64,000 bases of DNA from Aureimonas flava (GTDB taxonomy: Bacteria > Pseudomonadota > Alphaproteobacteria > Rhizobiales > Rhizobiaceae), in NCBI RefSeq assembly GCF_003583935.1, contig NZ_QYRN01000005.1, positions 62,001 through 126,000 of the forward strand, given 5' to 3'. Both the position numbers and the translations under genes were made by a program. The notes under the pieces were generated by a model. It was not told where the DNA came from. It saw nothing but the letters and a program-made list of their open reading frames with translations, and did not search any database. Numbering within the stretch: position 1 is the first letter of the stretch; each line of letters starts with the position of its first letter. Of the stretch, positions 1 to 64,000 are shown one piece after another.

Positions 1-595
1 GGTCGACGCCCGCGAAGGGCTCGTCCAGAAGCATGAAGGTCGGGCGCGAGGCGAGGGCGCGGGCGATCTCGCAGCGCCGCCGCTCGCCGCCCGACAGCGC
101 GGTGGACGGTTGCCGGCGAAGATGGGCGATGTGGAACTCCTCCAGGAGCGCGGTGAGCTGGCGCTCGCGCTCCGGCTTGGAAGGTTCGACCATCTCGAGC
201 ACGGCGCGGATGTTGTCCTCCACCGACAGGCCGCGAAAGATCGAGGCTTCCTGCGGCAGGTAGCCGATGCCGAGCCGCGCGCGCCGGTACATCGGGATGC
301 CGGTGATGTCGTGGCCGTCGAGCTCGATGCGGCCGCCGTCCACGGGCACGAGGCCCGTGATCATGTAGAAGCAGGTGGTCTTGCCCGCACCGTTGGGACC
401 CAGCAGCCCCACGGCCTCGCCCCGCCGCACCGCGACGTCGACGCTGTCCACCACGCGGCGGCCGCGATAGGTCTTGGTGATGCCACGCGCCACCAGCGTG
501 CCGGAGGACGGATGGGCGCGCGCGTCGGACTGCATGGCGCTTTCGCGGGGGTCCTGCGCGGGTCGCGGGGCGATGGGGTCGAGCGGTGTGTCCAC
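1..595 (-). CDS. lptB: LptB, LPS export ABC ATPase (3' part missing)
   Basis: Cytoplasmic ATPase of the LptB2FG transporter that extracts lipopolysaccharide from the inner membrane. The visible N-terminal two thirds carry Walker A (GPNGAGKTT), the Q-loop region ([13 protein letters not shown]), the ABC signature ([15 protein letters not shown]) and Walker B ([12 protein letters not shown]); the window edge removes the C-terminus. The GTG at 595 has a GGA six bases upstream. An in-frame ATG at 535 also fits but lacks a clear Shine-Dalgarno, so the start is uncertain. It lies 70 bases downstream of lptA and is probably co-transcribed with lptC-lptA. In rhizobia this gene is usually followed by rpoN, which would lie outside the window. 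Confidence 0.93.
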
Positions 596-665
596 GGAAC
601 GTCCAGGGTCGGGGCGGCCGGCGCCGGACCGGCCCGCCCGGAGAAACGGGGCGGGGGAAGGGGGC

Positions 666-1292
666 TCAGTTGGCGCCGGGCGCGCCGCCGGCACCGGGCG
701 AGAGCAGCATGCGCACCCGGCCGCCACCGCCCGAAGCCCCGCCGCAGTCGGTGCTCTGGAGCCGGGCGACGCCCGTGTCCATCTGGATGCGCAGGACGCA
801 GCCGGTCGCCACGTTCTTGCCCTGGCTGAGCACGACGTCGCCGGTGAGCAGGGCGACCTGCGTCTTCATGTCGAACTCGGCCTTGTTGGCCGTGGCGGTC
901 TGGTCGGCCGAGCGGATGGTCACCTTGCCGGTCGCCTCCAGGCGGCTGATGTCGCCCGAGCCGCCCGGCATGTTGGAGCGCTGGGCCGCCGGCTGGGCGC
1001 CGCCCTCCTGGTTGCGCACGTAGAAGACGAGGAGCTTCTCGGCGTTCATCGAGGTCTGGCCCTGGCGCACGCTGACGTCGCCCGAGAAGGTCGCCAGCGA
1101 CTTGGCGTCGTCGACGTCGAGCTGGTTCGATTCGATGGCCACGGGCTGGTCGCCCTGCACCTGAAGCCCGCCGAAGGAATTGCCGAACCCCTGCGACTGC
1201 TGCTGCGCCATGGCGGCGCCGGGCAGCGAGGCGGAAAGGGACAGGGCGCCGAGAACGGCCAGCACGGCGGGCATGCGATGGGTCGATGTCAT
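666..1292 (-). CDS. lptA: LptA, periplasmic LPS bridge protein (OstA domain)
   Basis: 208-residue periplasmic protein that links LptC to the outer-membrane LptD and forms the bridge LPS travels along. It has a Sec signal peptide with a probable AMA-QQ cleavage near residue 29, then an OstA/LptA beta-jellyroll domain (residues about 45-180, for example [20 protein letters not shown]). The tail is glycine-rich. The start is the ATG at 1292; its first bases overlap the lptC stop (ATGA), which indicates translational coupling. Length is normal for alphaproteobacterial LptA. Confidence 0.92.
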
Positions 1293-1885
1293 TGTCCGGG
1301 CTCGCTCGTGGGGGCGCCGCCCCCGTTGGAAAGGGACTGCGGAAGAAGGGTCAGCTTGACGCGGTTGCCGAAGGACAGCGTCTTGCCGCCGTCCGAGATC
1401 GACACGTTGCCCGCCTCCAGGCGCTGGTCGGAGGTGGCGATCTCCACCGGGCCGGTGCCGGTCAGCGTGCCGCCCTCGAGCGCGACGTCGGCGCTCTGCA
1501 TGCGGATGCGGATGCCGCTGGTCGTGTCCACCGAGATCTGGTCGTAGAGGCGCAGCATGTTGGTGCGCGTGTCGAAGCGGCCTTTGGCCGCGACCAGCTC
1601 GGCCGTGGTGCCGGCGTCCACCGTGAGGTTGGCGCGCACGCCGTCCAGGTCGATGCTCGACCCGCCGAGCTCCTGGATCGCCCGGTCGGCGACCATGGAG
1701 AAGGGGCGGTCGTTGCCGTCGACGCCCGACATGCGCGGGTCGCGCATCACCAGGCGCCCGTCCTCGATCGAGGTGGAGGCGAAGGCGATGTCGGCGGGAA
1801 GGCTGCGCGCCAGCCAGATCGCCACCATGCCGGCGAGCACGATGGCGCTGGCCACCAGCGGCAGCCCGATCTTGAGCCAGCGCAC
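1289..1885 (-). CDS. lptC: LptC, inner-membrane LPS assembly protein
   Basis: Bitopic inner-membrane protein that receives LPS from LptFG and passes it to LptA. From the GTG at 1885 it is 198 residues: one membrane helix at about residues 5-25, then a periplasmic jellyroll. This GTG has no visible Shine-Dalgarno. The same frame stays open upstream and encodes a basic segment (HAFSRARAHSRRVRWLKIGL) that looks like the cytoplasmic extension of rhizobial LptC. No ATG, GTG or TTG lies in frame before the upstream stop, but an ATT at 2011-2009 sits eight bases after GGAG. The true protein may therefore be about 240 residues. It overlaps lptA by four bases. Confidence 0.88.
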   Translation of the reverse strand: MRWLKIGLPLVASAIVLAGMVAIWLARSLPADIAFASTSIEDGRLVMRDPRMSGVDGNDRPFSMVADRAIQELGGSSIDLDGVRANLTVDAGTTAELVAAKGRFDTRTNMLRLYDQISVDTTSGIRIRMQSADVALEGGTLTGTGPVEIATSDQRLEAGNVSISDGGKTLSFGNRVKLTLLPQSLSNGGGAPTSEPGQ

Positions 1886-2243
1886 GCGGCGCGAGTGGGC
1901 CCGCGCGCGGCTGAACGCGTGCGCCGGGCGCTCGGCGGCGCTGCCGAGGGCCAGATCGTCGCGGGTCGTGGTCGCCGCGTGCCTGCCCTGCCTGTTGGGT
2001 GCGTCGAGAATGCGGAAGGCTCCAGAACGAATCGAATGGGGAAACGCGGGATCGCCGCCGGACGGGGCGATCCGTGCATTTCCCTATGCGGGATATAGGG
2101 TTTTTACATGGTAAAACCACGGCGCGCGAGGGCCCGTCGCTCACACGCCCGCGCGTCGCCGGGCCGCGTCCCGGCGCCCGCTTGGCAAGCCGGCCCGGCC
2201 GGTCTATCGCTCGCTGCGAATGGAACGGCAGGGGCGAGGCGGC
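1886..2243. promoter_or_regulatory. Divergent lptC / sppA control region
   Basis: This stretch holds the promoters of lptC (minus) and sppA (plus), plus the possible 5' extension of lptC up to about 2011. On the minus strand TATATC at 2097-2092 is a good -10; the matching -35 (GTGGTT) is poor. Just upstream, 2099-2118 form an inverted repeat, GGTTTTTAC-ATG-GTAAAACC, over the -35/spacer, which could be an operator. No RNA gene was recognised. Confidence 0.4.
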
Positions 2244-3200
2244 ATGGACGCACAGGGGATCATCGACCGTCGGCGGCTGCGCCGCAAGCTGTCGTTCTGG
2301 CGCGTGGCGGCGATTCTGGTGCTCGCGGTGGCCGCCGTTCTGGCCGCGTTCGCCGCCGGATGGCGTCCGGGCGCCGGGCTCGGCCCCACCATCGCGCGTG
2401 TCGAGATCTCCGGCCTCATCACCGAGGACCGCGAGATGCTCGAGCTCCTGGACGACCTTGCCGAGGACGACGGCGTGAAGGCGGTGATCGTCAAGGTGAA
2501 CTCGCCGGGCGGCACCACCGTGGGCGGCGAGACGCTGTTCCACGCGGTGCGGCGCCTCGCCGAGGCCAAGCCGGTGGCCGCCGAGGTCGGCCAGCTCGCC
2601 GCCTCCGCCGGCTACATGGTCGCCATGGCCACCGACCGCGTGTTCGCGCACCATTCCTCGATCGTCGGCTCGATCGGCGTCCTGTTCCAGTATGTCGACG
2701 CCTCCGTGCTGCTCGGCCGCATCGGGGTGGACGTGGCGGCGGTGAAGTCCTCGCCGCTCAAGGCCGAGCCGTCGCCCTTCGACCCCGCGCCGCCGGAGGC
2801 GCGCGAGATGATCGGGCGGCTGGTCGACAGTTCCTATGCCTGGTTCAAGCGGCTGCTGGCCGAGCGGCGCGGCTTCTCGCCGGCGGAGACCGATGCGCTC
2901 GCCGACGGCTCGGTGTTTTCGGGCGAGCAGGGCCTCGACAACCGTCTGGTGGACGCCCTGGGCGGCGAGCGCGAGATCCGCCGCTGGCTGGAGCAGGAGC
3001 GCGGCGTGCCCGAGGGGCTGGAGATCGTCGAGCGCGAGCCCGCGCGCGAGGGACGCTGGGGCCTGTCGGGCGCCGCGCACGCCCTCGCGACCCGTCTTCT
3101 CGGCTTCGACCCGGCCGCGTCAGGCCTCGGCGGAGCGGTCGCGGGAGCGGCCGGTCACCTTGACGGGATGGTGTCGCTCTGGCAGCCTCCCGGCCCATGA
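2244..3200 (+). CDS. sppA: SppA, signal peptide peptidase (36K type, S49)
   Basis: Membrane-anchored serine protease that degrades signal peptides left in the membrane after secretion. It is 318 residues with an N-terminal membrane anchor (about 20-40). The Ser-Lys dyad of the S49 family is present: Ser about 121 in GQLAASAGYM and Lys about 173 in KSSPLKAEP. The oxyanion segment is VNSPGGTT. The ATG at 2244 is preferred over the one at 2220 because GAGG lies four bases upstream. Length matches the short, single-domain SppA. The next gene, ihfB, is on the same strand after a 111-base gap. Confidence 0.92.
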   Translation: MDAQGIIDRRRLRRKLSFWRVAAILVLAVAAVLAAFAAGWRPGAGLGPTIARVEISGLITEDREMLELLDDLAEDDGVKAVIVKVNSPGGTTVGGETLFHAVRRLAEAKPVAAEVGQLAASAGYMVAMATDRVFAHHSSIVGSIGVLFQYVDASVLLGRIGVDVAAVKSSPLKAEPSPFDPAPPEAREMIGRLVDSSYAWFKRLLAERRGFSPAETDALADGSVFSGEQGLDNRLVDALGGEREIRRWLEQERGVPEGLEIVEREPAREGRWGLSGAAHALATRLLGFDPAASGLGGAVAGAAGHLDGMVSLWQPPGP

Positions 3201-3311
3201 CAAGGCGCGGCATATCTGCGCCATCCAGTTGAAATTGCAGGCGTTTTGGACCCGCATCGAGGGTGTGGCGGGTTCGGTGCCCTTCCAGGTTGCGCTTCGG
3301 GGAAACGTATC

Positions 3312-3593
3312 GTGATCAAGTCCGAGCTCGTGCAGATCATCGCCGGCCGCAACCCGCATCTCTACCAGCGGGACGTCGAGACCATCGTCAACGCGATCTT
3401 CGACGAGATCACCCAGGCGTTGTGCGAGGGAAACCGGGTCGAGCTGCGCGGCTTCGGCGCCTTCTCGGTCAAGAACCGTCCGCCGCGCGCCGGCCGCAAC
3501 CCGCGCACCGGCGAGGCGGTCGAGGTGGAGGAGAAGTGGGTGCCCTTCTTCAAGACCGGCAAGGAACTGCGCGAGCGGCTGAACGACGCCTGA
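3312..3593 (+). CDS. ihfB: IHF beta subunit
   Basis: DNA-bending nucleoid protein subunit; heterodimer with IhfA, active in transcription, replication and recombination. It is 93 residues and starts at GTG 3312 ([11 protein letters not shown]) with GGGGA eight bases upstream. The DNA-intercalating beta-arm motif [10 protein letters not shown] and the following [14 protein letters not shown] helix are intact. sppA-ihfB-lapA is a common order in rhizobia. The IhfA partner is not in this window. Confidence 0.95.
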
Positions 3594-3744
3594 GCCGTCG
3601 CTCCGGGCCGGCCGGGAGCGGCCGCGAGGCACGGATCGCCGATTGACGCGGGCCGCGCCCTCCATACCTAGTTCCGAAGCCTGGGAATCAGGCGTCCGGC
3701 CGGGCGGCTTCCGTGCCTCCCGCGCCCCTCAAGACGGACGGACC

Positions 3745-4143
3745 ATGATCTCGAAGATCCTCACCCTCCTCGTGCTCGGGCCGCTGGCGATCCTGCTCGT
3801 GGTCTTCTGCGTCGCCAACCGGGCGCCCGTGCCCGTGTCGCTCGACCCGATCGGCACCATTCCGCAGTTCGTCTACCAGGTGCCGCTCTTCGTGCTGCTG
3901 ACCGGGGCGGTGATCCTGGGCCTGCTGCTCGGCGGCCTCGGAACCTGGGTCACCCAGCGCCACTACCGTGCCCGGGCGGCGCGGCGCGGCAACGAGGTGG
4001 AGAACTTGCGCCACGAGGTGGAGGTCTCGCACGAGCGCCTACGCCGCCTGCGCGAGGAGCAGGCCCGCGCCGCCTCGGCCGGGCCCGCGCTCGCCGCGCC
4101 CGGCGAGGCGCGGCCGGCGCTGTCCGGTCCGGCCGCCGCCTGA
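3745..4143 (+). CDS. LapA-domain (DUF1049) membrane protein
   Basis: 132-residue inner-membrane protein with two helices (about 5-25 and 45-68) linked by a short periplasmic loop, then a charged cytoplasmic coiled-coil (about 75-115) and an Ala/Pro tail. This is the layout of LapA/YciS, which in E. coli works with LapB in controlling LpxC and LPS synthesis; that role is not proved for rhizobial homologues, and no lapB is present here. It starts at ATG 3745. A possible -35 (TTGACG, 3643) lies upstream, but the -10 is unclear. It ends head-on against the CoxG-like gene. Confidence 0.8.
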   Translation: MISKILTLLVLGPLAILLVVFCVANRAPVPVSLDPIGTIPQFVYQVPLFVLLTGAVILGLLLGGLGTWVTQRHYRARAARRGNEVENLRHEVEVSHERLRRLREEQARAASAGPALAAPGEARPALSGPAAA

Positions 4144-4144
4144 T

Positions 4145-4618
4145 TCAGGCGTCCTGCGCCGCCTCGGCGGCAAGGGGCTCGCCGCCGACGCGGGCGGCCA
4201 GGTTGTCGAAGAACTGGCCGGCCAGCTTCCTGGCCGAGCCGTCCACCAGCCGGCCGCCGAGCTGGGCGATCTTGCCGCCGACCTGCGCGTCCACCGTGTA
4301 GGTGAGCACCGTCTCCGCGCCTTCGTCGGCCAGATGCACGTCGGCGCCGCCCGAGGCGAAACCGGCGATGCCGCCCTTGCCCTCGCCGACGATCGAGTAG
4401 CTCACCGGCGGCACGATGTTCTCGAGGCGCACCTGGCCCGTGAAGGTCGCCTTCACCGGTCCGACCTTGGCCACCACCGTGGCCGCCATCTCGTTGTCGC
4501 CCGTGACCTCCAGCGCCTGGCAGCCGGGAATGCACGCCTTGAGAACCGCCGGGTCGTTGAGCATCGCCCAGACCGTCTCGCGCGGCGCGGGCAGGCGGTA
4601 TTCGCCCTTCAGATCCAT
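4145..4618 (-). CDS. CoxG-like SRPBCC-domain protein
   Basis: 157-residue START/SRPBCC-fold protein of the CoxG (CO dehydrogenase subunit G-like) family. Family features seen are the N-terminal MDLKGEYRLPAPRETVWAMLNDP, the CIPGC motif and the GKIAQLGGRLVDGSARKLA stretch near the C-terminus. In carboxydotrophs CoxG helps anchor CO dehydrogenase to the membrane, but no cox genes are nearby, so the role here is unknown. It starts at ATG 4618 with a purine-rich leader and is a single gene facing lapA. Confidence 0.82.
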   Translation of the reverse strand: MDLKGEYRLPAPRETVWAMLNDPAVLKACIPGCQALEVTGDNEMAATVVAKVGPVKATFTGQVRLENIVPPVSYSIVGEGKGGIAGFASGGADVHLADEGAETVLTYTVDAQVGGKIAQLGGRLVDGSARKLAGQFFDNLAARVGGEPLAAEAAQDA

Positions 4619-4698
4619 GTCCTGTCCTCCCTCTCGGCCCGGGGGCCGGCAGGCGGGAAGAATGGTCCGCGCCGCGCGCTTTGCCAAGCCGGTGCGGT

Positions 4699-4727
4699 TT
4701 GCCGGATGCCCCTGCGATACGCTATGA
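4699..4727 (+). promoter_or_regulatory. Possible promoter, start site almost at the ATG
   Basis: TTGCCG (4699-4704), 17 bases, CTATGA (4722-4727). Transcription would begin near 4734, so the message for the gene starting at 4736 would be leaderless or nearly so. This agrees with the lack of a Shine-Dalgarno. Confidence 0.4.
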
Positions 4728-4735
4728 GCCGCGGC

Positions 4736-5872
4736 ATGAGGAACCACAGATCCAAGGGGCCGTCCAAGGGTTCGGGCAGGCCCGCCCGGCACGAGCGCCC
4801 GCAGCCGGGTCCCGGCGCGCCCGCCGGCGCGAAGGCGCGGCCGCCGACCCCCGCGAACCCGCCGGCGCCCGAAACGCCGCCCGCCCGGCGCGACAGCGTC
4901 GAGGAGATCGCGCGCGAGAACCGGCGCGACCGGCCGCCGGTGGAATGGCCGCAAGGGGCGCGCCCCGGCTTCCGCGCGCCGGTGATCCTCGAGGTCGAGC
5001 CCGGCGCCGACTACGCGCTCCTCGACTCGGGCGACGGCGAGAAGCTGGAGCGATACGGCCCGCTCTCGATCCGCCGCCCGGAGAACCAGGCGATCTGGCC
5101 GCGCCGCCTGCCGGCCGCGCTCTGGGAGGGCGCCGACGCCGTGTTCACCGGCGACACGGACGAGGAGGGCACCGGCCGTTGGCGCTTCCCCCGCGAGCCC
5201 CTCGGCGAGACCTGGCCGATGCGCCAGGACGGGCTGCCCTATCTCGGCCGCTTCACCTCGTTCCGCCACGTCGGCGTGTTTCCCGAGCAGGCCGTCCACT
5301 GGCGCTTCATGACCGACGCGATCAGCCGCGAGCTGGCCAATTCGGGGCGTCCGGTGCGCGTGCTCAACCTGTTCGGCTACACCGGCCTCGCCTCGCTCCT
5401 GGCGGCGCGCGCCGGCGCCGAGGTGACGCATGTCGACGCCTCCAAGCGGGCCATCGGCTGGGCGCGCGAGAACGCCGAGCTGGCGGGCCTTTCGGACAGG
5501 CCGATCCGCTGGATCTGCGAGGACGCCGTGCGCTACGCCGAGCGCGAGGCACGGCGCGGCTCGGCCTACGAGATCGTGCTGCTGGACCCGCCGAAGTTCG
5601 GCCGCGGCCCCAAGGGCGAGGTCTGGCAGCTCTTCGAGGACTTGCCCCACCTCCTGGTGCTGATGCGCCGGCTCCTGTCGGACCGCCCGCTGGCCCTGGT
5701 GCTCACCGCCTATTCCATCCGCTCCTCGTTCTATTCGCTCTCCGCCCTGATGGGCGAGGCGATGCGCGGGCTGGGCGGCACGGTGGAATCGGGCGAACTC
5801 GTCATCAGGGAGGAGGGCGCCGACGCCCGCCTCCTGTCCACCTCGCTCTTTTCCAGATGGGTGTCCGCTTGA
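4736..5872 (+). CDS. Class I SAM-dependent rRNA methyltransferase (RlmI/RlmK-like)
   Basis: 378 residues. A long basic, Pro/Ala-rich low-complexity N-terminus (about 1-75) precedes a COG1092-type methyltransferase. The SAM-binding motif I is [19 protein letters not shown], followed by the acidic VTHVDAS and the catalytic-site motif [16 protein letters not shown]. RlmI relatives methylate 23S rRNA cytosines, but the exact target cannot be read. Three in-frame ATGs are possible (4706, 4724, 4736). 4736 is chosen because the likely transcription start is at about 4734. It overlaps the next RNA methyltransferase gene by 16 bases. Confidence 0.8.
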
Positions 5873-6723
5873 CCGACCGCGAAGCCCCCCGCCGCCCGGC
5901 CACCGTCGCTCCCGGCCGCGTGAAGGAGGTGACCAGCGTCTCCAACCCGATCGTCAAGGACATCCGCAACCTCGCGCTCAAGAAGCATCGCGAGGAGACC
6001 GGGCTGTTCCTGGCCGAAGGGCTGAAGCTCGTGATCGACGCGCTGGACGCCGGCTGGACCATCGACACGCTTGTCGCCGCCAGGACCCAGCTCCATTCCG
6101 ACCTCCTCTCCAAGACCGCCGCGCGCACCGTGGCGGCCGGGGCGGACGTCCTGGAGGCGAGCGACAAGGTGCTGGCGGCCATCTCGCGCCGCGACAATCC
6201 GCAGAGCGCCATCGGCGTGTTCCGGCAGCGGACGCAGCGCCTCGATCGGATCGATCTCGGTCGCGACGGGCTCCTGGTCGTGCTCGACCGGGTGCGCGAT
6301 CCCGGCAATCTAGGCACCATTCTGCGCACCGCCGACGCGGCGGGCGCCCGGGGCGTGGTGCTGGTGGGAGAGAGCGTCGACCCGTTCTCGCTGGAGGCGG
6401 TGCGCGCAACGATGGGCTCGATCTTCGCCATGCCTGTGGCGCGGGTCGACGAGGCCGGTTTCCTCGCCTTCCGCAAGGGGTTCTCCGGGCTGGTGGTGGG
6501 CACGCACATGCGCGGCGAGACCGACTTCCGAAAGCCCGCCTACGGTGCCGGGCCGACGCTGCTGCTGATGGGCAACGAGCAGGCCGGGCTGACGGACGCG
6601 CTGGCGGGGGCCTGCGATACGCTGGTGCGCATTCCCCAGGTCGGGCGGGCCGACAGCCTGAACCTCGCCGTCGCCACCGGGCTGATGATCTTCGAGGCGC
6701 GGCGCGGGAGCCTGGTTCTGTGA
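5857..6723 (+). CDS. TrmH/SpoU-family RNA 2'-O-methyltransferase
   Basis: 288-residue SPOUT enzyme. The N-terminal substrate-binding part ([17 protein letters not shown]) is followed by the three SpoU motifs: [28 protein letters not shown] and [18 protein letters not shown], which form the knotted SAM site. The probable target is a ribose in rRNA or tRNA. The ATG at 5857 overlaps the preceding gene; a TTG at 5869 in a TTGA overlap is the alternative. Its stop overlaps the lspA start (GTGA), so the two methyltransferases and lspA look like one transcription unit. Confidence 0.88.
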
Positions 6724-7220
6724 AGGCCCGTCTCCTCTCCGCCCTGTCCGTGGTCGCCGTGGCCGTGGGGCTCGATCAGGCGATCAAGCATCTGGTGGTC
6801 GCCACGATGGGGCTGGGCGAAGCGATCGAGCTCCTGCCGTTCCTGGCCCTGTTCCACGCCCGCAACGAGGGCATCGCCTTCTCCATGCTGGACGGGTTCC
6901 ACGGGCTGGGCCTTGCCGCGATCTCGCTGGTGGTGCTCGGCTTCATCGGCTGGCTCTGGTGGAACACGCCGGCCGACCGCCGGCTCACCCAGTTCGGCTT
7001 CGCGATCATCGTGGGCGGGGCGATCGGCAACCTGATCGATCGCGTCACGCTCGGCTATGTCGTGGACTACGTCCTGTTCCACACGCCGGTCTGGAGCTTC
7101 GCGGTGTTCAACCTAGCCGACGCCTTCATCTCGGTGGGCGCGGCGCTGATCCTGCTCGACGAGTTCGTGCTGCACAGGAAGAAGCGACGGGCCGACGGAC
7201 GGGAGCCTGCGGACGGTTGA
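6720..7220 (+). CDS. lspA: LspA, lipoprotein signal peptidase (signal peptidase II)
   Basis: 166-residue inner-membrane aspartyl protease that removes prolipoprotein signal peptides after Lgt has lipidated the cysteine. Four hydrophobic segments are visible. The catalytic aspartates are Asp116 (GYVVDY) and Asp134 (FNLADAFI), spaced as in E. coli Asp123/Asp141. GNLIDR is also conserved. It starts at GTG 6720, overlapping the previous stop. The apolipoprotein acyltransferase lnt, the next enzyme of lipoprotein maturation, lies at 30642. Confidence 0.95.
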
Positions 7221-7361
7221 CGCGTTCGTGAAAGGGGCGGAAACAGGAGCCGGACGGTCCCGGCGGATCGGGGCGGCGACACGTCCGCTCGTCACGAAAC
7301 CGTCGCCCCCGTCCGCTAATCGGATGGCGCCGAGCCGTTTCGATCGTCCGCAGGAGACGCC

Positions 7362-8282
7362 ATGCTGGGATTTGCCGCCACCGTGAGCCCGCGCACCGCC
7401 CGAACGGGCGAGCCCCTGGCCAAGCGCGTGCTGTCGCTCATCCCGTCCGCTCCGCGCGGCTTCGCGGCGCCCCTGGATCCGCGCGCGCCGGTTCTCGGGC
7501 GGCTCGGGGGGCTGGAGGTGCGCCTGGCGCGCACCCGGGCGGAGATCCGCGCGGCGCAGGAGCTGCGCTTCCGCGTCTTCTACGAGGAGATGGCCGCCAA
7601 GCCCTCGCCGCTCCAGAAGATGACCCGGCGCGACGCCGACGGCTTCGACCGCTTCTGCGACCATCTCCTGGTGTTCGACCGCGCCAGGGCGGGTGAGGGC
7701 GCGGACCAGATCGTGGGCACCTATCGTCTGCTGCGCCAGAGCGCGGCGGGGCGCTCGCCGGGTTTCTACACGGCCGGCGAGTTCGAGATCGACCGGCTGG
7801 TGGCGCGCCACCCCGGCCTGCGGTTCCTGGAGCTCGGTCGCTCCTGCGTCCTGCCGGACTATCGCGGCAAGCGGACGGTGGAACTCCTGTGGCAGGGCAT
7901 CTGGGCCTATGTCCTCCGCCACCGGATCGACGTTCTCTTCGGCTGCGCCTCGCTCGCCGGGACCGACCCCTCGAAGCTGTCCGACGCGCTGGCGCTGATG
8001 CGCGACAGCGCCCCGGCGCCCGCCGAGTGGCGCGTGCGGGCGGTGGCCGGGCGGCGCACGACGCTGGCTCCCGGCGTGGTCTGCGCCGATCCCAAGCGCG
8101 CGCTCGGCGCGCTGCCGCCGCTCCTGAAGGGCTACCTGCGGATCGGCGGCTATGTCGGCGAGGACGCGGTGGTGGACCACCAGTTCGGCACCACCGACGT
8201 GCTCGTGGTGCTGCCCGTTTCTCGCATCAACCCGCGCTATGTCAGCCACTACGGGGCCGACGCCGGACGCTTCGCCGCCTGA
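7362..8282 (+). CDS. olsB: OlsB, ornithine lipid N-acyltransferase
   Basis: 306-residue GNAT-fold enzyme that transfers a 3-hydroxyacyl group from ACP to the alpha-amino group of ornithine, giving lyso-ornithine lipid, the first step of the phosphate-free membrane lipid pathway. Family signatures are LRFRVFYEEM, DRFCDHLLVFD, FEIDRLVARHPGLRFLELGR and GCASLAGTDP. The first 40 residues are variable. It starts at ATG 7362 behind AGGAGAC. The likely second-step enzyme (OlsA) is encoded at 25428-26285. Confidence 0.9.
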   Translation: MLGFAATVSPRTARTGEPLAKRVLSLIPSAPRGFAAPLDPRAPVLGRLGGLEVRLARTRAEIRAAQELRFRVFYEEMAAKPSPLQKMTRRDADGFDRFCDHLLVFDRARAGEGADQIVGTYRLLRQSAAGRSPGFYTAGEFEIDRLVARHPGLRFLELGRSCVLPDYRGKRTVELLWQGIWAYVLRHRIDVLFGCASLAGTDPSKLSDALALMRDSAPAPAEWRVRAVAGRRTTLAPGVVCADPKRALGALPPLLKGYLRIGGYVGEDAVVDHQFGTTDVLVVLPVSRINPRYVSHYGADAGRFAA

Positions 8283-8301
8283 GGCCGTCGTCCCGCGAGG
8301 C

Positions 8302-8322
8302 GGCCGGGAGGGGCTCCCGGCC
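8302..8322. terminator. Hairpin between convergent genes
   Basis: GGCCGGGAG-GGG-CTCCCGGCC, a perfect 9-bp stem placed between the olsB stop and the facing small gene. There is no U-tract, so termination is inferred from its position only. Confidence 0.45.
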
Positions 8323-8334
8323 AGCCGGGCCGCT

Positions 8335-8649
8335 TCAGTGGTCCACGCGCACCACGGAGCGCGTGCGCAGGTCCACCAGGACCGGGCGCCCGTCGAAGTA
8401 GAAGTAGCCGTAGTCCTGGTCGCCCTCGACGCGCGACAGGTCCACCGCCTGCGGCACCGAGGCGCCGAGCGTGGGCGCCGCGCGGAGCGACGCGTCCGCC
8501 TGCGGATGGTCCACCGCGTACTGGTAGACGTTCACGCGCTCCTGCGCGCTCTGCGCCGCCGCCGTGCCCGCCACGCCTGCCAGAAGCAGCGCCACGAGCG
8601 CCACGCCGCCATTCCTGCCGATCCGCGCCATTCTGCTGATCACCGTCAT
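8335..8649 (-). CDS. Secreted DUF1236-like small protein
   Basis: 104 residues: a signal peptide (about 1-33, cleavage near TAAAQ-SA), a short middle part, then a C-terminal module YGYFYFDGRPVLVDLRTRSVVRVDH. That module resembles the end of DUF1236 proteins common in Hyphomicrobiales, whose function is unknown. The expected location is the periplasm. The start at ATG 8649 has AGGAAA a few bases upstream; the longer frame to 8739 lacks such support. It is divergent from mutS across 223 bases and convergent with olsB. Confidence 0.72.
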   Translation of the reverse strand: MTVISRMARIGRNGGVALVALLLAGVAGTAAAQSAQERVNVYQYAVDHPQADASLRAAPTLGASVPQAVDLSRVEGDQDYGYFYFDGRPVLVDLRTRSVVRVDH

Positions 8650-8837
8650 CGCCTTTCCTCGCGCCCGCGGATGGGATCGCCGCGGTTCGAGCAAACATCG
8701 CCTTCGCCGTCCCCTGTCAGCCGTCGTCGACGGAATCATGGACGGTCTCGAAGGTCAGTCTCACATGCGGACATTGAATGCCGGATGAACGGTCGGCGTT
8801 CCATGGCGAATCCTGGGGACGGCAACAGGCCGGGCGC

Positions 8838-8866
8838 TTCCGCCGGGCGCCGCGCGCCGCTATCCA
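8838..8866 (+). promoter_or_regulatory. Possible mutS promoter
   Basis: TTCCGC (8838), 17 bases, TATCCA (8861-8866). The start codon follows six bases after the -10, so this too would give a leaderless message. The -35 match is modest. Confidence 0.3.
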
Positions 8867-8872
8867 TGCCCC

Positions 8873-11620
8873 ATGCTGGAGATCCCGCGACCCGACCGAG
8901 AGCTTCGACGGGCCCCCGACGCCGGAGCCGGCGCCGCGGGCGACGCCGCGCCGACGCCGATGATGGCGCAGTTCCTGGAGATCAAGGCGGCCCATGCCGA
9001 CTGCCTCCTGTTCTACCGGATGGGCGACTTCTACGAGCTGTTCTTCGACGACGCGGTGGAGGCTTCGGCGGCGCTCGGCATCACCCTGACGAAGCGCGGC
9101 AAGCACCTGGGCGCCGACATTCCGATGGCCGGCGTGCCGGTGGTCTCCGCCGACGACTATCTCCAGAAGCTGATCGCGCGGGGCTTCCGCGTGGCGGTCT
9201 GCGAGCAGGTCGAGGACCCGGCCGAGGCGAAGAAGCGCGGCTCGAAGTCGGTGGTCCGGCGCGACGTCGTGCGCCTCGTCACGCCCGGCACGATCACCGA
9301 GGAAACGCTGCTCGAGCCCGGCCGGCCGAACTATCTGATGTGCCTGGCGCGCGTCGGCGGCGCGGCGGGCGCCTACGCGATCGCCTGGGCGGACCTCTCC
9401 ACCGGCCTGTTCCGCATCGCGCCGAGCAGCGCCGAGGCGATCGCCGCCGACATCATGGCCATGGAGCCGTCGGAAGTGGTCGTGGCCGACACGCTGGTGG
9501 CCGACGAGGCGCTGGCGCCGCTCGTCATGCGCCTCGGGCGCCGCCTGCGCCTCGAGCCGGCCGTGCTGTTCGACGGCACCACCGCCGCCGAGCGCCTGTG
9601 CCGCTTCTTCGGCGTCTCCACGCTGGACGGGTTCGGCGCGTTCGGGCGGGCCGAGACGGCGGCCGGCGCGGCGCTCCTGGCCTATCTGGCGCGCACGCAG
9701 CTCAAGGCGCATCCGCCGCTGTCGCCGCCGCGCCGCGTAGAGGCCGGGTCCTACCTGCGCATCGATCCGGCGACCCGCGCGAGCCTGGAGCTGACGCGCA
9801 CCGTCGCCGGCAAGCGCCAGGGCTCGCTTTTGGGCGCCATAGACCGCTGCCTCACCGGCGCGGGCGCGCGCCTCCTGGGGGCCCGCCTCGCCCTGCCGCT
9901 GACCGACCCGGCGGCGATCCACGCGCGCCAGGACAGCGTGGCGCTGCTGGCGGCCGACGCGGGGCTGCGCCGGCGCCTGCGCGAGGGCCTGCGGGGCCTG
10001 CCGGACATCGACCGCGCCCTGTCGCGCCTCGGGCTCGACCGGGGCGGCCCGCGGGATCTCGGCGCCCTCGGCGAGGGGCTGCGCCGCGCCGGGACGATCG
10101 CGGACGCGCTGGCCGGTGCCGCGCTGGAGCCGGAGCTCGCCGAGGCGGCGGCGGCCCTGGCCGGGCGCCCCGCCGACCTCGTCGCGCGCCTGTCCGCCAC
10201 CTTGGCGGACGACCTGCCGCTCCAGCGCCGCGACGGCGGCTTCGTGCGCGCCGGCGCCAGCGCCGAGCTCGACGAGACGCGCGCCCTGCGCGACCATTCG
10301 CGCCGGGTGGTGGCCGAGCTCCAGGCCCGCTACGCCGCCGAGACCGGCATCCGCTCCCTGAAGGTCAAGCACAACAACGTGCTCGGCTATTTCGTGGAGG
10401 TGCCCGAGGCGCAGGGCCCGGCCCTTCTGGCCGGCGGCGCCTTCCATCACCGCCAGACCCTCGCTTCGGCCATGCGCTTCTCGACGCCCGAGCTCGCCGA
10501 CCTCGAGGCGCGGATCACCGAGGCGGGCGCCAAGGCGCTGGCAATCGAGCTTGCCGTCTTCGCCGAGCTGCGCGAGGCGGTGCTCGCGGCGCTCGACGCG
10601 ATCCGCCGGGTCGGCGAGGCGCTGGCCGTGATCGACGTCTCGGCAGGGCTCGCCGACCTTGCCGTCTCCGCCGGCTGGGTGCGCCCGGTGGTGGACGGCT
10701 CGCTGGCCTTCTTCGTGGAGTGCGGGCGGCATCCGGTGGTGGAGGCGGCGCTCAAGGCCGCCGGCGGCCAGTCCTTCGTGGCCAACGACTGCGACCTGTC
10801 GCCGCCGGACGCCTCCGGCGCGGTGGCGGGCGGCAAGGCGGCGGCGGCCGGCGCGATCTGGCTCATCACCGGTCCCAACATGGGCGGCAAGTCCACCTTC
10901 CTGCGCCAGAACGCGCTGATCGCGGTGCTGGCCCAGATCGGCGCCTTCGTGCCCGCCACCAAGGCCCGCATCGGCGTCGTCGACCGGCTGTTCAGCCGCG
11001 TCGGCGCCTCGGACGACCTGGCCGAAGGGCGCTCGACCTTCATGGTGGAGATGGTCGAGACCGCCGCGATCCTCAACCAGGCGAGCGAGCGCACGCTGGT
11101 GGTGCTGGACGAGATCGGGCGCGGCACCTCGACCTACGACGGACTGTCGATCGCCTTCGCCGCCGTGGAGCACCTGCACGAGGTGAACCGCTGCCGCGCC
11201 CTGTTCGCCACCCATTTCCACGAGATGACGGCCCTGGCCGGCCGGCTCAAGCGGCTGCGCAACGCCACGGTGCGCGTCAAGGAATGGGAGGGCGAGGTGA
11301 TCTTCCTGCACGAGGTGACGGCCGGCGTCGCCGACCGGTCCTACGGCGTGCAGGTCGCGCGCCTCGCCGGCCTGCCGCCGGCCGTGGTGGAGCGGGCGCG
11401 CGAGATCCTGTCGGAGCTCGAACGATCGGAGCAGGGCGAGAAGCGCACCGCCTTCCTGGACGACCTGCCGCTGTTCCGGCAGGCCGCCAAGGCCACGCCG
11501 CCCGCGGCCCCGTCCCCGGCGCTGGAAGGGCTCGCGGCGCTCGACCCGGACGCCATGACGCCGCGCGAGGCACTGGAGGCGCTGTATCGCCTGAAGGGTC
11601 TCCTGGCCGACCGGCGCTGA
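8873..11620 (+). CDS. mutS: MutS, DNA mismatch recognition ATPase
   Basis: 915-residue mismatch sensor. The mismatch-binding Phe-x-Glu motif is F53-Y54-E55 (MGDFYELFF). The connector, lever and clamp regions follow. The ATPase has Walker [12 protein letters not shown] at about 665-675, Walker [14 protein letters not shown], and the dimer-interface ATHFHE. Full length for the family. ATG 8873 is the only sensible start. It lies upstream of an SDR gene and glnD, as in rhizobia. No mutL is present in the window. Confidence 0.97.
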
Positions 11621-11744
11621 CCGGCGGGCCGCCGTGCTTGCCCGGCCACGCTTTGCGGGCAGGCGCGCGGGAACGGTGCCGGCTTTCGCGCCTTCCTTCG
11701 CCGGACGGGCCGCCCCGTGCGGCCGGCAGAAGGAGACGAACCCG

Positions 11745-12590
<846 letters not shown>

Positions 12591-12628
12591 GCCGGTCGGC
12601 GCCCGCGGCCTCTTCGCGGCGCAACCTT

Positions 12629-12657
12629 TTGTCAGGGCCGCTCGCCCATGCTAGAGC
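12629..12657 (+). promoter_or_regulatory. glnD promoter
   Basis: TTGTCA (12629-12634), 17 bases, TAGAGC (12652-12657). An ATG at 12648 lies inside this promoter, which is why the downstream ATG at 12732 is taken as the glnD start. Confidence 0.5.
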
Positions 12658-12731
12658 GCCGCCGTCGGACCGGCGGGTTCCTCCGGACCCGTCGTGCCGA
12701 CGGCGGCGTGCGCCGGCATGAGGCAGTCCCG

Positions 12732-15599
12732 ATGAGCGTTTCCCAGAAGCCCGGCATCCGTTTCGCGGCGCGTCACCCGACCGACGGCGAGGATCTGCGC
12801 CTCCCCGAGATCATCGACCCGCACGCGCTGCGCGCCGCGCTCTGGGCGCTCGTTCCCTCCGAGAAGCCGGGGAGCTGCGCGACGCCGGAGGTGCGCGCCC
12901 AGGTGCTAGCGGTCCTGAAGGCCTACAACGCTGCGGGCCGCAAGGCGGCCGAGGCGATGCTGTTCGCCGACGGCGGCGGCCTCCTGTGCGCCCAGCGCAT
13001 CTCGGCGCTCCAGGACGAGCTGATCCGCGCCATCCACGACTTCGCCCTCCAGCACAGGTTCGCCGCGCCCAACCTGTCGTCGGGCGAGCGCATGGCGATC
13101 CTGGCGGTCGGCGGCTACGGGCGGGGCACGCTGGCGCCCGGTTCCGACATCGACCTCCTGTTCCTCCTGCCCTACAAACAGACCGCGCTCGGCGAGCAGG
13201 TCGCCGAATACCTCCTCTATCTTCTCTGGGATCTCGGCCTGAAGGTCGGCCACGCCACGCGCTCGGTGGAGGAGAGCGTGCGCCTGTCGGAGACGGACTT
13301 CACCATCCGCACCGCGATCCTGGAGCGGCGCCTCGTCTGCGGCGACGCCGAGCTCTTCGCCGAGCTCGGCCGGCGCTTCGACGCCGAGGTGGTGGAGGGG
13401 ACGGGCCGCGCCTTCATCGCCGCCAAGCTGGCCGAGCGCGACGCGCGCCATGCCAAGGGCGGCGACACGCGCTACCTGGTCGAGCCGAACGTCAAGGAGG
13501 GCAAGGGAGGCCTGCGCGACCTCCACACCCTGTTCTGGATCGCCAAGGACCATTACCGCGTCGACACGCGCGACGCGCTGGTCGCCGCCGGCGTCTTCTC
13601 CCGGCGCGAGGGGCAGATCTTCGGCAAGGCCGAGGACTTCCTCTGGGCCGTGCGCTGCCACATGCACTTCCTGACCGGCAAGGCCGAGGAGCGCCTGTCC
13701 TTCGACCTCCAGCCCGAGATCGCCGCCCGGCTCGGCTACAACACCCATCCCGGCCTGACCGACGTCGAGCGCTTCATGAAGCACTACTTCCTGATCGCCA
13801 AGGACGTCGGCGACCTGACGGGCATCTTCTGCGCCGCCCTGGAGGAGGAGAAGGCCAAGGACGCGCCGGGCATCCGCGGCTTCGTGCGCTCGCTGCGCCG
13901 CCGCTCCCGCCAGATTCCCGGCACGCTCGCCTTCCTGATCGACAACGGCCGCATCACGGTGGCCGACCGGCACGTCTTCGCGCAGGACCCGGTCAACCTG
14001 CTGCGGATCTTCAAGCTCGCCGCCGTGCACCGGCTGGAATACCATCCCGACGCCCTGAAGCTGGTCCGCCGCTCGCTGCGCCTGATCGACGAGGCGCTGC
14101 GCCGCAACCCGGAAGCCAACTCGCTCTTCATCGACGTCCTGACCGACCGCGAGGATCCGGCCTTCCATCTGCGCCGGATGAACGAGGCGGGCGTGCTCGC
14201 ACGCTTCGTGCCCGACTTCGGCAAGATCGTCGCGATGATGCAGTTCAACATGTACCACCACTACACGGTGGACGAGCATCTCCTGCGCTCCATCGCCGAG
14301 CTGTCACGGCTCGAGCGGGGCAATCTCGGCGGCGAGCTGCCGGTGACCAGCGGCTTCGTCTCCACGATCCGCGACCGCGTGCCGCTCTACGTCGCGCTGC
14401 TCCTGCACGACATCGCCAAGGGGCGGCCGGAGGACCATTCGGTGGCGGGCGCGCGCATCGCCGAGGCGCTGTGCCCGCGCTTCGGCCTCGACGCCGGCGA
14501 GACCGAGCTGGTCGCCTGGCTGGTGCGCGACCATCTCGTGATGTCCATGGTGGCGCAGCAGCGCGACCTCAACGACCGCAAGACGATCCGCGACTTCGCC
14601 GCGCGCGTCCAGACGCTGGACCGGCTGAAGCTCCTGACGATCCTCACCGTGTGCGACATACGGGCGGTGGGCCCGGGCGTCTGGAACGGCTGGAAGGGCC
14701 AGCTCATCCGCACCCTCTACGCCGAGACCGAGCCGATGCTCACGGGCGGCTATTCCGAATCCTCGCGCGAGCAGCGCACGCAGGCCGCCAAGGCCGAGCT
14801 GCGAGGACGGCTTTCCGAGTGGACGCCCGAAGCGCGCGAGACGGCGGTGGACCACCACTACCAGAACTACTTCCTGTCGGTGCCGCTCGACGACCAGGTG
14901 CTGCATGCCGAGTTCGTGCGCGACGCCGACGCCGCCGGGCGCGGCTTCGCGTCCGTGGCCCGCACCGACCGATTCCGGGGTATGACGGAGATCACCGTGC
15001 TCGCGCCCGATCATCCGCGCCTCCTGTCGCTGATCGCCGGCGGCTGCGCCTCCACGGGCGCCAACATCGCCGACGCGCAGATCTTCACCATGACCGACGG
15101 ACGCGCGCTGGACGTGGTCACGCTGAACCGGGAGTTCGCGGAGGACGCGGACGAGCTGCGCCGTGCCGAGCGGATCGCGCGGACCATCGAGGGGCTGCTC
15201 GACGGGCGCGAGGCGATCCCCGCCCTGATCGCGCGTCGCCGCGCGCCGCGCACCAGCCCGTCCTTCGCCTTTCCGCCCCGTATCGACATCCACAACGAAC
15301 TGTCCAACCGGCTCACCGTCCTGGAGGTCGAGGGCCTCGACCGGCCGGGGCTTCTGGCCGACCTCACCGGCGCGATCTCCGACCTGTCGCTCGACATCCG
15401 CTCGGCCCACATCTCGACCTACGGCGAGAAGGTGGTGGACGTCTTCTACGTCACCGACCTCCTGGGCATGAAGGTGACGGGCGAGGGGCGGGGCGAGCGC
15501 ATCCGCCGCCGCCTGCTGGCCGTGTTCGAGGACCCGGACGGCGAGCTGACCTCGCCCTCCGCCAAGCCGTCGCCGGTGGCCTTCGGGATGGTCCCGTGA
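12732..15599 (+). CDS. glnD: GlnD, PII uridylyltransferase / uridylyl-removing enzyme
   Basis: 955-residue nitrogen-status sensor that uridylylates PII when glutamine is low and deuridylylates it when glutamine is high. The nucleotidyltransferase site GGYGRGTLAPGSDIDLLFLL is near residues 126-145. The HD hydrolase motif LLLHDIAKGRPEDHS is near 556-570. Two ACT domains follow (MTEITVLAPDHPRLL near 750, TVLEVEGLDRPGLLADL near 857). All domains are intact. GAGG lies nine bases before ATG 12732. Its stop overlaps the murJ start (GTGA), a coupling seen in rhizobia. Confidence 0.96.
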   Translation: MSVSQKPGIRFAARHPTDGEDLRLPEIIDPHALRAALWALVPSEKPGSCATPEVRAQVLAVLKAYNAAGRKAAEAMLFADGGGLLCAQRISALQDELIRAIHDFALQHRFAAPNLSSGERMAILAVGGYGRGTLAPGSDIDLLFLLPYKQTALGEQVAEYLLYLLWDLGLKVGHATRSVEESVRLSETDFTIRTAILERRLVCGDAELFAELGRRFDAEVVEGTGRAFIAAKLAERDARHAKGGDTRYLVEPNVKEGKGGLRDLHTLFWIAKDHYRVDTRDALVAAGVFSRREGQIFGKAEDFLWAVRCHMHFLTGKAEERLSFDLQPEIAARLGYNTHPGLTDVERFMKHYFLIAKDVGDLTGIFCAALEEEKAKDAPGIRGFVRSLRRRSRQIPGTLAFLIDNGRITVADRHVFAQDPVNLLRIFKLAAVHRLEYHPDALKLVRRSLRLIDEALRRNPEANSLFIDVLTDREDPAFHLRRMNEAGVLARFVPDFGKIVAMMQFNMYHHYTVDEHLLRSIAELSRLERGNLGGELPVTSGFVSTIRDRVPLYVALLLHDIAKGRPEDHSVAGARIAEALCPRFGLDAGETELVAWLVRDHLVMSMVAQQRDLNDRKTIRDFAARVQTLDRLKLLTILTVCDIRAVGPGVWNGWKGQLIRTLYAETEPMLTGGYSESSREQRTQAAKAELRGRLSEWTPEARETAVDHHYQNYFLSVPLDDQVLHAEFVRDADAAGRGFASVARTDRFRGMTEITVLAPDHPRLLSLIAGGCASTGANIADAQIFTMTDGRALDVVTLNREFAEDADELRRAERIARTIEGLLDGREAIPALIARRRAPRTSPSFAFPPRIDIHNELSNRLTVLEVEGLDRPGLLADLTGAISDLSLDIRSAHISTYGEKVVDVFYVTDLLGMKVTGEGRGERIRRRLLAVFEDPDGELTSPSAKPSPVAFGMVP

Positions 15600-17206
15600 G
15601 CCTTCTTAAGAAGTTCGCCACCGTGGGGGGCGCGACGCTGGTGAGCCGCGTCTTCGGCTTCACCCGCGAGATGATGATGGCCTCCGCGCTCGGCATCGGG
15701 CCGGTGGCGGACGCGTTCAACCTCGCCTTCCGCTTTCCCAACCTGTTCCGGCGCCTTTTCGCGGAAGGGGCGTTCAACGCCGCCTTCATCCCGCTCTTCG
15801 CCCGTTCGCTGGAGGAGGAGGGGGAGGTGGGCGCCCGGCGCTTCGCCTCCGAGATCTTCGCCACCCTGTTCGTGGTGCTGACGGGCCTCACCGTGGTGGC
15901 AATGATCTTCATGCCCTTCCTGGTGAAGACGATCATCGCGCCGGGCCTCGCGGCCTGTATCGACGACCCGGAAACGCTGCGGCAGCAGCTCTCCTGCGAG
16001 GACCGCTTCGGCATCACCGTCGCCTTCTCGCGCATCATGTTCCCGTATCTCGCCTGCATGTCGCTGATGGCGATGGTGTCGGGCATCCTCAACGCCTTCC
16101 GCCGCTTCTTCGCCGCGGCGGCCGCGCCGACGCTGCTCAATTTCGTGCTGATCGGCGTCCTCGCCTATGCCTGGTGGCAGGCGGCCGATCAGCGCACGAT
16201 CGGCTTCCTGATGAGCTGGGGCGTGCTGGCGGCGGGCGTCGGCCAGCTCCTCATGGTGACGCTCGCAATGCGCATGGCCGGCTTCTCCGTGTCGCTCGGG
16301 CGCCCGCGCTGGACGCTTGGCCTCAGGCGGCTCCTGGTGCTGGCCGGTCCGGCCGCGCTGATCGGCGGCATCACGCAGATCAACCTCTTCGTCGGCCAGG
16401 CGATCGCCTCCTACCAGCCCGGCGCGGTGTCGATCCTGACCTATGCCGACCGCCCCTATCAGCTTCCGCTCGGCATGGTGGGCGTCGCCATCGGCGTCGT
16501 GCTCCTGCCCGAGCTCGCCCGCGCCCTCAAGGCCGGGCGGCTGGAGGAGGCGCAGCACACCCAGAACCGCAGCCTCGAATTCGCGCTGTTCCTCACCGTG
16601 CCGGCGGCGGTCGCGCTGTTCGTGATGCCCGAGCCGATCATCCGCCTGATCTACGAGCGCGGCGCCTTCGGGCCGGACACGACCGAGAAGGTCGCGGCCG
16701 TGCTCGGCCTCTACGCGCTGGGCCTGCCGGCCTTCGTGCTCATCAAGGTGTTCTCGCCCGGCTACTTCGCGCGCGAGAACACCCGGACGCCGATGATCGT
16801 CACCGGCGTGTCGGCGCTGGCCAACACGGTGCTCTCCTTCGTGCTGTTCTGGTTCTACGCCGAGCGCGGCATCGCCCTGGCGACCACGCTGGCCGGCTGG
16901 ATCAACGCGTGGCTTCTGTTCGAGGGGCTGCGCCGGCAGGGGCTGTGGCACGTGGACGGCAAGCTCCTGCGCCGCGCCGCCCTCGTGCTCCTCTCGGCGG
17001 CGCTGATGGGCGTCGCGCTGCTGGCGATGCTGGAGGCGCTGGACCGCTGGATGGGGGCGGACCCCAACGTCATCCACCAGTCGCTCGCGGTGCTGGCGCT
17101 GGCGGGTGTGGCGATGCTGATCTACTTCGCGCTGGCCTTCGCCACCGGTGCGGCGGACCGGGCGCTGGTGCTCAAGCTCGTGAAGCGGAGGCGGGAGGCA
17201 CGCTGA
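15596..17206 (+). CDS. murJ: MurJ, lipid II flippase
   Basis: 536-residue inner-membrane protein of the MOP superfamily that flips the peptidoglycan precursor lipid II to the periplasm. Many membrane helices are visible along the whole length. The N-terminal signature TLVSRVFGFTREMMMASALG and FRFPNLFRRLFAEGAFNAAFIPLF, with their conserved basic residues, are typical. It starts at GTG 15596, overlapping the glnD stop by four bases. It ends 19 bases before the convergent DUF3597 gene. Confidence 0.95.
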   Translation: MSLLKKFATVGGATLVSRVFGFTREMMMASALGIGPVADAFNLAFRFPNLFRRLFAEGAFNAAFIPLFARSLEEEGEVGARRFASEIFATLFVVLTGLTVVAMIFMPFLVKTIIAPGLAACIDDPETLRQQLSCEDRFGITVAFSRIMFPYLACMSLMAMVSGILNAFRRFFAAAAAPTLLNFVLIGVLAYAWWQAADQRTIGFLMSWGVLAAGVGQLLMVTLAMRMAGFSVSLGRPRWTLGLRRLLVLAGPAALIGGITQINLFVGQAIASYQPGAVSILTYADRPYQLPLGMVGVAIGVVLLPELARALKAGRLEEAQHTQNRSLEFALFLTVPAAVALFVMPEPIIRLIYERGAFGPDTTEKVAAVLGLYALGLPAFVLIKVFSPGYFARENTRTPMIVTGVSALANTVLSFVLFWFYAERGIALATTLAGWINAWLLFEGLRRQGLWHVDGKLLRRAALVLLSAALMGVALLAMLEALDRWMGADPNVIHQSLAVLALAGVAMLIYFALAFATGAADRALVLKLVKRRREAR

Positions 17207-17225
17207 CGCCGCCCGCCCGCGCTCC

Positions 17226-17780
17226 TCAATCGCGAAGCTCGGCCGGAACCGTGCCGCCGTTGGCGGCGAGCTTGGTCATCACCTGCCGGTGCAGCCACGT
17301 GTTCATCGCGGCCGAATCGTCGTGGTCGCCCGTGTATCCGAGTTCCCCGGCTAGCTCCTTGCGGGCCGCAAGGCTCGAGTCGAGATCGAGAAGCTTCAGG
17401 AGATCGACGATCGAGCGGCGCCAGTCCAGCGTCTGGCCCGCGTCCTTCGCCTTGCCGTCGAGAATCGCGGCGACGTCCACCGAACCCGCCGGCGCGGATG
17501 CCGGCATGGACGAGGCGCCCGGCGTGGTGGCGGTGGGCGCCGATGCGCCCGCGGTCGCCGGCGCGGCCGCGCCGGAGCTGCCGGGCGCTCCCGCCGCGGG
17601 AGCCGTGATCTGGGGGCTGGGCGTCGGCTCCTGGCCCGCGGGTGCCGCGGTGCCGCCGAGGCTGGTGGAGGCCGGTGTCGCGGCGGGCCCGGTGCCGGCC
17701 TGCGGCGTGGCCTCCGCCGCCGGCGTTTCGGCATGGGCCGAGCCGAAGATCTTGGATTTGATGCGGTCGAAGAAGCTCAT
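17226..17780 (-). CDS. DUF3597 family protein
   Basis: 184 residues. The N-terminus MSFFDRIKSKIFG is the family signature. A long Ala/Pro/Thr-rich, probably disordered linker (about 17-110) separates it from a conserved alpha-helical C-terminal domain (VDVAAILDGKAKDAGQTLDWRRSIVDLLK through LGYTGDHDDSAAMNTWLHRQVM). There is no signal peptide, so it is probably cytoplasmic. The function of the family is unknown. It starts at ATG 17780 with AGGAGA upstream. It is divergent from trpS. Confidence 0.85.
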   Translation of the reverse strand: MSFFDRIKSKIFGSAHAETPAAEATPQAGTGPAATPASTSLGGTAAPAGQEPTPSPQITAPAAGAPGSSGAAAPATAGASAPTATTPGASSMPASAPAGSVDVAAILDGKAKDAGQTLDWRRSIVDLLKLLDLDSSLAARKELAGELGYTGDHDDSAAMNTWLHRQVMTKLAANGGTVPAELRD

Positions 17781-17882
17781 GGCGGGTCTCCTGCGGTTCG
17801 GTTCAACCGCCGGGATGCGGCGGGTGTGGAGGGGAGACGCCAGGGTTGTGCACCTGGTTCCCGGACGCGCCCGAGGCGCGTC

Positions 17883-17911
17883 TTGCGGCGCGCCGCCCGC
17901 TTCGCCATAAG
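17883..17911 (+). promoter_or_regulatory. trpS promoter
   Basis: TTGCGG (17883-17888), 17 bases, CATAAG (17906-17911), giving a leader of about 38 bases. I see no T-box or other leader structure. Confidence 0.5.
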
Positions 17912-17955
17912 CGCCCGATCGGCCGTCCCGGCCGCATGCCCTTCGGAGCTGTCCC

Positions 17956-19023
17956 ATGGCCGCGTTCCAGCCGCTCGTGTTTTCCGGCGTCCAGCCCACC
18001 GGAAACCTCCATCTCGGCAACTATCTCGGCGCCATCCGGCGCTGGGTGGCGCTGCAGGACGCCTATCCCTGCCTGTTCTGCGTGGTGGATCTGCACGCCA
18101 TCACCGTGTGGCAGGAGCCGGCCGAGCTGGAGCGCTGCATCCGCGAGCTGGCCGCCGCCTTCATCGCCAGCGGCATCGACGCCGACAAGCACATCCTGTT
18201 CAACCAGAGCCGCGTGCCGGAGCATGCCGAGCTCGCCTGGATCTTCAACTGCGTCGCCCGGCTCGGCTGGATGAACCGCATGACCCAGTTCAAGGACAAG
18301 GCCGGCAAGGACCGCGAGAACGCCTCGCTCGGTCTCCTGGCCTATCCGAGCCTGATGGCCGCCGACATCCTGGCCTATCGCGCGACGCTGGTGCCGGTCG
18401 GCGAGGACCAGAAGCAGCACCTGGAGCTGACGCGCGACATTGCGGCGAAGTTCAACCACGACTTCTCCGAGCGCATCGCCGAGAAGGGGCTCGGCCACCC
18501 GATCGCGATGGGCGAAGAGACCGTGCAGGGCTTCTTCCCGCTCACCGACCCGCTGATCGAGGGGCCGGCGACGCGCGTCATGAGCCTCAAGGACGGCTCG
18601 AAGAAGATGTCGAAGTCCGACCCGTCCGACCTGTCGCGCATCAACCTCTCCGACGAGGCGGACACGATCGCCAAGAAGATCCGCAAGGCCAAGACCGACC
18701 CCGACGCGCTGCCGTCCGAGGCGGCGGGCCTCGCGGGCCGGCCGGAGGCCGACAACCTCGTCGGCATCTTCGCCGCGCTGGACGGCCGCTCCAAGGCCGA
18801 CGTCCTCGCCGAATACGGCGGGCGCCCCTTCTCCGAGTTCAAGCCGGCGCTCGCCGACCTCGCCGTGGCCAAGCTCGCGCCGATCGCCACCGAGATGCGC
18901 CGCATCCTCGATGATCCCGCCGAGATCGACCGCACGCTGCGCCACGGCGCCGAGCGCGCGCGCGCCATCGCCAGCCGCACGCTCGGCGACGTCAAGTCCA
19001 TCGTCGGCCTGCTCAACGGGTAG
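17956..19023 (+). CDS. trpS: Tryptophanyl-tRNA synthetase
   Basis: 355-residue class I aminoacyl-tRNA synthetase that charges tRNA-Trp. The HIGH-type motif is [11 protein letters not shown] (about 15-25) and the KMSKS motif is [10 protein letters not shown] near residue 215. The ATP/Trp-binding region [16 protein letters not shown] is present. Length is normal. ATG 17956 is the start. It precedes the universal stress protein gene, a rhizobial arrangement. Confidence 0.96.
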
Positions 19024-19047
19024 CGCCGGGGCGGCCTGCCGGCCCGC

Positions 19048-19076
19048 TTGCCGCTCCGGCGGCGGGCTGTCATGGT
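19048..19076 (+). promoter_or_regulatory. Possible promoter for the universal stress protein gene
   Basis: TTGCCG (19048-19053), 17 bases, CATGGT (19071-19076), with the ATG at 19083. The -10 is a weak match. The geometry again predicts a leaderless transcript. Confidence 0.3.
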
Positions 19077-19082
19077 CGCGCG

Positions 19083-19574
19083 ATGGTATCGAAGCGACTC
19101 GGGCGGGGCGAAGGCGGCCGCCGCAAGTTCCTGGCTGTGATCGACGAGACGCCCGAATGCGGGCGTGCGGCGGCCTACGCGGCGCGCCGCGCCAAGGCCT
19201 CGGGCGGCGTGGTGGTGTTTCTCTACGTGATCGACGCGGCCGACTTCCAGCAATGGCTGGGGGTCGGCGAGATCATGCGCGCCGAAGCCATGGAGGAGGC
19301 GGAGACGCGCATGGCGCGGGTCACCGACGACTTGCGCGAGGCGGTGGGCCTGGAGCCCGAGACGCTGGTGCGCGAGGGCAAGACCGTGGACGAGATCCGC
19401 GCCCTGATCGAAGCCGACCGCGAGATCGCGATCCTGGTGCTGGCCGCGAGCGACTCGGCCGAGGGACCCGGGCCGCTGGTCTCGGCCGTGGCGGGCTCCG
19501 GCTCGGCCTTCCCGATCCCCGTGACCATCGTGCCCGCGACGCTCAGCGACGAGGACATCGAGAGCCTCTGCTGA
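19083..19574 (+). CDS. Universal stress protein (UspA fold)
   Basis: 163-residue cytoplasmic Usp-domain protein: KFLAVIDETPECGRAAAYAARRA, then VVVFLYVIDAADFQQWLG, and a C-terminal beta-strand IPVTIVPATLSD. The usual ATP-binding G-2x-G-9x-G-S/T signature near the C-terminus is not clear (DSAEGPGPLVSAVAGSGSAFP is only similar), so nucleotide binding is uncertain. Its place between trpS and nfuA is typical of rhizobia. It ends 13 bases from the convergent bluB. Confidence 0.85.
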   Translation: MVSKRLGRGEGGRRKFLAVIDETPECGRAAAYAARRAKASGGVVVFLYVIDAADFQQWLGVGEIMRAEAMEEAETRMARVTDDLREAVGLEPETLVREGKTVDEIRALIEADREIAILVLAASDSAEGPGPLVSAVAGSGSAFPIPVTIVPATLSDEDIESLC

Positions 19575-19587
19575 CCGGCCGGCGCGC

Positions 19588-20214
19588 TCAGCGCCGCAGG
19601 ATCACGGCCGGGCGCCGACGCTCCCATCCCCGGCGCTCGAGTTCGGGCACGTCGTCCTCCCTCTCGGGCAGGCCGAGGCAGAGATAGGCGACGAAGCGCC
19701 AGTCCGCCGGCACGTCGAGGGCGGCGCGGATCTCGGCCGGATCGAGGATCGACACCCAGCCGAGACCGATGCCGTCGGCGCACGCCGCCAGCCACAGCGT
19801 GTGGATCGCCAGCACGGCCGAATAGTCGAGCGTCTCGGGCATGGTGTGGCGGCCGAGCCCATGGCCCTGCGCCGGATCGGCGACGCTGAACACGGCGACG
19901 TGCACCGGCGCCCGGTCGAGGCCGGCGAGCTTCAGCCCGGCATAGGCCGCCCGGCGCTCCGGCTGCGCGGCGGCCAGCGCCTCGGCGTTGCAGCGACGGA
20001 AGCTGGCCCGGACCGCTTCGCGCCGGGCGGGATCCTCCACCAGCACCAGCCGCGTCGGCTGGCTGAGGCCGACCGATGGCGCCAGGGCAGTCAGCCGCAG
20101 GAGATGCGCCACCCGGTCGGCGGGCAGCGGATCGAGGCGAAACCGGCGCACGTCGCGGCGCAGGCGCAGGAGGGTCTCCAGGGCGGCGAGGGCGCGGGGC
20201 GGCAGGTCTTCCAT
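19588..20214 (-). CDS. bluB: BluB, 5,6-dimethylbenzimidazole synthase
   Basis: 208-residue flavin-destructase of the nitroreductase fold. It breaks down reduced FMN with oxygen to form 5,6-dimethylbenzimidazole, the lower ligand of vitamin B12. Family motifs are LRRDVRRFRLDPLP (FMN phosphate binding), LAPSVGLSQPTRLVLV, YAGLKLAGLDRAPVHVAVF, GLGRHTMPETLDYS and GLGWVSILDP. No other cob gene and no cobalamin riboswitch are seen here. It lies 41 bases after a sensor-kinase gene on the same strand, so read-through from the two-component operon is possible. Confidence 0.9.
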   Translation of the reverse strand: MEDLPPRALAALETLLRLRRDVRRFRLDPLPADRVAHLLRLTALAPSVGLSQPTRLVLVEDPARREAVRASFRRCNAEALAAAQPERRAAYAGLKLAGLDRAPVHVAVFSVADPAQGHGLGRHTMPETLDYSAVLAIHTLWLAACADGIGLGWVSILDPAEIRAALDVPADWRFVAYLCLGLPEREDDVPELERRGWERRRPAVILRR

Positions 20215-20255
20215 CCGCCTCCTGTGTCACCGCGCGCGGACCGGGGGAAGCCCCC

Positions 20256-21692
20256 TCAGGCCGCCGGCGCCGAGAGCGGCAGCGCGAGCCGCGCCTCCAG
20301 CCCGCCCTCCGGCGCGCGGCCGAGCGCGAGGCTGCCGCCGTAGAGCCCCGCGATCTCGGCGGTGATGGGCAGGCCGAAACCGTGGCCGGGCCGCGTCTCG
20401 TCGAGGCGGCGGCCGGGCTGGACCACGGCGTCGATCTCCGTCTCGGAAAGCCCCGGCCCGTCGTCGGCGATGCGTGCCACGGCCTGCGTGCCGTGCTGCG
20501 TGGTTTCGAGCACCACGCGGGCGCGGGCGTGGCGGCAGGCGTTGTCGAGGAGGTTGCCCAGCATCTCGTCGAGGTCCTCCCGGTCCACGGCGACGAAGAG
20601 GCCCGGCGCCAGCGCGGTTTCGAGGCGAACGCGGGGGTCAAACTTGGCGAGCGTCGCCGCCAGGTCCTCGCCGTGGCGGGCAAGGTCCGTGCGCTGGCGC
20701 ACCGGCCCGCCGAGCGCGGCCGTGCGCGCGCGGCGCAGGTGGTGGCGCACCCGCCGGTCCATCAGCGCCGCGAGATCCAGGAGGCGGGCGCGGGTCTCGG
20801 GCTCGGGCAGGCGCTCGGCGGCGGCCGAAAGGGTGGCGAGCGGCGTCTTCAGGCCGTGCGCGAGGTTGGCGACATGCAGGCGGGACTGGCGCAGGTTGGC
20901 GGCATCCTGCTCGATCAGGGCGTTGAGCTCGCGCTGGAGCGGCTCGAGCTCGGCCGGGTATCGCCCCTCCACCGTCTCGCGCTCGCCCGAGCGCACGCGG
21001 GCGAGCGCCGTGCGCAGGGCGTCGAGCGGCTTCAGGCCGAAGCGCACCTGCGCGAAGATGGCGGCGACGAGCAGCGCGCCGAGGCCGGTCAGCGTGGCCG
21101 CCACCTGGAGCGTGACGTCGCGCAAGGGGCCGTCGATCGTCCCACGCGGGGCGGCCGCCAGGATGCGCGCCTCGCGTCCGCCGGGCAGGTCGACCTCCTG
21201 CTCGCGCAGCACCAGCGCCTCGCCGTCGGGGCCGAGGCCCGTGAGGAGCCGGTTCGGGCCGCCGCCGAGCCTCGGCGCGTCCTCGCGCAGGTCGAGCGCG
21301 CGCCCGCGCAGCGAACGCGAACGGGCGAGGATCCGGTCCTCCAGCTCGACCTGCCAGAACCAGTCGCCGCGCGGCCGGTCGAAGGGCGCGCCGTCGACCT
21401 CCGCCAGAGCGCGCGCCAGCGCCGGGGCCGGCGGCTCGGGCGGGCGTCGCCCGCGCCCCGGCCCCTCGCGCGGCGGGGCGTCGGGGGGCGGGGGGCTCAG
21501 CAGGGCGGCCTGGAGCGCGGCGATCTGCAGGTCGAGCCGGCCCGCCACCTCGCCGCGCACGAACCGCTCCAGCACGGTGCCGATCAGCAGCCCGGTGAGC
21601 AGCACGGCGGCCAGCACGAACAGCGCGGCCGAGAGCGTCAGCCGCGCCCGCAGCGACAGGTCGCGAAGGGATCGCGGGGGGCGAAGACTCAT
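20256..21692 (-). CDS. Two-component sensor histidine kinase
   Basis: 478-residue membrane kinase. TM1 is at about 17-39. A periplasmic sensor part contains a Pro/Arg-rich stretch (PPPPDAPPREGPGRGRRPP). TM2 is VAATLTGLGALLVAAIFA, followed by a HAMP-like linker. The phosphoacceptor His is in VANLAHGLKTPLATLS (about residue 278), and the ATPase has the N box (NLLDNACRHA), G1 (DDGPGL) and G2 (GHGFGLPI). The layout resembles PhoQ/QseC. The ATG at 21692 overlaps the response-regulator stop (ATGA). The signal sensed cannot be read. Confidence 0.9.
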   Translation of the reverse strand: MSLRPPRSLRDLSLRARLTLSAALFVLAAVLLTGLLIGTVLERFVRGEVAGRLDLQIAALQAALLSPPPPDAPPREGPGRGRRPPEPPAPALARALAEVDGAPFDRPRGDWFWQVELEDRILARSRSLRGRALDLREDAPRLGGGPNRLLTGLGPDGEALVLREQEVDLPGGREARILAAAPRGTIDGPLRDVTLQVAATLTGLGALLVAAIFAQVRFGLKPLDALRTALARVRSGERETVEGRYPAELEPLQRELNALIEQDAANLRQSRLHVANLAHGLKTPLATLSAAAERLPEPETRARLLDLAALMDRRVRHHLRRARTAALGGPVRQRTDLARHGEDLAATLAKFDPRVRLETALAPGLFVAVDREDLDEMLGNLLDNACRHARARVVLETTQHGTQAVARIADDGPGLSETEIDAVVQPGRRLDETRPGHGFGLPITAEIAGLYGGSLALGRAPEGGLEARLALPLSAPAA

Positions 21693-22363
21693 CCGGCCGC
21701 CGCCTCGCCGGCAGTGAGCCGGTAGCCGAGGCCGCGCACGGTCTCGATCATGGCGTGGCCGATCTTGCGGCGCAGGCGGGCGATGATGACCTCGACGGAG
21801 TTCGAATCGACCTCCGCGTCTCCCTCGTAGACGCGCTCGATCAGGTCGGCGCGCGGCACCACGATCTCCTTGCGCAGCATCAGGCAGGACAGGACGCGCC
21901 ATTCCAGCGCGGTGAGCTTCAGCGGCAGGCCGTCGCGCTCGAACGTGCCGACCTGCGCGTCGAACACCAGGGAACCGCAGGCGAGGCGCGCGTCGGCATG
22001 GCCGCGCGCGCGGCGCACCAGCGCGCGCAGGCGCATCACCAGTTCCTCCACCCGGAAGGGCTTCACCAGATAGTCGTCGGCGCCGGCCTTGAAGCCCTGC
22101 ACCTTGTCGCTCCACCCGTCGCGGGCGGTGAGGATGAGGACCGGCAGGTCGCGCTTGGCTTCGCGCCAGCCGCGCAGCACCTCGATGCCGCCGAGGCCCG
22201 GCAGGCCGAGGTCGAGCACCGCCGCGTCGAACAGTTCGGTGTCGCCCAGATGCAAGCCGTCGACGCCGTTGTCGGCGTGGTCCACGGCGAAGTTCTCGGC
22301 CCGCAGCGCCGCCGCGATCTCGCTCGCCAGGCCTGTGTCGTCCTCGACCAGAAGCACGCGCAT
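21689..22363 (-). CDS. OmpR/PhoP-family response regulator
   Basis: 224 residues: a receiver with Asp8, Asp9, phospho-acceptor Asp51 (VLDLGLPG), Thr79 and Lys101, then a winged-helix DNA-binding domain ending in SVEVIIARLRRKIGHAMIETVRGLGYRL. It is the PhoP/QseB type. It starts at ATG 22363. The divergent gene at 22504 and the repeated CTGAAC half-sites between them suggest that it controls its own promoter and that gene. Confidence 0.93.
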   Translation of the reverse strand: MRVLLVEDDTGLASEIAAALRAENFAVDHADNGVDGLHLGDTELFDAAVLDLGLPGLGGIEVLRGWREAKRDLPVLILTARDGWSDKVQGFKAGADDYLVKPFRVEELVMRLRALVRRARGHADARLACGSLVFDAQVGTFERDGLPLKLTALEWRVLSCLMLRKEIVVPRADLIERVYEGDAEVDSNSVEVIIARLRRKIGHAMIETVRGLGYRLTAGEAAAG

Positions 22364-22412
22364 GAGAGGTCTCGTGTCCTTGGAACCGCCGGGCCCGCAC
22401 TAGTCGGGCCGC

Positions 22413-22442
22413 CTGAACGGAACCTGAACCGCGCGGTTCAGG
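22413..22442. promoter_or_regulatory. Probable operator of the OmpR-type regulator
   Basis: Two direct CTGAAC half-sites (22413-22418 and 22424-22429) are spaced by five bases, the 11-bp periodicity of OmpR/PhoP-family boxes. An inverted GTTCAG follows at 22436-22441, so 22423-22442 is also a perfect 20-bp palindrome. The site lies between the divergent regulator gene and the OB/PepSY gene. Confidence 0.55.
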
Positions 22443-22503
22443 AGGGGTTTCGATGCGACGGGTAGAAGGGGCGTCATCCGCAACCGACAAGGACCTGTCG
22501 ATC

Positions 22504-23391
22504 ATGACAACCCATTCTTCCCGTTCCCTCAAGCGTCGCCTCGGCATCGCCGCGCTCGTCCTGCCGCTTCTGGCCGGCTCGACCCTGGCCTTCGCGCAAG
22601 GCGCCCCGGCCGGCGCCCCGGCTGGTGCACCGCCGGCGCCGCGCTCGGCCACCGTGGGCGAGCTGCGCGACATGAACGACCTGCGCCTCGAGGGGAAGGT
22701 CGCCGAGGTGTTCGGCAACCGCTTCGTGCTGGAGGACGCGACCGGCCGCGCGCTCGTGGAGCTCGGCCCCCGCGGCGCGCGCGGCGACCTCGTCAAGGTC
22801 GGCGACACCGTCTCGGTGGACGGCCGCTTCGAGCGCGGCCAGGTCGACGCCCGTTCGATCAGCGTCGGCGGCGGCGAGCGCGTCGCCCTGGAGCGTCCGC
22901 GCCCCGAGCGCGACGGGCCGCGTGGACCCGGGCGGGGTCCTGGCCGTGACGGTCCTCGCCATGGTCCGCGCGGCGAGGACGGCCCGCCGCCGCCGCCGCC
23001 GCACGAGGAGCGCGCCGGACGCGGCTGGTTCGGCGGCGGCGTGGACGAGGCGGCGGCCACCAAGGCGCTGACCGACGCCGGCTACACCGAGGTGACGCTG
23101 ACCGACACCAAGCGCCACCATGCCGAGTTCACCGCCAAGGACGCGGACGGCCGGATGTGGGAGATCAAGGTGGACGACGACAACCGGATCGACGAGCGCG
23201 AGCCCTATGCCGCGCCGCTCGGCGAGGACGCCGCCCGCGCCGCGATCGAACGCCTCGGCTACACCTATGGCGGCGACTACGAGGTGATGAAGGACCATGT
23301 CGAGGCCGACGCCAAGGACGCCTCGGGCCGCGACATGCGCATCGAGCTGAACGCCGACGGCTCGCTCCGCAAGGAGCGCTTCGAGGGCTGA
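22504..23391 (+). CDS. Periplasmic OB-fold (YgiW-like) plus PepSY-like protein
   Basis: 295 residues. A signal peptide (cleavage near AFAQ-GA) leads to an OB-fold domain like the YgiW/NirD stress-tolerance family (TVGELRDMNDLRLEGKVAEVFGNRFVLEDATG). A Pro/Arg/Gly-rich linker follows, with a run of six prolines. Then come two PepSY-type repeats (EAAATKALTDAGYTEVTL and DAARAAIERLGYTYGGDYEV). ATG 22504 is chosen. An ATG at 22453 has a strong AGGAGG, but that sequence is part of the operator palindrome and would leave no room for a promoter. In E. coli ygiW sits beside qseBC, so regulation by the adjacent two-component system is likely. Confidence 0.78.
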   Translation: MTTHSSRSLKRRLGIAALVLPLLAGSTLAFAQGAPAGAPAGAPPAPRSATVGELRDMNDLRLEGKVAEVFGNRFVLEDATGRALVELGPRGARGDLVKVGDTVSVDGRFERGQVDARSISVGGGERVALERPRPERDGPRGPGRGPGRDGPRHGPRGEDGPPPPPPHEERAGRGWFGGGVDEAAATKALTDAGYTEVTLTDTKRHHAEFTAKDADGRMWEIKVDDDNRIDEREPYAAPLGEDAARAAIERLGYTYGGDYEVMKDHVEADAKDASGRDMRIELNADGSLRKERFEG

Positions 23392-23416
23392 ACGGCGCGC
23401 CGGACGAGACGGGAAG

Positions 23417-23444
23417 GGGGCGGCGCGTCGGCGCCGCCCCTTTT
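23417..23444 (+). terminator. Intrinsic terminator
   Basis: GGGGCGGCGC-GTCG-GCGCCGCCCC, a perfect 10-bp stem followed by TTTT, 25 bases after the OB/PepSY gene stop. Confidence 0.75.
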
Positions 23445-23481
23445 CGCGCCGGGCGGTCCCCGAGCGTCCGCGCCCCGTTGC

Positions 23482-23510
23482 TTGCGGCGCGGGCGCGTGG
23501 CGACTATCTG
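23482..23510 (+). promoter_or_regulatory. nfuA promoter
   Basis: TTGCGG (23482-23487), 17 bases, TATCTG (23505-23510), followed by a leader of about 33 bases. Confidence 0.5.
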
Positions 23511-23550
23511 GAACGGAAAGAATTTTCCGCCGCTGAACCGAGGCGCGCCC

Positions 23551-24132
23551 ATGTTCATCCAGACCGAATCGACCCCCAATCCCCAGACCCTGAAGTTCCT
23601 GCCGGGGCGTGTGGTCCTGGAAAACGGCACCGCCGAGTTCCTGGACCCCGCCGACGCCGCCGCCCGCTCGCGGCTCGCCGCCAAGCTCATGGGCATCGAC
23701 GGCGTGCGCAGCGTGTTCTTCGGCTACGACTTCGTCACCGTCACCAAGGACGACACCGGCTGGCAGCATCTGAAGCCCGCGATCCTCGCCGGGCTGATGG
23801 AGCATTTCCTGTCGGGCGAGCCGGTGATGGCGGCGGGGGCCGGCGGCACCGCGCCGCCCGACGATTCGGGCGAGGAGTTCTTCGAGGCGGGCGACGAGGA
23901 GGTGGTCTCGACCATCAAGGAACTGCTCGAGACGCGCGTGCGCCCGGCGGTCGCCCAGGATGGCGGCGACATCACCTTCCGCGGCTTCCGCGACGGCGTG
24001 GTGTTCCTCAACATGCGCGGCTCCTGCGCCGGCTGCCCGTCCTCCACCGCCACGCTGAAGCACGGCATCGAGAACCTCCTGCGCCACTTCGTGCCGGAGG
24101 TCGAGGCCGTGGAGGCGATGGAAGCGGCCTGA
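23551..24132 (+). CDS. nfuA: NfuA-type iron-sulfur carrier (NifU family)
   Basis: 193 residues. The N-terminal Nfu_N domain (MFIQTESTPNPQTLKFLPG) is joined by a short acidic linker to the C-terminal NifU-like domain with the cluster-binding C-x2-C (GSCAGCPSS). It carries Fe-S clusters to target apoproteins. The start at ATG 23551 gives the exact conserved N-terminus. A following 17-base gap leads to tsaB, probably in the same transcript. Confidence 0.94.
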   Translation: MFIQTESTPNPQTLKFLPGRVVLENGTAEFLDPADAAARSRLAAKLMGIDGVRSVFFGYDFVTVTKDDTGWQHLKPAILAGLMEHFLSGEPVMAAGAGGTAPPDDSGEEFFEAGDEEVVSTIKELLETRVRPAVAQDGGDITFRGFRDGVVFLNMRGSCAGCPSSTATLKHGIENLLRHFVPEVEAVEAMEAA

Positions 24133-24149
24133 CCCGGCGGGCATCGGAC

Positions 24150-24854
24150 ATGGCGGGCGGCCTTCTCCTGGCGATCGACACGGCGGGCGAGCGATGCTCG
24201 GCGGCGGTGCTGCGCCTTGCCGACGGCGCCATCCTCGCGGCCGTGGATCCGGTGGTCGGACGCGGCCACGCCGAGGTGCTGATGGACACGGTGGCCGAGG
24301 CGCTGGAGACGGCCGGCGCGGGCTGGGGCGAGATCGTCCGGCTCGGGGTCGGCATCGGCCCCGGTTCGTTCACCGGCATCCGCGTCGCCGTGGCGGCCGC
24401 TCGCGGGTTCGAGCTGTCGCTCGGCGTCGCCAGCGTCGGCGTCACCACCTTGGAGGCTCAGGCCGAGCCGTTCTGGGCCGAGGCACCGGTGCTGGCCGTG
24501 CACGACGCGCGGCGCGGCGAGGTCTATGCCGCCCTGTTCGATCGGGGCGGCGCTCCGCTGTCCGAGCCCGAGGCCCTGGTGCCCGGGGCGCTCGCCGCGC
24601 TGGCGCGGCGCGCCTCGGCGCCGGTCCGGCTCGTCGGCTCCGGGTCCGGCATCGCGGCCGAGGCGCTTGGGCTGGATGCCGCCCGCATCGACGATACCGA
24701 AGGCAGCGCGCCGATCCGCTCGCTGGCGCGCATCGCCGCCCGCCGCGCCGTCGCCGCGCCGCCGCTTCCGCTCTATCTGAGGGGGGCGGACGCGAAGGCG
24801 CAGGCGCCGTCCGGCCTTCGCGCGGCGCCTTGGACAGGCACCGTTAATCCTTGA
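24150..24854 (+). CDS. tsaB: TsaB, tRNA threonylcarbamoyladenosine factor
   Basis: 234-residue ASKHA-fold protein that pairs with TsaD for t6A37 modification of ANN-decoding tRNAs. It has LLLAIDTAGERCSAAVLR at the N-terminus, the family motif GIGPGSFTGIRVAVAAARGFE, and DARRGEVYAALF. ATG 24150 is the start. It precedes rimI, the usual tsaB-rimI pairing. TsaD, TsaC and TsaE are not in this window. Confidence 0.93.
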   Translation: MAGGLLLAIDTAGERCSAAVLRLADGAILAAVDPVVGRGHAEVLMDTVAEALETAGAGWGEIVRLGVGIGPGSFTGIRVAVAAARGFELSLGVASVGVTTLEAQAEPFWAEAPVLAVHDARRGEVYAALFDRGGAPLSEPEALVPGALAALARRASAPVRLVGSGSGIAAEALGLDAARIDDTEGSAPIRSLARIAARRAVAAPPLPLYLRGADAKAQAPSGLRAAPWTGTVNP

Positions 24855-24916
24855 GGCTGATAGTCGCGGACGGCCGGCGGTTCCGGTCCGGTCGCGATCC
24901 GCGGGAGGAGGAGGGC

Positions 24917-25441
24917 ATGTACTGGTATCTGCCGTGGGCCTGGACGCTGTCCTTCTGGGAGGGCCTCGTCGCGCCGGCCGACCATGTCGCCGAGCCCTTG
25001 GGGCCGGACGACGTGGAATGGGCCGCCGCGCTCCATAGCCAGGCCTTCTCGCAGCCCTGGTCGGGCGACGAGTTCGCCGCGCTCCTGTCGCAGGCGGGCA
25101 CCTTCGGCTACGTGGTGCGCCGGACCGGGCAGGTCCGCCCCGTGGGCGTGGTGCTGGCACGCCTCGCCGCCGACGAGGCGGAGATCCTGACGATCGTCGT
25201 CGACAGGGTGGCTCGCGGCAAGGGCTTCGGCCGCCTCCTGATGGACAACGTGCTCCAGCATCTCCACGCCGAACGCGCCGCCTCGCTGTTCCTGGAGGTC
25301 GAGGAGACCAACGCGCCGGCCCTGCGGCTCTATCGCCACCTGCGCTTCGAGGAGGTGGGGCGGCGCCCGGCCTACTACGTCGGTCCCGACGGCCAGCGCC
25401 AGAACGCCCTCGTCCTGAAGCGGACCCTTGGCCCTCGCTGA
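24917..25441 (+). CDS. rimI: RimI-type ribosomal protein N-acetyltransferase
   Basis: 174-residue GNAT enzyme, the RimI that acetylates the N-terminus of ribosomal protein S18 in E. coli. The acetyl-CoA loop is VDRVARGKGFGRLLMD (the R/Q-x2-G-x-G/A motif), and the C-terminal part is LEVEETNAPALRLYRHLRFEEVGRRPAYY. The start at ATG 24917 has a strong GGAGGAGG. The aromatic N-terminus (MYWYLPWAW) is longer than in E. coli. It overlaps the next acyltransferase gene by 14 bases. Confidence 0.88.
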   Translation: MYWYLPWAWTLSFWEGLVAPADHVAEPLGPDDVEWAAALHSQAFSQPWSGDEFAALLSQAGTFGYVVRRTGQVRPVGVVLARLAADEAEILTIVVDRVARGKGFGRLLMDNVLQHLHAERAASLFLEVEETNAPALRLYRHLRFEEVGRRPAYYVGPDGQRQNALVLKRTLGPR

Positions 25442-26285
25442 GGGCGCGGACGACGCGGCGCGGCGCGCGCAGCCGGGCGGCGCCGATCCGGTGGCGCGGC
25501 TGCGTCTGGCGGCCGTCGCGGCCGTGCTGGCGCTGATGACGCTGGTTCTGGCGCCCTTGCAACTCGTCGCGATCCGCTTCGGCTGGCGGCTCGCCGCATG
25601 GCTGCCCTTCCTGTGGCAGCGCGTGGCCGTGCGCGTCGCGGGCCTCAGGGTACACCTGCGCGGCGCCCCCGCCACCGGTCGGCCGCTGCTCCTCGTGTCC
25701 AACCACCAGTCCTGGGCCGACATCATGGCGCTGGGCTCGGTGATGCCGCTCTCCTTCATCGCCAAGTCCGACGTCGAGGGCTGGCCGGTCTTCGGCCTCC
25801 TGGCGCGGCTGCAGCGCACCGTGTTCGTGGAGCGCAACGCGCGCGGGCGTACGGGCGCACAGGCCGATTCCATCGCCGCGCGGCTCGGCGCGGGCGACGC
25901 GATGGTGCTGTTCGCCGAAGGCACGACCTCGGACGGCAACGGCGTCTTGCCGTTCAAGACGGCGCTGTTCGGCGCCGCGCAGGCCGCGCTGCGGGCCTCG
26001 CGCGCGCAGGCGGTGCTCGTGCAGCCGGTCTCCATCGCCTATGTCGGCGCCAACGGCATGGTGCTCGGCCGCTTCGGGCGCCCGCTCGCCGCCTGGCCCG
26101 GCGACGTCGCGCTGATGCCGCACCTCAGCGCCTTTCTGCGCGAGGGGGCGGTGGACGTCGAGATCTCGTTCGGCGCGCCGATCCGGTTCGAACCGGGCAG
26201 CGACCGCAAGGCAATGGCGCGCGCCTGCGAGGTCGAGGTGCGCCGGATGCTGCGCGCCAGCCTCGGCTTTCCCGGCGACGGCTGA
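25428..26285 (+). CDS. olsA: PlsC-family acyltransferase, probable OlsA
   Basis: 285-residue membrane acyltransferase. After one or two N-terminal hydrophobic helices (about 25-60) come the HX4D motif (SNHQSWAD), the substrate-binding VERNARGR and the EGT motif ([10 protein letters not shown]). It could be the lysophosphatidate acyltransferase PlsC. However, in Sinorhizobium the O-acyltransferase OlsA that completes ornithine lipid belongs to this family and lies in this same syntenic stretch, and olsB is in the window, so OlsA is favoured. It starts at TTG 25428, overlapping rimI. Confidence 0.75.
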
Positions 26286-26318
26286 GCGTTCCGGGCGGGC
26301 GTTGCGCGAAAACGTCGC

Positions 26319-26347
26319 TTGCGTCCGGGGGGCTGCCGGTCGATATA
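26319..26347 (+). promoter_or_regulatory. Promoter of the miaB-phoH-ybeY-corC series
   Basis: TTGCGT (26319-26324), 17 bases, GATATA (26342-26347). The predicted leader before the miaB ATG is about 106 bases and GC-rich, with no recognised structure. Confidence 0.6.
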
Positions 26348-26460
26348 GGAGGGAGAAGGGCCGGGCCGGCGGCGGTTGCGCGGCGGTGCGGCGAAGTCGA
26401 GGACTTGCGCATGGGGTCCGTCCGGCCGTCAGGAGACGGGGCGGAGCCCGCAAAGGACGC

Positions 26461-27894
26461 ATGGACACACCGTACGAACGAACGCGGGGCGAACGCAAGG
26501 TCTTCATCAAGACCTATGGCTGCCAGATGAACGTCTACGACTCGCAGCGGATGGGCGACGCGCTGGAGCGTGACGGCTATGTGCAGACCGAGGCGATCGA
26601 GGACGCCGATCTCGTGCTCCTCAACACCTGCCACATCCGCGAGAAAGCCGCCGAGAAGATCTATTCCGAGCTCGGACGCATCCGCGTGCTTAAGAGCGAG
26701 CGCGCGGCCGAGGGGCGGGACCTGCGCGTCGGCGTGACCGGCTGCGTGGCGCAGGCCGAGGGCGCCGAGATCATCGAGCGCGCGCCGGTGGTGGACCTCG
26801 TGGTCGGCCCGCAGACCTACCATCGCCTGCCCGAGGCGCTGGCCCGCGTCGCCCGGGGCGAGCGCGTGGTGGAGACGGACTACGCCGTCGAGGACAAGTT
26901 CGACCACCTGCCGAAGTCCGGCCGCGCCGCGATCGCCAGGCGGGGCGTGACCGCCTTCCTCACCGTGCAGGAGGGTTGCGACAAGTTCTGCACCTTCTGC
27001 GTCGTGCCCTACACGCGAGGCTCCGAGGTCTCCCGTCCGTTCGCCGCGGTGATGGACGAGGCGCGCCGCCTCGCCGAGGCCGGCGTGCGCGAGGTGACGC
27101 TGCTCGGGCAGAACGTCAACGCCTGGGCGGGCACCGACGCCGCCGGCCGGCCGATCGGCCTCGGCGGGCTCCTGCGCGCGCTGGCCGACGTGCCGGGCCT
27201 GGCGCGCCTGCGCTACACGACATCCCATCCGCGCGACATGGACGACGACCTGATCGACGCCCATCGCACCTTGCGCGCCCTGATGCCCTACCTGCACCTG
27301 CCCGTGCAGTCGGGCTCGGACGCGATCCTCAAGGCGATGAACCGGCGACATAAGGCGGCGGACTATCTCGCGCTTCTCGACCGCATCCGCGAGGCGCGCC
27401 CCGACATCGCGCTGTCGGGCGACTTCATCGTCGGCTTTCCCGGCGAGACCGACGCCGACTTCGAGGCGACGCTCGATCTCGTGCGCGCCGTGCGCTACGC
27501 GGCGGCCTACACGTTCAAGTATTCGCCGCGTCCCGGCACGCCGGGCGCCGCGATGGACGGCCACGTGCCGGAAGACGTCAAGACCGAGCGTCTCGACCGT
27601 CTCCAGGCGCTGATCCGCGAGCAGCAGGTCGCCTTCCAGGATTCCTTCGTCGGGCGCGACACCGAGGTTCTGATCGAGAAGCCGGGGCGCCATCCCGGCC
27701 AGATGATCGGCCGCTCGCCCTTCCTCCTGCCCGTGGTGGTGCCCGCCTCGGCGGGCGCGGTGGGCGACATCGTCACCGTGCGCGTCGCCGACACCCGCCC
27801 CAATTCCCTGATGGCCGCCGGCGCCGAGCCGGTTCTTTCGGCCCCGATGCTTGCCGCCGGCGGCGCGGAGCCCGAGTTGAGGAAGATCGCATGA
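26461..27894 (+). CDS. miaB: MiaB, tRNA-2-methylthio-N6-isopentenyladenosine synthase
   Basis: 477-residue radical-SAM methylthiotransferase that thiomethylates A37 of UNN-decoding tRNAs. The N-terminal UPF0004 domain supplies three cluster cysteines ([21 protein letters not shown]). The radical SAM C-x3-C-x2-C is [11 protein letters not shown]-terminal TRAM domain follows ([21 protein letters not shown]). It starts at ATG 26461 behind AAAGGA. Its stop overlaps the phoH start by four bases. Confidence 0.96.
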
Positions 27895-28925
27895 AGGCAG
27901 CGCGCGGCATGCTTCCGGCCTCCGGCGCCTCGGACATGGCCCATATCGTGCTGACCTTCGACGACAACCGGCTGGCGAGCGCCCTGTTCGGGCAGTTCGA
28001 CGAGCATCTGGCGATGATCGAGCAGAAGCTGTCGGTGGACGCGCGGGCACGGGGCAACAAGGTGGAGCTGCGGGGCGACCCGGTGGCCGCCGAGCAGGCG
28101 CGGCGCGCGCTGGACATCCTCTATGCCCGGCTCCAGTCCGGCCACGAGCTGCAGGTCTCGGACGTCGAGGGCGCGATCCGCATGGCGGTGGCGCAGGACG
28201 ACCAGCTCGTGCTGCCGACCCTGGAGAAGAAGGGCCGTCTGGCGCTCGCCCAGATCTCCACCCGCAAGAAGACGATCTACGCCCGCACGCCGACGCAGGA
28301 CGCCTACATGCGCGCCATGGAGCGCGCCGAGCTGGTGTTCGGCATCGGCCCGGCCGGCACGGGCAAGACCTATCTGGCCGTCGCCCACGCCGCCCAGCTC
28401 CTGGAGCGCGGCCAGGTCGAGCGCATCATCCTGTCGCGCCCGGCCGTGGAGGCCGGCGAGCGCCTCGGCTTCCTGCCGGGCGACATGAAGGACAAGGTCG
28501 ATCCCTACCTGCGCCCGCTCTACGACGCGCTCTACGACATGATGCCGGCCGAGAAGGTGGAGCGCGCCATCGCGGCCGGCGCCATCGAGATCGCGCCGCT
28601 GGCCTTCATGCGCGGGCGAACGCTCGCCAACGCGGCGGTGATCCTCGACGAGGCGCAGAACACCACCTCGATGCAGATGAAGATGTTCCTGACGCGCCTG
28701 GGCGAGAACGCCCGCATGGTGGTGACGGGCGACCCGTCGCAGATCGACCTGCCCACCGGCGTGAAGTCGGGCCTCGTGGAGGCGCTGCGGGTGCTGGAGG
28801 GCGTGTCGAGCATCGTCTCGGTGCGCTTCGAGGCGAAGGACGTCGTGCGCCACCGCTTGGTGCAGGCGATCGTGGAGGCCTACGAGGCCGACGCGACCGA
28901 CGCCCGCGCCAAGACCGCGCCATGA
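27891..28925 (+). CDS. PhoH-like ATPase (YbeZ)
   Basis: 344-residue P-loop protein of the PhoH/YbeZ family. Walker A is [11 protein letters not shown] and Walker B is VILDEAQNT, with a preceding KH-like region ([16 protein letters not shown]). YbeZ proteins interact with YbeY in rRNA maturation in other bacteria. The direct order phoH-ybeY, with a four-base overlap on both sides, supports that here. Full length. Confidence 0.93.
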
Positions 28926-29479
28926 GCGAGGGGCGATCTCCCGGCGCGGCCCGCACGGGGCCGCGCATCCTCCTGTCAGTGGAGGACGATGGCTGGGCGG
29001 CGCTGCTGTCGCGCCCGGCCGAGGACATGGTCCGCGAGGCGGTCTTCGCCGCGGCGGGCGGGGCGGGCCTCGCGCCCGACGTCGAGACCGAGGTCTCCGT
29101 CACCCTGTCGGACGACGAGGACGTGCGCGCCCTGAACGCCGAATGGCGCGGCAAGGACAAGCCCACCAACATCCTCTCCTTTCCCATGATGCCGCTGCAG
29201 CCGGGCGACCGGCCGGGACCGATGCTCGGCGACCTGATCCTCGCGCGGCAGACGCTCGCCCGCGAGGCGGCGGACGAGGGCAAGGCGCCCGACGACCATT
29301 TCCGTCATCTCCTGGTGCACGGCGTCCTGCATCTTCTGGGCCACGACCACGAGACCGACCGCGACGCCGAGGCCATGGAGGCGCTCGAGATCGGGATCCT
29401 CGCCGGGCTCGGCATCGCGGACCCCTATGCCGACGCGCCCGACGCGCCGGAACGCCATTCTGGAAGGGACCCTTGGTGA
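28922..29479 (+). CDS. ybeY: YbeY, endoribonuclease / rRNA maturation factor
   Basis: 185-residue zinc metalloprotein needed for 16S rRNA 3'-end maturation and ribosome quality control. The zinc motif H-x3-H-x5-H is His133, His137 and His143 (HGVLHLLGHDH). The upstream segment KPTNILSFPM, containing the conserved basic and Ser residues, is intact. It starts at ATG 28922 inside the phoH stop and overlaps the CorC-like gene start (GTGA). Confidence 0.95.
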   Translation: MSEGRSPGAARTGPRILLSVEDDGWAALLSRPAEDMVREAVFAAAGGAGLAPDVETEVSVTLSDDEDVRALNAEWRGKDKPTNILSFPMMPLQPGDRPGPMLGDLILARQTLAREAADEGKAPDDHFRHLLVHGVLHLLGHDHETDRDAEAMEALEIGILAGLGIADPYADAPDAPERHSGRDPW

Positions 29480-30525
29480 ACCACATGAGCATGCCCCCCT
29501 TTGGCGACGAGACCGGCCACGAGGCCGTTTCGTCGGAGACCCCGCCGGAGCCGCGAAGTCGCGGGCCCCGGCGCGGCGCGGAGACCGCCGCCGAGCCGGG
29601 CTTTCTGGAATCGCTCGTCGCGTTCCTGCGGCCGCGCGTGTCGCACTCCCTGCGCGAGGAAATCGCCGAGGCGCTGACCCGGCCCGAGACGGAGGCCTCC
29701 GGCTTCACGCCCAACGAGCGGCTGCTCCTGGGCAACATCCTCCAGCTCCACGACGTGCGCGTCGAGGACGTGATGGTTCCGCGCACCGAGATCCAGGGCA
29801 TCGCCGCCTCCGCGACGCTGGCGGAGCTGATGGCGCGCTTCGAGGAGACCGGGCACTCGCGCATGCCGGTCTACGACGAGGGCCTCGACGATCCGCTCGG
29901 CATGGTCCACATCCGCGACGTGATCGGCCACGTCACCCGCGCGGCGCTCTGCTTCCGGCACGAGGAGGGCGAGGCAGACGCGCCGGTGCGCTCGGCACTG
30001 GATCTCGGCCGCGTCGACCTCGCCCACACGATCGCCGATCTCGGCCTCCTGCGGCAGATCCTCTTCGTGCCGCCCTCCATGCACGCGGCCGAGCTGATGC
30101 AGCGGATGCAGGCGAGCCACATCCAGATGGCGCTGGTGATCGACGAGTACGGCGGCACCGACGGTCTGGTCTCGCTGGAGGACATCCTCGAGATGGTGGT
30201 CGGCGACATCGAGGACGAGCACGACGACGACGAGGCCCTGGTCACCCACTCGGGCGACGGCGTCTTCTACGCGGACGGCCGGGCCGACCTCGACGAGGTC
30301 CGCGAGGTGGTCGGAGCCGATTTCGACGTCACCGGCCACGAGGAGGACGCCGACACGATCGGCGGGCTCGTGGTCAACGCGCTGGGCCGGATGCCGGCGC
30401 CGGGCGAGGTGGTCGAGGTGGTCGCGGGGTTCGAGATCGAGGTCATGGACGCGGATCCCCGGCGCGTGAAGCGGCTGCGCATCGTGCGCTTTCCCGAAGG
30501 GGCGGCCGCCGAACTCGACGGCTGA
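29476..30525 (+). CDS. CorC/HlyC-type CBS-domain transporter-associated protein
   Basis: 349 residues: a disordered N-terminus (about 1-45), a CBS pair (VEDVMVPRTEIQGI through IVIDEYGGTDGLVSLEDILEMVVGDI; about 95-240) and the C-terminal CorC_HlyC domain (DADTIGGLVVNALGRMPAPGE). There is no membrane domain. CorC relatives affect magnesium and cobalt efflux; older annotations say haemolysin, which is not supported. The start at GTG 29476 overlaps ybeY and has AAGGGA six bases upstream. The ATG at 29485 is an alternative. Confidence 0.88.
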   Translation: MNHMSMPPFGDETGHEAVSSETPPEPRSRGPRRGAETAAEPGFLESLVAFLRPRVSHSLREEIAEALTRPETEASGFTPNERLLLGNILQLHDVRVEDVMVPRTEIQGIAASATLAELMARFEETGHSRMPVYDEGLDDPLGMVHIRDVIGHVTRAALCFRHEEGEADAPVRSALDLGRVDLAHTIADLGLLRQILFVPPSMHAAELMQRMQASHIQMALVIDEYGGTDGLVSLEDILEMVVGDIEDEHDDDEALVTHSGDGVFYADGRADLDEVREVVGADFDVTGHEEDADTIGGLVVNALGRMPAPGEVVEVVAGFEIEVMDADPRRVKRLRIVRFPEGAAAELDG

Positions 30526-30641
30526 CGCGCCCGGCGCGGAAGGTTTCGCGAAAGTCCCGCTCGTTACGACCTGCAAGGGTGCACCCGCGCCGGAGACGAC
30601 GTGCCTCGCGGCGGACCGGGGCGGACGAGGGGCGTTGAGCG

Positions 30642-32240
30642 TTGGAACGACTGGCCGGACGGATCATGCTTCTCCATGGCTGGCGGCGGGCGGCCCTCGC
30701 GGCGCTGGCCGGGCTCGTGGCGACGCTGGGGCTCGCGCCGATCAACGTCCCGGCTGTGGGCTTCGTCTCCTTTCCGGTTCTGGTCTGGCTCCTGGACGGC
30801 GCGAGCGGACGGCCGGGGGCCGGCCTCGTGCGGCGCGCGCTGCCCGCCTTCCGGATCGGCTGGTGCTTCGGTTTCGGCTATTTCCTGGGCGGGCTCTGGT
30901 GGCTCGGCGCCGCGGTCCTGGTGGGCGGCACGAGCTTTCTCTGGGCGCTGCCCTTCGCCGTCCTCGGCCTGCCGATGGTGCTCGGCGTGTATCACGGGCT
31001 GGCGGCGGCGGCGGCGCGCCTCGCCTGGAGCGACGGTCCCGGGCGGCTGTTCGCCCTGGCCGCGTCCTTCGCCGCCTTCGAGTGGCTGCGCGGCACGCTC
31101 CTGACCGGTTTCACCTGGAACGAGATCGGCGTCCTGGCCGCGCCGGTGCCGATGCTGATGGGCAGCCTGTCGGTGGTCGGGCTGCACGGGCTGACGCTTC
31201 TGGCCGTGTTCGTGTTCGCGCTGCCGGCGCTGCTCGGCGCGCCCGTCCGCGGCCGAGCGGCGGCCTTCTCGTTCGGCGCCGTGCTGCTCGCGGCCCATGT
31301 CGGCTTCGGCGCCTGGCGGCTGGCCGAGGCCCCGACGGACACGGTGCCGGACGTCGCGCTGCGCATCGTCCAGCCCGCGATCCTCCAGTCCGACAAGTGG
31401 GACCCGGCCGAGGAGGAGGAGAACTTCGCCCGCCTCCTGGCGCTGACCGGCGGCGGCGAGCCCGCGCCCGAGGGAGCGCGGCGCCTCGTGATCTGGCCCG
31501 AATCGGCCTTCCCCTTCATCCTGACCGACCGGCCGGACGCGGTGACGCGCCTCGCCGACGCGCTGAACCCCTCCGACACGCTGATGGCGGGCGCCACGCG
31601 CGTCGAAGGCGAGACGCGGGACCCCGCCGCGCGGTTCTACAACTCCCTCTACGTGATCGATTCGAGCGGTGCCGTGCGCGAGGCGGGCGACAAGCTGCAC
31701 CTCGTGCCCTTCGGCGAGTACCTGCCGTTCCAGGCGTTCCTCGAAGGGCTCGGCGTGACCCAGCTCACCCGGCTCCCCGGCGGCTTTTCGGCCGGCGCGG
31801 CGCGGCGGATCATGCGGGCGGGCGAGGGGGGGCCGAGCTTCCTGCCGCTGATCTGCTACGAGGCGATCTTCCCCGACGAGCTTCTCGGCGATCTCGAATT
31901 GCGGCCGGACTTCCTGCTCAACGTCACCAACGACGCCTGGTACGGCCGCACGCCCGGCCCCTACCAGCACCTGCGCCAGGCGCAGATGACGGCGGTCGCC
32001 TTCGGCCTGCCGCTGGTGCGCGCCGCCAATACCGGCATCTCGGTCGTCACCGACAGCGTCGGCCGACCGGTCGCCGGACTGGCGCTCGGAGAGCGCGGCA
32101 CGGTGGATGCCGCCCTGCCCGCACGGGGCGCGCCCACGGTCTTTTCGCGCTGGGGCAATCTTGTGTTCGCCGCAATTGTCGGTCTTTTCGTCCTGCTTGC
32201 CGTCGGCGCCTCGATTCGGTCCGGCCGCGTGCGCCACTGA
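30642..32240 (+). CDS. lnt: Lnt, apolipoprotein N-acyltransferase (ActA of rhizobia)
   Basis: 532-residue inner-membrane nitrilase-superfamily enzyme that adds the third acyl chain to lipoproteins. Six or so N-terminal helices precede the nitrilase domain with the Glu-Lys-Cys triad: Glu in WPESAFP (about 285), Lys in GDKLHLVPFGEY (about 349) and Cys in LICYEAIFPD (about 404). A C-terminal helix follows. In Sinorhizobium this gene is actA, needed for acid tolerance, and lies next to phrR as here. It starts at TTG 30642; ATG 30666 is an alternative. Confidence 0.93.
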   Translation: MERLAGRIMLLHGWRRAALAALAGLVATLGLAPINVPAVGFVSFPVLVWLLDGASGRPGAGLVRRALPAFRIGWCFGFGYFLGGLWWLGAAVLVGGTSFLWALPFAVLGLPMVLGVYHGLAAAAARLAWSDGPGRLFALAASFAAFEWLRGTLLTGFTWNEIGVLAAPVPMLMGSLSVVGLHGLTLLAVFVFALPALLGAPVRGRAAAFSFGAVLLAAHVGFGAWRLAEAPTDTVPDVALRIVQPAILQSDKWDPAEEEENFARLLALTGGGEPAPEGARRLVIWPESAFPFILTDRPDAVTRLADALNPSDTLMAGATRVEGETRDPAARFYNSLYVIDSSGAVREAGDKLHLVPFGEYLPFQAFLEGLGVTQLTRLPGGFSAGAARRIMRAGEGGPSFLPLICYEAIFPDELLGDLELRPDFLLNVTNDAWYGRTPGPYQHLRQAQMTAVAFGLPLVRAANTGISVVTDSVGRPVAGLALGERGTVDAALPARGAPTVFSRWGNLVFAAIVGLFVLLAVGASIRSGRVRH

Positions 32241-32247
32241 GGCGCGA

Positions 32248-32276
32248 TTGCTCACCATAGTCGTATCATCTAGATA
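32248..32276 (+). promoter_or_regulatory. phrR promoter
   Basis: TTGCTC (32248-32253), 17 bases, TAGATA (32271-32276), in the lnt-phrR gap; the leader would be about 80 bases. Confidence 0.6.
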
Positions 32277-32282
32277 ACGACT
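32259..32282. promoter_or_regulatory. Inverted repeat over the phrR -10
   Basis: AGTCGT (32259-32264) and ACGACT (32277-32282) form inverted arms. The symmetry extends as AGTCGT-ATC against AGTCGTTATC if one base is skipped. Its position across the -10 fits an autoregulatory operator for the HTH protein. Confidence 0.4.
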
Positions 32283-32361
32283 GATGTTCATGAAGCCGGG
32301 CGGCGGGGGCCGCGTCGGCAAGGCGCGCCGCCGGACGGCGGCGGCTTCCTAGGGGCGATCC

Positions 32362-32787
32362 ATGGCGGTTGAAAGCAAGAAGCCGAACCCCGTCGACGTG
32401 CACGTCGGCGCGAGGGTGCGGTTTCGGCGAACGATGATGGGAACGAGCCAGGAGAAGCTGGGCGAGGCGCTGGGGGTGACGTTCCAGCAGGTGCAGAAAT
32501 ACGAGAAGGGCACCAACCGCGTCGGTGCCAGCCGCCTGCAGAAGATCGCCGAAGTCCTGCAGGTCCCCGTATCCTTCTTCTTCGAAGGATATCAGGGCGA
32601 GGAAAGCCAGCCCACAGGGATGGCCGAGGCGGACGCCACCTTCGTCAACGACTATCCCGTGTCCAGCGAGAGCATCCAGCTCAACCGCGCCTTCGGCAAG
32701 ATCCAGGATCCCAAGGTGCGCCGCCGCATTCTCGAGCTCGTCCGGTCGCTGGCCGAGGCCGAGGCCGAGGAGAGCGGGTCCAAGTAG
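32362..32787 (+). CDS. phrR: XRE-type HTH regulator, PhrR/PraR-like
   Basis: 141 residues. The Cro/CI-type HTH is at about 15-70 (RVRFRRTMMGTSQEKLGEALGVTFQQVQKYEKG), followed by a variable region and a conserved C-terminal helix (DPKVRRRILELVRSLAEAE). Size and place, between lnt (actA) and metK, match rhizobial PhrR (acid-inducible in Sinorhizobium) and PraR (a quorum-sensing and attachment repressor in Rhizobium leguminosarum). The symbol is assigned by synteny. The start at ATG 32362 is clear. Confidence 0.8.
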   Translation: MAVESKKPNPVDVHVGARVRFRRTMMGTSQEKLGEALGVTFQQVQKYEKGTNRVGASRLQKIAEVLQVPVSFFFEGYQGEESQPTGMAEADATFVNDYPVSSESIQLNRAFGKIQDPKVRRRILELVRSLAEAEAEESGSK

Positions 32788-32889
32788 CGACGGTCCTTCC
32801 GCGGTGCGAGAAAAGCCTTGCGCATCGAGGTGCCGCTGTTAAGGACGGCCACTCCGATCGAACTCCCACAAGCGAGAGACCATAGGCGG

Positions 32890-34098
32890 ATGCGCAGCGG
32901 CGAGTACTTCTTCACCTCCGAGAGTGTTTCGGAAGGTCATCCCGACAAGGTCTGCGATCGCATCTCGGACGAAGTGCTGGACCTGCTCTACCGCGAAGCG
33001 CGCAAGGCCGGGATCGACGCCTGGCAGCTGCGCGTCGCCTGCGAGACGCTGGCCACCACCAACCGCATCGTGATCGCCGGCGAGGTCCGCTGCACGCTCG
33101 ATTCGGCCAAGCTTCGCTCCAAGGTCCGCTCCGCCGCCCGCCGCGCCGTGAAGTCGATCGGCTACGAACAGGACGGCTTCCACTGGAAGACCGCCAAGAT
33201 CGACGTGCTCTTGCACGAACAGTCGGCCGACATCGCCCAGGGCGTCGATGCCGGGGCCAAGAACACGGAAGGGGCGGGCGACCAGGGCATCATGTTCGGC
33301 TACGCCTGCCGCGAGACGGCCGAGCTGATGCCCGCCCCGATCTTCTACGCCCACAAGATCCTGGAGCGCCTCGCCGAGGCGCGCCGCTCGGGCGAGGGCG
33401 GCGCGGGCGTGCTCGGCCCCGACGCCAAGAGCCAGGTCACGGTCCGCTACCGGGACGGCAAGCCGGTCTCGATCTCCTCCATCGTCCTGTCGACCCAGCA
33501 TGTCGACGAGTCGCTGACGTCGGCCGACGTGCGCCGTCTGGTCGAGCCCTTCGTGCGCGAGGCGACCGCCGGCCTGCCGATCGACGACGACTGCGTCTGG
33601 CACGTCAACCCGACGGGCAAGTTCGTGATCGGCGGCCCGGACGGCGACGCCGGCCTGACGGGACGCAAGATCATCGTCGACACCTACGGCGGCGCGGCGC
33701 CGCACGGCGGGGGTGCCTTCTCGGGCAAGGACCCGACCAAGGTCGACCGCTCCGCCGCCTATGCCGCGCGCTACCTCGCCAAGAACGTGGTGGCGGCCGG
33801 GCTCGCCGACCGTTGCACCATCCAGCTCTCCTACGCGATCGGCGTCGCCGAGCCGGTCTCGGTCTATGTCGACCTGCACGGAACGGGGAGGGTCGAGGAA
33901 ACGGCGCTGGAAGCGGCGCTGCGCGAGCTGATGGACCTCACACCGCGCGGCATCCGCGAGCATCTCGACCTCGCGCGCCCGATCTACGCCAAGACGTCGG
34001 CCTACGGGCATTTCGGCCGCAAGCCCGGTCGCGACGGCTCGTTCTCCTGGGAGCGCACCGACCTCGTCGCCAAGCTGAAGGCGAAACTTGGCCGCTGA
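32890..34098 (+). CDS. metK: S-adenosylmethionine synthetase
   Basis: 402-residue enzyme making SAM from methionine and ATP. The ATP-binding [16 protein letters not shown] and [12 protein letters not shown] are present, as are the phosphate-binding [22 protein letters not shown] and the C-terminal [10 protein letters not shown]. It is slightly longer than E. coli MetK, as usual in rhizobia. It starts at ATG 32890. The 102-base upstream gap shows no SAM riboswitch that I can recognise. Its end overlaps trmB. Confidence 0.96.
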
Positions 34099-34801
34099 AC
34101 GCCGAACGAACGGCCCGCGCGCCCGCGTCCGCGAGAACTTCTTCGGGCGCTCGCGCGGCAAGACGCTCCGGCCGCTCCAGGCTGGGCTCCTGCGCGAGTC
34201 GCTGCCCGCGCTGGTGCTCGACCTTGGCCAGCCCGCCCCGGCCGACCTGCGCACCCTGTTCGAGGCTCCGGTCGACGCCGTCCGGCTCGAGATCGGCTTT
34301 GGCGGCGGCGAGCATCTGCACATGGAATCGGGGCGCCATCCCGGCACCGGCTTCATCGGGGTCGAGCCCTTCGTCAATTCCATGGCCAAGATGCTGGTGG
34401 CGCTGGACGCCGATCCGCGCGCGAACCTTCGTCTGTTCGGCGACGATGCGACGCTGCTGCTCGACTGGCTGCCGGACGCCTCGCTTTCGGGCATCGACCT
34501 GTTCTACCCGGACCCCTGGCCCAAGCGGAAGCACTGGAAGCGGCGTCTCGTGAACGCACGCACGCTGGACCGGATGGCGCGGGTGCTGCGGCCGGGTTCC
34601 CGCTTCCGCTTCGCCTCGGACATCGAGACCTACGTCGACTGGACGCTGCTCCACCTGCGCGACCATCCGGCCTTTCGCTGGCAGGCGGAGGGTCCGGCCG
34701 ACTGGCACACGCCCTACGAGGGCTGGCCCGGCACGCGCTACGAGGCGAAGGCGCATCGCGAAGGGCGAAAAGGGGCGTACCTGACCTTCCTGCGGCTCTG
34801 A
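34088..34801 (+). CDS. trmB: TrmB, tRNA (guanine-N7-)-methyltransferase
   Basis: 237-residue SAM-dependent enzyme that makes m7G46 in tRNA. The SAM motif is [10 protein letters not shown], the family motif is [18 protein letters not shown], and the C-terminal [20 protein letters not shown] is conserved. It starts at TTG 34088, overlapping metK by 11 bases, so it is probably translationally coupled. Its substrate SAM is made by that neighbour. Confidence 0.94.
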
Positions 34802-34851
34802 CGCGGGCCCGGACGCCGCCGGCCGCCTGGTTGTGGAAAAGGCGCCTCGCC

Positions 34852-34880
34852 TTGCCAAGCCGCCCGCGCGGCTGTATACG
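34852..34880 (+). promoter_or_regulatory. Strong promoter upstream of rimP
   Basis: TTGCCA (34852-34857), 17 bases, TATACG (34875-34880). It would start transcription near 34887. Confidence 0.6.
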
Positions 34881-34886
34881 GGGCTC

Positions 34887-34940
34887 AAATTCTCTGCGAT
34901 GCGATCGTGAGAGTGGGTCCTCCCGGTCCCGCTCTTTTTT
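34887..34940 (+). ncRNA. Possible short leader RNA or small RNA
   Basis: About 54 bases between the promoter at 34852-34880 and the terminator-like hairpin at 34910-34940. There is no ORF of note and no known RNA family was recognised. It may be an attenuated leader of the rimP-nusA-infB operon. Confidence 0.25.
34910..34940 (+). terminator. Intrinsic terminator / attenuator before rimP
   Basis: AGAGTGGG (34910-34917) pairs with CCCGCTCT (34928-34935) with one G-U pair. A run of six T follows to 34940. It is a typical rho-independent terminator, placed about 92 bases before the rimP start. Confidence 0.6.
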
Positions 34941-35031
34941 GTTAGGGGCAAGGCCTCGGCAAGAGACCCGGCGATCGCCGCAGGCGGGGCCGCCCGGAAG
35001 GGGCGCTCCGCGAGGCACGACCGGAGACTTC

Positions 35032-35640
35032 GTGACGGACAAGCGCATCATCATCGAACAAGGGCTCGAAGCCCGCATCGCCACCCTTCTGGAGCCGGTG
35101 ATCGAGCAGCTCGGCTTCCGCCTCGTGCGGGTGCGGGTCTCGGCCCTCAACGGCACCACGCTGCAGATCATGGCGGAGCGGCCGGACGGATCGATGAGCG
35201 TCGAGGACTGCGAGGCGGTGTCGCGCGGGATCTCGCCGGTGCTGGACGTCGAGGACCCGATGGACCGGGCCTACCATCTCGAGATCTCCTCGCCCGGCAT
35301 CGACCGCCCGCTGGTGCGCGCCGGTGACTTCCGGGCCTGGGCGGGCCAGTTGATGAAGCTGGAGACCACGCGTCTCCTGGCCGGGCGCAAGCGGTTTCGC
35401 GGGCGCATCCTCGAGGTGTCCGACACCGGCTTCCGGCTGGAGCGCGACGGCGCGGCCGCCGGCGAGGAGCCGGTGGTCGAGATCCCGTTCGACGCGCTGG
35501 CCGAGGCGCGATTGATCCTCACCGACGAACTCATCGCCGCCTCGCTGAAGGCCGACAAGGCCGCCCGCAAGGCGCGCGGCGCGCCGCTGGACGACGAGGA
35601 CGACGCGCTGGACGGAGCCGGAGCGCCCGCCGCGCATTGA
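35032..35640 (+). CDS. rimP: RimP, ribosome maturation factor
   Basis: 202-residue 30S maturation factor. The N-terminal alpha/beta domain has [21 protein letters not shown] and [14 protein letters not shown]. The C-terminal SH3-like domain has [16 protein letters not shown], followed by an acidic tail. It starts at GTG 35032 with GGAG seven bases upstream. First gene of the conserved rimP-nusA-ylxR-infB-rbfA-truB block. Confidence 0.95.
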
Positions 35641-35649
35641 TGTGACGAC

Positions 35650-35683
35650 GGGAGGGGGCGCGCCGCGCGGCGCGCGACCTCCC
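35650..35683. other. Stable hairpin between rimP and nusA
   Basis: GGGAGG (35650-35655) pairs with CCTCCC (35678-35683), and GCGCGCC (35658-35664) with GGCGCGC (35669-35675), around a GCGC loop. There is no U-tract. It could be a processing or autoregulation element. Confidence 0.45.
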
Positions 35684-35738
35684 ATCCCGAAGGGCCGGAG
35701 CCACGAGTGCCCGGCGGCTTTCGACAGGAGACGTGAAC

Positions 35739-37328
35739 ATGGCAGTCAGTGCGAACAGGCTCGAGCTTCTGCAGATCGCGGATGCCGTGGCGCGCGAGAA
35801 GTCGATCGATCGTGAGATCGTGATCGCCGCGATGGCCGATGCCATCCAGAAGGCCGCCCGCTCGCGCTACGGCCAGGAGACCAACATCCGCGTCGACATC
35901 AACACCAAGACCGGCGAGATGAAGCTGCAGCGGCTTCTCGAAGTGGTCGAGGAGGTCGAGGATCCGGCGACGCAGATCTATCTCGATCTCGCGCGCGACA
36001 AGAACCCGGATGCGGAGCCCGGCGACTTCATCGCCGAGCAGCTGCCGCCGATGGAGTTCGGCCGCATCGCCGCCCAGTCGGCCAAGCAGGTCATCGTGCA
36101 GAAGGTGCGCGAGGCCGAGCGCGACAAGCAGTACGAGGAGTTCATCGGCCGGGTGAACGAGATCGTCAACGGCACGGTGAAGCGGGTCGAATACGGCAAC
36201 GTCATCGTGGATCTCGGCAAGGGCGAGGGCATCATCCGCCGCGACGAGCAGATCCCGCGCGAGCTGTTCCGCTACGGCGACCGCGTGCGCGCCTTCGTCT
36301 ACGACGTGCGCCGCGAGCAGCGCGGGCCGCAGATCTTCCTGAGCCGCACCCATCCGCAGTTCATGGCCAAGCTCTTCACCATGGAAGTGCCGGAAATCTA
36401 CGACGGCATCATCGAGATCAAGGCGGTGGCCCGCGATCCGGGCTCGCGCGCCAAGATCGCCGTGGTGAGCCGCGATTCCTCGGTGGATCCGGTGGGCGCG
36501 TGCGTGGGCATGCGCGGCTCGCGCGTCCAGGCCGTGGTGGGCGAGCTCCAGGGCGAGAAGATCGACATCATCCCCTGGTCGCCCGACGCCGCGTCCTTCC
36601 TGGTCAACGCGCTGCAGCCGGCGGAAGTCGCCAAGGTCGTGCTCGACGAGGACGCCGAGCGTATTGAAGTCGTGGTGCCCGATGACCAGTTGAGCCTGGC
36701 GATCGGCCGTCGCGGCCAGAACGTGCGCCTCGCCTCGCAGCTCACGGGCTGGGACATCGACATCCTCACCGAGCAGGAGGAGTCCGAGCGGCGCCAGAAG
36801 GAGTTCGTGGAGCGTTCGGCGCTGTTCATGGACGCTCTGAACGTCGACGAGATGGTCGGCCAGCTTCTGGCCTCCGAGGGCTTCGCCAGCGTCGAGGAAG
36901 TGGCCTACGTGGAGAATTCCGAGGTCGCCGCGATCGAGGGATTCGACGAGGACACGGCCTCCGAGATCCAGAACCGCGCCAAGGAGTTCCTGGACCGCCG
37001 CGAGCAGGAGCTCGACGACAAGCGCAAGGCGCTGGGCGTCGCCGACGAGCTGCGCGGCATCGACGGCCTGACCACCGCCATGCTGGTGGCGCTCGGCGAG
37101 GACGGCGTGAAGAGCGTCGAGGACTTCGCGGGCTGCGCCGCCGACGACCTGGTCGGCTGGACCGAGCGCAAGGACGGCGAGACCAAGCGCTTCACCGGCG
37201 CCCTGTCGGCCTTCGACCTCAGCCGCCAGGACGCCGAGGCGATGATCATGCAGGCCCGCGTCTCGGCGGGCTGGGTCGAGGCGGAAGAGCCGGCGGCCGA
37301 GATCGACGAGGAGGCCGAGGAGGCCTGA
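35739..37328 (+). CDS. nusA: NusA, transcription elongation/termination factor
   Basis: 529 residues: the RNA-polymerase-binding N-terminal domain (about 1-130), S1 ([24 protein letters not shown]), two KH domains ([30 protein letters not shown] and [24 protein letters not shown]) and two C-terminal helix-hairpin-helix acidic repeats. It starts at ATG 35739 with AGGAG eight bases upstream, rather than the GTG at 35733, which is only two bases from it. Confidence 0.97.
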
Positions 37329-37347
37329 CGGGAGCGCGACGGAACGG

Positions 37348-38019
37348 ATGAACGGCGACGAGGACGGGGACCTGGAGGAGGCGGTGATGAACGGACGCAT
37401 GTGCATCGTGTCGCGCCGCTCGCTGCCGGCCGGCGCCCTGATCCGCTTCGTCGCGGATCCCGACGGCCGAGTCGTGCCCGACCTCAAGCGCCGCCTGCCG
37501 GGGCGGGGCGCCCATGTTGAGGCGCGCCGTTCGGCGGTCGAGGCGGCTCTGAAGCGCCGGCTTCTGGCCCGTGCCCTGAAGCGCGAGCTGGCGGGCACGG
37601 AGACGCTGGCCGACGACTTGGAGGCGCTGCTGGTGCGCGCGGCCGCCGGCGCTCTGGCGCTGGCGCGCAAGGCGGGCCAGGTGACCACGGGCGCGGCCAA
37701 GGTGGATGCCGCCCTGCGCGCCGGCAAGGCGCTGGCCTCGCTGCACGCCGCCGACGGGGCGGCCGACGGGGTGCGCAAGCTGGACGGGGCGCGCCACGCC
37801 CGCGCCTTCGAGACGGGCGCCGAACCGGTGCCGGCCTTCCACACGCTCACGGCCGCCGAAATCGGTTTGGCCATGGGCGACCACAATGTGATACATGCGG
37901 CCATCCTGCCCGGCGGCGCCGGAGCGGCCCTGATCGAGCGCCTGGAGGCGCTGGAGACATACCGGGGCGCAAGCGCCCGGGCGACAACCATCGCGGACAC
38001 CGGGGACCCGGGTCCATGA
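37348..38019 (+). CDS. YlxR-family RNA-binding protein with L7Ae-like domain
   Basis: 223 residues. The N-terminal YlxR (DUF448) domain has the GRMCIVSRRS-type motif and the conserved GRGAHVEAR. Its C-terminal half (LARALKRELAG through ALARKAGQVTTGAAKVDAAL) looks like the L7Ae/L30e-type RNA-binding domain fused in alphaproteobacteria. It is always placed between nusA and infB. Its exact role is unknown. ATG 37348 is used; ATG 37387 just before NGRMCIVS is an alternative. Confidence 0.86.
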   Translation: MNGDEDGDLEEAVMNGRMCIVSRRSLPAGALIRFVADPDGRVVPDLKRRLPGRGAHVEARRSAVEAALKRRLLARALKRELAGTETLADDLEALLVRAAAGALALARKAGQVTTGAAKVDAALRAGKALASLHAADGAADGVRKLDGARHARAFETGAEPVPAFHTLTAAEIGLAMGDHNVIHAAILPGGAGAALIERLEALETYRGASARATTIADTGDPGP

Positions 38020-38079
38020 GACCACCATTAAGATCAACGGCAGAGCACGGTTGCACAATGCTCTAGGCACGGATAGTGG

Positions 38080-38099
38080 CGCGGGGAACAACCCGCGCA
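38080..38099 (+). other. Hairpin upstream of the infB start
   Basis: GCGCGGG-GAACAA-CCCGCGC, a 7-bp stem ending one base before the AGGAAG Shine-Dalgarno region of infB. It may affect translation initiation. Confidence 0.35.
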
Positions 38100-38115
38100 G
38101 GAAGCGGAAGCGTAA

Positions 38116-41100
38116 ATGAGCGATACGAAATCCGGCGACGACAAGACGCTGAGCGTCAACCCGAAGAAGACCCTGTCCCTCAAGCCGAGCGGCAACGTCC
38201 CGCAGTCGGTGGTGCGGCAGAACTTCTCGCACGGGCGGACCAAGAGCGTCGTCGTGGAGACCAAGAAGCGCAAGTTCTCGGTCCCCGGCGAGACGGCGAA
38301 GGACGCGCCCGCGGCGGTGGAGCCGGCAGCGGCACCCCCGGCGGCGCCCGCCGCGCCCGCGCGCCCGGCCCTGACCCCCGCCCAGATGGCGGCGCTGGAG
38401 CATGCGGCCAAGAACCCGCAGGCACCGGTCGCGCCCGATCGCCCCGCCGCACCGGCCCCGACGCCCGAGGCCGAGGCCGCGCCGGTGGCCCCGGTCGCCG
38501 AGGCCGCGCCCGCTGCGGCCGCCGCGCCCACGGCTCCGGCGGCAGAAGCCGCGCCGGCCGAACCCGTCGCCGAGACGCCGGCCGCGCCCGCCGCCGCGTC
38601 CGAAGCCCCCTCGACCCCTCCCGTTTCCGAGTCACCGAAGCCTTCCTTGAGCGAAACCGCCAAACCCGCCGCCGTCGCGGCCCCGTCCCCGGCGACCCCG
38701 TCCGCGCCGCGCGCCGCCCAGCCGACGCCGCCGCGCGCCGCTGCCGGCAGCCCGGCCGGCGCCCAGCGTCCGGGCCAGCCGGCGCGTCCCGGCTATGCCG
38801 GCTCGCCGTCCGGCCGCCCCGGCGCGGGGCCCCAGCGCCCCGGCCAGCCGAACCGTCCGGGGCAGCCCGGCGGTCGTGACGAGCGTCGCGGGCCGACGCC
38901 GGCCGCCGCCGCCCCCGGCGCGCGCCAGCCGCGCGGCGCCGTTCTGTCGGACCTGTCGTCCAAGGAGATGGACGCGCGTCGGCGTGCGCTCATCCTCGCC
39001 CAGCAGCGCGAAGCCGAAGACCGTCGCCTGTTCCAGATCGAGGAGGCGCGCCGCATCGCCGAGGACGAGCGGCGCCGTGCGGAGCGCGAGGAGTCCGAGC
39101 GCCGTCAGGCCGAGGAGGCCGCGCGTCTCGAGCTCGAGGCCGCCGCCCGCCGCAAGGCCGAGGAGGATGCGGCCCGCCGCGCCGCCAACAAGCCCGTCGC
39201 GCGCACCGGCGGTAAGGCCGGGGCCGATGTGATCCCCGGCCCGCCGCCGGTGGACGACGGCCTGGGTCTGCGCCCCGCCGGCCGCACGGACCTGACCAAG
39301 AAGACGCGCGCCGACGACGAGGACGATCGCCGTCGTCCGGGCGCGGCCCGTGGCCCGGCGCGCGGCCCGGCGGCGGACGCCGCCAAGCCGACCCGTGCGC
39401 GCGTCGGCGACGACCGCCGCGGCGCCGGCCGCGTCAATGTCGAGCGTGCGCTGTCCGACGAGGACGCGCGCGGACGCTCCCTGTCGTCGATGCGTCGGCG
39501 CCAGGAGAAGTTCAAGCGCTCGCAGCAGCACCAGACCCGCGAGAAGATTGCCCGCGAAGTGATTATCCCCGAGACCATCACCATCCAGGAACTCGCCAAC
39601 CGCATGTCGGAGCGGGCCGTGGACGTCATCAAGTTCCTGATGGCGCAGGGCCAGATGATGAAGCCGGGCGACGTGATCGACGCCGACCTCGCCGAGATCA
39701 TCGCCTCCGAGTTCGGCCACACGGTCCGCCGCGTGGCGGAATCGGACGTCGAGACCGGCATCTTCGACGTCGCCAGCGACCCCGAGAAGCTGGTGTCGCG
39801 GCCGCCGGTCGTGACGATCATGGGCCATGTCGACCACGGCAAGACCTCGCTCCTCGACGCGATCCGCAAGACCAACGTCGTGTCCGGCGAAGCCGGCGGC
39901 ATCACGCAGCACATCGGCGCCTACCAGGTCGAGCAGAACGGCCAGAAGATCTCGTTCATCGATACGCCGGGCCACGCGGCCTTCACCGCGATGCGCGCCC
40001 GCGGCGCCCAGGCGACCGACATCGCGATCCTCGTGGTGGCGGCCGACGACTCGGTAATGCCGCAGACGATCGAATCGATCAGCCATGCCAAGGCGGCGGG
40101 CGTTCCGATCATCGTGGCGATCAACAAGATCGACCGTCCGGCGGCCGACGCCCAGAAGGTGCGCACGCAGCTCCTCCAGCACGAGGTCTTCGTGGAATCG
40201 ATGGGCGGCGAGGTGCTGGACGTCGAAGTGTCGGCCAAGGTCGGCACCAATCTCGACAAGCTGCTCGAGGCGATCCTGCTCCAGGCCGAGATCCTGGACC
40301 TCAAGGCGGACCCCGAGCGCACCGCCGAGGGCGTCGTGATCGAGGCCCAGCTCGACCGCGGCCGCGGTCCGGTCGCGACCGCGCTGGTCCAGGCCGGCAC
40401 GCTGCACACGGGCGACATCGTGGTGGCCGGCGACCAGTGGGGCCGCGTGCGCGCGCTGGTCAACGACCAGGGCAAGCAGCTCAAGGAAGCCGGTCCGTCC
40501 ATGCCCGTCGAGATCCTCGGCATGCAGGGCACGCCGCTCGCCGGCGACCGCTTCGCGGTGGTCAAGGACGAGTCGCAGGCCCGCGAGATCACCGAGTACC
40601 GTCAGCGCCTGACGCGCGAGAAGGCCGTGGCCAAGTCCGCCGGCCAGCGCGGCTCGCTCGAGCAGATGATGACCCAGCTCCAGTCCTCGGGGCTCAAGAC
40701 CTTCCCGCTGCTCATCAAGGGCGACGTGCAGGGCTCGGTCGAGGCCATCGGCGCGGCGCTGGACAAGCTCGGCACCGACGAGGTGCAGGCGCGCATCGTC
40801 CATTCGGGTGCGGGCGCGATCACCGAGTCCGACATCCAGCTCGCGGCGACCTCGAACGCGGCCATCATCGGCTTCAACGTGCGCGCCAACGCCCAGGCCC
40901 GCCAGCTCGCCGAGCGCGAGGGGATCGAGATCCGCTACTACAACATCATCTACGACCTCGTGGATGACGTGAAGCAGGCGATGTCGGGCCTCCTGTCGCC
41001 CGAGCGGCGCGAGACGTTCCTCGGCAATGCCGAGATCCTGGAGGTGTTCCACATCACCAAGATCGGCAAGGTCGCGGGCTGCCGCGTCACGGAAGGCAAG

Positions 41101-41307
41101 GTCGAGCGCGGGGCCGGCGTGCGCCTCATCCGCGACGGCGTCGTCATCCACGAGGGCACGCTCAAGACGCTCAAGCGCTTCAAGGACGAAGTCGCCGAGG
41201 TGCCGGGCGGCCAGGAGTGCGGCATGGCCTTCCAGAACTACGAGGATATCCGCCAGGGCGATATCATCGAGAACTTCCGCGTGGAGCATATCGCGCGCAC
41301 GCTCTAA
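38116..41307 (+). CDS. infB: Translation initiation factor IF-2
   Basis: 1063-residue GTPase that brings initiator tRNA to the 30S subunit. The first 500 residues are a low-complexity Ala/Pro-rich and then Arg/Glu-rich coiled region, long even for alphaproteobacteria. The GTPase has G1 GHVDHGKTS (about 570), G3 DTPGHAAF and G4 NKID. Then come the domain II barrel, IF2 domain III and the C-terminal tRNA-binding domain IV ([23 protein letters not shown]). It starts at ATG 38116 behind AGGAAG. Confidence 0.97.
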
Positions 41308-41315
41308 TCCTCGAC

Positions 41316-41332
41316 GGGGCCGGACCGGCCCC
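41316..41332. other. Short palindromic hairpin after infB
   Basis: GGGGCCGG-A-CCGGCCCC, nine bases after the infB stop. No U-tract follows. The one-base loop means that the inner pairs would open. Confidence 0.35.
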
Positions 41333-41346
41333 TTCACCGGACGCGA

Positions 41347-41378
41347 TGCAAAGCCCGGCGGCGACGCCGGGCTTTGCA
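41347..41378 (+). other. Very stable GNRA-loop hairpin between infB and rbfA
   Basis: TGCAAAGCCCGGCG (41347-41360) pairs perfectly over 14 bp with CGCCGGGCTTTGCA (41365-41378) around a GCGA tetraloop. No U-tract follows, so an mRNA stability or processing role is likelier than termination. Confidence 0.6.
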
Positions 41379-41427
41379 GTTGCGCCCGCCCCCGAGGACC
41401 ACGCCGCGCGGCCAGGAGCAACCCGCC

Positions 41428-41844
41428 ATGCCCAAGCATTCCAACAGCCCCAAAGGCCCGTCGCAGCGCCAGCTTTCCGTCGGCGAGAAGGTGCGCCACG
41501 CGCTGACCGAGATCCTGCAGCGGCGAGAGATCATCGACCCGCTCCTCGAAAACGCCGTGATCAGCGTGACGGAAGTGCGCATGAGCCCCGACCTCAAGCT
41601 CGCCACCGCGTATGTCACGGTGTTCGGACAGGAGGACATGGACCCGTTCATCCGGGCGCTGAACGCCCATGCGCGCTTCCTGCGCGGGCGACTGACGCCG
41701 GCGCTCAGGCAGATGAAGTACATGCCGGAGATCCGCTTCCGGCAGGACGACAGTTTCGACAACTACGCCCGGATCGACGCGCTGCTGCGCTCGCCGGAGG
41801 TCCTGCGCGACACGCAGGGGACGGCAGACGAGGAAGACAACTGA
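41428..41844 (+). CDS. rbfA: RbfA, 30S ribosome-binding factor
   Basis: 138-residue KH-like cold-shock ribosome maturation factor acting on the 16S 5' helix. The core is [21 protein letters not shown], then [22 protein letters not shown] and the family motif [22 protein letters not shown] 41428 is preceded by AGGAG at about ten bases. Its stop overlaps the truB start (TGATG). Confidence 0.95.
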
Positions 41845-42830
41845 TGGCACGTCGCGGCAAGAAGCCGAAGGGGCGCCCAATCTCCGGCTGGGTGATCTTC
41901 GACAAGCCGAAGGGCATGGGGTCCACGGAGGCCGTGTCCAAGATCAAGTGGCTGTATTTCGCGCAGAAGGCGGGCCATGCCGGCACGCTTGACCCGCTGG
42001 CGTCCGGCATGCTGCCGATCGCGCTGGGCGACGCGACCAAGACCGTCCCCTTCGTGATGGACGGGCGAAAGACCTATCGGTTCACTGTCTCATGGGGCGC
42101 CGAGACGACGACGGACGACACGGAAGGCCCGGTCACCAACGCCTCCGACCGCCGCCCGGCGCGCGCCGACATCGAGGCGCTGCTGCCCAACTACACCGGC
42201 GAGATCAGCCAGGTGCCGCCCGCCTTCTCGGCGATCAAGATCGAGGGCGAGCGCGCCTACGACCTGGCGCGCGCGGGCGAGACGGTGGAGATCGCCGCCC
42301 GCACGGTCACCGTGCACCGGCTTTGGATCTCGGACATGCCCGACAGCGCCGCCACGACCTTCGAGGCCGAGTGCGGCAAGGGCACCTACGTGCGCGCCAT
42401 CGCGCGCGACCTCGGCCGCGACCTCGGCTGCTTCGGCCACATCACCGAGCTGCGGCGCGTGCGCGTCGGCTCGTTCGACGAGGACGACATGGTCACCCTC
42501 GACGAGCTGATGGACGCCGCCGAGGAGGGCCTGGAGGAACTGGCGCCGGAGGCCGTGGAGGCGGGCGCGCGCGCGCGCATCACCGACTTCACCGCGCTGG
42601 ACGAGATGGTGCTCGACGCGGCCACGGCGCTCGGCGAGCTCTACGAGGTAGCGCTCACCGACGACCAGACCGGACGGGTCCTGTCGGGCAACCCGGTCCT
42701 CCTGCGCGGGCGCGACGCGCCGGCTTTCTGCGACGAGGCCTATGCCACGGGGCAGGGGCGGCTGGTCGCGATCGGCTCGATCGACCAGGGCTCGTTCCAC
42801 CCCAAACGCGTCTTCGGCGGGCGCGGCTGA
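41844..42830 (+). CDS. truB: TruB, tRNA pseudouridine-55 synthase
   Basis: 328-residue pseudouridine synthase for the tRNA T-loop. The catalytic Asp50 lies in [12 protein letters not shown]. The other motifs are [34 protein letters not shown] and [19 protein letters not shown]. The C-terminal part carries the extra alphaproteobacterial extension after residue 240. It starts at ATG 41844, overlapping the rbfA stop by one base. Confidence 0.96.
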
Positions 42831-42851
42831 CGGGCCGCGGCCGTTCCGGGC

Positions 42852-42880
42852 TGGCAATCGCCCGGGAATGCGCCTATACG
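42852..42880 (+). promoter_or_regulatory. rpsO promoter
   Basis: TGGCAA (42852-42857), 17 bases, TATACG (42875-42880), the same -10 as the rimP promoter. The leader of about 100 bases before rpsO is a plausible place for S15 feedback but shows no motif I can name. Confidence 0.5.
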
Positions 42881-42989
42881 AACCCCCGCATGCCCGGTTT
42901 CGCGATCGGGCGGGCCTCGTGGCCCTGGCTGGACGACATCCCGGCTAGGGCGTCCCAACCCTCCGTTTTTTCCAAGAAAGGGATATCCG

Positions 42990-43259
42990 ATGTCGATCAC
43001 GCTCGAGCGCAAAGCCGAACTCATGAAGGAATACGCGACCAAGGAAGGCGACACCGGTTCGCCCGAGGTGCAGGTCGCCCTTCTGTCGGAGCGCATCGCC
43101 AACCTGACCGAACACTTCAAGGGCCACAAGAAGGACAACCACTCGCGCCGTGGCCTTCTCAAGATGGTGTCCCAGCGTCGCCGCCTCCTCGACTATCTGA
43201 AGGAGCGCGAGGAAGAGCGCTACACCGCGCTGATCGGCCGTCTCGGCCTGCGTCGCTAA
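42990..43259 (+). CDS. rpsO: 30S ribosomal protein S15
   Basis: 89-residue primary 16S-binding protein, full length ([20 protein letters not shown] through LIGRLGLRR) with the conserved [16 protein letters not shown] and [23 protein letters not shown] 42990 follows an AAGGGAT Shine-Dalgarno. rpsO-pnp order is almost universal in Proteobacteria. Confidence 0.98.
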
Positions 43260-43584
43260 GCAAGACCTTCGCCGCGGCGCCCGGAAGCTTCCCGGCGCCG
43301 CGTCCCGCATTCCGACCCAGCTTCTCCCGCCCCGGCGGGGAAAGCCTGTCCCGGCCGGCGGCCTTCCGAAAGGTCCCGAGCCCGAGAGCCGAACGCTCAT
43401 GGGGCAGGATTGCCGGACGCTTCCCGGCATGATCCCGACGGCTCCGCCCGGAGGGAACCCATCGTGCCCGAGCGCCGCCGACGAACGGCCGCGCCTCGCC
43501 CGGAAGCCTCCCGCCGTCTTGCCCATGCGCGTTTTTCCGAAAGCCGGCCGCGACGCTTCGCGGCCAAGCCATGAGGCACACCGC
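43260..43584 (+). promoter_or_regulatory. rpsO-pnp intergenic leader
   Basis: This 325-base stretch holds no convincing gene. It contains a strong hairpin at 43273-43302 and further GC-rich inverted segments. In E. coli the equivalent pnp leader folds into a stem cut by RNase III and used for PNPase autoregulation; the same use here is inferred. Confidence 0.5.
43273..43302 (+). other. Near-perfect 30-base palindrome after rpsO
   Basis: CGCGGCGCC-C-GGAAG / CTTCC-C-GGCGCCGCG: 14 of 15 pairs possible, with one C-C mismatch. It begins 14 bases after the rpsO stop and lacks a U-tract. A candidate RNase III site or weak terminator. Confidence 0.55.
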
Positions 43585-45723
43585 ATGTTCAATACCCACA
43601 AGGTCGAGATCGAATGGGCCGGCCGCACGCTGACCCTGGAGACCGGCAAGATCGCCCGCCAGGCGGACGGCGCCGTGCTCGCCACCTACGGCGAGACCGC
43701 CGTGCTCGCCACGGTCGTCTCGGCGAAGGCGCCGAAGCCCGGCTTCGACTTCTTCCCGCTGACCGTCAACTACCAGGAAAAGGCCTTCGCGGCCGGCAAG
43801 ATCCCCGGCGGCTACTTCAAGCGCGAGGGTCGGCCTTCCGAGAAGGAGACGCTGGTCTCGCGTCTCATCGACCGTCCGATCCGCCCGCTCTTCGCGGACG
43901 GCTACAAGAACGACACGCAGGTCGTCGTCACGGTGCTCCAGCATGACCTGGAGAACGATCCCGACGTCCTGGCGATGGTGGCCGCCTCGGCCGCGCTGAC
44001 CCTGTCGGGCGTGCCCTTCATGGGCCCGATCGGCGGCGCGCGCGTCGGCTACATCGATGGCGCCTACAAGCTGAACCCGCATGTCGACGAGATGGCCGAG
44101 TCCAAGCTCGACCTCGTGGTCGCCGGCACGCAGGACGCCGTGCTCATGGTCGAGTCCGAGGCGCGCGAGCTGGACGAGGAGACCATGCTCGGCGCCGTGA
44201 TGTTCGGCCACCAGGGGTTCCAGCCGGTGATCGAGGCGATCGTCAAGCTCGCCGAACACGCCGCCAAGGAGCCGCGCGACCACAACGCGCCGGACCATTC
44301 GGCGCTGGAGGGCGAGATGCTCTCGATCGCCGAGGGCGAGCTGCGCGAGGCCTACAAGAACACCGACAAGCAGGCGCGCTACGCGGCCGTCGACAAGGTG
44401 AAGGCCAAGGTCGTCGCCCACTTCCTGCCGGAGGGCGCGACCGAGACCAAGTACACGAAGGAAGAGGTCGGGGCGGTCTTCAAGGAACTCCAGGCCAAGA
44501 TCGTGCGCTGGAACATCCTCGACACCAAGAGCCGCATCGACGGGCGCGACCTGTCCACCGTGCGCGCCATCGTGGCCGAGGCCGGCATCCTGCCGCGCAC
44601 CCATGGCTCGGCGCTGTTCACGCGCGGCGAGACGCAGGCGCTGGTCGTCGCCACGCTCGGCACCGGCGAGGACGAGCAGTATGTCGACTCGCTGACCGGC
44701 ACCTACAAGGAGACCTTCCTCCTCCACTACAACTTCCCGCCCTACTCGGTGGGCGAGACGGGCCGCATGGGCTCGCCGGGCCGTCGCGAGATCGGCCACG
44801 GCAAGCTCGCCTGGCGCGCCATCCGCCCGATGCTGCCGGCCAAGGAAGCCTTCCCCTACACGATCCGCGCCGTGTCCGAGGTGACCGAGTCCAACGGCTC
44901 GTCCTCGATGGCGACCGTGTGCGGCACCTCGCTGGCTCTGATGGACGCCGGCGTGCCGCTGCAGCGTCCGGTGGCGGGCATCGCCATGGGCCTCATCCTC
45001 GAGGGCGAGCGCTTCGCGGTCCTGTCCGACATCCTGGGCGACGAGGACCACCTCGGCGACATGGACTTCAAGGTGGCCGGCACCGACCGGGGCATCACCT
45101 CGCTGCAGATGGACATCAAGATCCAGGGCATCACCGAGGAGATCATGAAGATCGCCCTCGAGCAGGCCAAGGGCGGTCGCGAGCACATCCTCGCCGAGAT
45201 GAACAAAGCGCTGGGTTCGGCCCGCGCCGAGCTCGGCGAGTTCGCCCCGCGCATCGAGGTCATGCAGATCCCGACCGACAAGATCCGCGACGTGATCGGC
45301 TCGGGCGGCAAGGTGATCCGCGAGATCGTCGAGAAGACCGGCGCCAAGATCAACATCGAGGACGACGGCACCGTGAAGATCGCCTCGTCGTCGGCCAAGG
45401 AGATCGAGGCCGCCAAGAAGTGGATCCACTCCATCGTGGCGGAGCCGGAAGTCGGCGAGATCTACGAGGGCACGGTGGTGAAGTGCGTCGAGTTCGGCGC
45501 CTTCGTGAACTTCTTCGGCTCGCGCGACGGCCTCGTGCACATCTCGCAGCTCGCCGCCGACCGCGTCCAGAAGACGCAGGACATCGTCAAGGAAGGCCAG
45601 AAGGTCTGGGTCAAGCTGATGGGCTTCGACGAGCGCGGCAAGGTGCGCCTGTCCATGAAGGTCGTCGATCAGGCCACGGGCGAAGAGCTCAAGAAGGCCG
45701 CCAAGGAGGAGGACGCGGAGTAA
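43585..45723 (+). CDS. pnp: Polynucleotide phosphorylase
   Basis: 712-residue exoribonuclease and degradosome component. There are two RNase PH domains (the second with [23 protein letters not shown] and [13 protein letters not shown]), the KH domain ([20 protein letters not shown]) and the S1 domain ([31 protein letters not shown]). The start at ATG 43585 gives the conserved [15 protein letters not shown]-terminus with GAGG eight bases before it. A strong terminator follows. Confidence 0.98.
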
Positions 45724-45750
45724 TCCGTCGATCCCTCGCGACAAGACAAA

Positions 45751-45782
45751 GGGGGCGGCCCAACAGGCCGCCCCCTTTTTTT
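45751..45782 (+). terminator. Intrinsic terminator after pnp
   Basis: GGGGGCGGCC-CAACA-GGCCGCCCCC with seven T. The A-rich 5' flank (CAAAG) gives some T on the other strand, so it may also serve the facing ohr gene. Confidence 0.92.
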
Positions 45783-45803
45783 CGTGTCCTGGTCGGAGCC
45801 GGT

Positions 45804-46232
45804 TCAGGCGATGGTCAGGCCGACCGCGACATTGTCGCGCGTGGCGTTGGAATAGGGGCAGACCTGATGGGCGGTGTCGACCAGCTTCTGCGCGTCGGCG
45901 CGCTCGACGCCCGGCAGCGAGATGGTGAGGTCGGCGGTGATGCCATAGCCGCCCTCCGAACGCGGGCCGAAGCCGATCTCGGCGGTGACGGTCGCCTCGG
46001 CCGGAACCTTGACGCCGACCTTCGACGAGACGGCGCGCATGGCGCCCAGGAAGCAGGCGGAATAGCCGGCCGCGAAGAGCTTCTCGGGATCGGCGCCGAC
46101 GCCGCCGGGACCGCCCATCTCCTTGGGAACCACGAGCTTGACGTCGACCGCGCCGTCCTCGGAGCGGGTGTGGCCGTCGCGGCCGCCGCCGGAGGCGGTG
46201 GCGCGGGTCTTGTAGATCGGATCGACGGGCAT
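45804..46232 (-). CDS. ohr: Ohr, organic hydroperoxide resistance protein
   Basis: 142-residue thiol peroxidase that reduces organic hydroperoxides with lipoyl/thiol reductants. The catalytic Cys60 (GYSACFLGAM) and Cys125 (HQVCPYSNATRDN) are both present. It starts at ATG 46232 with AGGAGA upstream. It is divergent from its repressor ohrR, with a palindrome placed over each start region. Confidence 0.95.
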   Translation of the reverse strand: MPVDPIYKTRATASGGGRDGHTRSEDGAVDVKLVVPKEMGGPGGVGADPEKLFAAGYSACFLGAMRAVSSKVGVKVPAEATVTAEIGFGPRSEGGYGITADLTISLPGVERADAQKLVDTAHQVCPYSNATRDNVAVGLTIA

Positions 46233-46260
46233 GGGCGGTGCTCTCCTAAAGCGATTGATT

Positions 46261-46274
46261 ATTATCGCGATAAC
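46261..46274. promoter_or_regulatory. OhrR operator, ohr side
   Basis: On the minus strand this reads GTTATCGCGATAAT, with a perfect TTATCGCGATAA core (46262-46273). It overlaps a GATAAT that could be the ohr -10. Confidence 0.65.
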
Positions 46275-46310
46275 GAAATACCGACCGATGGGATGCCTGT
46301 CCAGCAAAAA

Positions 46311-46324
46311 GTTATCGTGATAAT
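46311..46324. promoter_or_regulatory. OhrR operator, ohrR side
   Basis: GTTATCGTGATAAT differs by one base from the ohr-side site and lies in the opposite orientation, 50 bases away centre to centre. It overlaps a possible ohrR -10 (GATAAT, 46319-46324), so repression and autoregulation are expected. Confidence 0.65.
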
Positions 46325-46351
46325 GAGTGGCGACCCGACCGGGAGTTTCCG

Positions 46352-46822
46352 ATGACGCGCGCGACCGTGCCGCTGCCCCTCGACGACCATCTCTGCTTCG
46401 CCCTCTACGGCGCATCCATGGCCATCGGGCGCCTCTACAAGCCGATCCTGGACGGCTGGGGCATCACCTATCCGCAGTATCTGGCGCTCGCCGCGCTCTG
46501 GGAGGCCGATGCGCAGCACGTGGGCGCGCTGGCGGAGCGGCTGGCGCTGGAGCCCAGCACAGTGACGCCCCTGCTGACGCGCCTTGCGGCGGCGGGCTTC
46601 GTGACGCGCGAGCGCGACCCGGCGGACGGGCGGCAGGTGATCGTGCGGCTGACGGAGGCGGGACGGGCGCTTCAGGACCGCAGCGGATGCCTCGGCGATG
46701 CGCTGGTCGCCGTGGCCGGCCTGAGCCTGGACGAGCTTCGGCGGATGACGGCGGTCGCGCGCAGGCTGCGCGACGCCGTGGCGAGCCGGGACGCCGGCGA
46801 ACCGGCAAGGTCCCGACCCTGA
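46352..46822 (+). CDS. ohrR: OhrR, MarR-family organic peroxide sensor
   Basis: 156-residue winged-helix repressor. The reactive Cys15 (LDDHLCFALY) is in the position typical of OhrR. Cys113 could be the partner of a two-Cys mechanism as in Xanthomonas OhrR. The wHTH is VGALAERLALEPSTVTPLLTRLAAAGFVTRERDPADGRQ. It starts at ATG 46352 with GGGAG upstream. It releases the operators at 46261-46324 on oxidation by organic peroxides. Confidence 0.92.
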   Translation: MTRATVPLPLDDHLCFALYGASMAIGRLYKPILDGWGITYPQYLALAALWEADAQHVGALAERLALEPSTVTPLLTRLAAAGFVTRERDPADGRQVIVRLTEAGRALQDRSGCLGDALVAVAGLSLDELRRMTAVARRLRDAVASRDAGEPARSRP

Positions 46823-46826
46823 CCCG

Positions 46827-47879
46827 TCAGGGCGCGGGGTTGCCGAAACGCTGGTGCAGCGCGTCCACGGCGTCCTGCATGGCGGGCGTCCAAACCACCG
46901 CGTCGGCGTCGAGGCATTCGTCGAGCTGGGTGATCGTGGTCGCGCCGATGATGGCGGCGGCGACGAAGGGCTGCGCCAGCACGAAGGCGTTGGCGAAGGT
47001 GGCCGGAGCGAGGCCGAAGTCGCGGGCCAGCGCGACATAGGCGTCCACGGCCTCGGCGGTGCCGGGCTTCTCGTAGCGCTGGAGCCGGTCGAAGAGCTGC
47101 TTGCGCGAGCCGGTGGGCAGGGCGCCGCCGGCATACTTTCCGGTCAGGTATCCCTGCGCGAGCGGCGAATAGGCGAGGAGACCGACATCCTCGCGCGCCG
47201 CGATCTCCGCCTGTGCCGTCTCGAAGGTGCGGTTCAGGAGGTTGTAGGCGTTCTGGACGCTCGCCATGCGGGGCGCGACGCCGGTCTCGGCGAGGGACAG
47301 CCAGCGCATCGTGCCCCAGGCGCTCTCGTTGGACAGGCCGGCGTGGCGGATCTTGCCGTCCCGGACGAGGTCCGCGAAGACCTCAGCCGTCTCGGCGATC
47401 GCCACCTCGTCGGCCACAGGGTCCGGCGCGGTCCAGCGCGTGGGCACCGAGCCGAAGCCGGCCGTGGGGCGGTCCGGCCAGTGGATCTGGTAGAGGTCGA
47501 TGCAGTCCGTGCCGAGCCGCCGCAGGGAGCCCTCCACCGCTTCCAGCACGTTGCGCCGGTCGAGACGCGGCTCGGATCCGTCGCGCCGGAACCAGGTCAT
47601 CGCCGAGCGGCCCACGACCTTGGTCGCGACCACCATCCGATCGCGGTTCCCCCGGGCCCGGAGCCACGAGCCGACGAAGCTCTCCGTGCGCCCCTGCGTC
47701 TCCGCCTTGGGCGGAATCGGATAGAGCTCGGCCGCATCCAGGAAGTTGACGCCGCGCTCCGCCGCGCGGTCGAGCTGGGCGTGGGCCTCGGCCTCGCTGT
47801 TCTGCTCGCCGAAGGTCATGGTGCCGAGGCAGATCCGGCTGACGCGCAGATCCGTGCGCCCGAGCGGTCGTTGCTGCAT
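46827..47879 (-). CDS. Aldo/keto reductase, Tas-like
   Basis: 350-residue NADP(H)-dependent TIM-barrel reductase. The catalytic tetrad is visible: Asp in FLDAAE, Tyr in ELYPIPP, Lys in VVATKVVG and His in YQIHWPDR. ELYPIPPKAETQGRTE and the long GSVPTRWTAPDPV insert are typical of the E. coli Tas group. The substrate is unknown. It starts at ATG 47879 behind AAGGAC. Its end is only four bases from the ohrR stop, facing it. Confidence 0.88.
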   Translation of the reverse strand: MQQRPLGRTDLRVSRICLGTMTFGEQNSEAEAHAQLDRAAERGVNFLDAAELYPIPPKAETQGRTESFVGSWLRARGNRDRMVVATKVVGRSAMTWFRRDGSEPRLDRRNVLEAVEGSLRRLGTDCIDLYQIHWPDRPTAGFGSVPTRWTAPDPVADEVAIAETAEVFADLVRDGKIRHAGLSNESAWGTMRWLSLAETGVAPRMASVQNAYNLLNRTFETAQAEIAAREDVGLLAYSPLAQGYLTGKYAGGALPTGSRKQLFDRLQRYEKPGTAEAVDAYVALARDFGLAPATFANAFVLAQPFVAAAIIGATTITQLDECLDADAVVWTPAMQDAVDALHQRFGNPAP

Positions 47880-48029
47880 GGAAGGTCCTTGGGGGATCCG
47901 TGGATGGGAAGGGAGGCGGGAGCCCTCCTTACGCGCGCCGGGCGCCTGCCGCAACGCGGCATGCGCGTCATCGCCTCCTCATGCGCCTGCGCTAGATGCG
48001 GTGCCGAACCCCAGCAGACCGGAGCCGAC

Positions 48030-48710
48030 ATGCGCCTGATCCTCGTACCCGCCTTCGCCTGCGACGGCGATCTCTACGAGCCGCTGATCCCGCTGCTGCG
48101 CCCCGACTTCGACTGCCGGGTCGTGGTGCCGGCGGCGCCCGACATGGCGGCCTGCGCGCGCGAGGTGGTGGATGCGGCCGAAGGGCGTCCCTGCCTCGTC
48201 GCCGGCACGTCCTTCGGCGGGCACGTCGCCCGCGAGGCGGCGATCTCGGCCCCGGCCCTGGTGCGGGGCCTCGTGGTCATGGGCGCCGCGCCGCAGGCGT
48301 CGGCGAGCCGCGAGGTCTTCGACCGCCGGCGTGCCGCGATCGAAGACGACGGCGGGGCGGAGATGCTGGAGGAAATGGCGCGCGCCATCGTGTTCGAGCC
48401 CGAGGGCCGCGGGCAGGAGGCCGCCGACACGTTCCGCGCCATGGCGGCCCGCGCCGGCACCGACCGGCTCCTGGCGCAGAACGAGGCGCTGATGACGCGG
48501 CCGGACCGCACGGCCGACCTGCCGGGTCTCGCCTGCCGCTCGCTGCTCGTGTGGGGCGAGGCGGACGCGTTCTCCGCGCCCGAGGCGGGCCGCGCGATGG
48601 CGCAGGCCATGCCGGAGGCCGAGTTCGTGCTCCTGGAGGAGTGCGGCCATCTGCCGACGCTGGAGACGCCGATGCGGGTCGCCGCCGCGATCCGCGCCCG
48701 CTTCTTGTGA
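48030..48710 (+). CDS. Small alpha/beta hydrolase
   Basis: 226 residues with the alpha/beta-hydrolase nucleophile elbow GTSFGGH (Ser about 64) and the C-terminal catalytic His in EECGHLPTLE; the acid is probably the Asp in VWGEADAFS. There is no signal peptide. The substrate cannot be predicted. It starts at ATG 48030 with GGAG. The downstream HAD gene begins seven bases after its stop, so the two are probably co-transcribed. Confidence 0.85.
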   Translation: MRLILVPAFACDGDLYEPLIPLLRPDFDCRVVVPAAPDMAACAREVVDAAEGRPCLVAGTSFGGHVAREAAISAPALVRGLVVMGAAPQASASREVFDRRRAAIEDDGGAEMLEEMARAIVFEPEGRGQEAADTFRAMAARAGTDRLLAQNEALMTRPDRTADLPGLACRSLLVWGEADAFSAPEAGRAMAQAMPEAEFVLLEECGHLPTLETPMRVAAAIRARFL

Positions 48711-48717
48711 GGCGAGG

Positions 48718-49374
48718 GTGTTCGATCTCGTCGTCTTCGACTGCGACGGCGTCCTGGTCGACAGCGAGGTCCTCGCCGGCGAGGCGTTGCGCGCCGTACA
48801 CCGCGCGCACGGGATCGAGGTCTCGGCCGCGCTGTTCTCCACCATCGTCGGCATGAAGGCGGCGGACGGGCTGGCGACTCTGGCCGCCGCCACGGGCCGC
48901 GCGCTGCCGCCGCGCGCCGAGGCCGACCTCTGGCCGGCGACGGCCGCACTGTTCCGCGAGCGGCTGCGCCCGTGCCCCGGCGTCGCGGACCTTCTGGAAG
49001 GCTCGCGGCTGGCGCGCTGCGTCGCCTCGTCATCCCATCCGGAACGGATCGCGTTCAGCCTCGAGGTGGCGGGCCTGCGCCGGTTCTTCGGGCCGGACGC
49101 GCTGTTTTCGGCCGCCGAGGTCGAGCGCGGCAAGCCGGCGCCCGATCTCTTCCTCCATGCCGCCGCGCGGATGGGGGCGCGGCCCGGCCGCTGCGTCGTG
49201 ATCGAGGACACGCGCTTCGGCATCACGGCCGCCAAGGCCGCCGGCATGACGGCCGTCGGCTATGTCGGGGGAAGCCATGCCGGGCCGGACGCCGCCGGCC
49301 GCCTGGAGCGGGCAGGGGCCGACTGGGTGTCGGCCTCCATGGCCGAGATCGCCGCGCGCCTCGGCGCGGCGTGA
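48718..49374 (+). CDS. HAD-superfamily phosphatase (beta-PGM-like)
   Basis: 218 residues. The HAD motifs are DxDx (VFDCDGVLVDSE), motif II (ASSSHPERI), the Lys loop (GKPAPDLFLHAA) and the acidic motif (VVIEDTRFGITAAKAAGM). The small helical cap is of the phosphoglucomutase/phosphatase type. The substrate is likely a sugar phosphate but not specified. It starts at GTG 48718. It faces fabI across seven bases. Confidence 0.85.
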   Translation: MFDLVVFDCDGVLVDSEVLAGEALRAVHRAHGIEVSAALFSTIVGMKAADGLATLAAATGRALPPRAEADLWPATAALFRERLRPCPGVADLLEGSRLARCVASSSHPERIAFSLEVAGLRRFFGPDALFSAAEVERGKPAPDLFLHAAARMGARPGRCVVIEDTRFGITAAKAAGMTAVGYVGGSHAGPDAAGRLERAGADWVSASMAEIAARLGAA

Positions 49375-49381
49375 GGGCCGA

Positions 49382-50224
49382 TCAGGCGGAGACGGGGTCC
49401 GTCTCGCCCGCGATCTCGGCGCGGCGCTCCTGCGCCTTCAGCTCGTCCAGCGCCGGCATCGACATGATGTTGTAGCCGGCGTCCACGTAGTGGATCTCGC
49501 CGGTCACGCCCTTGGAGAGGTCCGACAGGAGGTAGAGCGTCGAGTTGCCTACCTCGTCGTGCGTCACGTTGCGGCGCATTGGCGCGTTGCGGCGCTGGTA
49601 GTTGAGCATCAGGCGCGCGTCGGAGACGCCGGCGCCCGCCAGCGTGCGCAGGGGGCCGGCCGACACCGCGTTGACGCGGATGTCGCGGGGGCCGAAATCG
49701 GCCGCCAGATAGCGCACCGAAGCCTCCAGCGCGGCCTTGGCGACACCCATCACGTTGTAGTTCGGCATGACGCGCATCGAGCCGCCATAGGTCAGCGTCA
49801 CCATGGAGCCGCCCTCGTTCATGATCGCCGCCGCCCGCTTGGCGACCTCCGTGAAGGAGAAGCAGGAGATCACCATGGTGCGCGTGAAGTTCTCGCGCGT
49901 CGTGTCGGCGTAGAGACCCTTCAGCTCGTTCTTGTCGGAGAAGCCGATGGCGTGGACCACGAAGTCGATCCGGCCCCATTCGCGCTCCAGCGTCGCGAAC
50001 AGCGCATCAACCGAGGCGACGTCCTCGACGTCGCAGTCCACGAGCAGCGTGGAGCCGATCTCGGCGGCGAGCGGGCGCAGCCGCTTGCCGAAGGCCTCGC
50101 CCTGATAGCTGAAGGCGATCTCGGCGCCCTGGGCGGCGAGCGCCCGCGCCGCGCCCCAGGCGATGGAGTTGTGGTTGGCGACGCCCATCACGAGGCCGCG
50201 CTTGCCCGTCATCAATCCGGTCAT
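49382..50224 (-). CDS. fabI: FabI, enoyl-ACP reductase (NADH)
   Basis: 280-residue SDR-fold enzyme for the last step of fatty-acid elongation. It has GVANHNSIAWGAARAL (cofactor binding) and the active-site Tyr-x6-Lys (NYNVMGVAKAALEA) with the upstream Tyr in LTYGGS. Its form matches the triclosan-sensitive FabI of rhizobia. It starts at ATG 50224. It is the last gene of the fabA-fabB-fabI group on the minus strand, 11 bases after fabB. Confidence 0.95.
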   Translation of the reverse strand: MTGLMTGKRGLVMGVANHNSIAWGAARALAAQGAEIAFSYQGEAFGKRLRPLAAEIGSTLLVDCDVEDVASVDALFATLEREWGRIDFVVHAIGFSDKNELKGLYADTTRENFTRTMVISCFSFTEVAKRAAAIMNEGGSMVTLTYGGSMRVMPNYNVMGVAKAALEASVRYLAADFGPRDIRVNAVSAGPLRTLAGAGVSDARLMLNYQRRNAPMRRNVTHDEVGNSTLYLLSDLSKGVTGEIHYVDAGYNIMSMPALDELKAQERRAEIAGETDPVSA

Positions 50225-50235
50225 GGCGAAGGCCC

Positions 50236-51459
50236 TCAGTTCGGAACGCGCTGGAACACGAGCGTGGCGTTGGTGCCGCCGAAGCCGAAGGAGTTCGACA
50301 GCGCGATGTCGATCGCGGCATCGTCGATGCGCTCGCGCACGATGGGCACGCCCTCGAACTCGGGGTCGAGCTCCTCGATATGGGCGCTCTCGCCCACGAA
50401 CCCGGCCTGCATCATCAGGAGCGAGTAGATCGCCTCCTGGACGCCCGCCGCGCCGAGCGAATGGCCCGTGAGCGACTTGGTCGACTGGACATGGGGCATG
50501 TCGTCGCCGAACACCTCGCGGATGGCGCCGATCTCCTTGGAATCGCCGACCGGGGTCGAGGTGCCGTGCGTGTTGACGTAGTCCACCCGGCCCTTCACCG
50601 TGGACAGGGCCTGGCGCATGCAGCGCACCGCGCCCTCGCCCGAGGGGGCCACCATGTCGTAGCCGTCCGAGGTCGCGCCGTAGCCGACGAGCTCGGCATA
50701 GATCTTCGCGCCGCGCGCCACGGCCCGCTCGTATTCTTCGAGCACCACCACGCCCGCGCCGCCCGCGATCACGAAGCCGTCGCGGTTCTTGTCGTAGGCC
50801 CGCGAGGCGACGGCGGGGCGGTCGTTGAAGTCCGAGGACATGGCGCCCATGGCGTCGAAGAGGTTCGACATGGTCCAGTCGAGATCCTCGTGGCCGCCCG
50901 CGAACATCACGTCCTGCTTGCCCCACTGGATCATCTCGGCGGCGTTGCCGATGCAGTGCGCCGAGGTCGAGCAGGCCGAGGAGATCGAGTAGTTGACGCC
51001 GTGGATCTTGAACCAGGTGGCCAGCGTCGCAGAGGCGGTGGACGACATGGCCTTGGGAACCGCGAAGGGGCCGATGCGCTTGGGGCTGCCGTTCTTGCGG
51101 GTGATGTCGGCGGCCTCGATCAGCGTGCGCGTCGAGGGGCCGCCGGAACCCATGATGATGCCGGTGCGCTCGTTGCCCGAGATGTCGCCCTCGGCCAGGC
51201 CGGAATCCTGGATCGCCTGCTTCATGGCGACGTGGTTCCAGGTGCCGCCCTGGCTGAGGAAGCGCATGGCGCGCCGGTCCACGAGGTCCGAGACGTCGAT
51301 CTCCGGCTTGCCCCAGACGCGGCAGCGGAAGCCGTTGTCGGCGAAGTCCTGGCTAAAGCTGATGCCGGATCTGGCCTCCCGCAGCGAGGCGGTGACCTCG
51401 TCCAGATCGTTGCCGATCGAGGACACGATGCCCATTCCGGTCACGACGACGCGCCTCAT
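50236..51459 (-). CDS. fabB: FabB, beta-ketoacyl-ACP synthase I
   Basis: 407-residue condensing enzyme that elongates unsaturated acyl-ACP. The catalytic Cys is near 163 ([10 protein letters not shown]), with His in [11 protein letters not shown] and [12 protein letters not shown]. It is the usual partner of FabA in anaerobic-type unsaturated fatty-acid synthesis. The ATG at 51459 is preferred over TTG 51465 because AAGGGAG lies seven bases from the ATG but only one from the TTG. Confidence 0.95.
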
Positions 51460-51516
51460 GGCCAAACTCCCTTCTCGGGTCCTCCGGACCCTTCGTCTTC
51501 AAGAATAGCGGACGGC

Positions 51517-52050
51517 TCAGCCGCCGACCGCCTCGCCCGGCTGCTCGTCCTGGAACAGGCCGACGCGCAGGTTGCTCGCCTGGTAGATCACGACGCCGTC
51601 GGCCTTCATCCAGCCTTCCGCGATGCCGAGCTTGAGCTTGGAGCGCATCACGCGCCGGAAGTCGACGCCATATTCCACCAGCTTGACGCCGGGCGTCACC
51701 TGTCCGGTGAACTTGACCTCGCCGACGCCCAGCGCGCGGCCGCGGCCGAGCTCGCCCAGCCAGCCGAGATAGAAGCCCGTGAGCTGCCAGAGCGCGTCGA
51801 GGCCGAGGCAGCCCGGCATCACCGGATCGCCCCGGAAATGGCAGTCGAAGAACCAGAGATCGGGCGAGATGTCGAATTCGGCGCGGATCGAGCCCTTGCC
51901 GAACTCGCCGCCGTCGGTGGTCACCTCGGTGATGCGGTCGAACATCAGCATCGGGGGCAGGGGGAGCTGGGCGTTGCCCGCGCCGAACAGCTCGCCCCGG
52001 CCGCAAGCCAGAATCTCGTCCTTGCCGAAATGGGTCTTCACCGTGTCCAT
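51517..52050 (-). CDS. fabA: FabA, 3-hydroxydecanoyl-ACP dehydratase/isomerase
   Basis: 177-residue hot-dog dehydratase/isomerase, the branch point to unsaturated fatty acids. The active site is His71 ([14 protein letters not shown]) and Asp85 (GLDALWQ). It starts at ATG 52050. First gene of fabA-fabB-fabI; divergent from a secreted unknown. The link fabA-irr is conserved in rhizobia, here with one small gene inserted between them. Confidence 0.95.
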
Positions 52051-52072
52051 TGATCCGTCCGGTTGGGGAACG

Positions 52073-52102
52073 GTATGCCGTCGCCGTTCCAGCTTGTGTC
52101 AA
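52073..52102 (-). promoter_or_regulatory. fabA promoter
   Basis: On the minus strand a perfect -35 TTGACA (52102-52097), 18 bases, GCATAC (52078-52073). The start codon follows after about 22 bases. Confidence 0.45.
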
Positions 52103-52206
52103 ATCGATCGCGGGACGGCCCTTACCACGCGAGCGCCCGCGGGCAAATGCGTTAACTTTCGCGACGGCGTCACGGTTTCGACCGGGATGCCCTTCATGGA
52201 GCCGTC

Positions 52207-52674
52207 ATGCGCTTCGTTTTCGCCGTCCCAGCCCTGGCTTCCGCCTTCCTGATCGCCCTCGGCCCGGCCGCCGCCCAGGAATGGCGAAGCACCGGCCGGG
52301 GGGAGGGGGCGCGGGCCTTCTTCGCCAAGGGCGGGCGGCCGGCGGGCGTCCAGGTGGCCTGCCTCTCCGGCGGGCGGCTCGAGATCACGGCGGCGGGCAA
52401 CGGGGCGCGCTTTCCCGCCGACCGCCCCGTGACGCTGGTCCTGTCGGTGGACGGCACCGCCTTCTCGGGGGAGGCGCGCGTGGAGCCCGAGGCGGCGGGG
52501 GGCGGCTCGCGCTTCGTGCGCGTGGCCGAAGCGGGGGAGGCGGCGACGCTCCTGGCGGCGCTGAAGCGTGGACGCGGCGTCGAGGTGTCGAGCCCGGCCG
52601 GCTTCATGCGCCTGCCGCTGGCGGGATCCGGACGTGCCCTCGGCGCCCTCGCCCCCTCCTGCGCGGGGCCCTGA
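52207..52674 (+). CDS. Secreted protein of unknown function
   Basis: 155 residues with a clear signal peptide (MRFVFAVPALASAFLIALGPAAAQ, cleaved after AAAQ). The mature part is basic and glycine-rich, with VQVACLSGGRLEIT and a final APSCAG. These two cysteines could form a disulfide. I do not recognise the family. It starts at ATG 52207. It is divergent from fabA and upstream of irr, in whose gap new promoters begin. Confidence 0.65.
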   Translation: MRFVFAVPALASAFLIALGPAAAQEWRSTGRGEGARAFFAKGGRPAGVQVACLSGGRLEITAAGNGARFPADRPVTLVLSVDGTAFSGEARVEPEAAGGGSRFVRVAEAGEAATLLAALKRGRGVEVSSPAGFMRLPLAGSGRALGALAPSCAGP

Positions 52675-52684
52675 CGGGCTTCGA

Positions 52685-52713
52685 TTGTTCGCGGACCGGT
52701 TTCCGACTATATT
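52685..52713 (+). promoter_or_regulatory. irr promoter P1
   Basis: TTGTTC (52685-52690), 17 bases, TATATT (52708-52713), one of the best sigma-70-type promoters in the window. Confidence 0.6.
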
Positions 52714-52729
52714 GAATCCGGACAAGGCC

Positions 52730-52758
52730 TTGCGGCATCGCACACTGCTCGGCTAAAG
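52730..52758 (+). promoter_or_regulatory. Possible irr promoter P2
   Basis: TTGCGG (52730-52735), 17 bases, CTAAAG (52753-52758). It would start just inside the IRO-like box. Confidence 0.35.
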
Positions 52759-52759
52759 G

Positions 52760-52774
52760 TGAATTCTAGTGTCA
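52760..52774 (+). promoter_or_regulatory. IRO-like box (possible RirA site)
   Basis: TGA-ATTCTAGTG-TCA fits the TGA-N9-TCA iron-responsive operator described for rhizobial RirA. It lies between the promoters and the irr start. Confidence 0.5.
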
Positions 52775-52794
52775 AGTTTTCGGTGATCTGAACC

Positions 52795-53271
52795 ATGGAC
52801 AACCGGGCGAAGCCCTCCACGGCGGACATGCGCACGGCCGGCCGGCCTCAGAGCTTCTGCGTGTTCGAACGCCTGCGCGCCTCGGGCCTGCGGCCGACGC
52901 GCCAGCGCGTGGCCCTGTGCAACCTGATCTTCGGGGCGGGGGACCGGCACCTGTCGGCGGAAGAGCTGCACGAGGAGGCCCACAAGGCGGGCGAGCCCGT
53001 GTCGCTGGCCACCGTCTACAACACGCTGCACCAGTTCACCGACGCGGGCCTCGTGCGTCCGCTCTCGGGCGAGGGGCAGCGCACCTATTTCGACACCAAC
53101 ACCTCGGATCACCACCACTTCTTCGTGGAGGCCGACAACATGATGATCGACATCCCCGACGGGACGATCTCGGTCGGCAACCTTCCCGAGCCCCCCGAGG
53201 GCATGGAGATCGTGAACGTCGACGTGGTGGTGCGTCTGCGCCGCAAGACGGCGGCCAAGGCGCCGAACTGA
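52795..53271 (+). CDS. irr: Irr, Fur-family iron response regulator
   Basis: 158 residues. The Fur-type winged helix (GLRPTRQRVALCNLIFGAGDRHLSAEELHEEA, VSLATVYNTLHQFTDAGLVR) precedes the Irr signature HHHFF (His106-108) and MMIDIPDGTISVGNLPEPPEGM. Irr is stable in iron-poor cells, represses haem and iron-storage genes and is inactivated by haem. The N-terminal GCPW haem motif of Bradyrhizobium is missing, as in most rhizobia. It starts at ATG 52795. Confidence 0.93.
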   Translation: MDNRAKPSTADMRTAGRPQSFCVFERLRASGLRPTRQRVALCNLIFGAGDRHLSAEELHEEAHKAGEPVSLATVYNTLHQFTDAGLVRPLSGEGQRTYFDTNTSDHHHFFVEADNMMIDIPDGTISVGNLPEPPEGMEIVNVDVVVRLRRKTAAKAPN

Positions 53272-53307
53272 CGCCACGCCCGTTTCTCGCCCGCAGCGGC
53301 GACGAAG

Positions 53308-53337
53308 AAGGCCGGCGGTCGCGAGACCACCGGCCTT
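53308..53337. terminator. Bidirectional terminator-like hairpin
   Basis: AAGGCCGGCGGTC (53308-53320), loop GCGA, GACCACCGGCCTT (53325-53337), with one mismatch. It lies between the convergent irr and SH3-protein genes. Confidence 0.6.
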
Positions 53338-53367
53338 CCTGCATTCGAGGCGGGGGGACGAGGCGCC

Positions 53368-53949
53368 TCAAAACCGTTCGTCGGGGTAGACTCCCCAGAT
53401 CTCCTTCTGGGTGACGAAGCCGCGGCGGCCCGCCGCCTCGACCTCGCACCAGCCGAAGGAGCATTCGCGCACCCGCGTGAGGACGCCGGGCTCCATCTCG
53501 GCCACCACGGCCCCGTCGGAGGCGGCCGAGCGGTGCATGGTGATCACCGCCTGCGTCTTGCCCTTGAGCCAGGGAGCGGCCAGCGCGGTGCGCTCGCCCG
53601 ACAGGAGCGAGTGGTACACCCAGCCCTCGGTGCCCTCGGAATCGCGGATCCGGCGCCACAGGTCGAATTCCTGGATCACCTCCACCGGCAGCCCCTGCTT
53701 CAGGTAGAGCCAGGACACGGCGTAGTCCTTGCCGGGGCCGACGCGCAGGTTCACGCGCGCCGACTTCAGCGACACGAAGCGCGGAAGCGGCAGCTTGCGC
53801 TGCATCTCCGCGTCGACGCCCTCCTCGGCCGCCGCGGTGGGCGGCGGCGTCGCGGCGGCGGCCGGAGACTGGGCGCGCGCGGTGCCGAGGGCCGGCAGCG
53901 CGACGAGAAGGGCGAGGGCGATCGGCCCGAGAAACGGGAAGCGGGACAC
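53368..53949 (-). CDS. Periplasmic SH3-domain protein
   Basis: 193 residues. A signal peptide (cleaved near ARAQ-SP) and an Ala/Pro linker lead to two bacterial SH3-type modules: SARVNLRVGPGKDYAVSWLYLKQGLPVEVIQEFDLWRRIRD with EGWVYHSLL, and a second about 120-185 ending in GFVTQKEIWGVYPDERF. Such domains often bind peptidoglycan or metal; the precise role is unknown. It starts at ATG 53949. Confidence 0.85.
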   Translation of the reverse strand: MSRFPFLGPIALALLVALPALGTARAQSPAAAATPPPTAAAEEGVDAEMQRKLPLPRFVSLKSARVNLRVGPGKDYAVSWLYLKQGLPVEVIQEFDLWRRIRDSEGTEGWVYHSLLSGERTALAAPWLKGKTQAVITMHRSAASDGAVVAEMEPGVLTRVRECSFGWCEVEAAGRRGFVTQKEIWGVYPDERF

Positions 53950-54102
53950 GGGGGGCGACGACTCCGGACATGCGGGGATGCTGCGGCCCGGACGGGGCCG
54001 GGCCCGCCGGCGCCTGCGGGTCCCTCCCGAGGGACGACCCGCAAGCCCGACACCTCCGCATGATCGCGGATCGAGGTTAACAACCCCTTGCGCGAGGCTG
54101 GC

Positions 54103-54125
54103 CGCGCCGCCCGTCGTGCGGCGCG
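54103..54125. other. Hairpin downstream of the flavin oxidoreductase
   Basis: CGCGCCGC-CCGTCGT-GCGGCGCG, a perfect 8-bp stem just past the stop of the minus-strand gene ending at 54138. No U-tract, so termination is uncertain. The rest of 53950-54137 holds the SH3-gene upstream region and shows no gene. Confidence 0.35.
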
Positions 54126-54137
54126 TGCCCAGATGGT

Positions 54138-55538
54138 TCAGGCGGGCTGGGAGAGCGACGCGCCATCGAGCCGGAAGGCGGACATCGAGCCGTCCACCAC
54201 GGCACCGGGCGCTCCGGGACCGGCGACGTAACGCTCGACGTCCTGCATCCGGCGGATCGTGCGCCAGAAGACGTCCTCCATCAGGATATGGGCGAACTCG
54301 CCGTTGCGCCCGACGCTGTAGAGCCCCTCGACCCCGGTGGACAGGGCGAACCGCTTGCGCTCGGTCTCGTAGGCGTTGAGATAGACCGGATAGGAGATCG
54401 GGGTGCGGATCGTGCCGCCCGCGCCGAGATAGCGCCCGCGAAGCTCCTCGCCGTAGAGCGCGCAGAGCTGGTCGAGGCAGCGTTTGGCGAGCTCCTCGTC
54501 GCCCATGGTCCAGCGCTCGTCGCCGACCTCGCAGCCGATGTCGAAGGTGACCAGCGTCTTGCCCTCCGGTGCCAGCCAGGGCATCGAGATCGGCGCCTCG
54601 GTGAGGCGAAACGACAGTTGGCTGCGATCGGGCACCCAGACCATCGTGTCGGGCAGGATGGCGCGGCCGGAAAAGCGCAGGTTCACGAAGATCATCGGCC
54701 GGTAGCGGAAGGCCGCCATCGGCTTCAGGGCGTCGCTGCCCTCCACGAGGCGGGGCAGGACGTGGACCGGCGCGGTGGAGACCACGGCGGACACCGGGAT
54801 CTCGGCGCCGGCGCTGCGCACGGCGACGACGCGCCCGCGGTCCACCAGGATCCGTTCCACCGGCGATTCCAGCCGGAGGGCGCCGTCGAGGCTGCGCAGC
54901 GTCGGCTCCAGCAGCCGGGCGAGGCCCCCCTCGGGATAGACGTGGTAGACGCCGGCGCCCTCAGGCATGGTGCGGGTGTAGCCGTTGCACACGGCGCGTC
55001 GCGTCACCTTGGCGGCGGCGCTGAGATAGAGCGACTTGAGGACGCCGTGGGCGAACTTCTCGCCGATCGAGGACGACAGATCGCGCGCCGGCGCCCCCGA
55101 CCAGGCCTCCACCAGCGGCATGGCCACCTCCTCGGCCATGGCGTCGCCGTAGCTGCGGCGCATCCAGTCCTCGGCATTGGCGGCCGGACCCCTGGCGCGC
55201 GGGGCGATGCGGCTGCGAAGCGCGCCGGCCAGGAAGCGCGGCTCGGCCATCAGCCCGAACGGATGGCTGCGGCTGCGCCCGCCCAGATGCACCGCCTCGC
55301 CGTAGTGGCGCACGGTGCGGCAGATGCCCTCGGCGCCGAGCGCGCGGGCCAGCCGGTTGGAGATGAAATGCGCGCCGTAGTCGTAGGAGAAGCCCTCGGC
55401 ATCCTTGAAGGACGCCGCCATTCCGCCGACGGACCGCCCGGCCTCGAACACGACGGCGGGCAGGCCGCGCCGCTTCAGTTCGGCTGCCGCCGTGAGACCC
55501 GCGAGGCCCGCTCCCAGAACCGCGATAGGCTTCGTCAT
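54138..55538 (-). CDS. FAD-dependent amine-oxidase-like oxidoreductase
   Basis: 466 residues. It begins with the dinucleotide motif VLGAGLAGLTAAAELKRRG, then EAGRSVGGMAASFKD and YDYGAHFISNR. It ends with the second FAD motif GLYSVGRNGEFAHILMEDVFWRTIRRM. It belongs to the protoporphyrinogen-oxidase/UDP-galactopyranose-mutase-like flavoproteins that often modify sugars or polyprenyl glycans, but the substrate cannot be told. There is no signal peptide. It starts at ATG 55538. It stands alone, 156 bases from the MoeB-like gene, without glycan genes beside it. Confidence 0.8.
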   Translation of the reverse strand: MTKPIAVLGAGLAGLTAAAELKRRGLPAVVFEAGRSVGGMAASFKDAEGFSYDYGAHFISNRLARALGAEGICRTVRHYGEAVHLGGRSRSHPFGLMAEPRFLAGALRSRIAPRARGPAANAEDWMRRSYGDAMAEEVAMPLVEAWSGAPARDLSSSIGEKFAHGVLKSLYLSAAAKVTRRAVCNGYTRTMPEGAGVYHVYPEGGLARLLEPTLRSLDGALRLESPVERILVDRGRVVAVRSAGAEIPVSAVVSTAPVHVLPRLVEGSDALKPMAAFRYRPMIFVNLRFSGRAILPDTMVWVPDRSQLSFRLTEAPISMPWLAPEGKTLVTFDIGCEVGDERWTMGDEELAKRCLDQLCALYGEELRGRYLGAGGTIRTPISYPVYLNAYETERKRFALSTGVEGLYSVGRNGEFAHILMEDVFWRTIRRMQDVERYVAGPGAPGAVVDGSMSAFRLDGASLSQPA

Positions 55539-55694
55539 CCACTCCCTCCGGACGGTCTCGATCGACGCGCGTGATGCTCAATGTCGAGGACACGGGTGGA
55601 TATTACGTTGCCGTCCAGGGCGAATCACGGGGTTGTCATGATCGGCGAGGGGGTTCGTTGTTTCTTGCTTAACGAATTTCCACTCGGGGGGGCT

Positions 55695-56468
55695 TTATCC
55701 GGTCGGCCCCGGCCGACGGTAGCGGATCTCCTCGAAGCGCATGCGCAGGACGTCGACCAGGAGCAGCCGCCCGGCCATCGGCTCGCCGACGTCCGCCACG
55801 AGCTTCACCGCCTCGGCGGCCCCCAGCGTTCCCATGATGCCGGTCACCACCCCGAGGATCCCGGCTTGGGCGCAGGCCGGCACGAGGCCCTCCGGCGGGG
55901 GCTCGGGGAACAGGTCGCGGAACCGTGGGAAGAGGCGCCCGTCGGGACCCGCCTTATGGGGCAGGAGGGTGGTCAGCGAGCCCGAGAACCGCTGCACGGC
56001 GACGGTGACCAGCGGCACGGCGGCCGCCTCGCACAGGTCCGCCGCCAGGAACCTTGTGTCGAAGTTGTCCGAGCCGTCGATCACCACGTCGTAGCGCGCC
56101 AGGAGATCGGGCCCGTTCCCGGCGTCGAGCCGGAGCGCGTGCGCTTCCACCGCGACATGCGGATTGAGCCGGTCCAGCGCCTCCGCCCCCGCCTCGACCT
56201 TGAGCCGGTCGATGTCGCGCGTGCCGAACAGGACCTGGCGCTGGAGGTTGGACAGGGAGACGCGGTCGTCGTCCACGAGGCCGATCGTGCCGACACCGGC
56301 GGCCGCGAGGTAGAGGGCGGCCGGCGAGCCGATGCCGCCCGCGCCCACGAGGAGCACCCGCGCGCCCTTGAGGCGTTGCTGGCCGGCTCCGCCGATCTCG
56401 GGCAGCACGATGTGGCGGGCGTAGCGGCCGAGCTCGTCGCGCGACAGCGGGGGAGGGGGGATCGTCAT
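55695..56468 (-). CDS. moeB: ThiF/MoeB-family adenylyltransferase
   Basis: 257-residue E1-like enzyme that adenylylates the C-terminal glycine of a small beta-grasp protein (MoaD for molybdopterin, or ThiS). The ATP-binding GAGGIGSPAALYLAAAGVG, the Arg finger NLQRQ and the DGSDNFDTRF motif are present, and LVPACAQAGILG is conserved. The zinc cysteines of E. coli MoeB are absent: the CYRC position reads FRDLF and no C-terminal CxxC is present. It starts at ATG 56468. Its first four bases overlap the recF stop. Confidence 0.85.
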   Translation of the reverse strand: MTIPPPPLSRDELGRYARHIVLPEIGGAGQQRLKGARVLLVGAGGIGSPAALYLAAAGVGTIGLVDDDRVSLSNLQRQVLFGTRDIDRLKVEAGAEALDRLNPHVAVEAHALRLDAGNGPDLLARYDVVIDGSDNFDTRFLAADLCEAAAVPLVTVAVQRFSGSLTTLLPHKAGPDGRLFPRFRDLFPEPPPEGLVPACAQAGILGVVTGIMGTLGAAEAVKLVADVGEPMAGRLLLVDVLRMRFEEIRYRRPGPTG

Positions 56469-57622
56469 GTCACGGCTCCGTTGGCGACGCGCAGCATCTG
56501 CGCCCGTCCGCCCAGCGCTTCGAACAGCGCGGCGTCCGTGCCGGTCAGGAACGACTGCACGCCGAGCCCGTCGAGGATGTCGAACAGGGCGGCGCGACGG
56601 CCGGGGTCGAGATGGGCGGCGATCTCGTCCAGGAGCAGGACCGGCGCCATGCCCGACGCGGCTTCCACGAGCCGCGCATGGGCCAGCACGAGGCCGATCA
56701 GCAGCGCCTTCTGCTCGCCGGTCGAGGACAGGGCCGCGGACATGGCCTTGGCGCGGTGGGCGACCAAGAGGTCGCCGCGATGGGGGCCCTCCAGCGTGCG
56801 CCCCGCGGCGCGGTCCGCCATGCGGCGGCGCGCCAGCCGCTCGGCCGCGCGGTCTTCGAGGTCCACCGCCGCGCCCTCGAGACCGAGGTCCTCGTAGCCG
56901 GACGGGAGATCGAGCTCGGCCACCGGGAAGGGGGAAGCGGACGCGGCGTCGAGGAGGCCGGCGAGGCGGGCCACGAGGTCCGCCCGCGCCAGCGCGATCG
57001 CAAGGCCGAGCTCGGCCATCTGCCGCTCGATGCCGGCGAGCCAGCGGTCGTCGAAGCGGTCCTCCGCGAGGAGCCGGTTGCGCCCGCGCATGGCCTTCTC
57101 GTAGTCGAGCGTCCGGCGGCCGTGCTCGGGATCGACGGTCAGCACCATGCGGTCGAGAAAGCGGCGGCGGTCGGCGGCGGGACCGGTGAAGAGCCCGTCC
57201 ATGGCGGGCGTCAGCCAGATCACGCGCAGGAATTCCAGAAGCTCGTCGGTGGAGCGCGCCGTGGTGCCGTCGATGCGCAGCACGCGCGCGGGCGCCCCCT
57301 CGTCGGGTCGCACCAGGGTGAGGATGTCGGTCGGCTCGTCGGCGGGAAGCGTGCCGGCGAGGCGGGCGCGCACGGAGAAGCCGCCGGTCGCGCTCGTCCC
57401 GCCCGTCCCCGCGCGCGCGATCTCGCCGTAGGCGGCGCGGCGCAGGCCCTTGCCGGGCGACAGGAGCGACAGGGCTTCCAGGAGGTTGGTCTTGCCCGAG
57501 CCGTTGTCGCCGTGGAGCACCACGAAGCGCGAGCCGATCGAAAGGTTCAGGGTCTCGTAGTTGCGGAAGTCCACGAGGCCGAGCCCGGTGACGCGCAGCC
57601 GGGCGTCGGGTGTGCGATCCAT
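56465..57622 (-). CDS. recF: RecF, recombination mediator ATPase
   Basis: 385-residue SMC-like protein that helps load RecA at gaps. Walker A is GDNGSGKTNLLEALSLLSPGKGLR, the signature is LEGPHRGDL followed by SSTGEQKALLIGLVLAHA, and Walker B is LLLDEIAAHLD. It starts at ATG 57622, 20 bases after dnaN, so the order dnaN-recF-moeB forms an operon. moeB is coupled by a four-base overlap. Confidence 0.95.
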   Translation of the reverse strand: MDRTPDARLRVTGLGLVDFRNYETLNLSIGSRFVVLHGDNGSGKTNLLEALSLLSPGKGLRRAAYGEIARAGTGGTSATGGFSVRARLAGTLPADEPTDILTLVRPDEGAPARVLRIDGTTARSTDELLEFLRVIWLTPAMDGLFTGPAADRRRFLDRMVLTVDPEHGRRTLDYEKAMRGRNRLLAEDRFDDRWLAGIERQMAELGLAIALARADLVARLAGLLDAASASPFPVAELDLPSGYEDLGLEGAAVDLEDRAAERLARRRMADRAAGRTLEGPHRGDLLVAHRAKAMSAALSSTGEQKALLIGLVLAHARLVEAASGMAPVLLLDEIAAHLDPGRRAALFDILDGLGVQSFLTGTDAALFEALGGRAQMLRVANGAVT

Positions 57623-57642
57623 GGACGCTGCGGCGCGCCCCG

Positions 57643-58761
57643 TCAGACGCGCATCGGCATCAGGACGTAGAGCGTTCCCTCGTCGCCCCCGTCGCGGATC
57701 AGCGTGGGCGAGCCGGGGTCGGCCATCATGAACACGGCGCTGTCGCCCGAGAGCTGGCCGGTGATGTCGAGGAGGTAGCGGGCGTTGAAGCCGATCTCGA
57801 TCTCCTCCGATTCGTAGCCGACGGGCAGCTCCTCGGTGGCGGTGCCGGCGTCGGGCGAGTTGACCGTCAGCACGAGCTGGCCGTCCGACAGGGCGAGCTT
57901 CACCGCGCGCCCGCGCTCGGACGAGATGGTCGACACGCGGTCCACGGCCGCCGCGAAGCTCTGCCGGTCGAGGGTCAGCGCCTTGTCGTTGCCGGTCGGG
58001 ATGACGCGCTGGTAGTCGGGGAAGGTGCCGTCGATGAGCTTGGAGGTCATCACCACGGCGCCGAGGGTGAAGCGGATCTTGGAATCCGAAAGCTCCACGG
58101 CCACGGTCTCGGCGCCCTCGCCGAGCAGCTTCTGGATCTCGGCCACCGTCTTGCGGGGCACGATGATGCCGGGCATGCCCTCCGAGCCGGCCGGGGCGGG
58201 CATCTCGGCGCGCGCCAGGCGATGGCCGTCGGTCGCCACCGCGCGCAGCGTCGGCGCGCCGTCGGCCTCGATCGCGTGGAGGAAGATGCCGTTGAGATAG
58301 TAGCGCGTCTCCTCCGTGGAGATGGCGAACTGCGTCCGCTCCACGAGGCGCGCGAGGTCGGACGCCTTCAGCGTGAAGGCATGCGTGAAGGCGCCGGCCG
58401 TGATGTCGGGGAAGTCGGTTTCGGGCAGGCACTGGAGGCGGAAGGTCGAGCGCCCCGAGGAGACCGTCATCTGCGCGCCGTCGCCGGTGGTCTCGAGCTT
58501 GACCTCCGAACCGTCGGCCAGCTTGCGCACGATGTCGTAGAGGAGGTGGGCGGGCACCGTGGTGGCGCCGGGCACGTCGCCGCTCGCCGGCACGCTCTCG
58601 GTGATCTCGATGTCGAGGTCGGTCGCCTTCAGCCGCATCGCCCCGTCCTCCGTCTTCAGGAGGACGTTGGACAGGATCGGGATCGTGTTGCGCCGCTCCA
58701 CCACGCGCTGGATGTGGCTCAGCGACTTCAGGAGGTTGGACCGCTCGATGATGATACGCAT
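57643..58761 (-). CDS. dnaN: DnaN, DNA polymerase III beta sliding clamp
   Basis: 372-residue sliding clamp with three structurally repeated domains. The N-terminus MRIIIERSNLLKSLSHIQRVVERRNTIPILSNVLL and the C-terminal VLMPMRV are typical. The hydrophobic protein-binding pocket region (GHRLA) is intact. It starts at ATG 58761. The 153 bases to dnaA hold the dnaA terminator and three GCAAAGG repeats, so dnaN probably has its own promoter. Confidence 0.97.
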   Translation of the reverse strand: MRIIIERSNLLKSLSHIQRVVERRNTIPILSNVLLKTEDGAMRLKATDLDIEITESVPASGDVPGATTVPAHLLYDIVRKLADGSEVKLETTGDGAQMTVSSGRSTFRLQCLPETDFPDITAGAFTHAFTLKASDLARLVERTQFAISTEETRYYLNGIFLHAIEADGAPTLRAVATDGHRLARAEMPAPAGSEGMPGIIVPRKTVAEIQKLLGEGAETVAVELSDSKIRFTLGAVVMTSKLIDGTFPDYQRVIPTGNDKALTLDRQSFAAAVDRVSTISSERGRAVKLALSDGQLVLTVNSPDAGTATEELPVGYESEEIEIGFNARYLLDITGQLSGDSAVFMMADPGSPTLIRDGGDEGTLYVLMPMRV

Positions 58762-58813
58762 GGACGACAACCGTTCGCAGACTCGAAAGGTCGCCGGACC
58801 GGCGGGACCCATC

Positions 58814-58858
58814 GCAAAGGTCCCGACGTTTTAGAGCAAAGGCCGCCGGGCGCAAAGG
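58814..58858. repeat. Three direct GCAAAGG repeats upstream of dnaN
   Basis: GCAAAGG occurs at 58814-58820, 58836-58842 and 58852-58858 (CCTTTGC in the dnaN sense), with a related GAAAGG at 58784. They fill the probable dnaN promoter region, next to TCTAAA on the minus strand. Confidence 0.45.
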
Positions 58859-58862
58859 GAAA

Positions 58863-58890
58863 CCGCCGGAAACGCCCATGTTTCCGGCGG
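58863..58890 (-). terminator. dnaA terminator
   Basis: CCGCCGGAAAC (58863-58873) and GTTTCCGGCGG (58880-58890) make a perfect 11-bp stem with a six-base loop. In the dnaA sense it is followed by TTTCCCTTT. It starts 25 bases after the dnaA stop. Confidence 0.7.
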
Positions 58891-58914
58891 GATCGGGACG
58901 GGTGCCGGCGCGCC

Positions 58915-60483
58915 CTACTCCTCGATCATGCGACGGATCACGTCGAGCTCCTCCGAGAGCTTCTCGTCGCCCGCCCGCTCCGCCTCGATCTTGCGCACCG
59001 CATGGAGCACGGTCGTGTGGTCGCGGCCGCCGAAACGCCGCCCGATCTCGGGCAGCGAGCGCGGCGTCATCGTCTTGGCGAGATACATGGCGATCTGGCG
59101 CGGGCGCACGATGGTGCGCGTGCGCCGGGCCGAGAGGATGTCGGTGCGCGACACGTTGTAGTGGCGCGAGACGAACTTCAGGATGTCCTCGATGCGCACC
59201 CGCTTCTCGCCGCCGGCGCGCGTGAGCTGGTTCAGGAGGTCGTCGAGGTGCTCGGCCGAGAGCGGCTGGCCGACGGCGTGGCGGAAGGCGATCTGGTTGA
59301 AGGCGCCTTCGAGATCCCGCCCCGAGCCGGCGACGCGGCGCGCGATCGTCTCCACCACCGTCTCGGGCAGGGAGAAGCTCGGATCCCCCGCCTTCATCGC
59401 CGCCACGCGCGAGGCGAGGATGCCCCGGCGCATCTCGTAGTCGGGCGAGACCATCTCGATGGCGACGCCCCCGGACAGGCGCGAGCGCACGCGGCTGTCG
59501 AGCGATTCCAGCTCGAAGGCCGGCCGGTCGGCCGCCACGATCACCTGCCGCGCCGAATCGATCAGCGCGTTGAGGAGGTGGCAGAACTCCTGCTGGATCG
59601 ACTTGCCCTGCAGGAACTGCATGTCGTCGATGATCAGGATGTCGATGCCGCGCAGGTTCTCCTTGAAGTCGAGCGCCTGGTTGTCGCGGATCGCGGTGGC
59701 GAAGCGCCACATGAAGTATTCGGCGGTGAGGTACACGACGCGCGGCCGGTCCTCGCGCGCCACCGCCGCGTTGGCGATGGCCTGGAGGAGGTGCGTCTTG
59801 CCGAGCCCCACCGAGGCGTGGAGGAAGAGCGGGTTGAAGCGCACCGACTGCGGGCCGTTCTCGGCGATCGAGCGGGCGGCGGCGAGTGCCACGCGGTTGG
59901 AGGCCCCTTCCACGAAGGTCGAGAACACGTAGCGCGGATCGAGCGGCGAGCCGAATTCCGGCCGCGCGCCCTCGCTCGCGGCGCCGCGCTCGGGGGCAGC
60001 GCCCTGGCGGGCCGGGGGGGCGGGCGCGCGGGCGCTCGTCTCGTTCGCGGCGGGCGGCTGGTCGGCGTTGGCGGCCGGCGGGGGCACGGCGACGCCGCGA
60101 ACCGCCGAGCGCACCGCGACGTCCACCTTCAGCGTGCCCGGCACCTCCTCCGCGAAGATCTGCAGCAGCAGGTCGCGATAGTGCCCGTTGATCCAGGACT
60201 TCAGGAACGCGGTGGGCACGGACAGCTGCACCACGCCCTTGCCGACGTGCTCGAGCTTGAGGCGGGCGAACCACGAGGCGAAGACGTCGGGGCCGAGCTG
60301 TGCCTTGAGACGGGCGTTCACACGATCGAGGATCGCCGTCTCGTCGCGTGCCGGTGCTGCCATCGAGGTCTCGCCATCATGAGGTGCGGCCGGGGCGGCA
60401 CGGCTGGGGGTGGAGGGGAAGGCGCGCGCGTGCGCGCCCGGAACCGGGGAGGCAGACGCGGCGCCTGCGTGGAGGGCGGTCAT
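58915..60483 (-). CDS. dnaA: DnaA, replication initiator
   Basis: 522-residue initiator: domain I (ILDRVNARLKAQLGPDVFASWFARLKLE), a Pro/Ala linker, the AAA+ domain (Walker A ASVGLGKTHLLQA, Walker B ILIIDDMQFLQGK, FCHLLNALID) and the domain IV helix-turn-helix with GGRDHTTVLHAVRKIE. The ATG at 60483 has GGAGG at five bases and overlaps the rhodanese stop (ATGA), so it is preferred. It adds about 40 low-complexity residues before the next ATG at 60363, which would give a 482-residue protein. Confidence 0.96.
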   Translation of the reverse strand: MTALHAGAASASPVPGAHARAFPSTPSRAAPAAPHDGETSMAAPARDETAILDRVNARLKAQLGPDVFASWFARLKLEHVGKGVVQLSVPTAFLKSWINGHYRDLLLQIFAEEVPGTLKVDVAVRSAVRGVAVPPPAANADQPPAANETSARAPAPPARQGAAPERGAASEGARPEFGSPLDPRYVFSTFVEGASNRVALAAARSIAENGPQSVRFNPLFLHASVGLGKTHLLQAIANAAVAREDRPRVVYLTAEYFMWRFATAIRDNQALDFKENLRGIDILIIDDMQFLQGKSIQQEFCHLLNALIDSARQVIVAADRPAFELESLDSRVRSRLSGGVAIEMVSPDYEMRRGILASRVAAMKAGDPSFSLPETVVETIARRVAGSGRDLEGAFNQIAFRHAVGQPLSAEHLDDLLNQLTRAGGEKRVRIEDILKFVSRHYNVSRTDILSARRTRTIVRPRQIAMYLAKTMTPRSLPEIGRRFGGRDHTTVLHAVRKIEAERAGDEKLSEELDVIRRMIEE

Positions 60484-60914
60484 TTCTGCCTCCAGGGCAG
60501 GCCGGCCGCCTTCCATCCCGCGAGGTTGCCGCGGTGGCCGTCGGGATCCGGCGGTCCCTCGAAACCGTCCAGCACGTTGTGGCAGGCGGAGAAGCCCGCC
60601 GCCGTCATCGCGGCCGCGCTCGACATCGAGCGGGCCCCGGAGCGGCAGAGGAAGAAGATGGCGGACTCCTGCGAGCCTCCCGCCGCGCGCACCGCGGCGC
60701 CCACGCGCTCCACGAAGCCGGCGTCGACCGACATCGACGGATAGTTCTGCCATTCGGCGAACACGGCGTCCCGGCCGTTCTCGGGCACGAGCGGGAAGCC
60801 CACGAAGTTCCATTCGGCGCTGGTGCGCACGTCGACCAGAAAGCTCTGGGGGTCGGATTGCAGGACGGACCAGCACTCCTCGACCGAAACGTCGCCCTTG
60901 TAGGACCGGCTCAT
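60480..60914 (-). CDS. Rhodanese-domain protein upstream of dnaA
   Basis: 144-residue single-domain rhodanese. The active Cys90 sits in the loop FFLCRSGARS, and the CDC25-like FLVDVRTSAEWNFVGFP is conserved. The reaction is probably sulfur transfer, but the acceptor is unknown. It starts at ATG 60914 with GGGAG six bases upstream. The stop overlaps the dnaA start by four bases, so the two are likely translated in a coupled way. Confidence 0.88.
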   Translation of the reverse strand: MSRSYKGDVSVEECWSVLQSDPQSFLVDVRTSAEWNFVGFPLVPENGRDAVFAEWQNYPSMSVDAGFVERVGAAVRAAGGSQESAIFFLCRSGARSMSSAAAMTAAGFSACHNVLDGFEGPPDPDGHRGNLAGWKAAGLPWRQK

Positions 60915-61132
60915 CGCGAACTCCCAACACGCCGCGCCGACCGAAGCCGGCCGCGGCGGAACGCAGAACGAAATCCACCCTGCCGCGCTCGAACGGAGCG
61001 CGAGCGGTCGGGTGATCCTCATCGATTAACGGAAAGCGCCCGGACGACCCGGCTTCGGGTGGGTCCGCTTAAGTTCTGGAAAACGCCCCTTGTCCCCAGC
61101 CTTCGTCGTCCGGCGCTCTTGTCGTGGGGCAA

Positions 61133-61161
61133 AAGCTACGGAACAGCCCAGGTTCGGGCAA
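61133..61161 (-). promoter_or_regulatory. Possible rhodanese-dnaA promoter
   Basis: On the minus strand TTGCCC (61161-61156), 17 bases, TAGCTT (61138-61133). The leader would be about 210 bases. A GANTC site (61167-61171) lies directly upstream of the -35. Confidence 0.45.
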
Positions 61162-61166
61162 GCTTT

Positions 61167-61538
61167 GAATCGGCGCTCGCGACCTCACCGTGGCCGAACT
61201 GTGGCGACTCCGACATGCCCGTTTCGCGGCCGAAATTCGCAATCGCCTGATTCAAAGGGAGATTCGAAAGGCGGGCGGGCCGCCATTTGGTCGCAGGTCT
61301 GAACGCGGGATTCTTTTTCGCGCCCCGGCTTGACTCCGGCGACTCGCCGCCGGCCGCCGGAAGGACCCGGGGTGGTTTCCGACCCCCTCCGACAAGCGGC
61401 TGTTTGCGCAAGGGTTTTTGTGATTCACGTCAACTCGGCGGCGTGGGCGACAGGGTGTCACATGACAGGGGAATGACGCGGCGGCGGCGTCCGGCCGGTC
61501 CCCCCGCCACACTCCTCCCGCCGCGCGGGGAGCGAATC
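61167..61538. promoter_or_regulatory. Cluster of nine GANTC (CcrM methylation) sites
   Basis: Sites start at 61167, 61206, 61249, 61261, 61309, 61332, 61341, 61422 and 61534. Nine in about 370 bases is far denser than expected for such GC-rich DNA (about one). They sit upstream of the dnaA transcription unit, where CcrM methylation is known to act on dnaA in Caulobacter. Confidence 0.55.
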
Positions 61539-61540
61539 GA

Positions 61541-61574
61541 AAAAGGGCCCGAGGCATGTGCCTCGGGCCCTTTT
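61541..61574 (-). terminator. rpsT terminator
   Basis: AAAAGGGCCCGAGGCA (61541-61556) and TGCCTCGGGCCCTTTT (61559-61574) are perfectly complementary; on the minus strand it ends in TTTT. It begins 26 bases after the rpsT stop. It is symmetrical and could act in both directions. Confidence 0.88.
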
Positions 61575-61599
61575 CAAAGCGGATCGTGGGTGCGGCCGA

Positions 61600-61869
61600 T
61601 CAGGCGGCGCCGACGGCCTTCACGCGGCTCGCCAGACGCGAGATCTTGCGCGAGGCGGTGTTGCGGTGGATCACGCCCTTGGAGGCCGCGCGCGCCAGCT
61701 CGGGCTCGGCCGCCTTGAACGCTTCCTGCGCCGCCGCCTTGTCGCCGGTCAGGATCGCTTCCTCGACCTTGCGCAGGAAGGTGCGCACGCGCGAGCGGCG
61801 CGCCTTGTTGACGGCGGTGCGGCGGGCGATCTTGCGGGCGGCCTTCTTGGCCGACGGCGTATTGGCCAT
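61600..61869 (-). CDS. rpsT: 30S ribosomal protein S20
   Basis: 89-residue basic protein, full length ([26 protein letters not shown] through [23 protein letters not shown]). It binds 16S rRNA. It starts at ATG 61869 and has its own strong promoter and terminator. The rpsT-dnaA neighbourhood is conserved in rhizobia. Confidence 0.98.
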
Positions 61870-62024
61870 GTTCAGTCTCTCTCGGCTTGACGCGGGACCG
61901 ACCGGCCGACTGGGCCGCCCGTCTCCGCGCGAATGGGTTCAACGTGAAGCCGCCGAGCCGAACGGAGATGAGCGGCAAGGCGCGAAAGGCCGCACCGGAA
62001 CGATGCCGCCTGAAATCTGGCGCG

Positions 62025-62053
62025 CTTATAGGGGCAAGCGCCCCGGCCGTCAA
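62025..62053 (-). promoter_or_regulatory. rpsT promoter
   Basis: On the minus strand TTGACG (62053-62048), 17 bases, TATAAG (62030-62025), close to consensus. The leader of about 150 bases could carry S20 feedback control, but no motif is evident. Confidence 0.7.
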
Positions 62054-62073
62054 CGGTCGGGGCGCGGGCACCG

Positions 62074-62847
62074 TCAGCGATGGCGGAAGGTCGGCTTCCG
62101 CTTCTCCACGAAGGCGGCCATGCCCTCGGCCTGATCCTCCAGCGAGAAGGCGGCGGCGAACAGGCGCCGCTCGGCGCGCAGACCCTCGGTGAGCGTCGTG
62201 TCGAAGGCCCGGTTGACGGCTTCCTTGGCCATCATCGCGGCCGGCAGCGAGAAGCCGGCGATCGTCTCGGCCGCCTTCTGGGCCTCGGCCAGAAGCTCGG
62301 CGTCGGGCACGACACGGGCCACGAGGCCCGACCGCTCGGCCTCGTCGGCGTCCATCATCCGTCCGGTGAGGCAGAGGTCCATGGTCTTGGCCTTGCCGAT
62401 CGCGCGCGCCATGCGCTGCGTGCCGCCCATGCCGGGCAGGACGCCGAGCGTGATCTCGGGCTGGCCGAACTTGGCTGATTCGGCGGCGATGATGAAGTCG
62501 CACATCATCGCGACCTCGCAGCCGCCGCCGAGCGCATAGCCGGCCACGGCCGCGATCATCGGCTTGCGGGCGCTCGCGAAGCGGTCCCAGCCGCTGGCGA
62601 AGTCGCCCAGATAGGCCTGCGCGAAGTCGAAGGGCTGCATCTCCTTGATGTCAGCCCCGGCGGCGAAGGCGCGCTCGGAGCCCGTGAGCACCACGGCGCC
62701 GATCTGCGTGTCGGCCGCGAAGGCGTCGGAGGCGTGGAGAAGCTCGGTCAGGACCTGCGTGTTCAGCGCGTTCAGCGCCTTCGGCCGATCCAGGGTCATC
62801 CAGCCGACCCGGCCGCGACGCTCCACCTTGATGCTCGTGTAGTCCAT
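62074..62847 (-). CDS. Enoyl-CoA hydratase
   Basis: 257-residue crotonase. Oxyanion-hole segments are [11 protein letters not shown] and [15 protein letters not shown]. The two catalytic Glu positions (GGGCE and FGQPEITLG) are present, so hydratase activity is expected. It hydrates trans-2-enoyl-CoA in beta-oxidation or branched amino-acid degradation. It starts at ATG 62847 behind GGGAGGA. Its place next to rpsT/dnaA and mutM is conserved in rhizobia. Confidence 0.92.
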
Positions 62848-62906
62848 TCCGATCCTCCCGTTGCCCGTCCGAAGGATAGGGGCGTGCGAGCGGTCCGCCA
62901 AGCGGC

Positions 62907-63245
62907 TCAGGCCTCGCCGGCCTCGCGTTCGGCTTGCGGCAGCCCGGCGAACCAGTCGGCATAGGGCGTGTTCTTGGGCGCGAAGCGCGTCCAGTCCCGC
63001 GCGCCGTCCCGCCACCACACGGGGCCGCGCTCGCCGAGCGCGCGCTTGGCCGCGTCGACGTCGCGCCGCGCGGCCCGGCGCTCGTCGTCGCCCGCCGCAT
63101 CGCGCACCGCGCGGCGCGCGGTCATCAGCGCGCGAACGGCGGCCTCGCGCTCGGGCTCCGGCAGCGCCGGGTCGCAGCGGCGCCAGAGCCGGCCCCGGGC
63201 CACGAAGTAGCGCCCGTCGGGCGTTCGTGGATAGTTCACCGTCAC
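62907..63245 (-). CDS. Small conserved-looking protein of unknown function
   Basis: 112 residues, highly charged. It opens with [26 protein letters not shown], has a helical Arg/Ala/Asp-rich middle (about 40-75), then [29 protein letters not shown]. There is no signal peptide or membrane segment. The family is not recognised with certainty. The GTG at 63245 overlaps the mutM stop (GTGA), which supports it as a real, coupled gene. A second GTG at 63239 is possible. Confidence 0.65.
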
Positions 63246-64000
63246 CGCTGGCACGACGCGCAGAAGAAGGTCGAGCGCCCCGACTGCACGATGCGCTGGA
63301 CGACGCCCCGGCAGCCCTCGTGGCGGCAGGGCTCGCCCTCGCGGTCGTAGACGCAGAACCGGTGCTGGAAGTAGCCGAGCGCGCCGTCCGCCTGGCGATA
63401 GTCGCGCAAGGTGGAGCCGCCGGCCTCGATCGCGTCGGCGATGGTCTCGCGGATGTGGATGGCCAGTTCCCCAAGCCGCTTGGTCGGTCGCCCGTCGGCG
63501 CGCACCAGCGTTCCGGCAAGGCGCCGGGGCGACAGGCGCGCCCGCCACAGAGCCTCGCACACGTAGATGTTGCCGAGGCCCGCGACGATCGTCTGGTCGA
63601 GGAGGGCGGCCTTCAGCGGCGCCGCCTTGCCCTGGAGGCGCGGCGCCAGCGCCTCGCCCGAGAGCCCGTTGCCGGTGGGCTCGATGCCGAGCGCGCGGAA
63701 ATGCGGATGCGTGTCGCGTTCGGCCGCCTCCACCAGGCTCATGTAGCCGAAGCGGCGCGGGTCGTTGAACACGATGCGCGCGCCGGGGGACGCGAGATGG
63801 AACAGCACGTGGTCGTGCAGCCGGTCCTCCGAGCGGGCGAGATGGAACGCCGCGCCGGCCACCGGCTCGCCGCCCCCCGCGCCGTCGACGCCCTCCACGC
63901 GGAACGAGCCGGACATGCCGAGATGCATGGCGAGCACGAGTTCGCCCTCGATCTCGGCCAGGAGATATTTCGCCCGGCGCCCGAGCGACAGGATCCGCCG
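63242..64000 (-). CDS. mutM: MutM, formamidopyrimidine-DNA glycosylase (5' part missing)
   Basis: The C-terminal 250 or so residues are visible; the catalytic Pro-Glu N-terminus lies beyond the right edge. It has the Fpg motifs [23 protein letters not shown], the helix-two-turn-helix ([26 protein letters not shown]) and the zinc finger with C-x4-C and C-x2-C (CRHEGC to FFCASCQR). It removes 8-oxoguanine and similar lesions. Confidence 0.95.

Follow-up and report, generated by a model that had tools for sequence, protein, structure and literature searches.

A conserved cluster of GANTC sites upstream of the rhodanese-dnaA unit in Aureimonas flava, a candidate CcrM-responsive control region

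The stretch between rpsT and a rhodanese-domain gene preceding dnaA in Aureimonas flava carries nine copies of GANTC, the CcrM target motif, within 372 bases (61167 to 61538, no strand assigned; coordinates refer to the window, the 64,000-nucleotide stretch of DNA that was analysed), adjoining a promoter-like block that is conserved within the genus. We consider it likely that this stretch serves as both promoter and upstream regulatory region for a rhodanese-dnaA transcription unit, in which the dense GANTC sites would be CcrM targets reporting the replication state to that promoter. The cluster is genuine and conserved, and is best taken as a regulatory region for dnaA that most likely senses CcrM methylation; in A. 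flava and its rhizobial relatives, the dense patch probably couples DnaA production to recent replication of the locus.

On the minus strand, the genes follow in the order mutM-type glycosylase, enoyl-CoA hydratase, rpsT (ribosomal protein S20; 61600 to 61869), terminator-like repeat, cluster, promoter-like block, rhodanese-domain gene (60480 to 60914), dnaA (58915 to 60363), dnaN, and a RecF/SMC-type gene, with rpsT, the rhodanese-domain gene, and dnaA assigned by domain match. The original prediction had placed the cluster directly upstream of the dnaA transcription unit. This holds insofar as dnaA follows, but the first gene downstream of the promoter is the rhodanese-domain gene, whose end lies 116 bp from the start of dnaA. 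The closest named relatives of this dnaA are from Aureimonas (94% identity). The upstream edge of the region is a terminator-like inverted repeat with a T run after rpsT (61540 to 61574, minus strand), which was read from the sequence and was not reported by a terminator scan. An Rfam search of the region returned only two matches, both over this repeat and far under the gathering scores, and a known structured RNA at the cluster was rejected on these grounds. On the upstream side of the cluster lies a perfect palindrome, TGTCACATGACA (61456 to 61467); near its place the Rhizobium group has TGTCA...TGACA and other genus genomes have the related GTCAC...TGTCAT.

Counting the sites bore out the predicted cluster, with GANTC starting at 61167, 61206, 61249, 61261, 61309, 61332, 61341, 61422, and 61534. 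This number is far beyond that in 5000 dinucleotide-preserving shuffles of 61133 to 61538 (mean 1.8, maximum 7), and shuffling of the wider stretch from 60917 to 61599 gave a mean of 3.0 and a maximum of 10 (p 0.002). The window as a whole is poor in GANTC (76 sites vs 307 expected), and its runner-up place holds three per similar span. Sampling of 40 further stretches of this genome (775,594 bases, averaging 1.03/kb) yielded no 372-base window with more than six GANTC; that maximum lay beside hemE, and no other place exceeded four. An intergenic GANTC count, set beforehand as a test of the original prediction, gave 13.1/kb for the rpsT-rhodanese gap compared to a mean of 1.92/kb over 382 predicted gaps (that gap included). 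Gap prediction relied on a home-made gene finder, which also yields false gaps (one of them 9 kb long), and covered 838,274 bases (0.84 Mb, window included), roughly one fifth of the genome. Among the 59 predicted gaps of at least 300 bp, the dnaA-side gap ranked first and the hemE gap second (9.6/kb), in a sample for which the hemE, ccrM, and gcrA stretches had been chosen knowingly for those genes. Only two GANTC each were found in the 660 bp upstream of ccrM and the 701 bp upstream of gcrA. Nine kb without a called gene (L127 3363-12458, G000:C22) hold 23 GANTC and are perhaps an island of other composition.

All 21 genus genomes scored, A. flava included, carried 5–13 GANTC in the gap and 5–10 in its best 372-base window; where rpsT was not found (G005, G011, G013, G014), the stretch scored was instead the sequence preceding the rhodanese gene, to a maximum of 900 bp, and 15 of the 61 genomes (A. 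flava included in the 61) were left out of gap scoring. The pooled genus gaps contained 188 GANTC compared to 74 from shuffles, and p was below 0.05 for 18 of the 21 genomes taken singly, the exceptions being G003 (0.057), G006 (0.127), and G020 (0.063). Exact-match conservation averaged 0.54 over the nine sites vs 0.17 elsewhere in the alignment (permutation p 5e-5). Given the shuffles in both A. flava and the genus, together with this site conservation, chance does not suffice as the cause of the cluster. The individual sites differ in how well they are kept across the 20 other genus genomes, with three found in all 20, one in 16, and five in 0–30%, a pattern that points to a fixed core plus extra sites that drift in position. 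A GANTC is present in all 21 genomes at the promoter-proximal GATTC (61167 to 61171, minus strand), and the GAATC at 61249 to 61253 (minus strand) is kept in all 20 others, its partner at 61261 to 61265 being the one kept in 16. The GAGTC at 61332 to 61336 (minus strand) lies inside a genus-invariant block, GAGTCAAG, an 8-mer that likewise shows no variation among 22 aligned sequences from the Rhizobium group.

The candidate promoter, TTGCCC-N17-TAGCTT (61161 to 61133, minus strand), was likewise present as predicted, with a GANTC near its -35. Its -35-like element (TTGCCC, 61156 to 61161) reads TTGCCC or TTGCTC and its -10-like element (TAGCTT, 61133 to 61138) TAGCTT or TAACTT in 21/21 genus genomes, and the whole arrangement of GANTC, 5 nt, -35, 17–18 nt, and -10 is common to all of them with small changes. 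Because a plain consensus promoter scan of the region gave no match, the promoter call rests on this conservation. Two DnaA-box-like 9-mers with two mismatches each follow at fixed distances in the leader, TTGTCCCCA 35 nt past the -10 (61090 to 61098, plus strand; 21/21 genus genomes) and TTTTCCAGA 50 nt past it (61075 to 61083, minus strand; at most two mismatches in 17/21). Such leader boxes are weak, mostly with two mismatches, and the background of comparable 9-mers is 0.65/kb. No conserved block was seen between the rhodanese gene and dnaA, which disfavours a second promoter there. One study of Sinorhizobium meliloti describes a putative 5'-UTR of dnaA that is long, its probes reaching to -372 (PMC4414408); this fits a far-upstream dnaA promoter, without mapping that promoter to the conserved block.

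The idea of methylation control presupposes a ccrM gene, and the A. flava genome indeed encodes one CcrM of 381 aa, which combines N6_N4_Mtase and RAMA domains and is the only RAMA match in the genome. All 61 genomes searched (A. flava and 60 relatives) had a RAMA match. Three genomes of the genus (G012, G016, G019) had two each and a second CcrM-like copy may exist, although the two G019 matches, each located at the start of a contig, could represent a single repeat. GcrA gave one strong match in A. flava and a weak second one (G000:C23:244171-244410, 30.2 bits vs a cut-off of 26.9). Two features expected of a GcrA-activated promoter were found, namely gcrA in the genome and a GANTC next to the core promoter (5 nt before the -35, 21/21 genus genomes). 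SeqA (PF03925) had no match in the A. flava genome.

Beyond the genus, enrichment extends to rhizobial relatives at lower density. Of 80 named loci taken, eight without an rpsT match were dropped, and in all 72 scored the gap was denser in GANTC than the rest of the locus, albeit less dense than the genus cluster; this set may overlap with the genome set. The best GANTC window fell inside the gap in 67 of these loci, and gap enrichment was 5.8 for GANTC compared to 1.15–2.47 for seven control gapped palindromes. In 25 genomes outside the genus the gap was poorer in GANTC, with a window of at least five in 9/25 and a single site in the gap of the 1.1-Mb genome G026. From 107 other genomes of the class with a dnaA match, loci of 29 were scored (one having only 238 bp upstream); their best upstream windows held 0–6 GANTC, with 2–3 in 19/29. 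A RAMA match over the cut-off was found in 24 of these 29 genomes and none at all in four, and lineages lacking CcrM said little as a control because CcrM carriers also had few sites. The rpsT-dnaA neighbourhood is widespread in the class; the dense cluster occurs chiefly in the Rhizobiaceae in the broad sense.

In the Rhizobium group (L172-L222), tblastn found no rhodanese gene between rpsT and dnaA, and the gap to dnaA measures 0.84–1.22 kb. Here, a conserved T-rich stretch comes after GAGTCAAG, and a CCTGC.TAAAT block lies downstream of GAGTCAAG, 542–643 bp before dnaA, in seven of eight loci checked. Most rhizobial cluster sites sit about 550–1070 bp before dnaA. An earlier comparison limited its GANTC count to the 400 bp preceding the start codon and reportedly reached no verdict on regulation (PMC2877005), which suggests that its survey window would miss most of the rhizobial cluster. 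A literature search, short of most subscription papers and all supplements, returned no report of a rhizobial dnaA cluster.

Because ccrM is present, the density is high, and both the cluster and the promoter blocks are conserved, control of dnaA transcription through GANTC, as originally predicted, is a sound proposition. In the mechanism we propose, the cluster sites would be fully methylated before arrival of the fork and hemimethylated from its passage up to the action of CcrM in late S phase, and the region may be replication-linked in this way. The GANTC beside the -35 would be read by GcrA together with RNA polymerase, or by another methylation-sensitive protein, and promoter output would shift after replication, most likely downwards, limiting new DnaA. 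The upstream sites could form a multi-site platform that renders the response larger or more switch-like, and DnaA itself may contribute feedback through the DnaA-box-like 9-mers a short way downstream. What we infer here comprises the methylation itself, the transcription start, the regulation, the reader protein, the direction of the effect, cooperativity, and DnaA feedback. MucR is another possible reader of the cluster, by analogy with S. meliloti, where MucR is reported to be able to shield GANTC from CcrM (PMC5172544).

That the Caulobacter dnaA promoter responds to GANTC state favours this interpretation, but the effect is described as small, if significant (PMC3973325). Several observations speak against it. 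DnaA levels are reported to be unchanged upon loss of ccrM in Caulobacter (PMC3667746), and GcrA/CcrM regulons to be strongly rewired, with targets poorly conserved between close relatives (PMC7987155). The failure of the consensus scan, the weak DnaA-like boxes, and the three individually non-significant genus genomes likewise count against it, as do the CcrM carriers outside the group, which mostly lack the cluster. A simpler account, which we regard as quite improbable, is that GANTC is avoided in coding DNA and a long gap merely gathered sites, so that the promoter-proximal site or none of them matters. Sampled gaps are about twofold denser than the remaining DNA (1.92 vs 0.93/kb), GANTC is also described as richer in gaps for Alphaproteobacteria (PMC3973325) and Ensifer (PMC8725594), and the five rarely kept sites would fit such relaxation. 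In contrast, the dnaA-side gap far exceeds the gap mean, three sites occur in every genus genome, and site numbers are held while positions drift. Together with the much lower enrichment of the control palindromes, this gap density and genus conservation leave general intergenic enrichment insufficient as an explanation.

The original prediction also suggested a replication-linked region, which as an origin did not stand up. It is highly improbable that the cluster region is part of the chromosome origin, even though it adjoins dnaA and GC skew in the complete genome G005 turns positive just after dnaA, to become negative again by 220 kb. The rpsT-rhodanese gap of A. flava contains no DnaA box with at most one mismatch, whereas such a box lies upstream of hemE in 11/13 genus genomes. 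In G005, GC skew (from -0.015 at 390–410 kb to +0.032 at 440–460 kb) and the orientation of GGGNAGGG, which we take to be the orientation motif from FtsK work, both flip at 0.41–0.44 Mb, where hemE lies (426 kb). The GC-skew check for a nearby origin hence gave a sign change at both hemE and dnaA, of which only that at hemE is backed by a flip of GGGNAGGG; the motif shows none at dnaA. An origin at dnaA was rejected on the DnaA boxes and the hemE evidence. Most likely, the origin is located at hemE, which is on a different contig from dnaA, although GC skew taken by itself would not separate the two places, since its sign changes near dnaA as well. Upstream of hemE, 6–12 GANTC were found within 1500 bp in 13/13 genus genomes checked, including a close-packed GACTC-ATA-GAATCA-GAATC group that is well conserved in many but not all of them. 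The A. flava hemE upstream gap (G000:C19, L007 16918-17542) has six GANTC around a one-mismatch DnaA box and is the likely origin. To us, the most interesting aspect is that dense GANTC occurs in two places at once, the dnaA promoter and the likely origin.

In E. coli, SeqA acting on GATC (Dam) sequesters oriC and the dnaA promoter after replication. A sequestration-like factor that recognises groups of hemimethylated GANTC, at oriC as well as the dnaA promoter, and keeps both off for part of the cycle is conceivable here though unlikely. The dnaA and hemE gaps being the two densest of those sampled would suit it, as would the conserved GANTC group at hemE, but this ranking covers about 20% of the genome with the hemE stretch picked on purpose, and A. 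flava lacks a SeqA match, no candidate binder having been found. A Brevundimonas study suggests a methylation-dependent repressor (PMC7987155), and in Agrobacterium renewed firing of ori2 has been proposed to be held back by its hemimethylation (PMC11514494). The bolder version, in which the Rhizobiaceae and aurantimonads have a GANTC counterpart of Dam/SeqA whose hemimethyl-GANTC-binding factor holds the dnaA promoter and oriC off after replication, we consider rather unlikely; if true, the GANTC-based system arose separately from gammaproteobacterial Dam/SeqA. For the question of how alphaproteobacteria limit re-initiation in the absence of SeqA, the locus offers a specific, conserved element that lends itself to testing, in a large group to which plant symbionts belong.

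Under the preferred reading, CcrM methylation at a rhodanese-dnaA promoter, A. flava shares with E. coli Dam/SeqA the dense adenine-methylation sites at the dnaA promoter and, likely, the origin, as seen in the sampled fifth of the genome. The motif and enzyme differ, GANTC and CcrM here vs GATC and Dam, and sequestration is only a proposal in a genome with no SeqA match. The Agrobacterium repABC loci are reported to be GANTC-rich and under the control of CcrM and GcrA (PMC11514494), and in both cases the promoter of a gene for a replication initiator has an excess of GANTC. In Agrobacterium this initiator is RepC, which serves a secondary replicon or plasmid, whereas A. flava has the cluster at the gene for DnaA, the initiator for its main chromosome. 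The cluster is best read as what may be an enlarged form of the Caulobacter crescentus dnaA arrangement, with which it shares GANTC at a dnaA promoter in a CcrM-bearing alphaproteobacterium and a post-replication change in methylation as the proposed signal (PMC3973325). A. flava differs from it in having nine sites (5–13 in the genus), a long gap, and a rhodanese gene between promoter and dnaA, with regulation that we infer.
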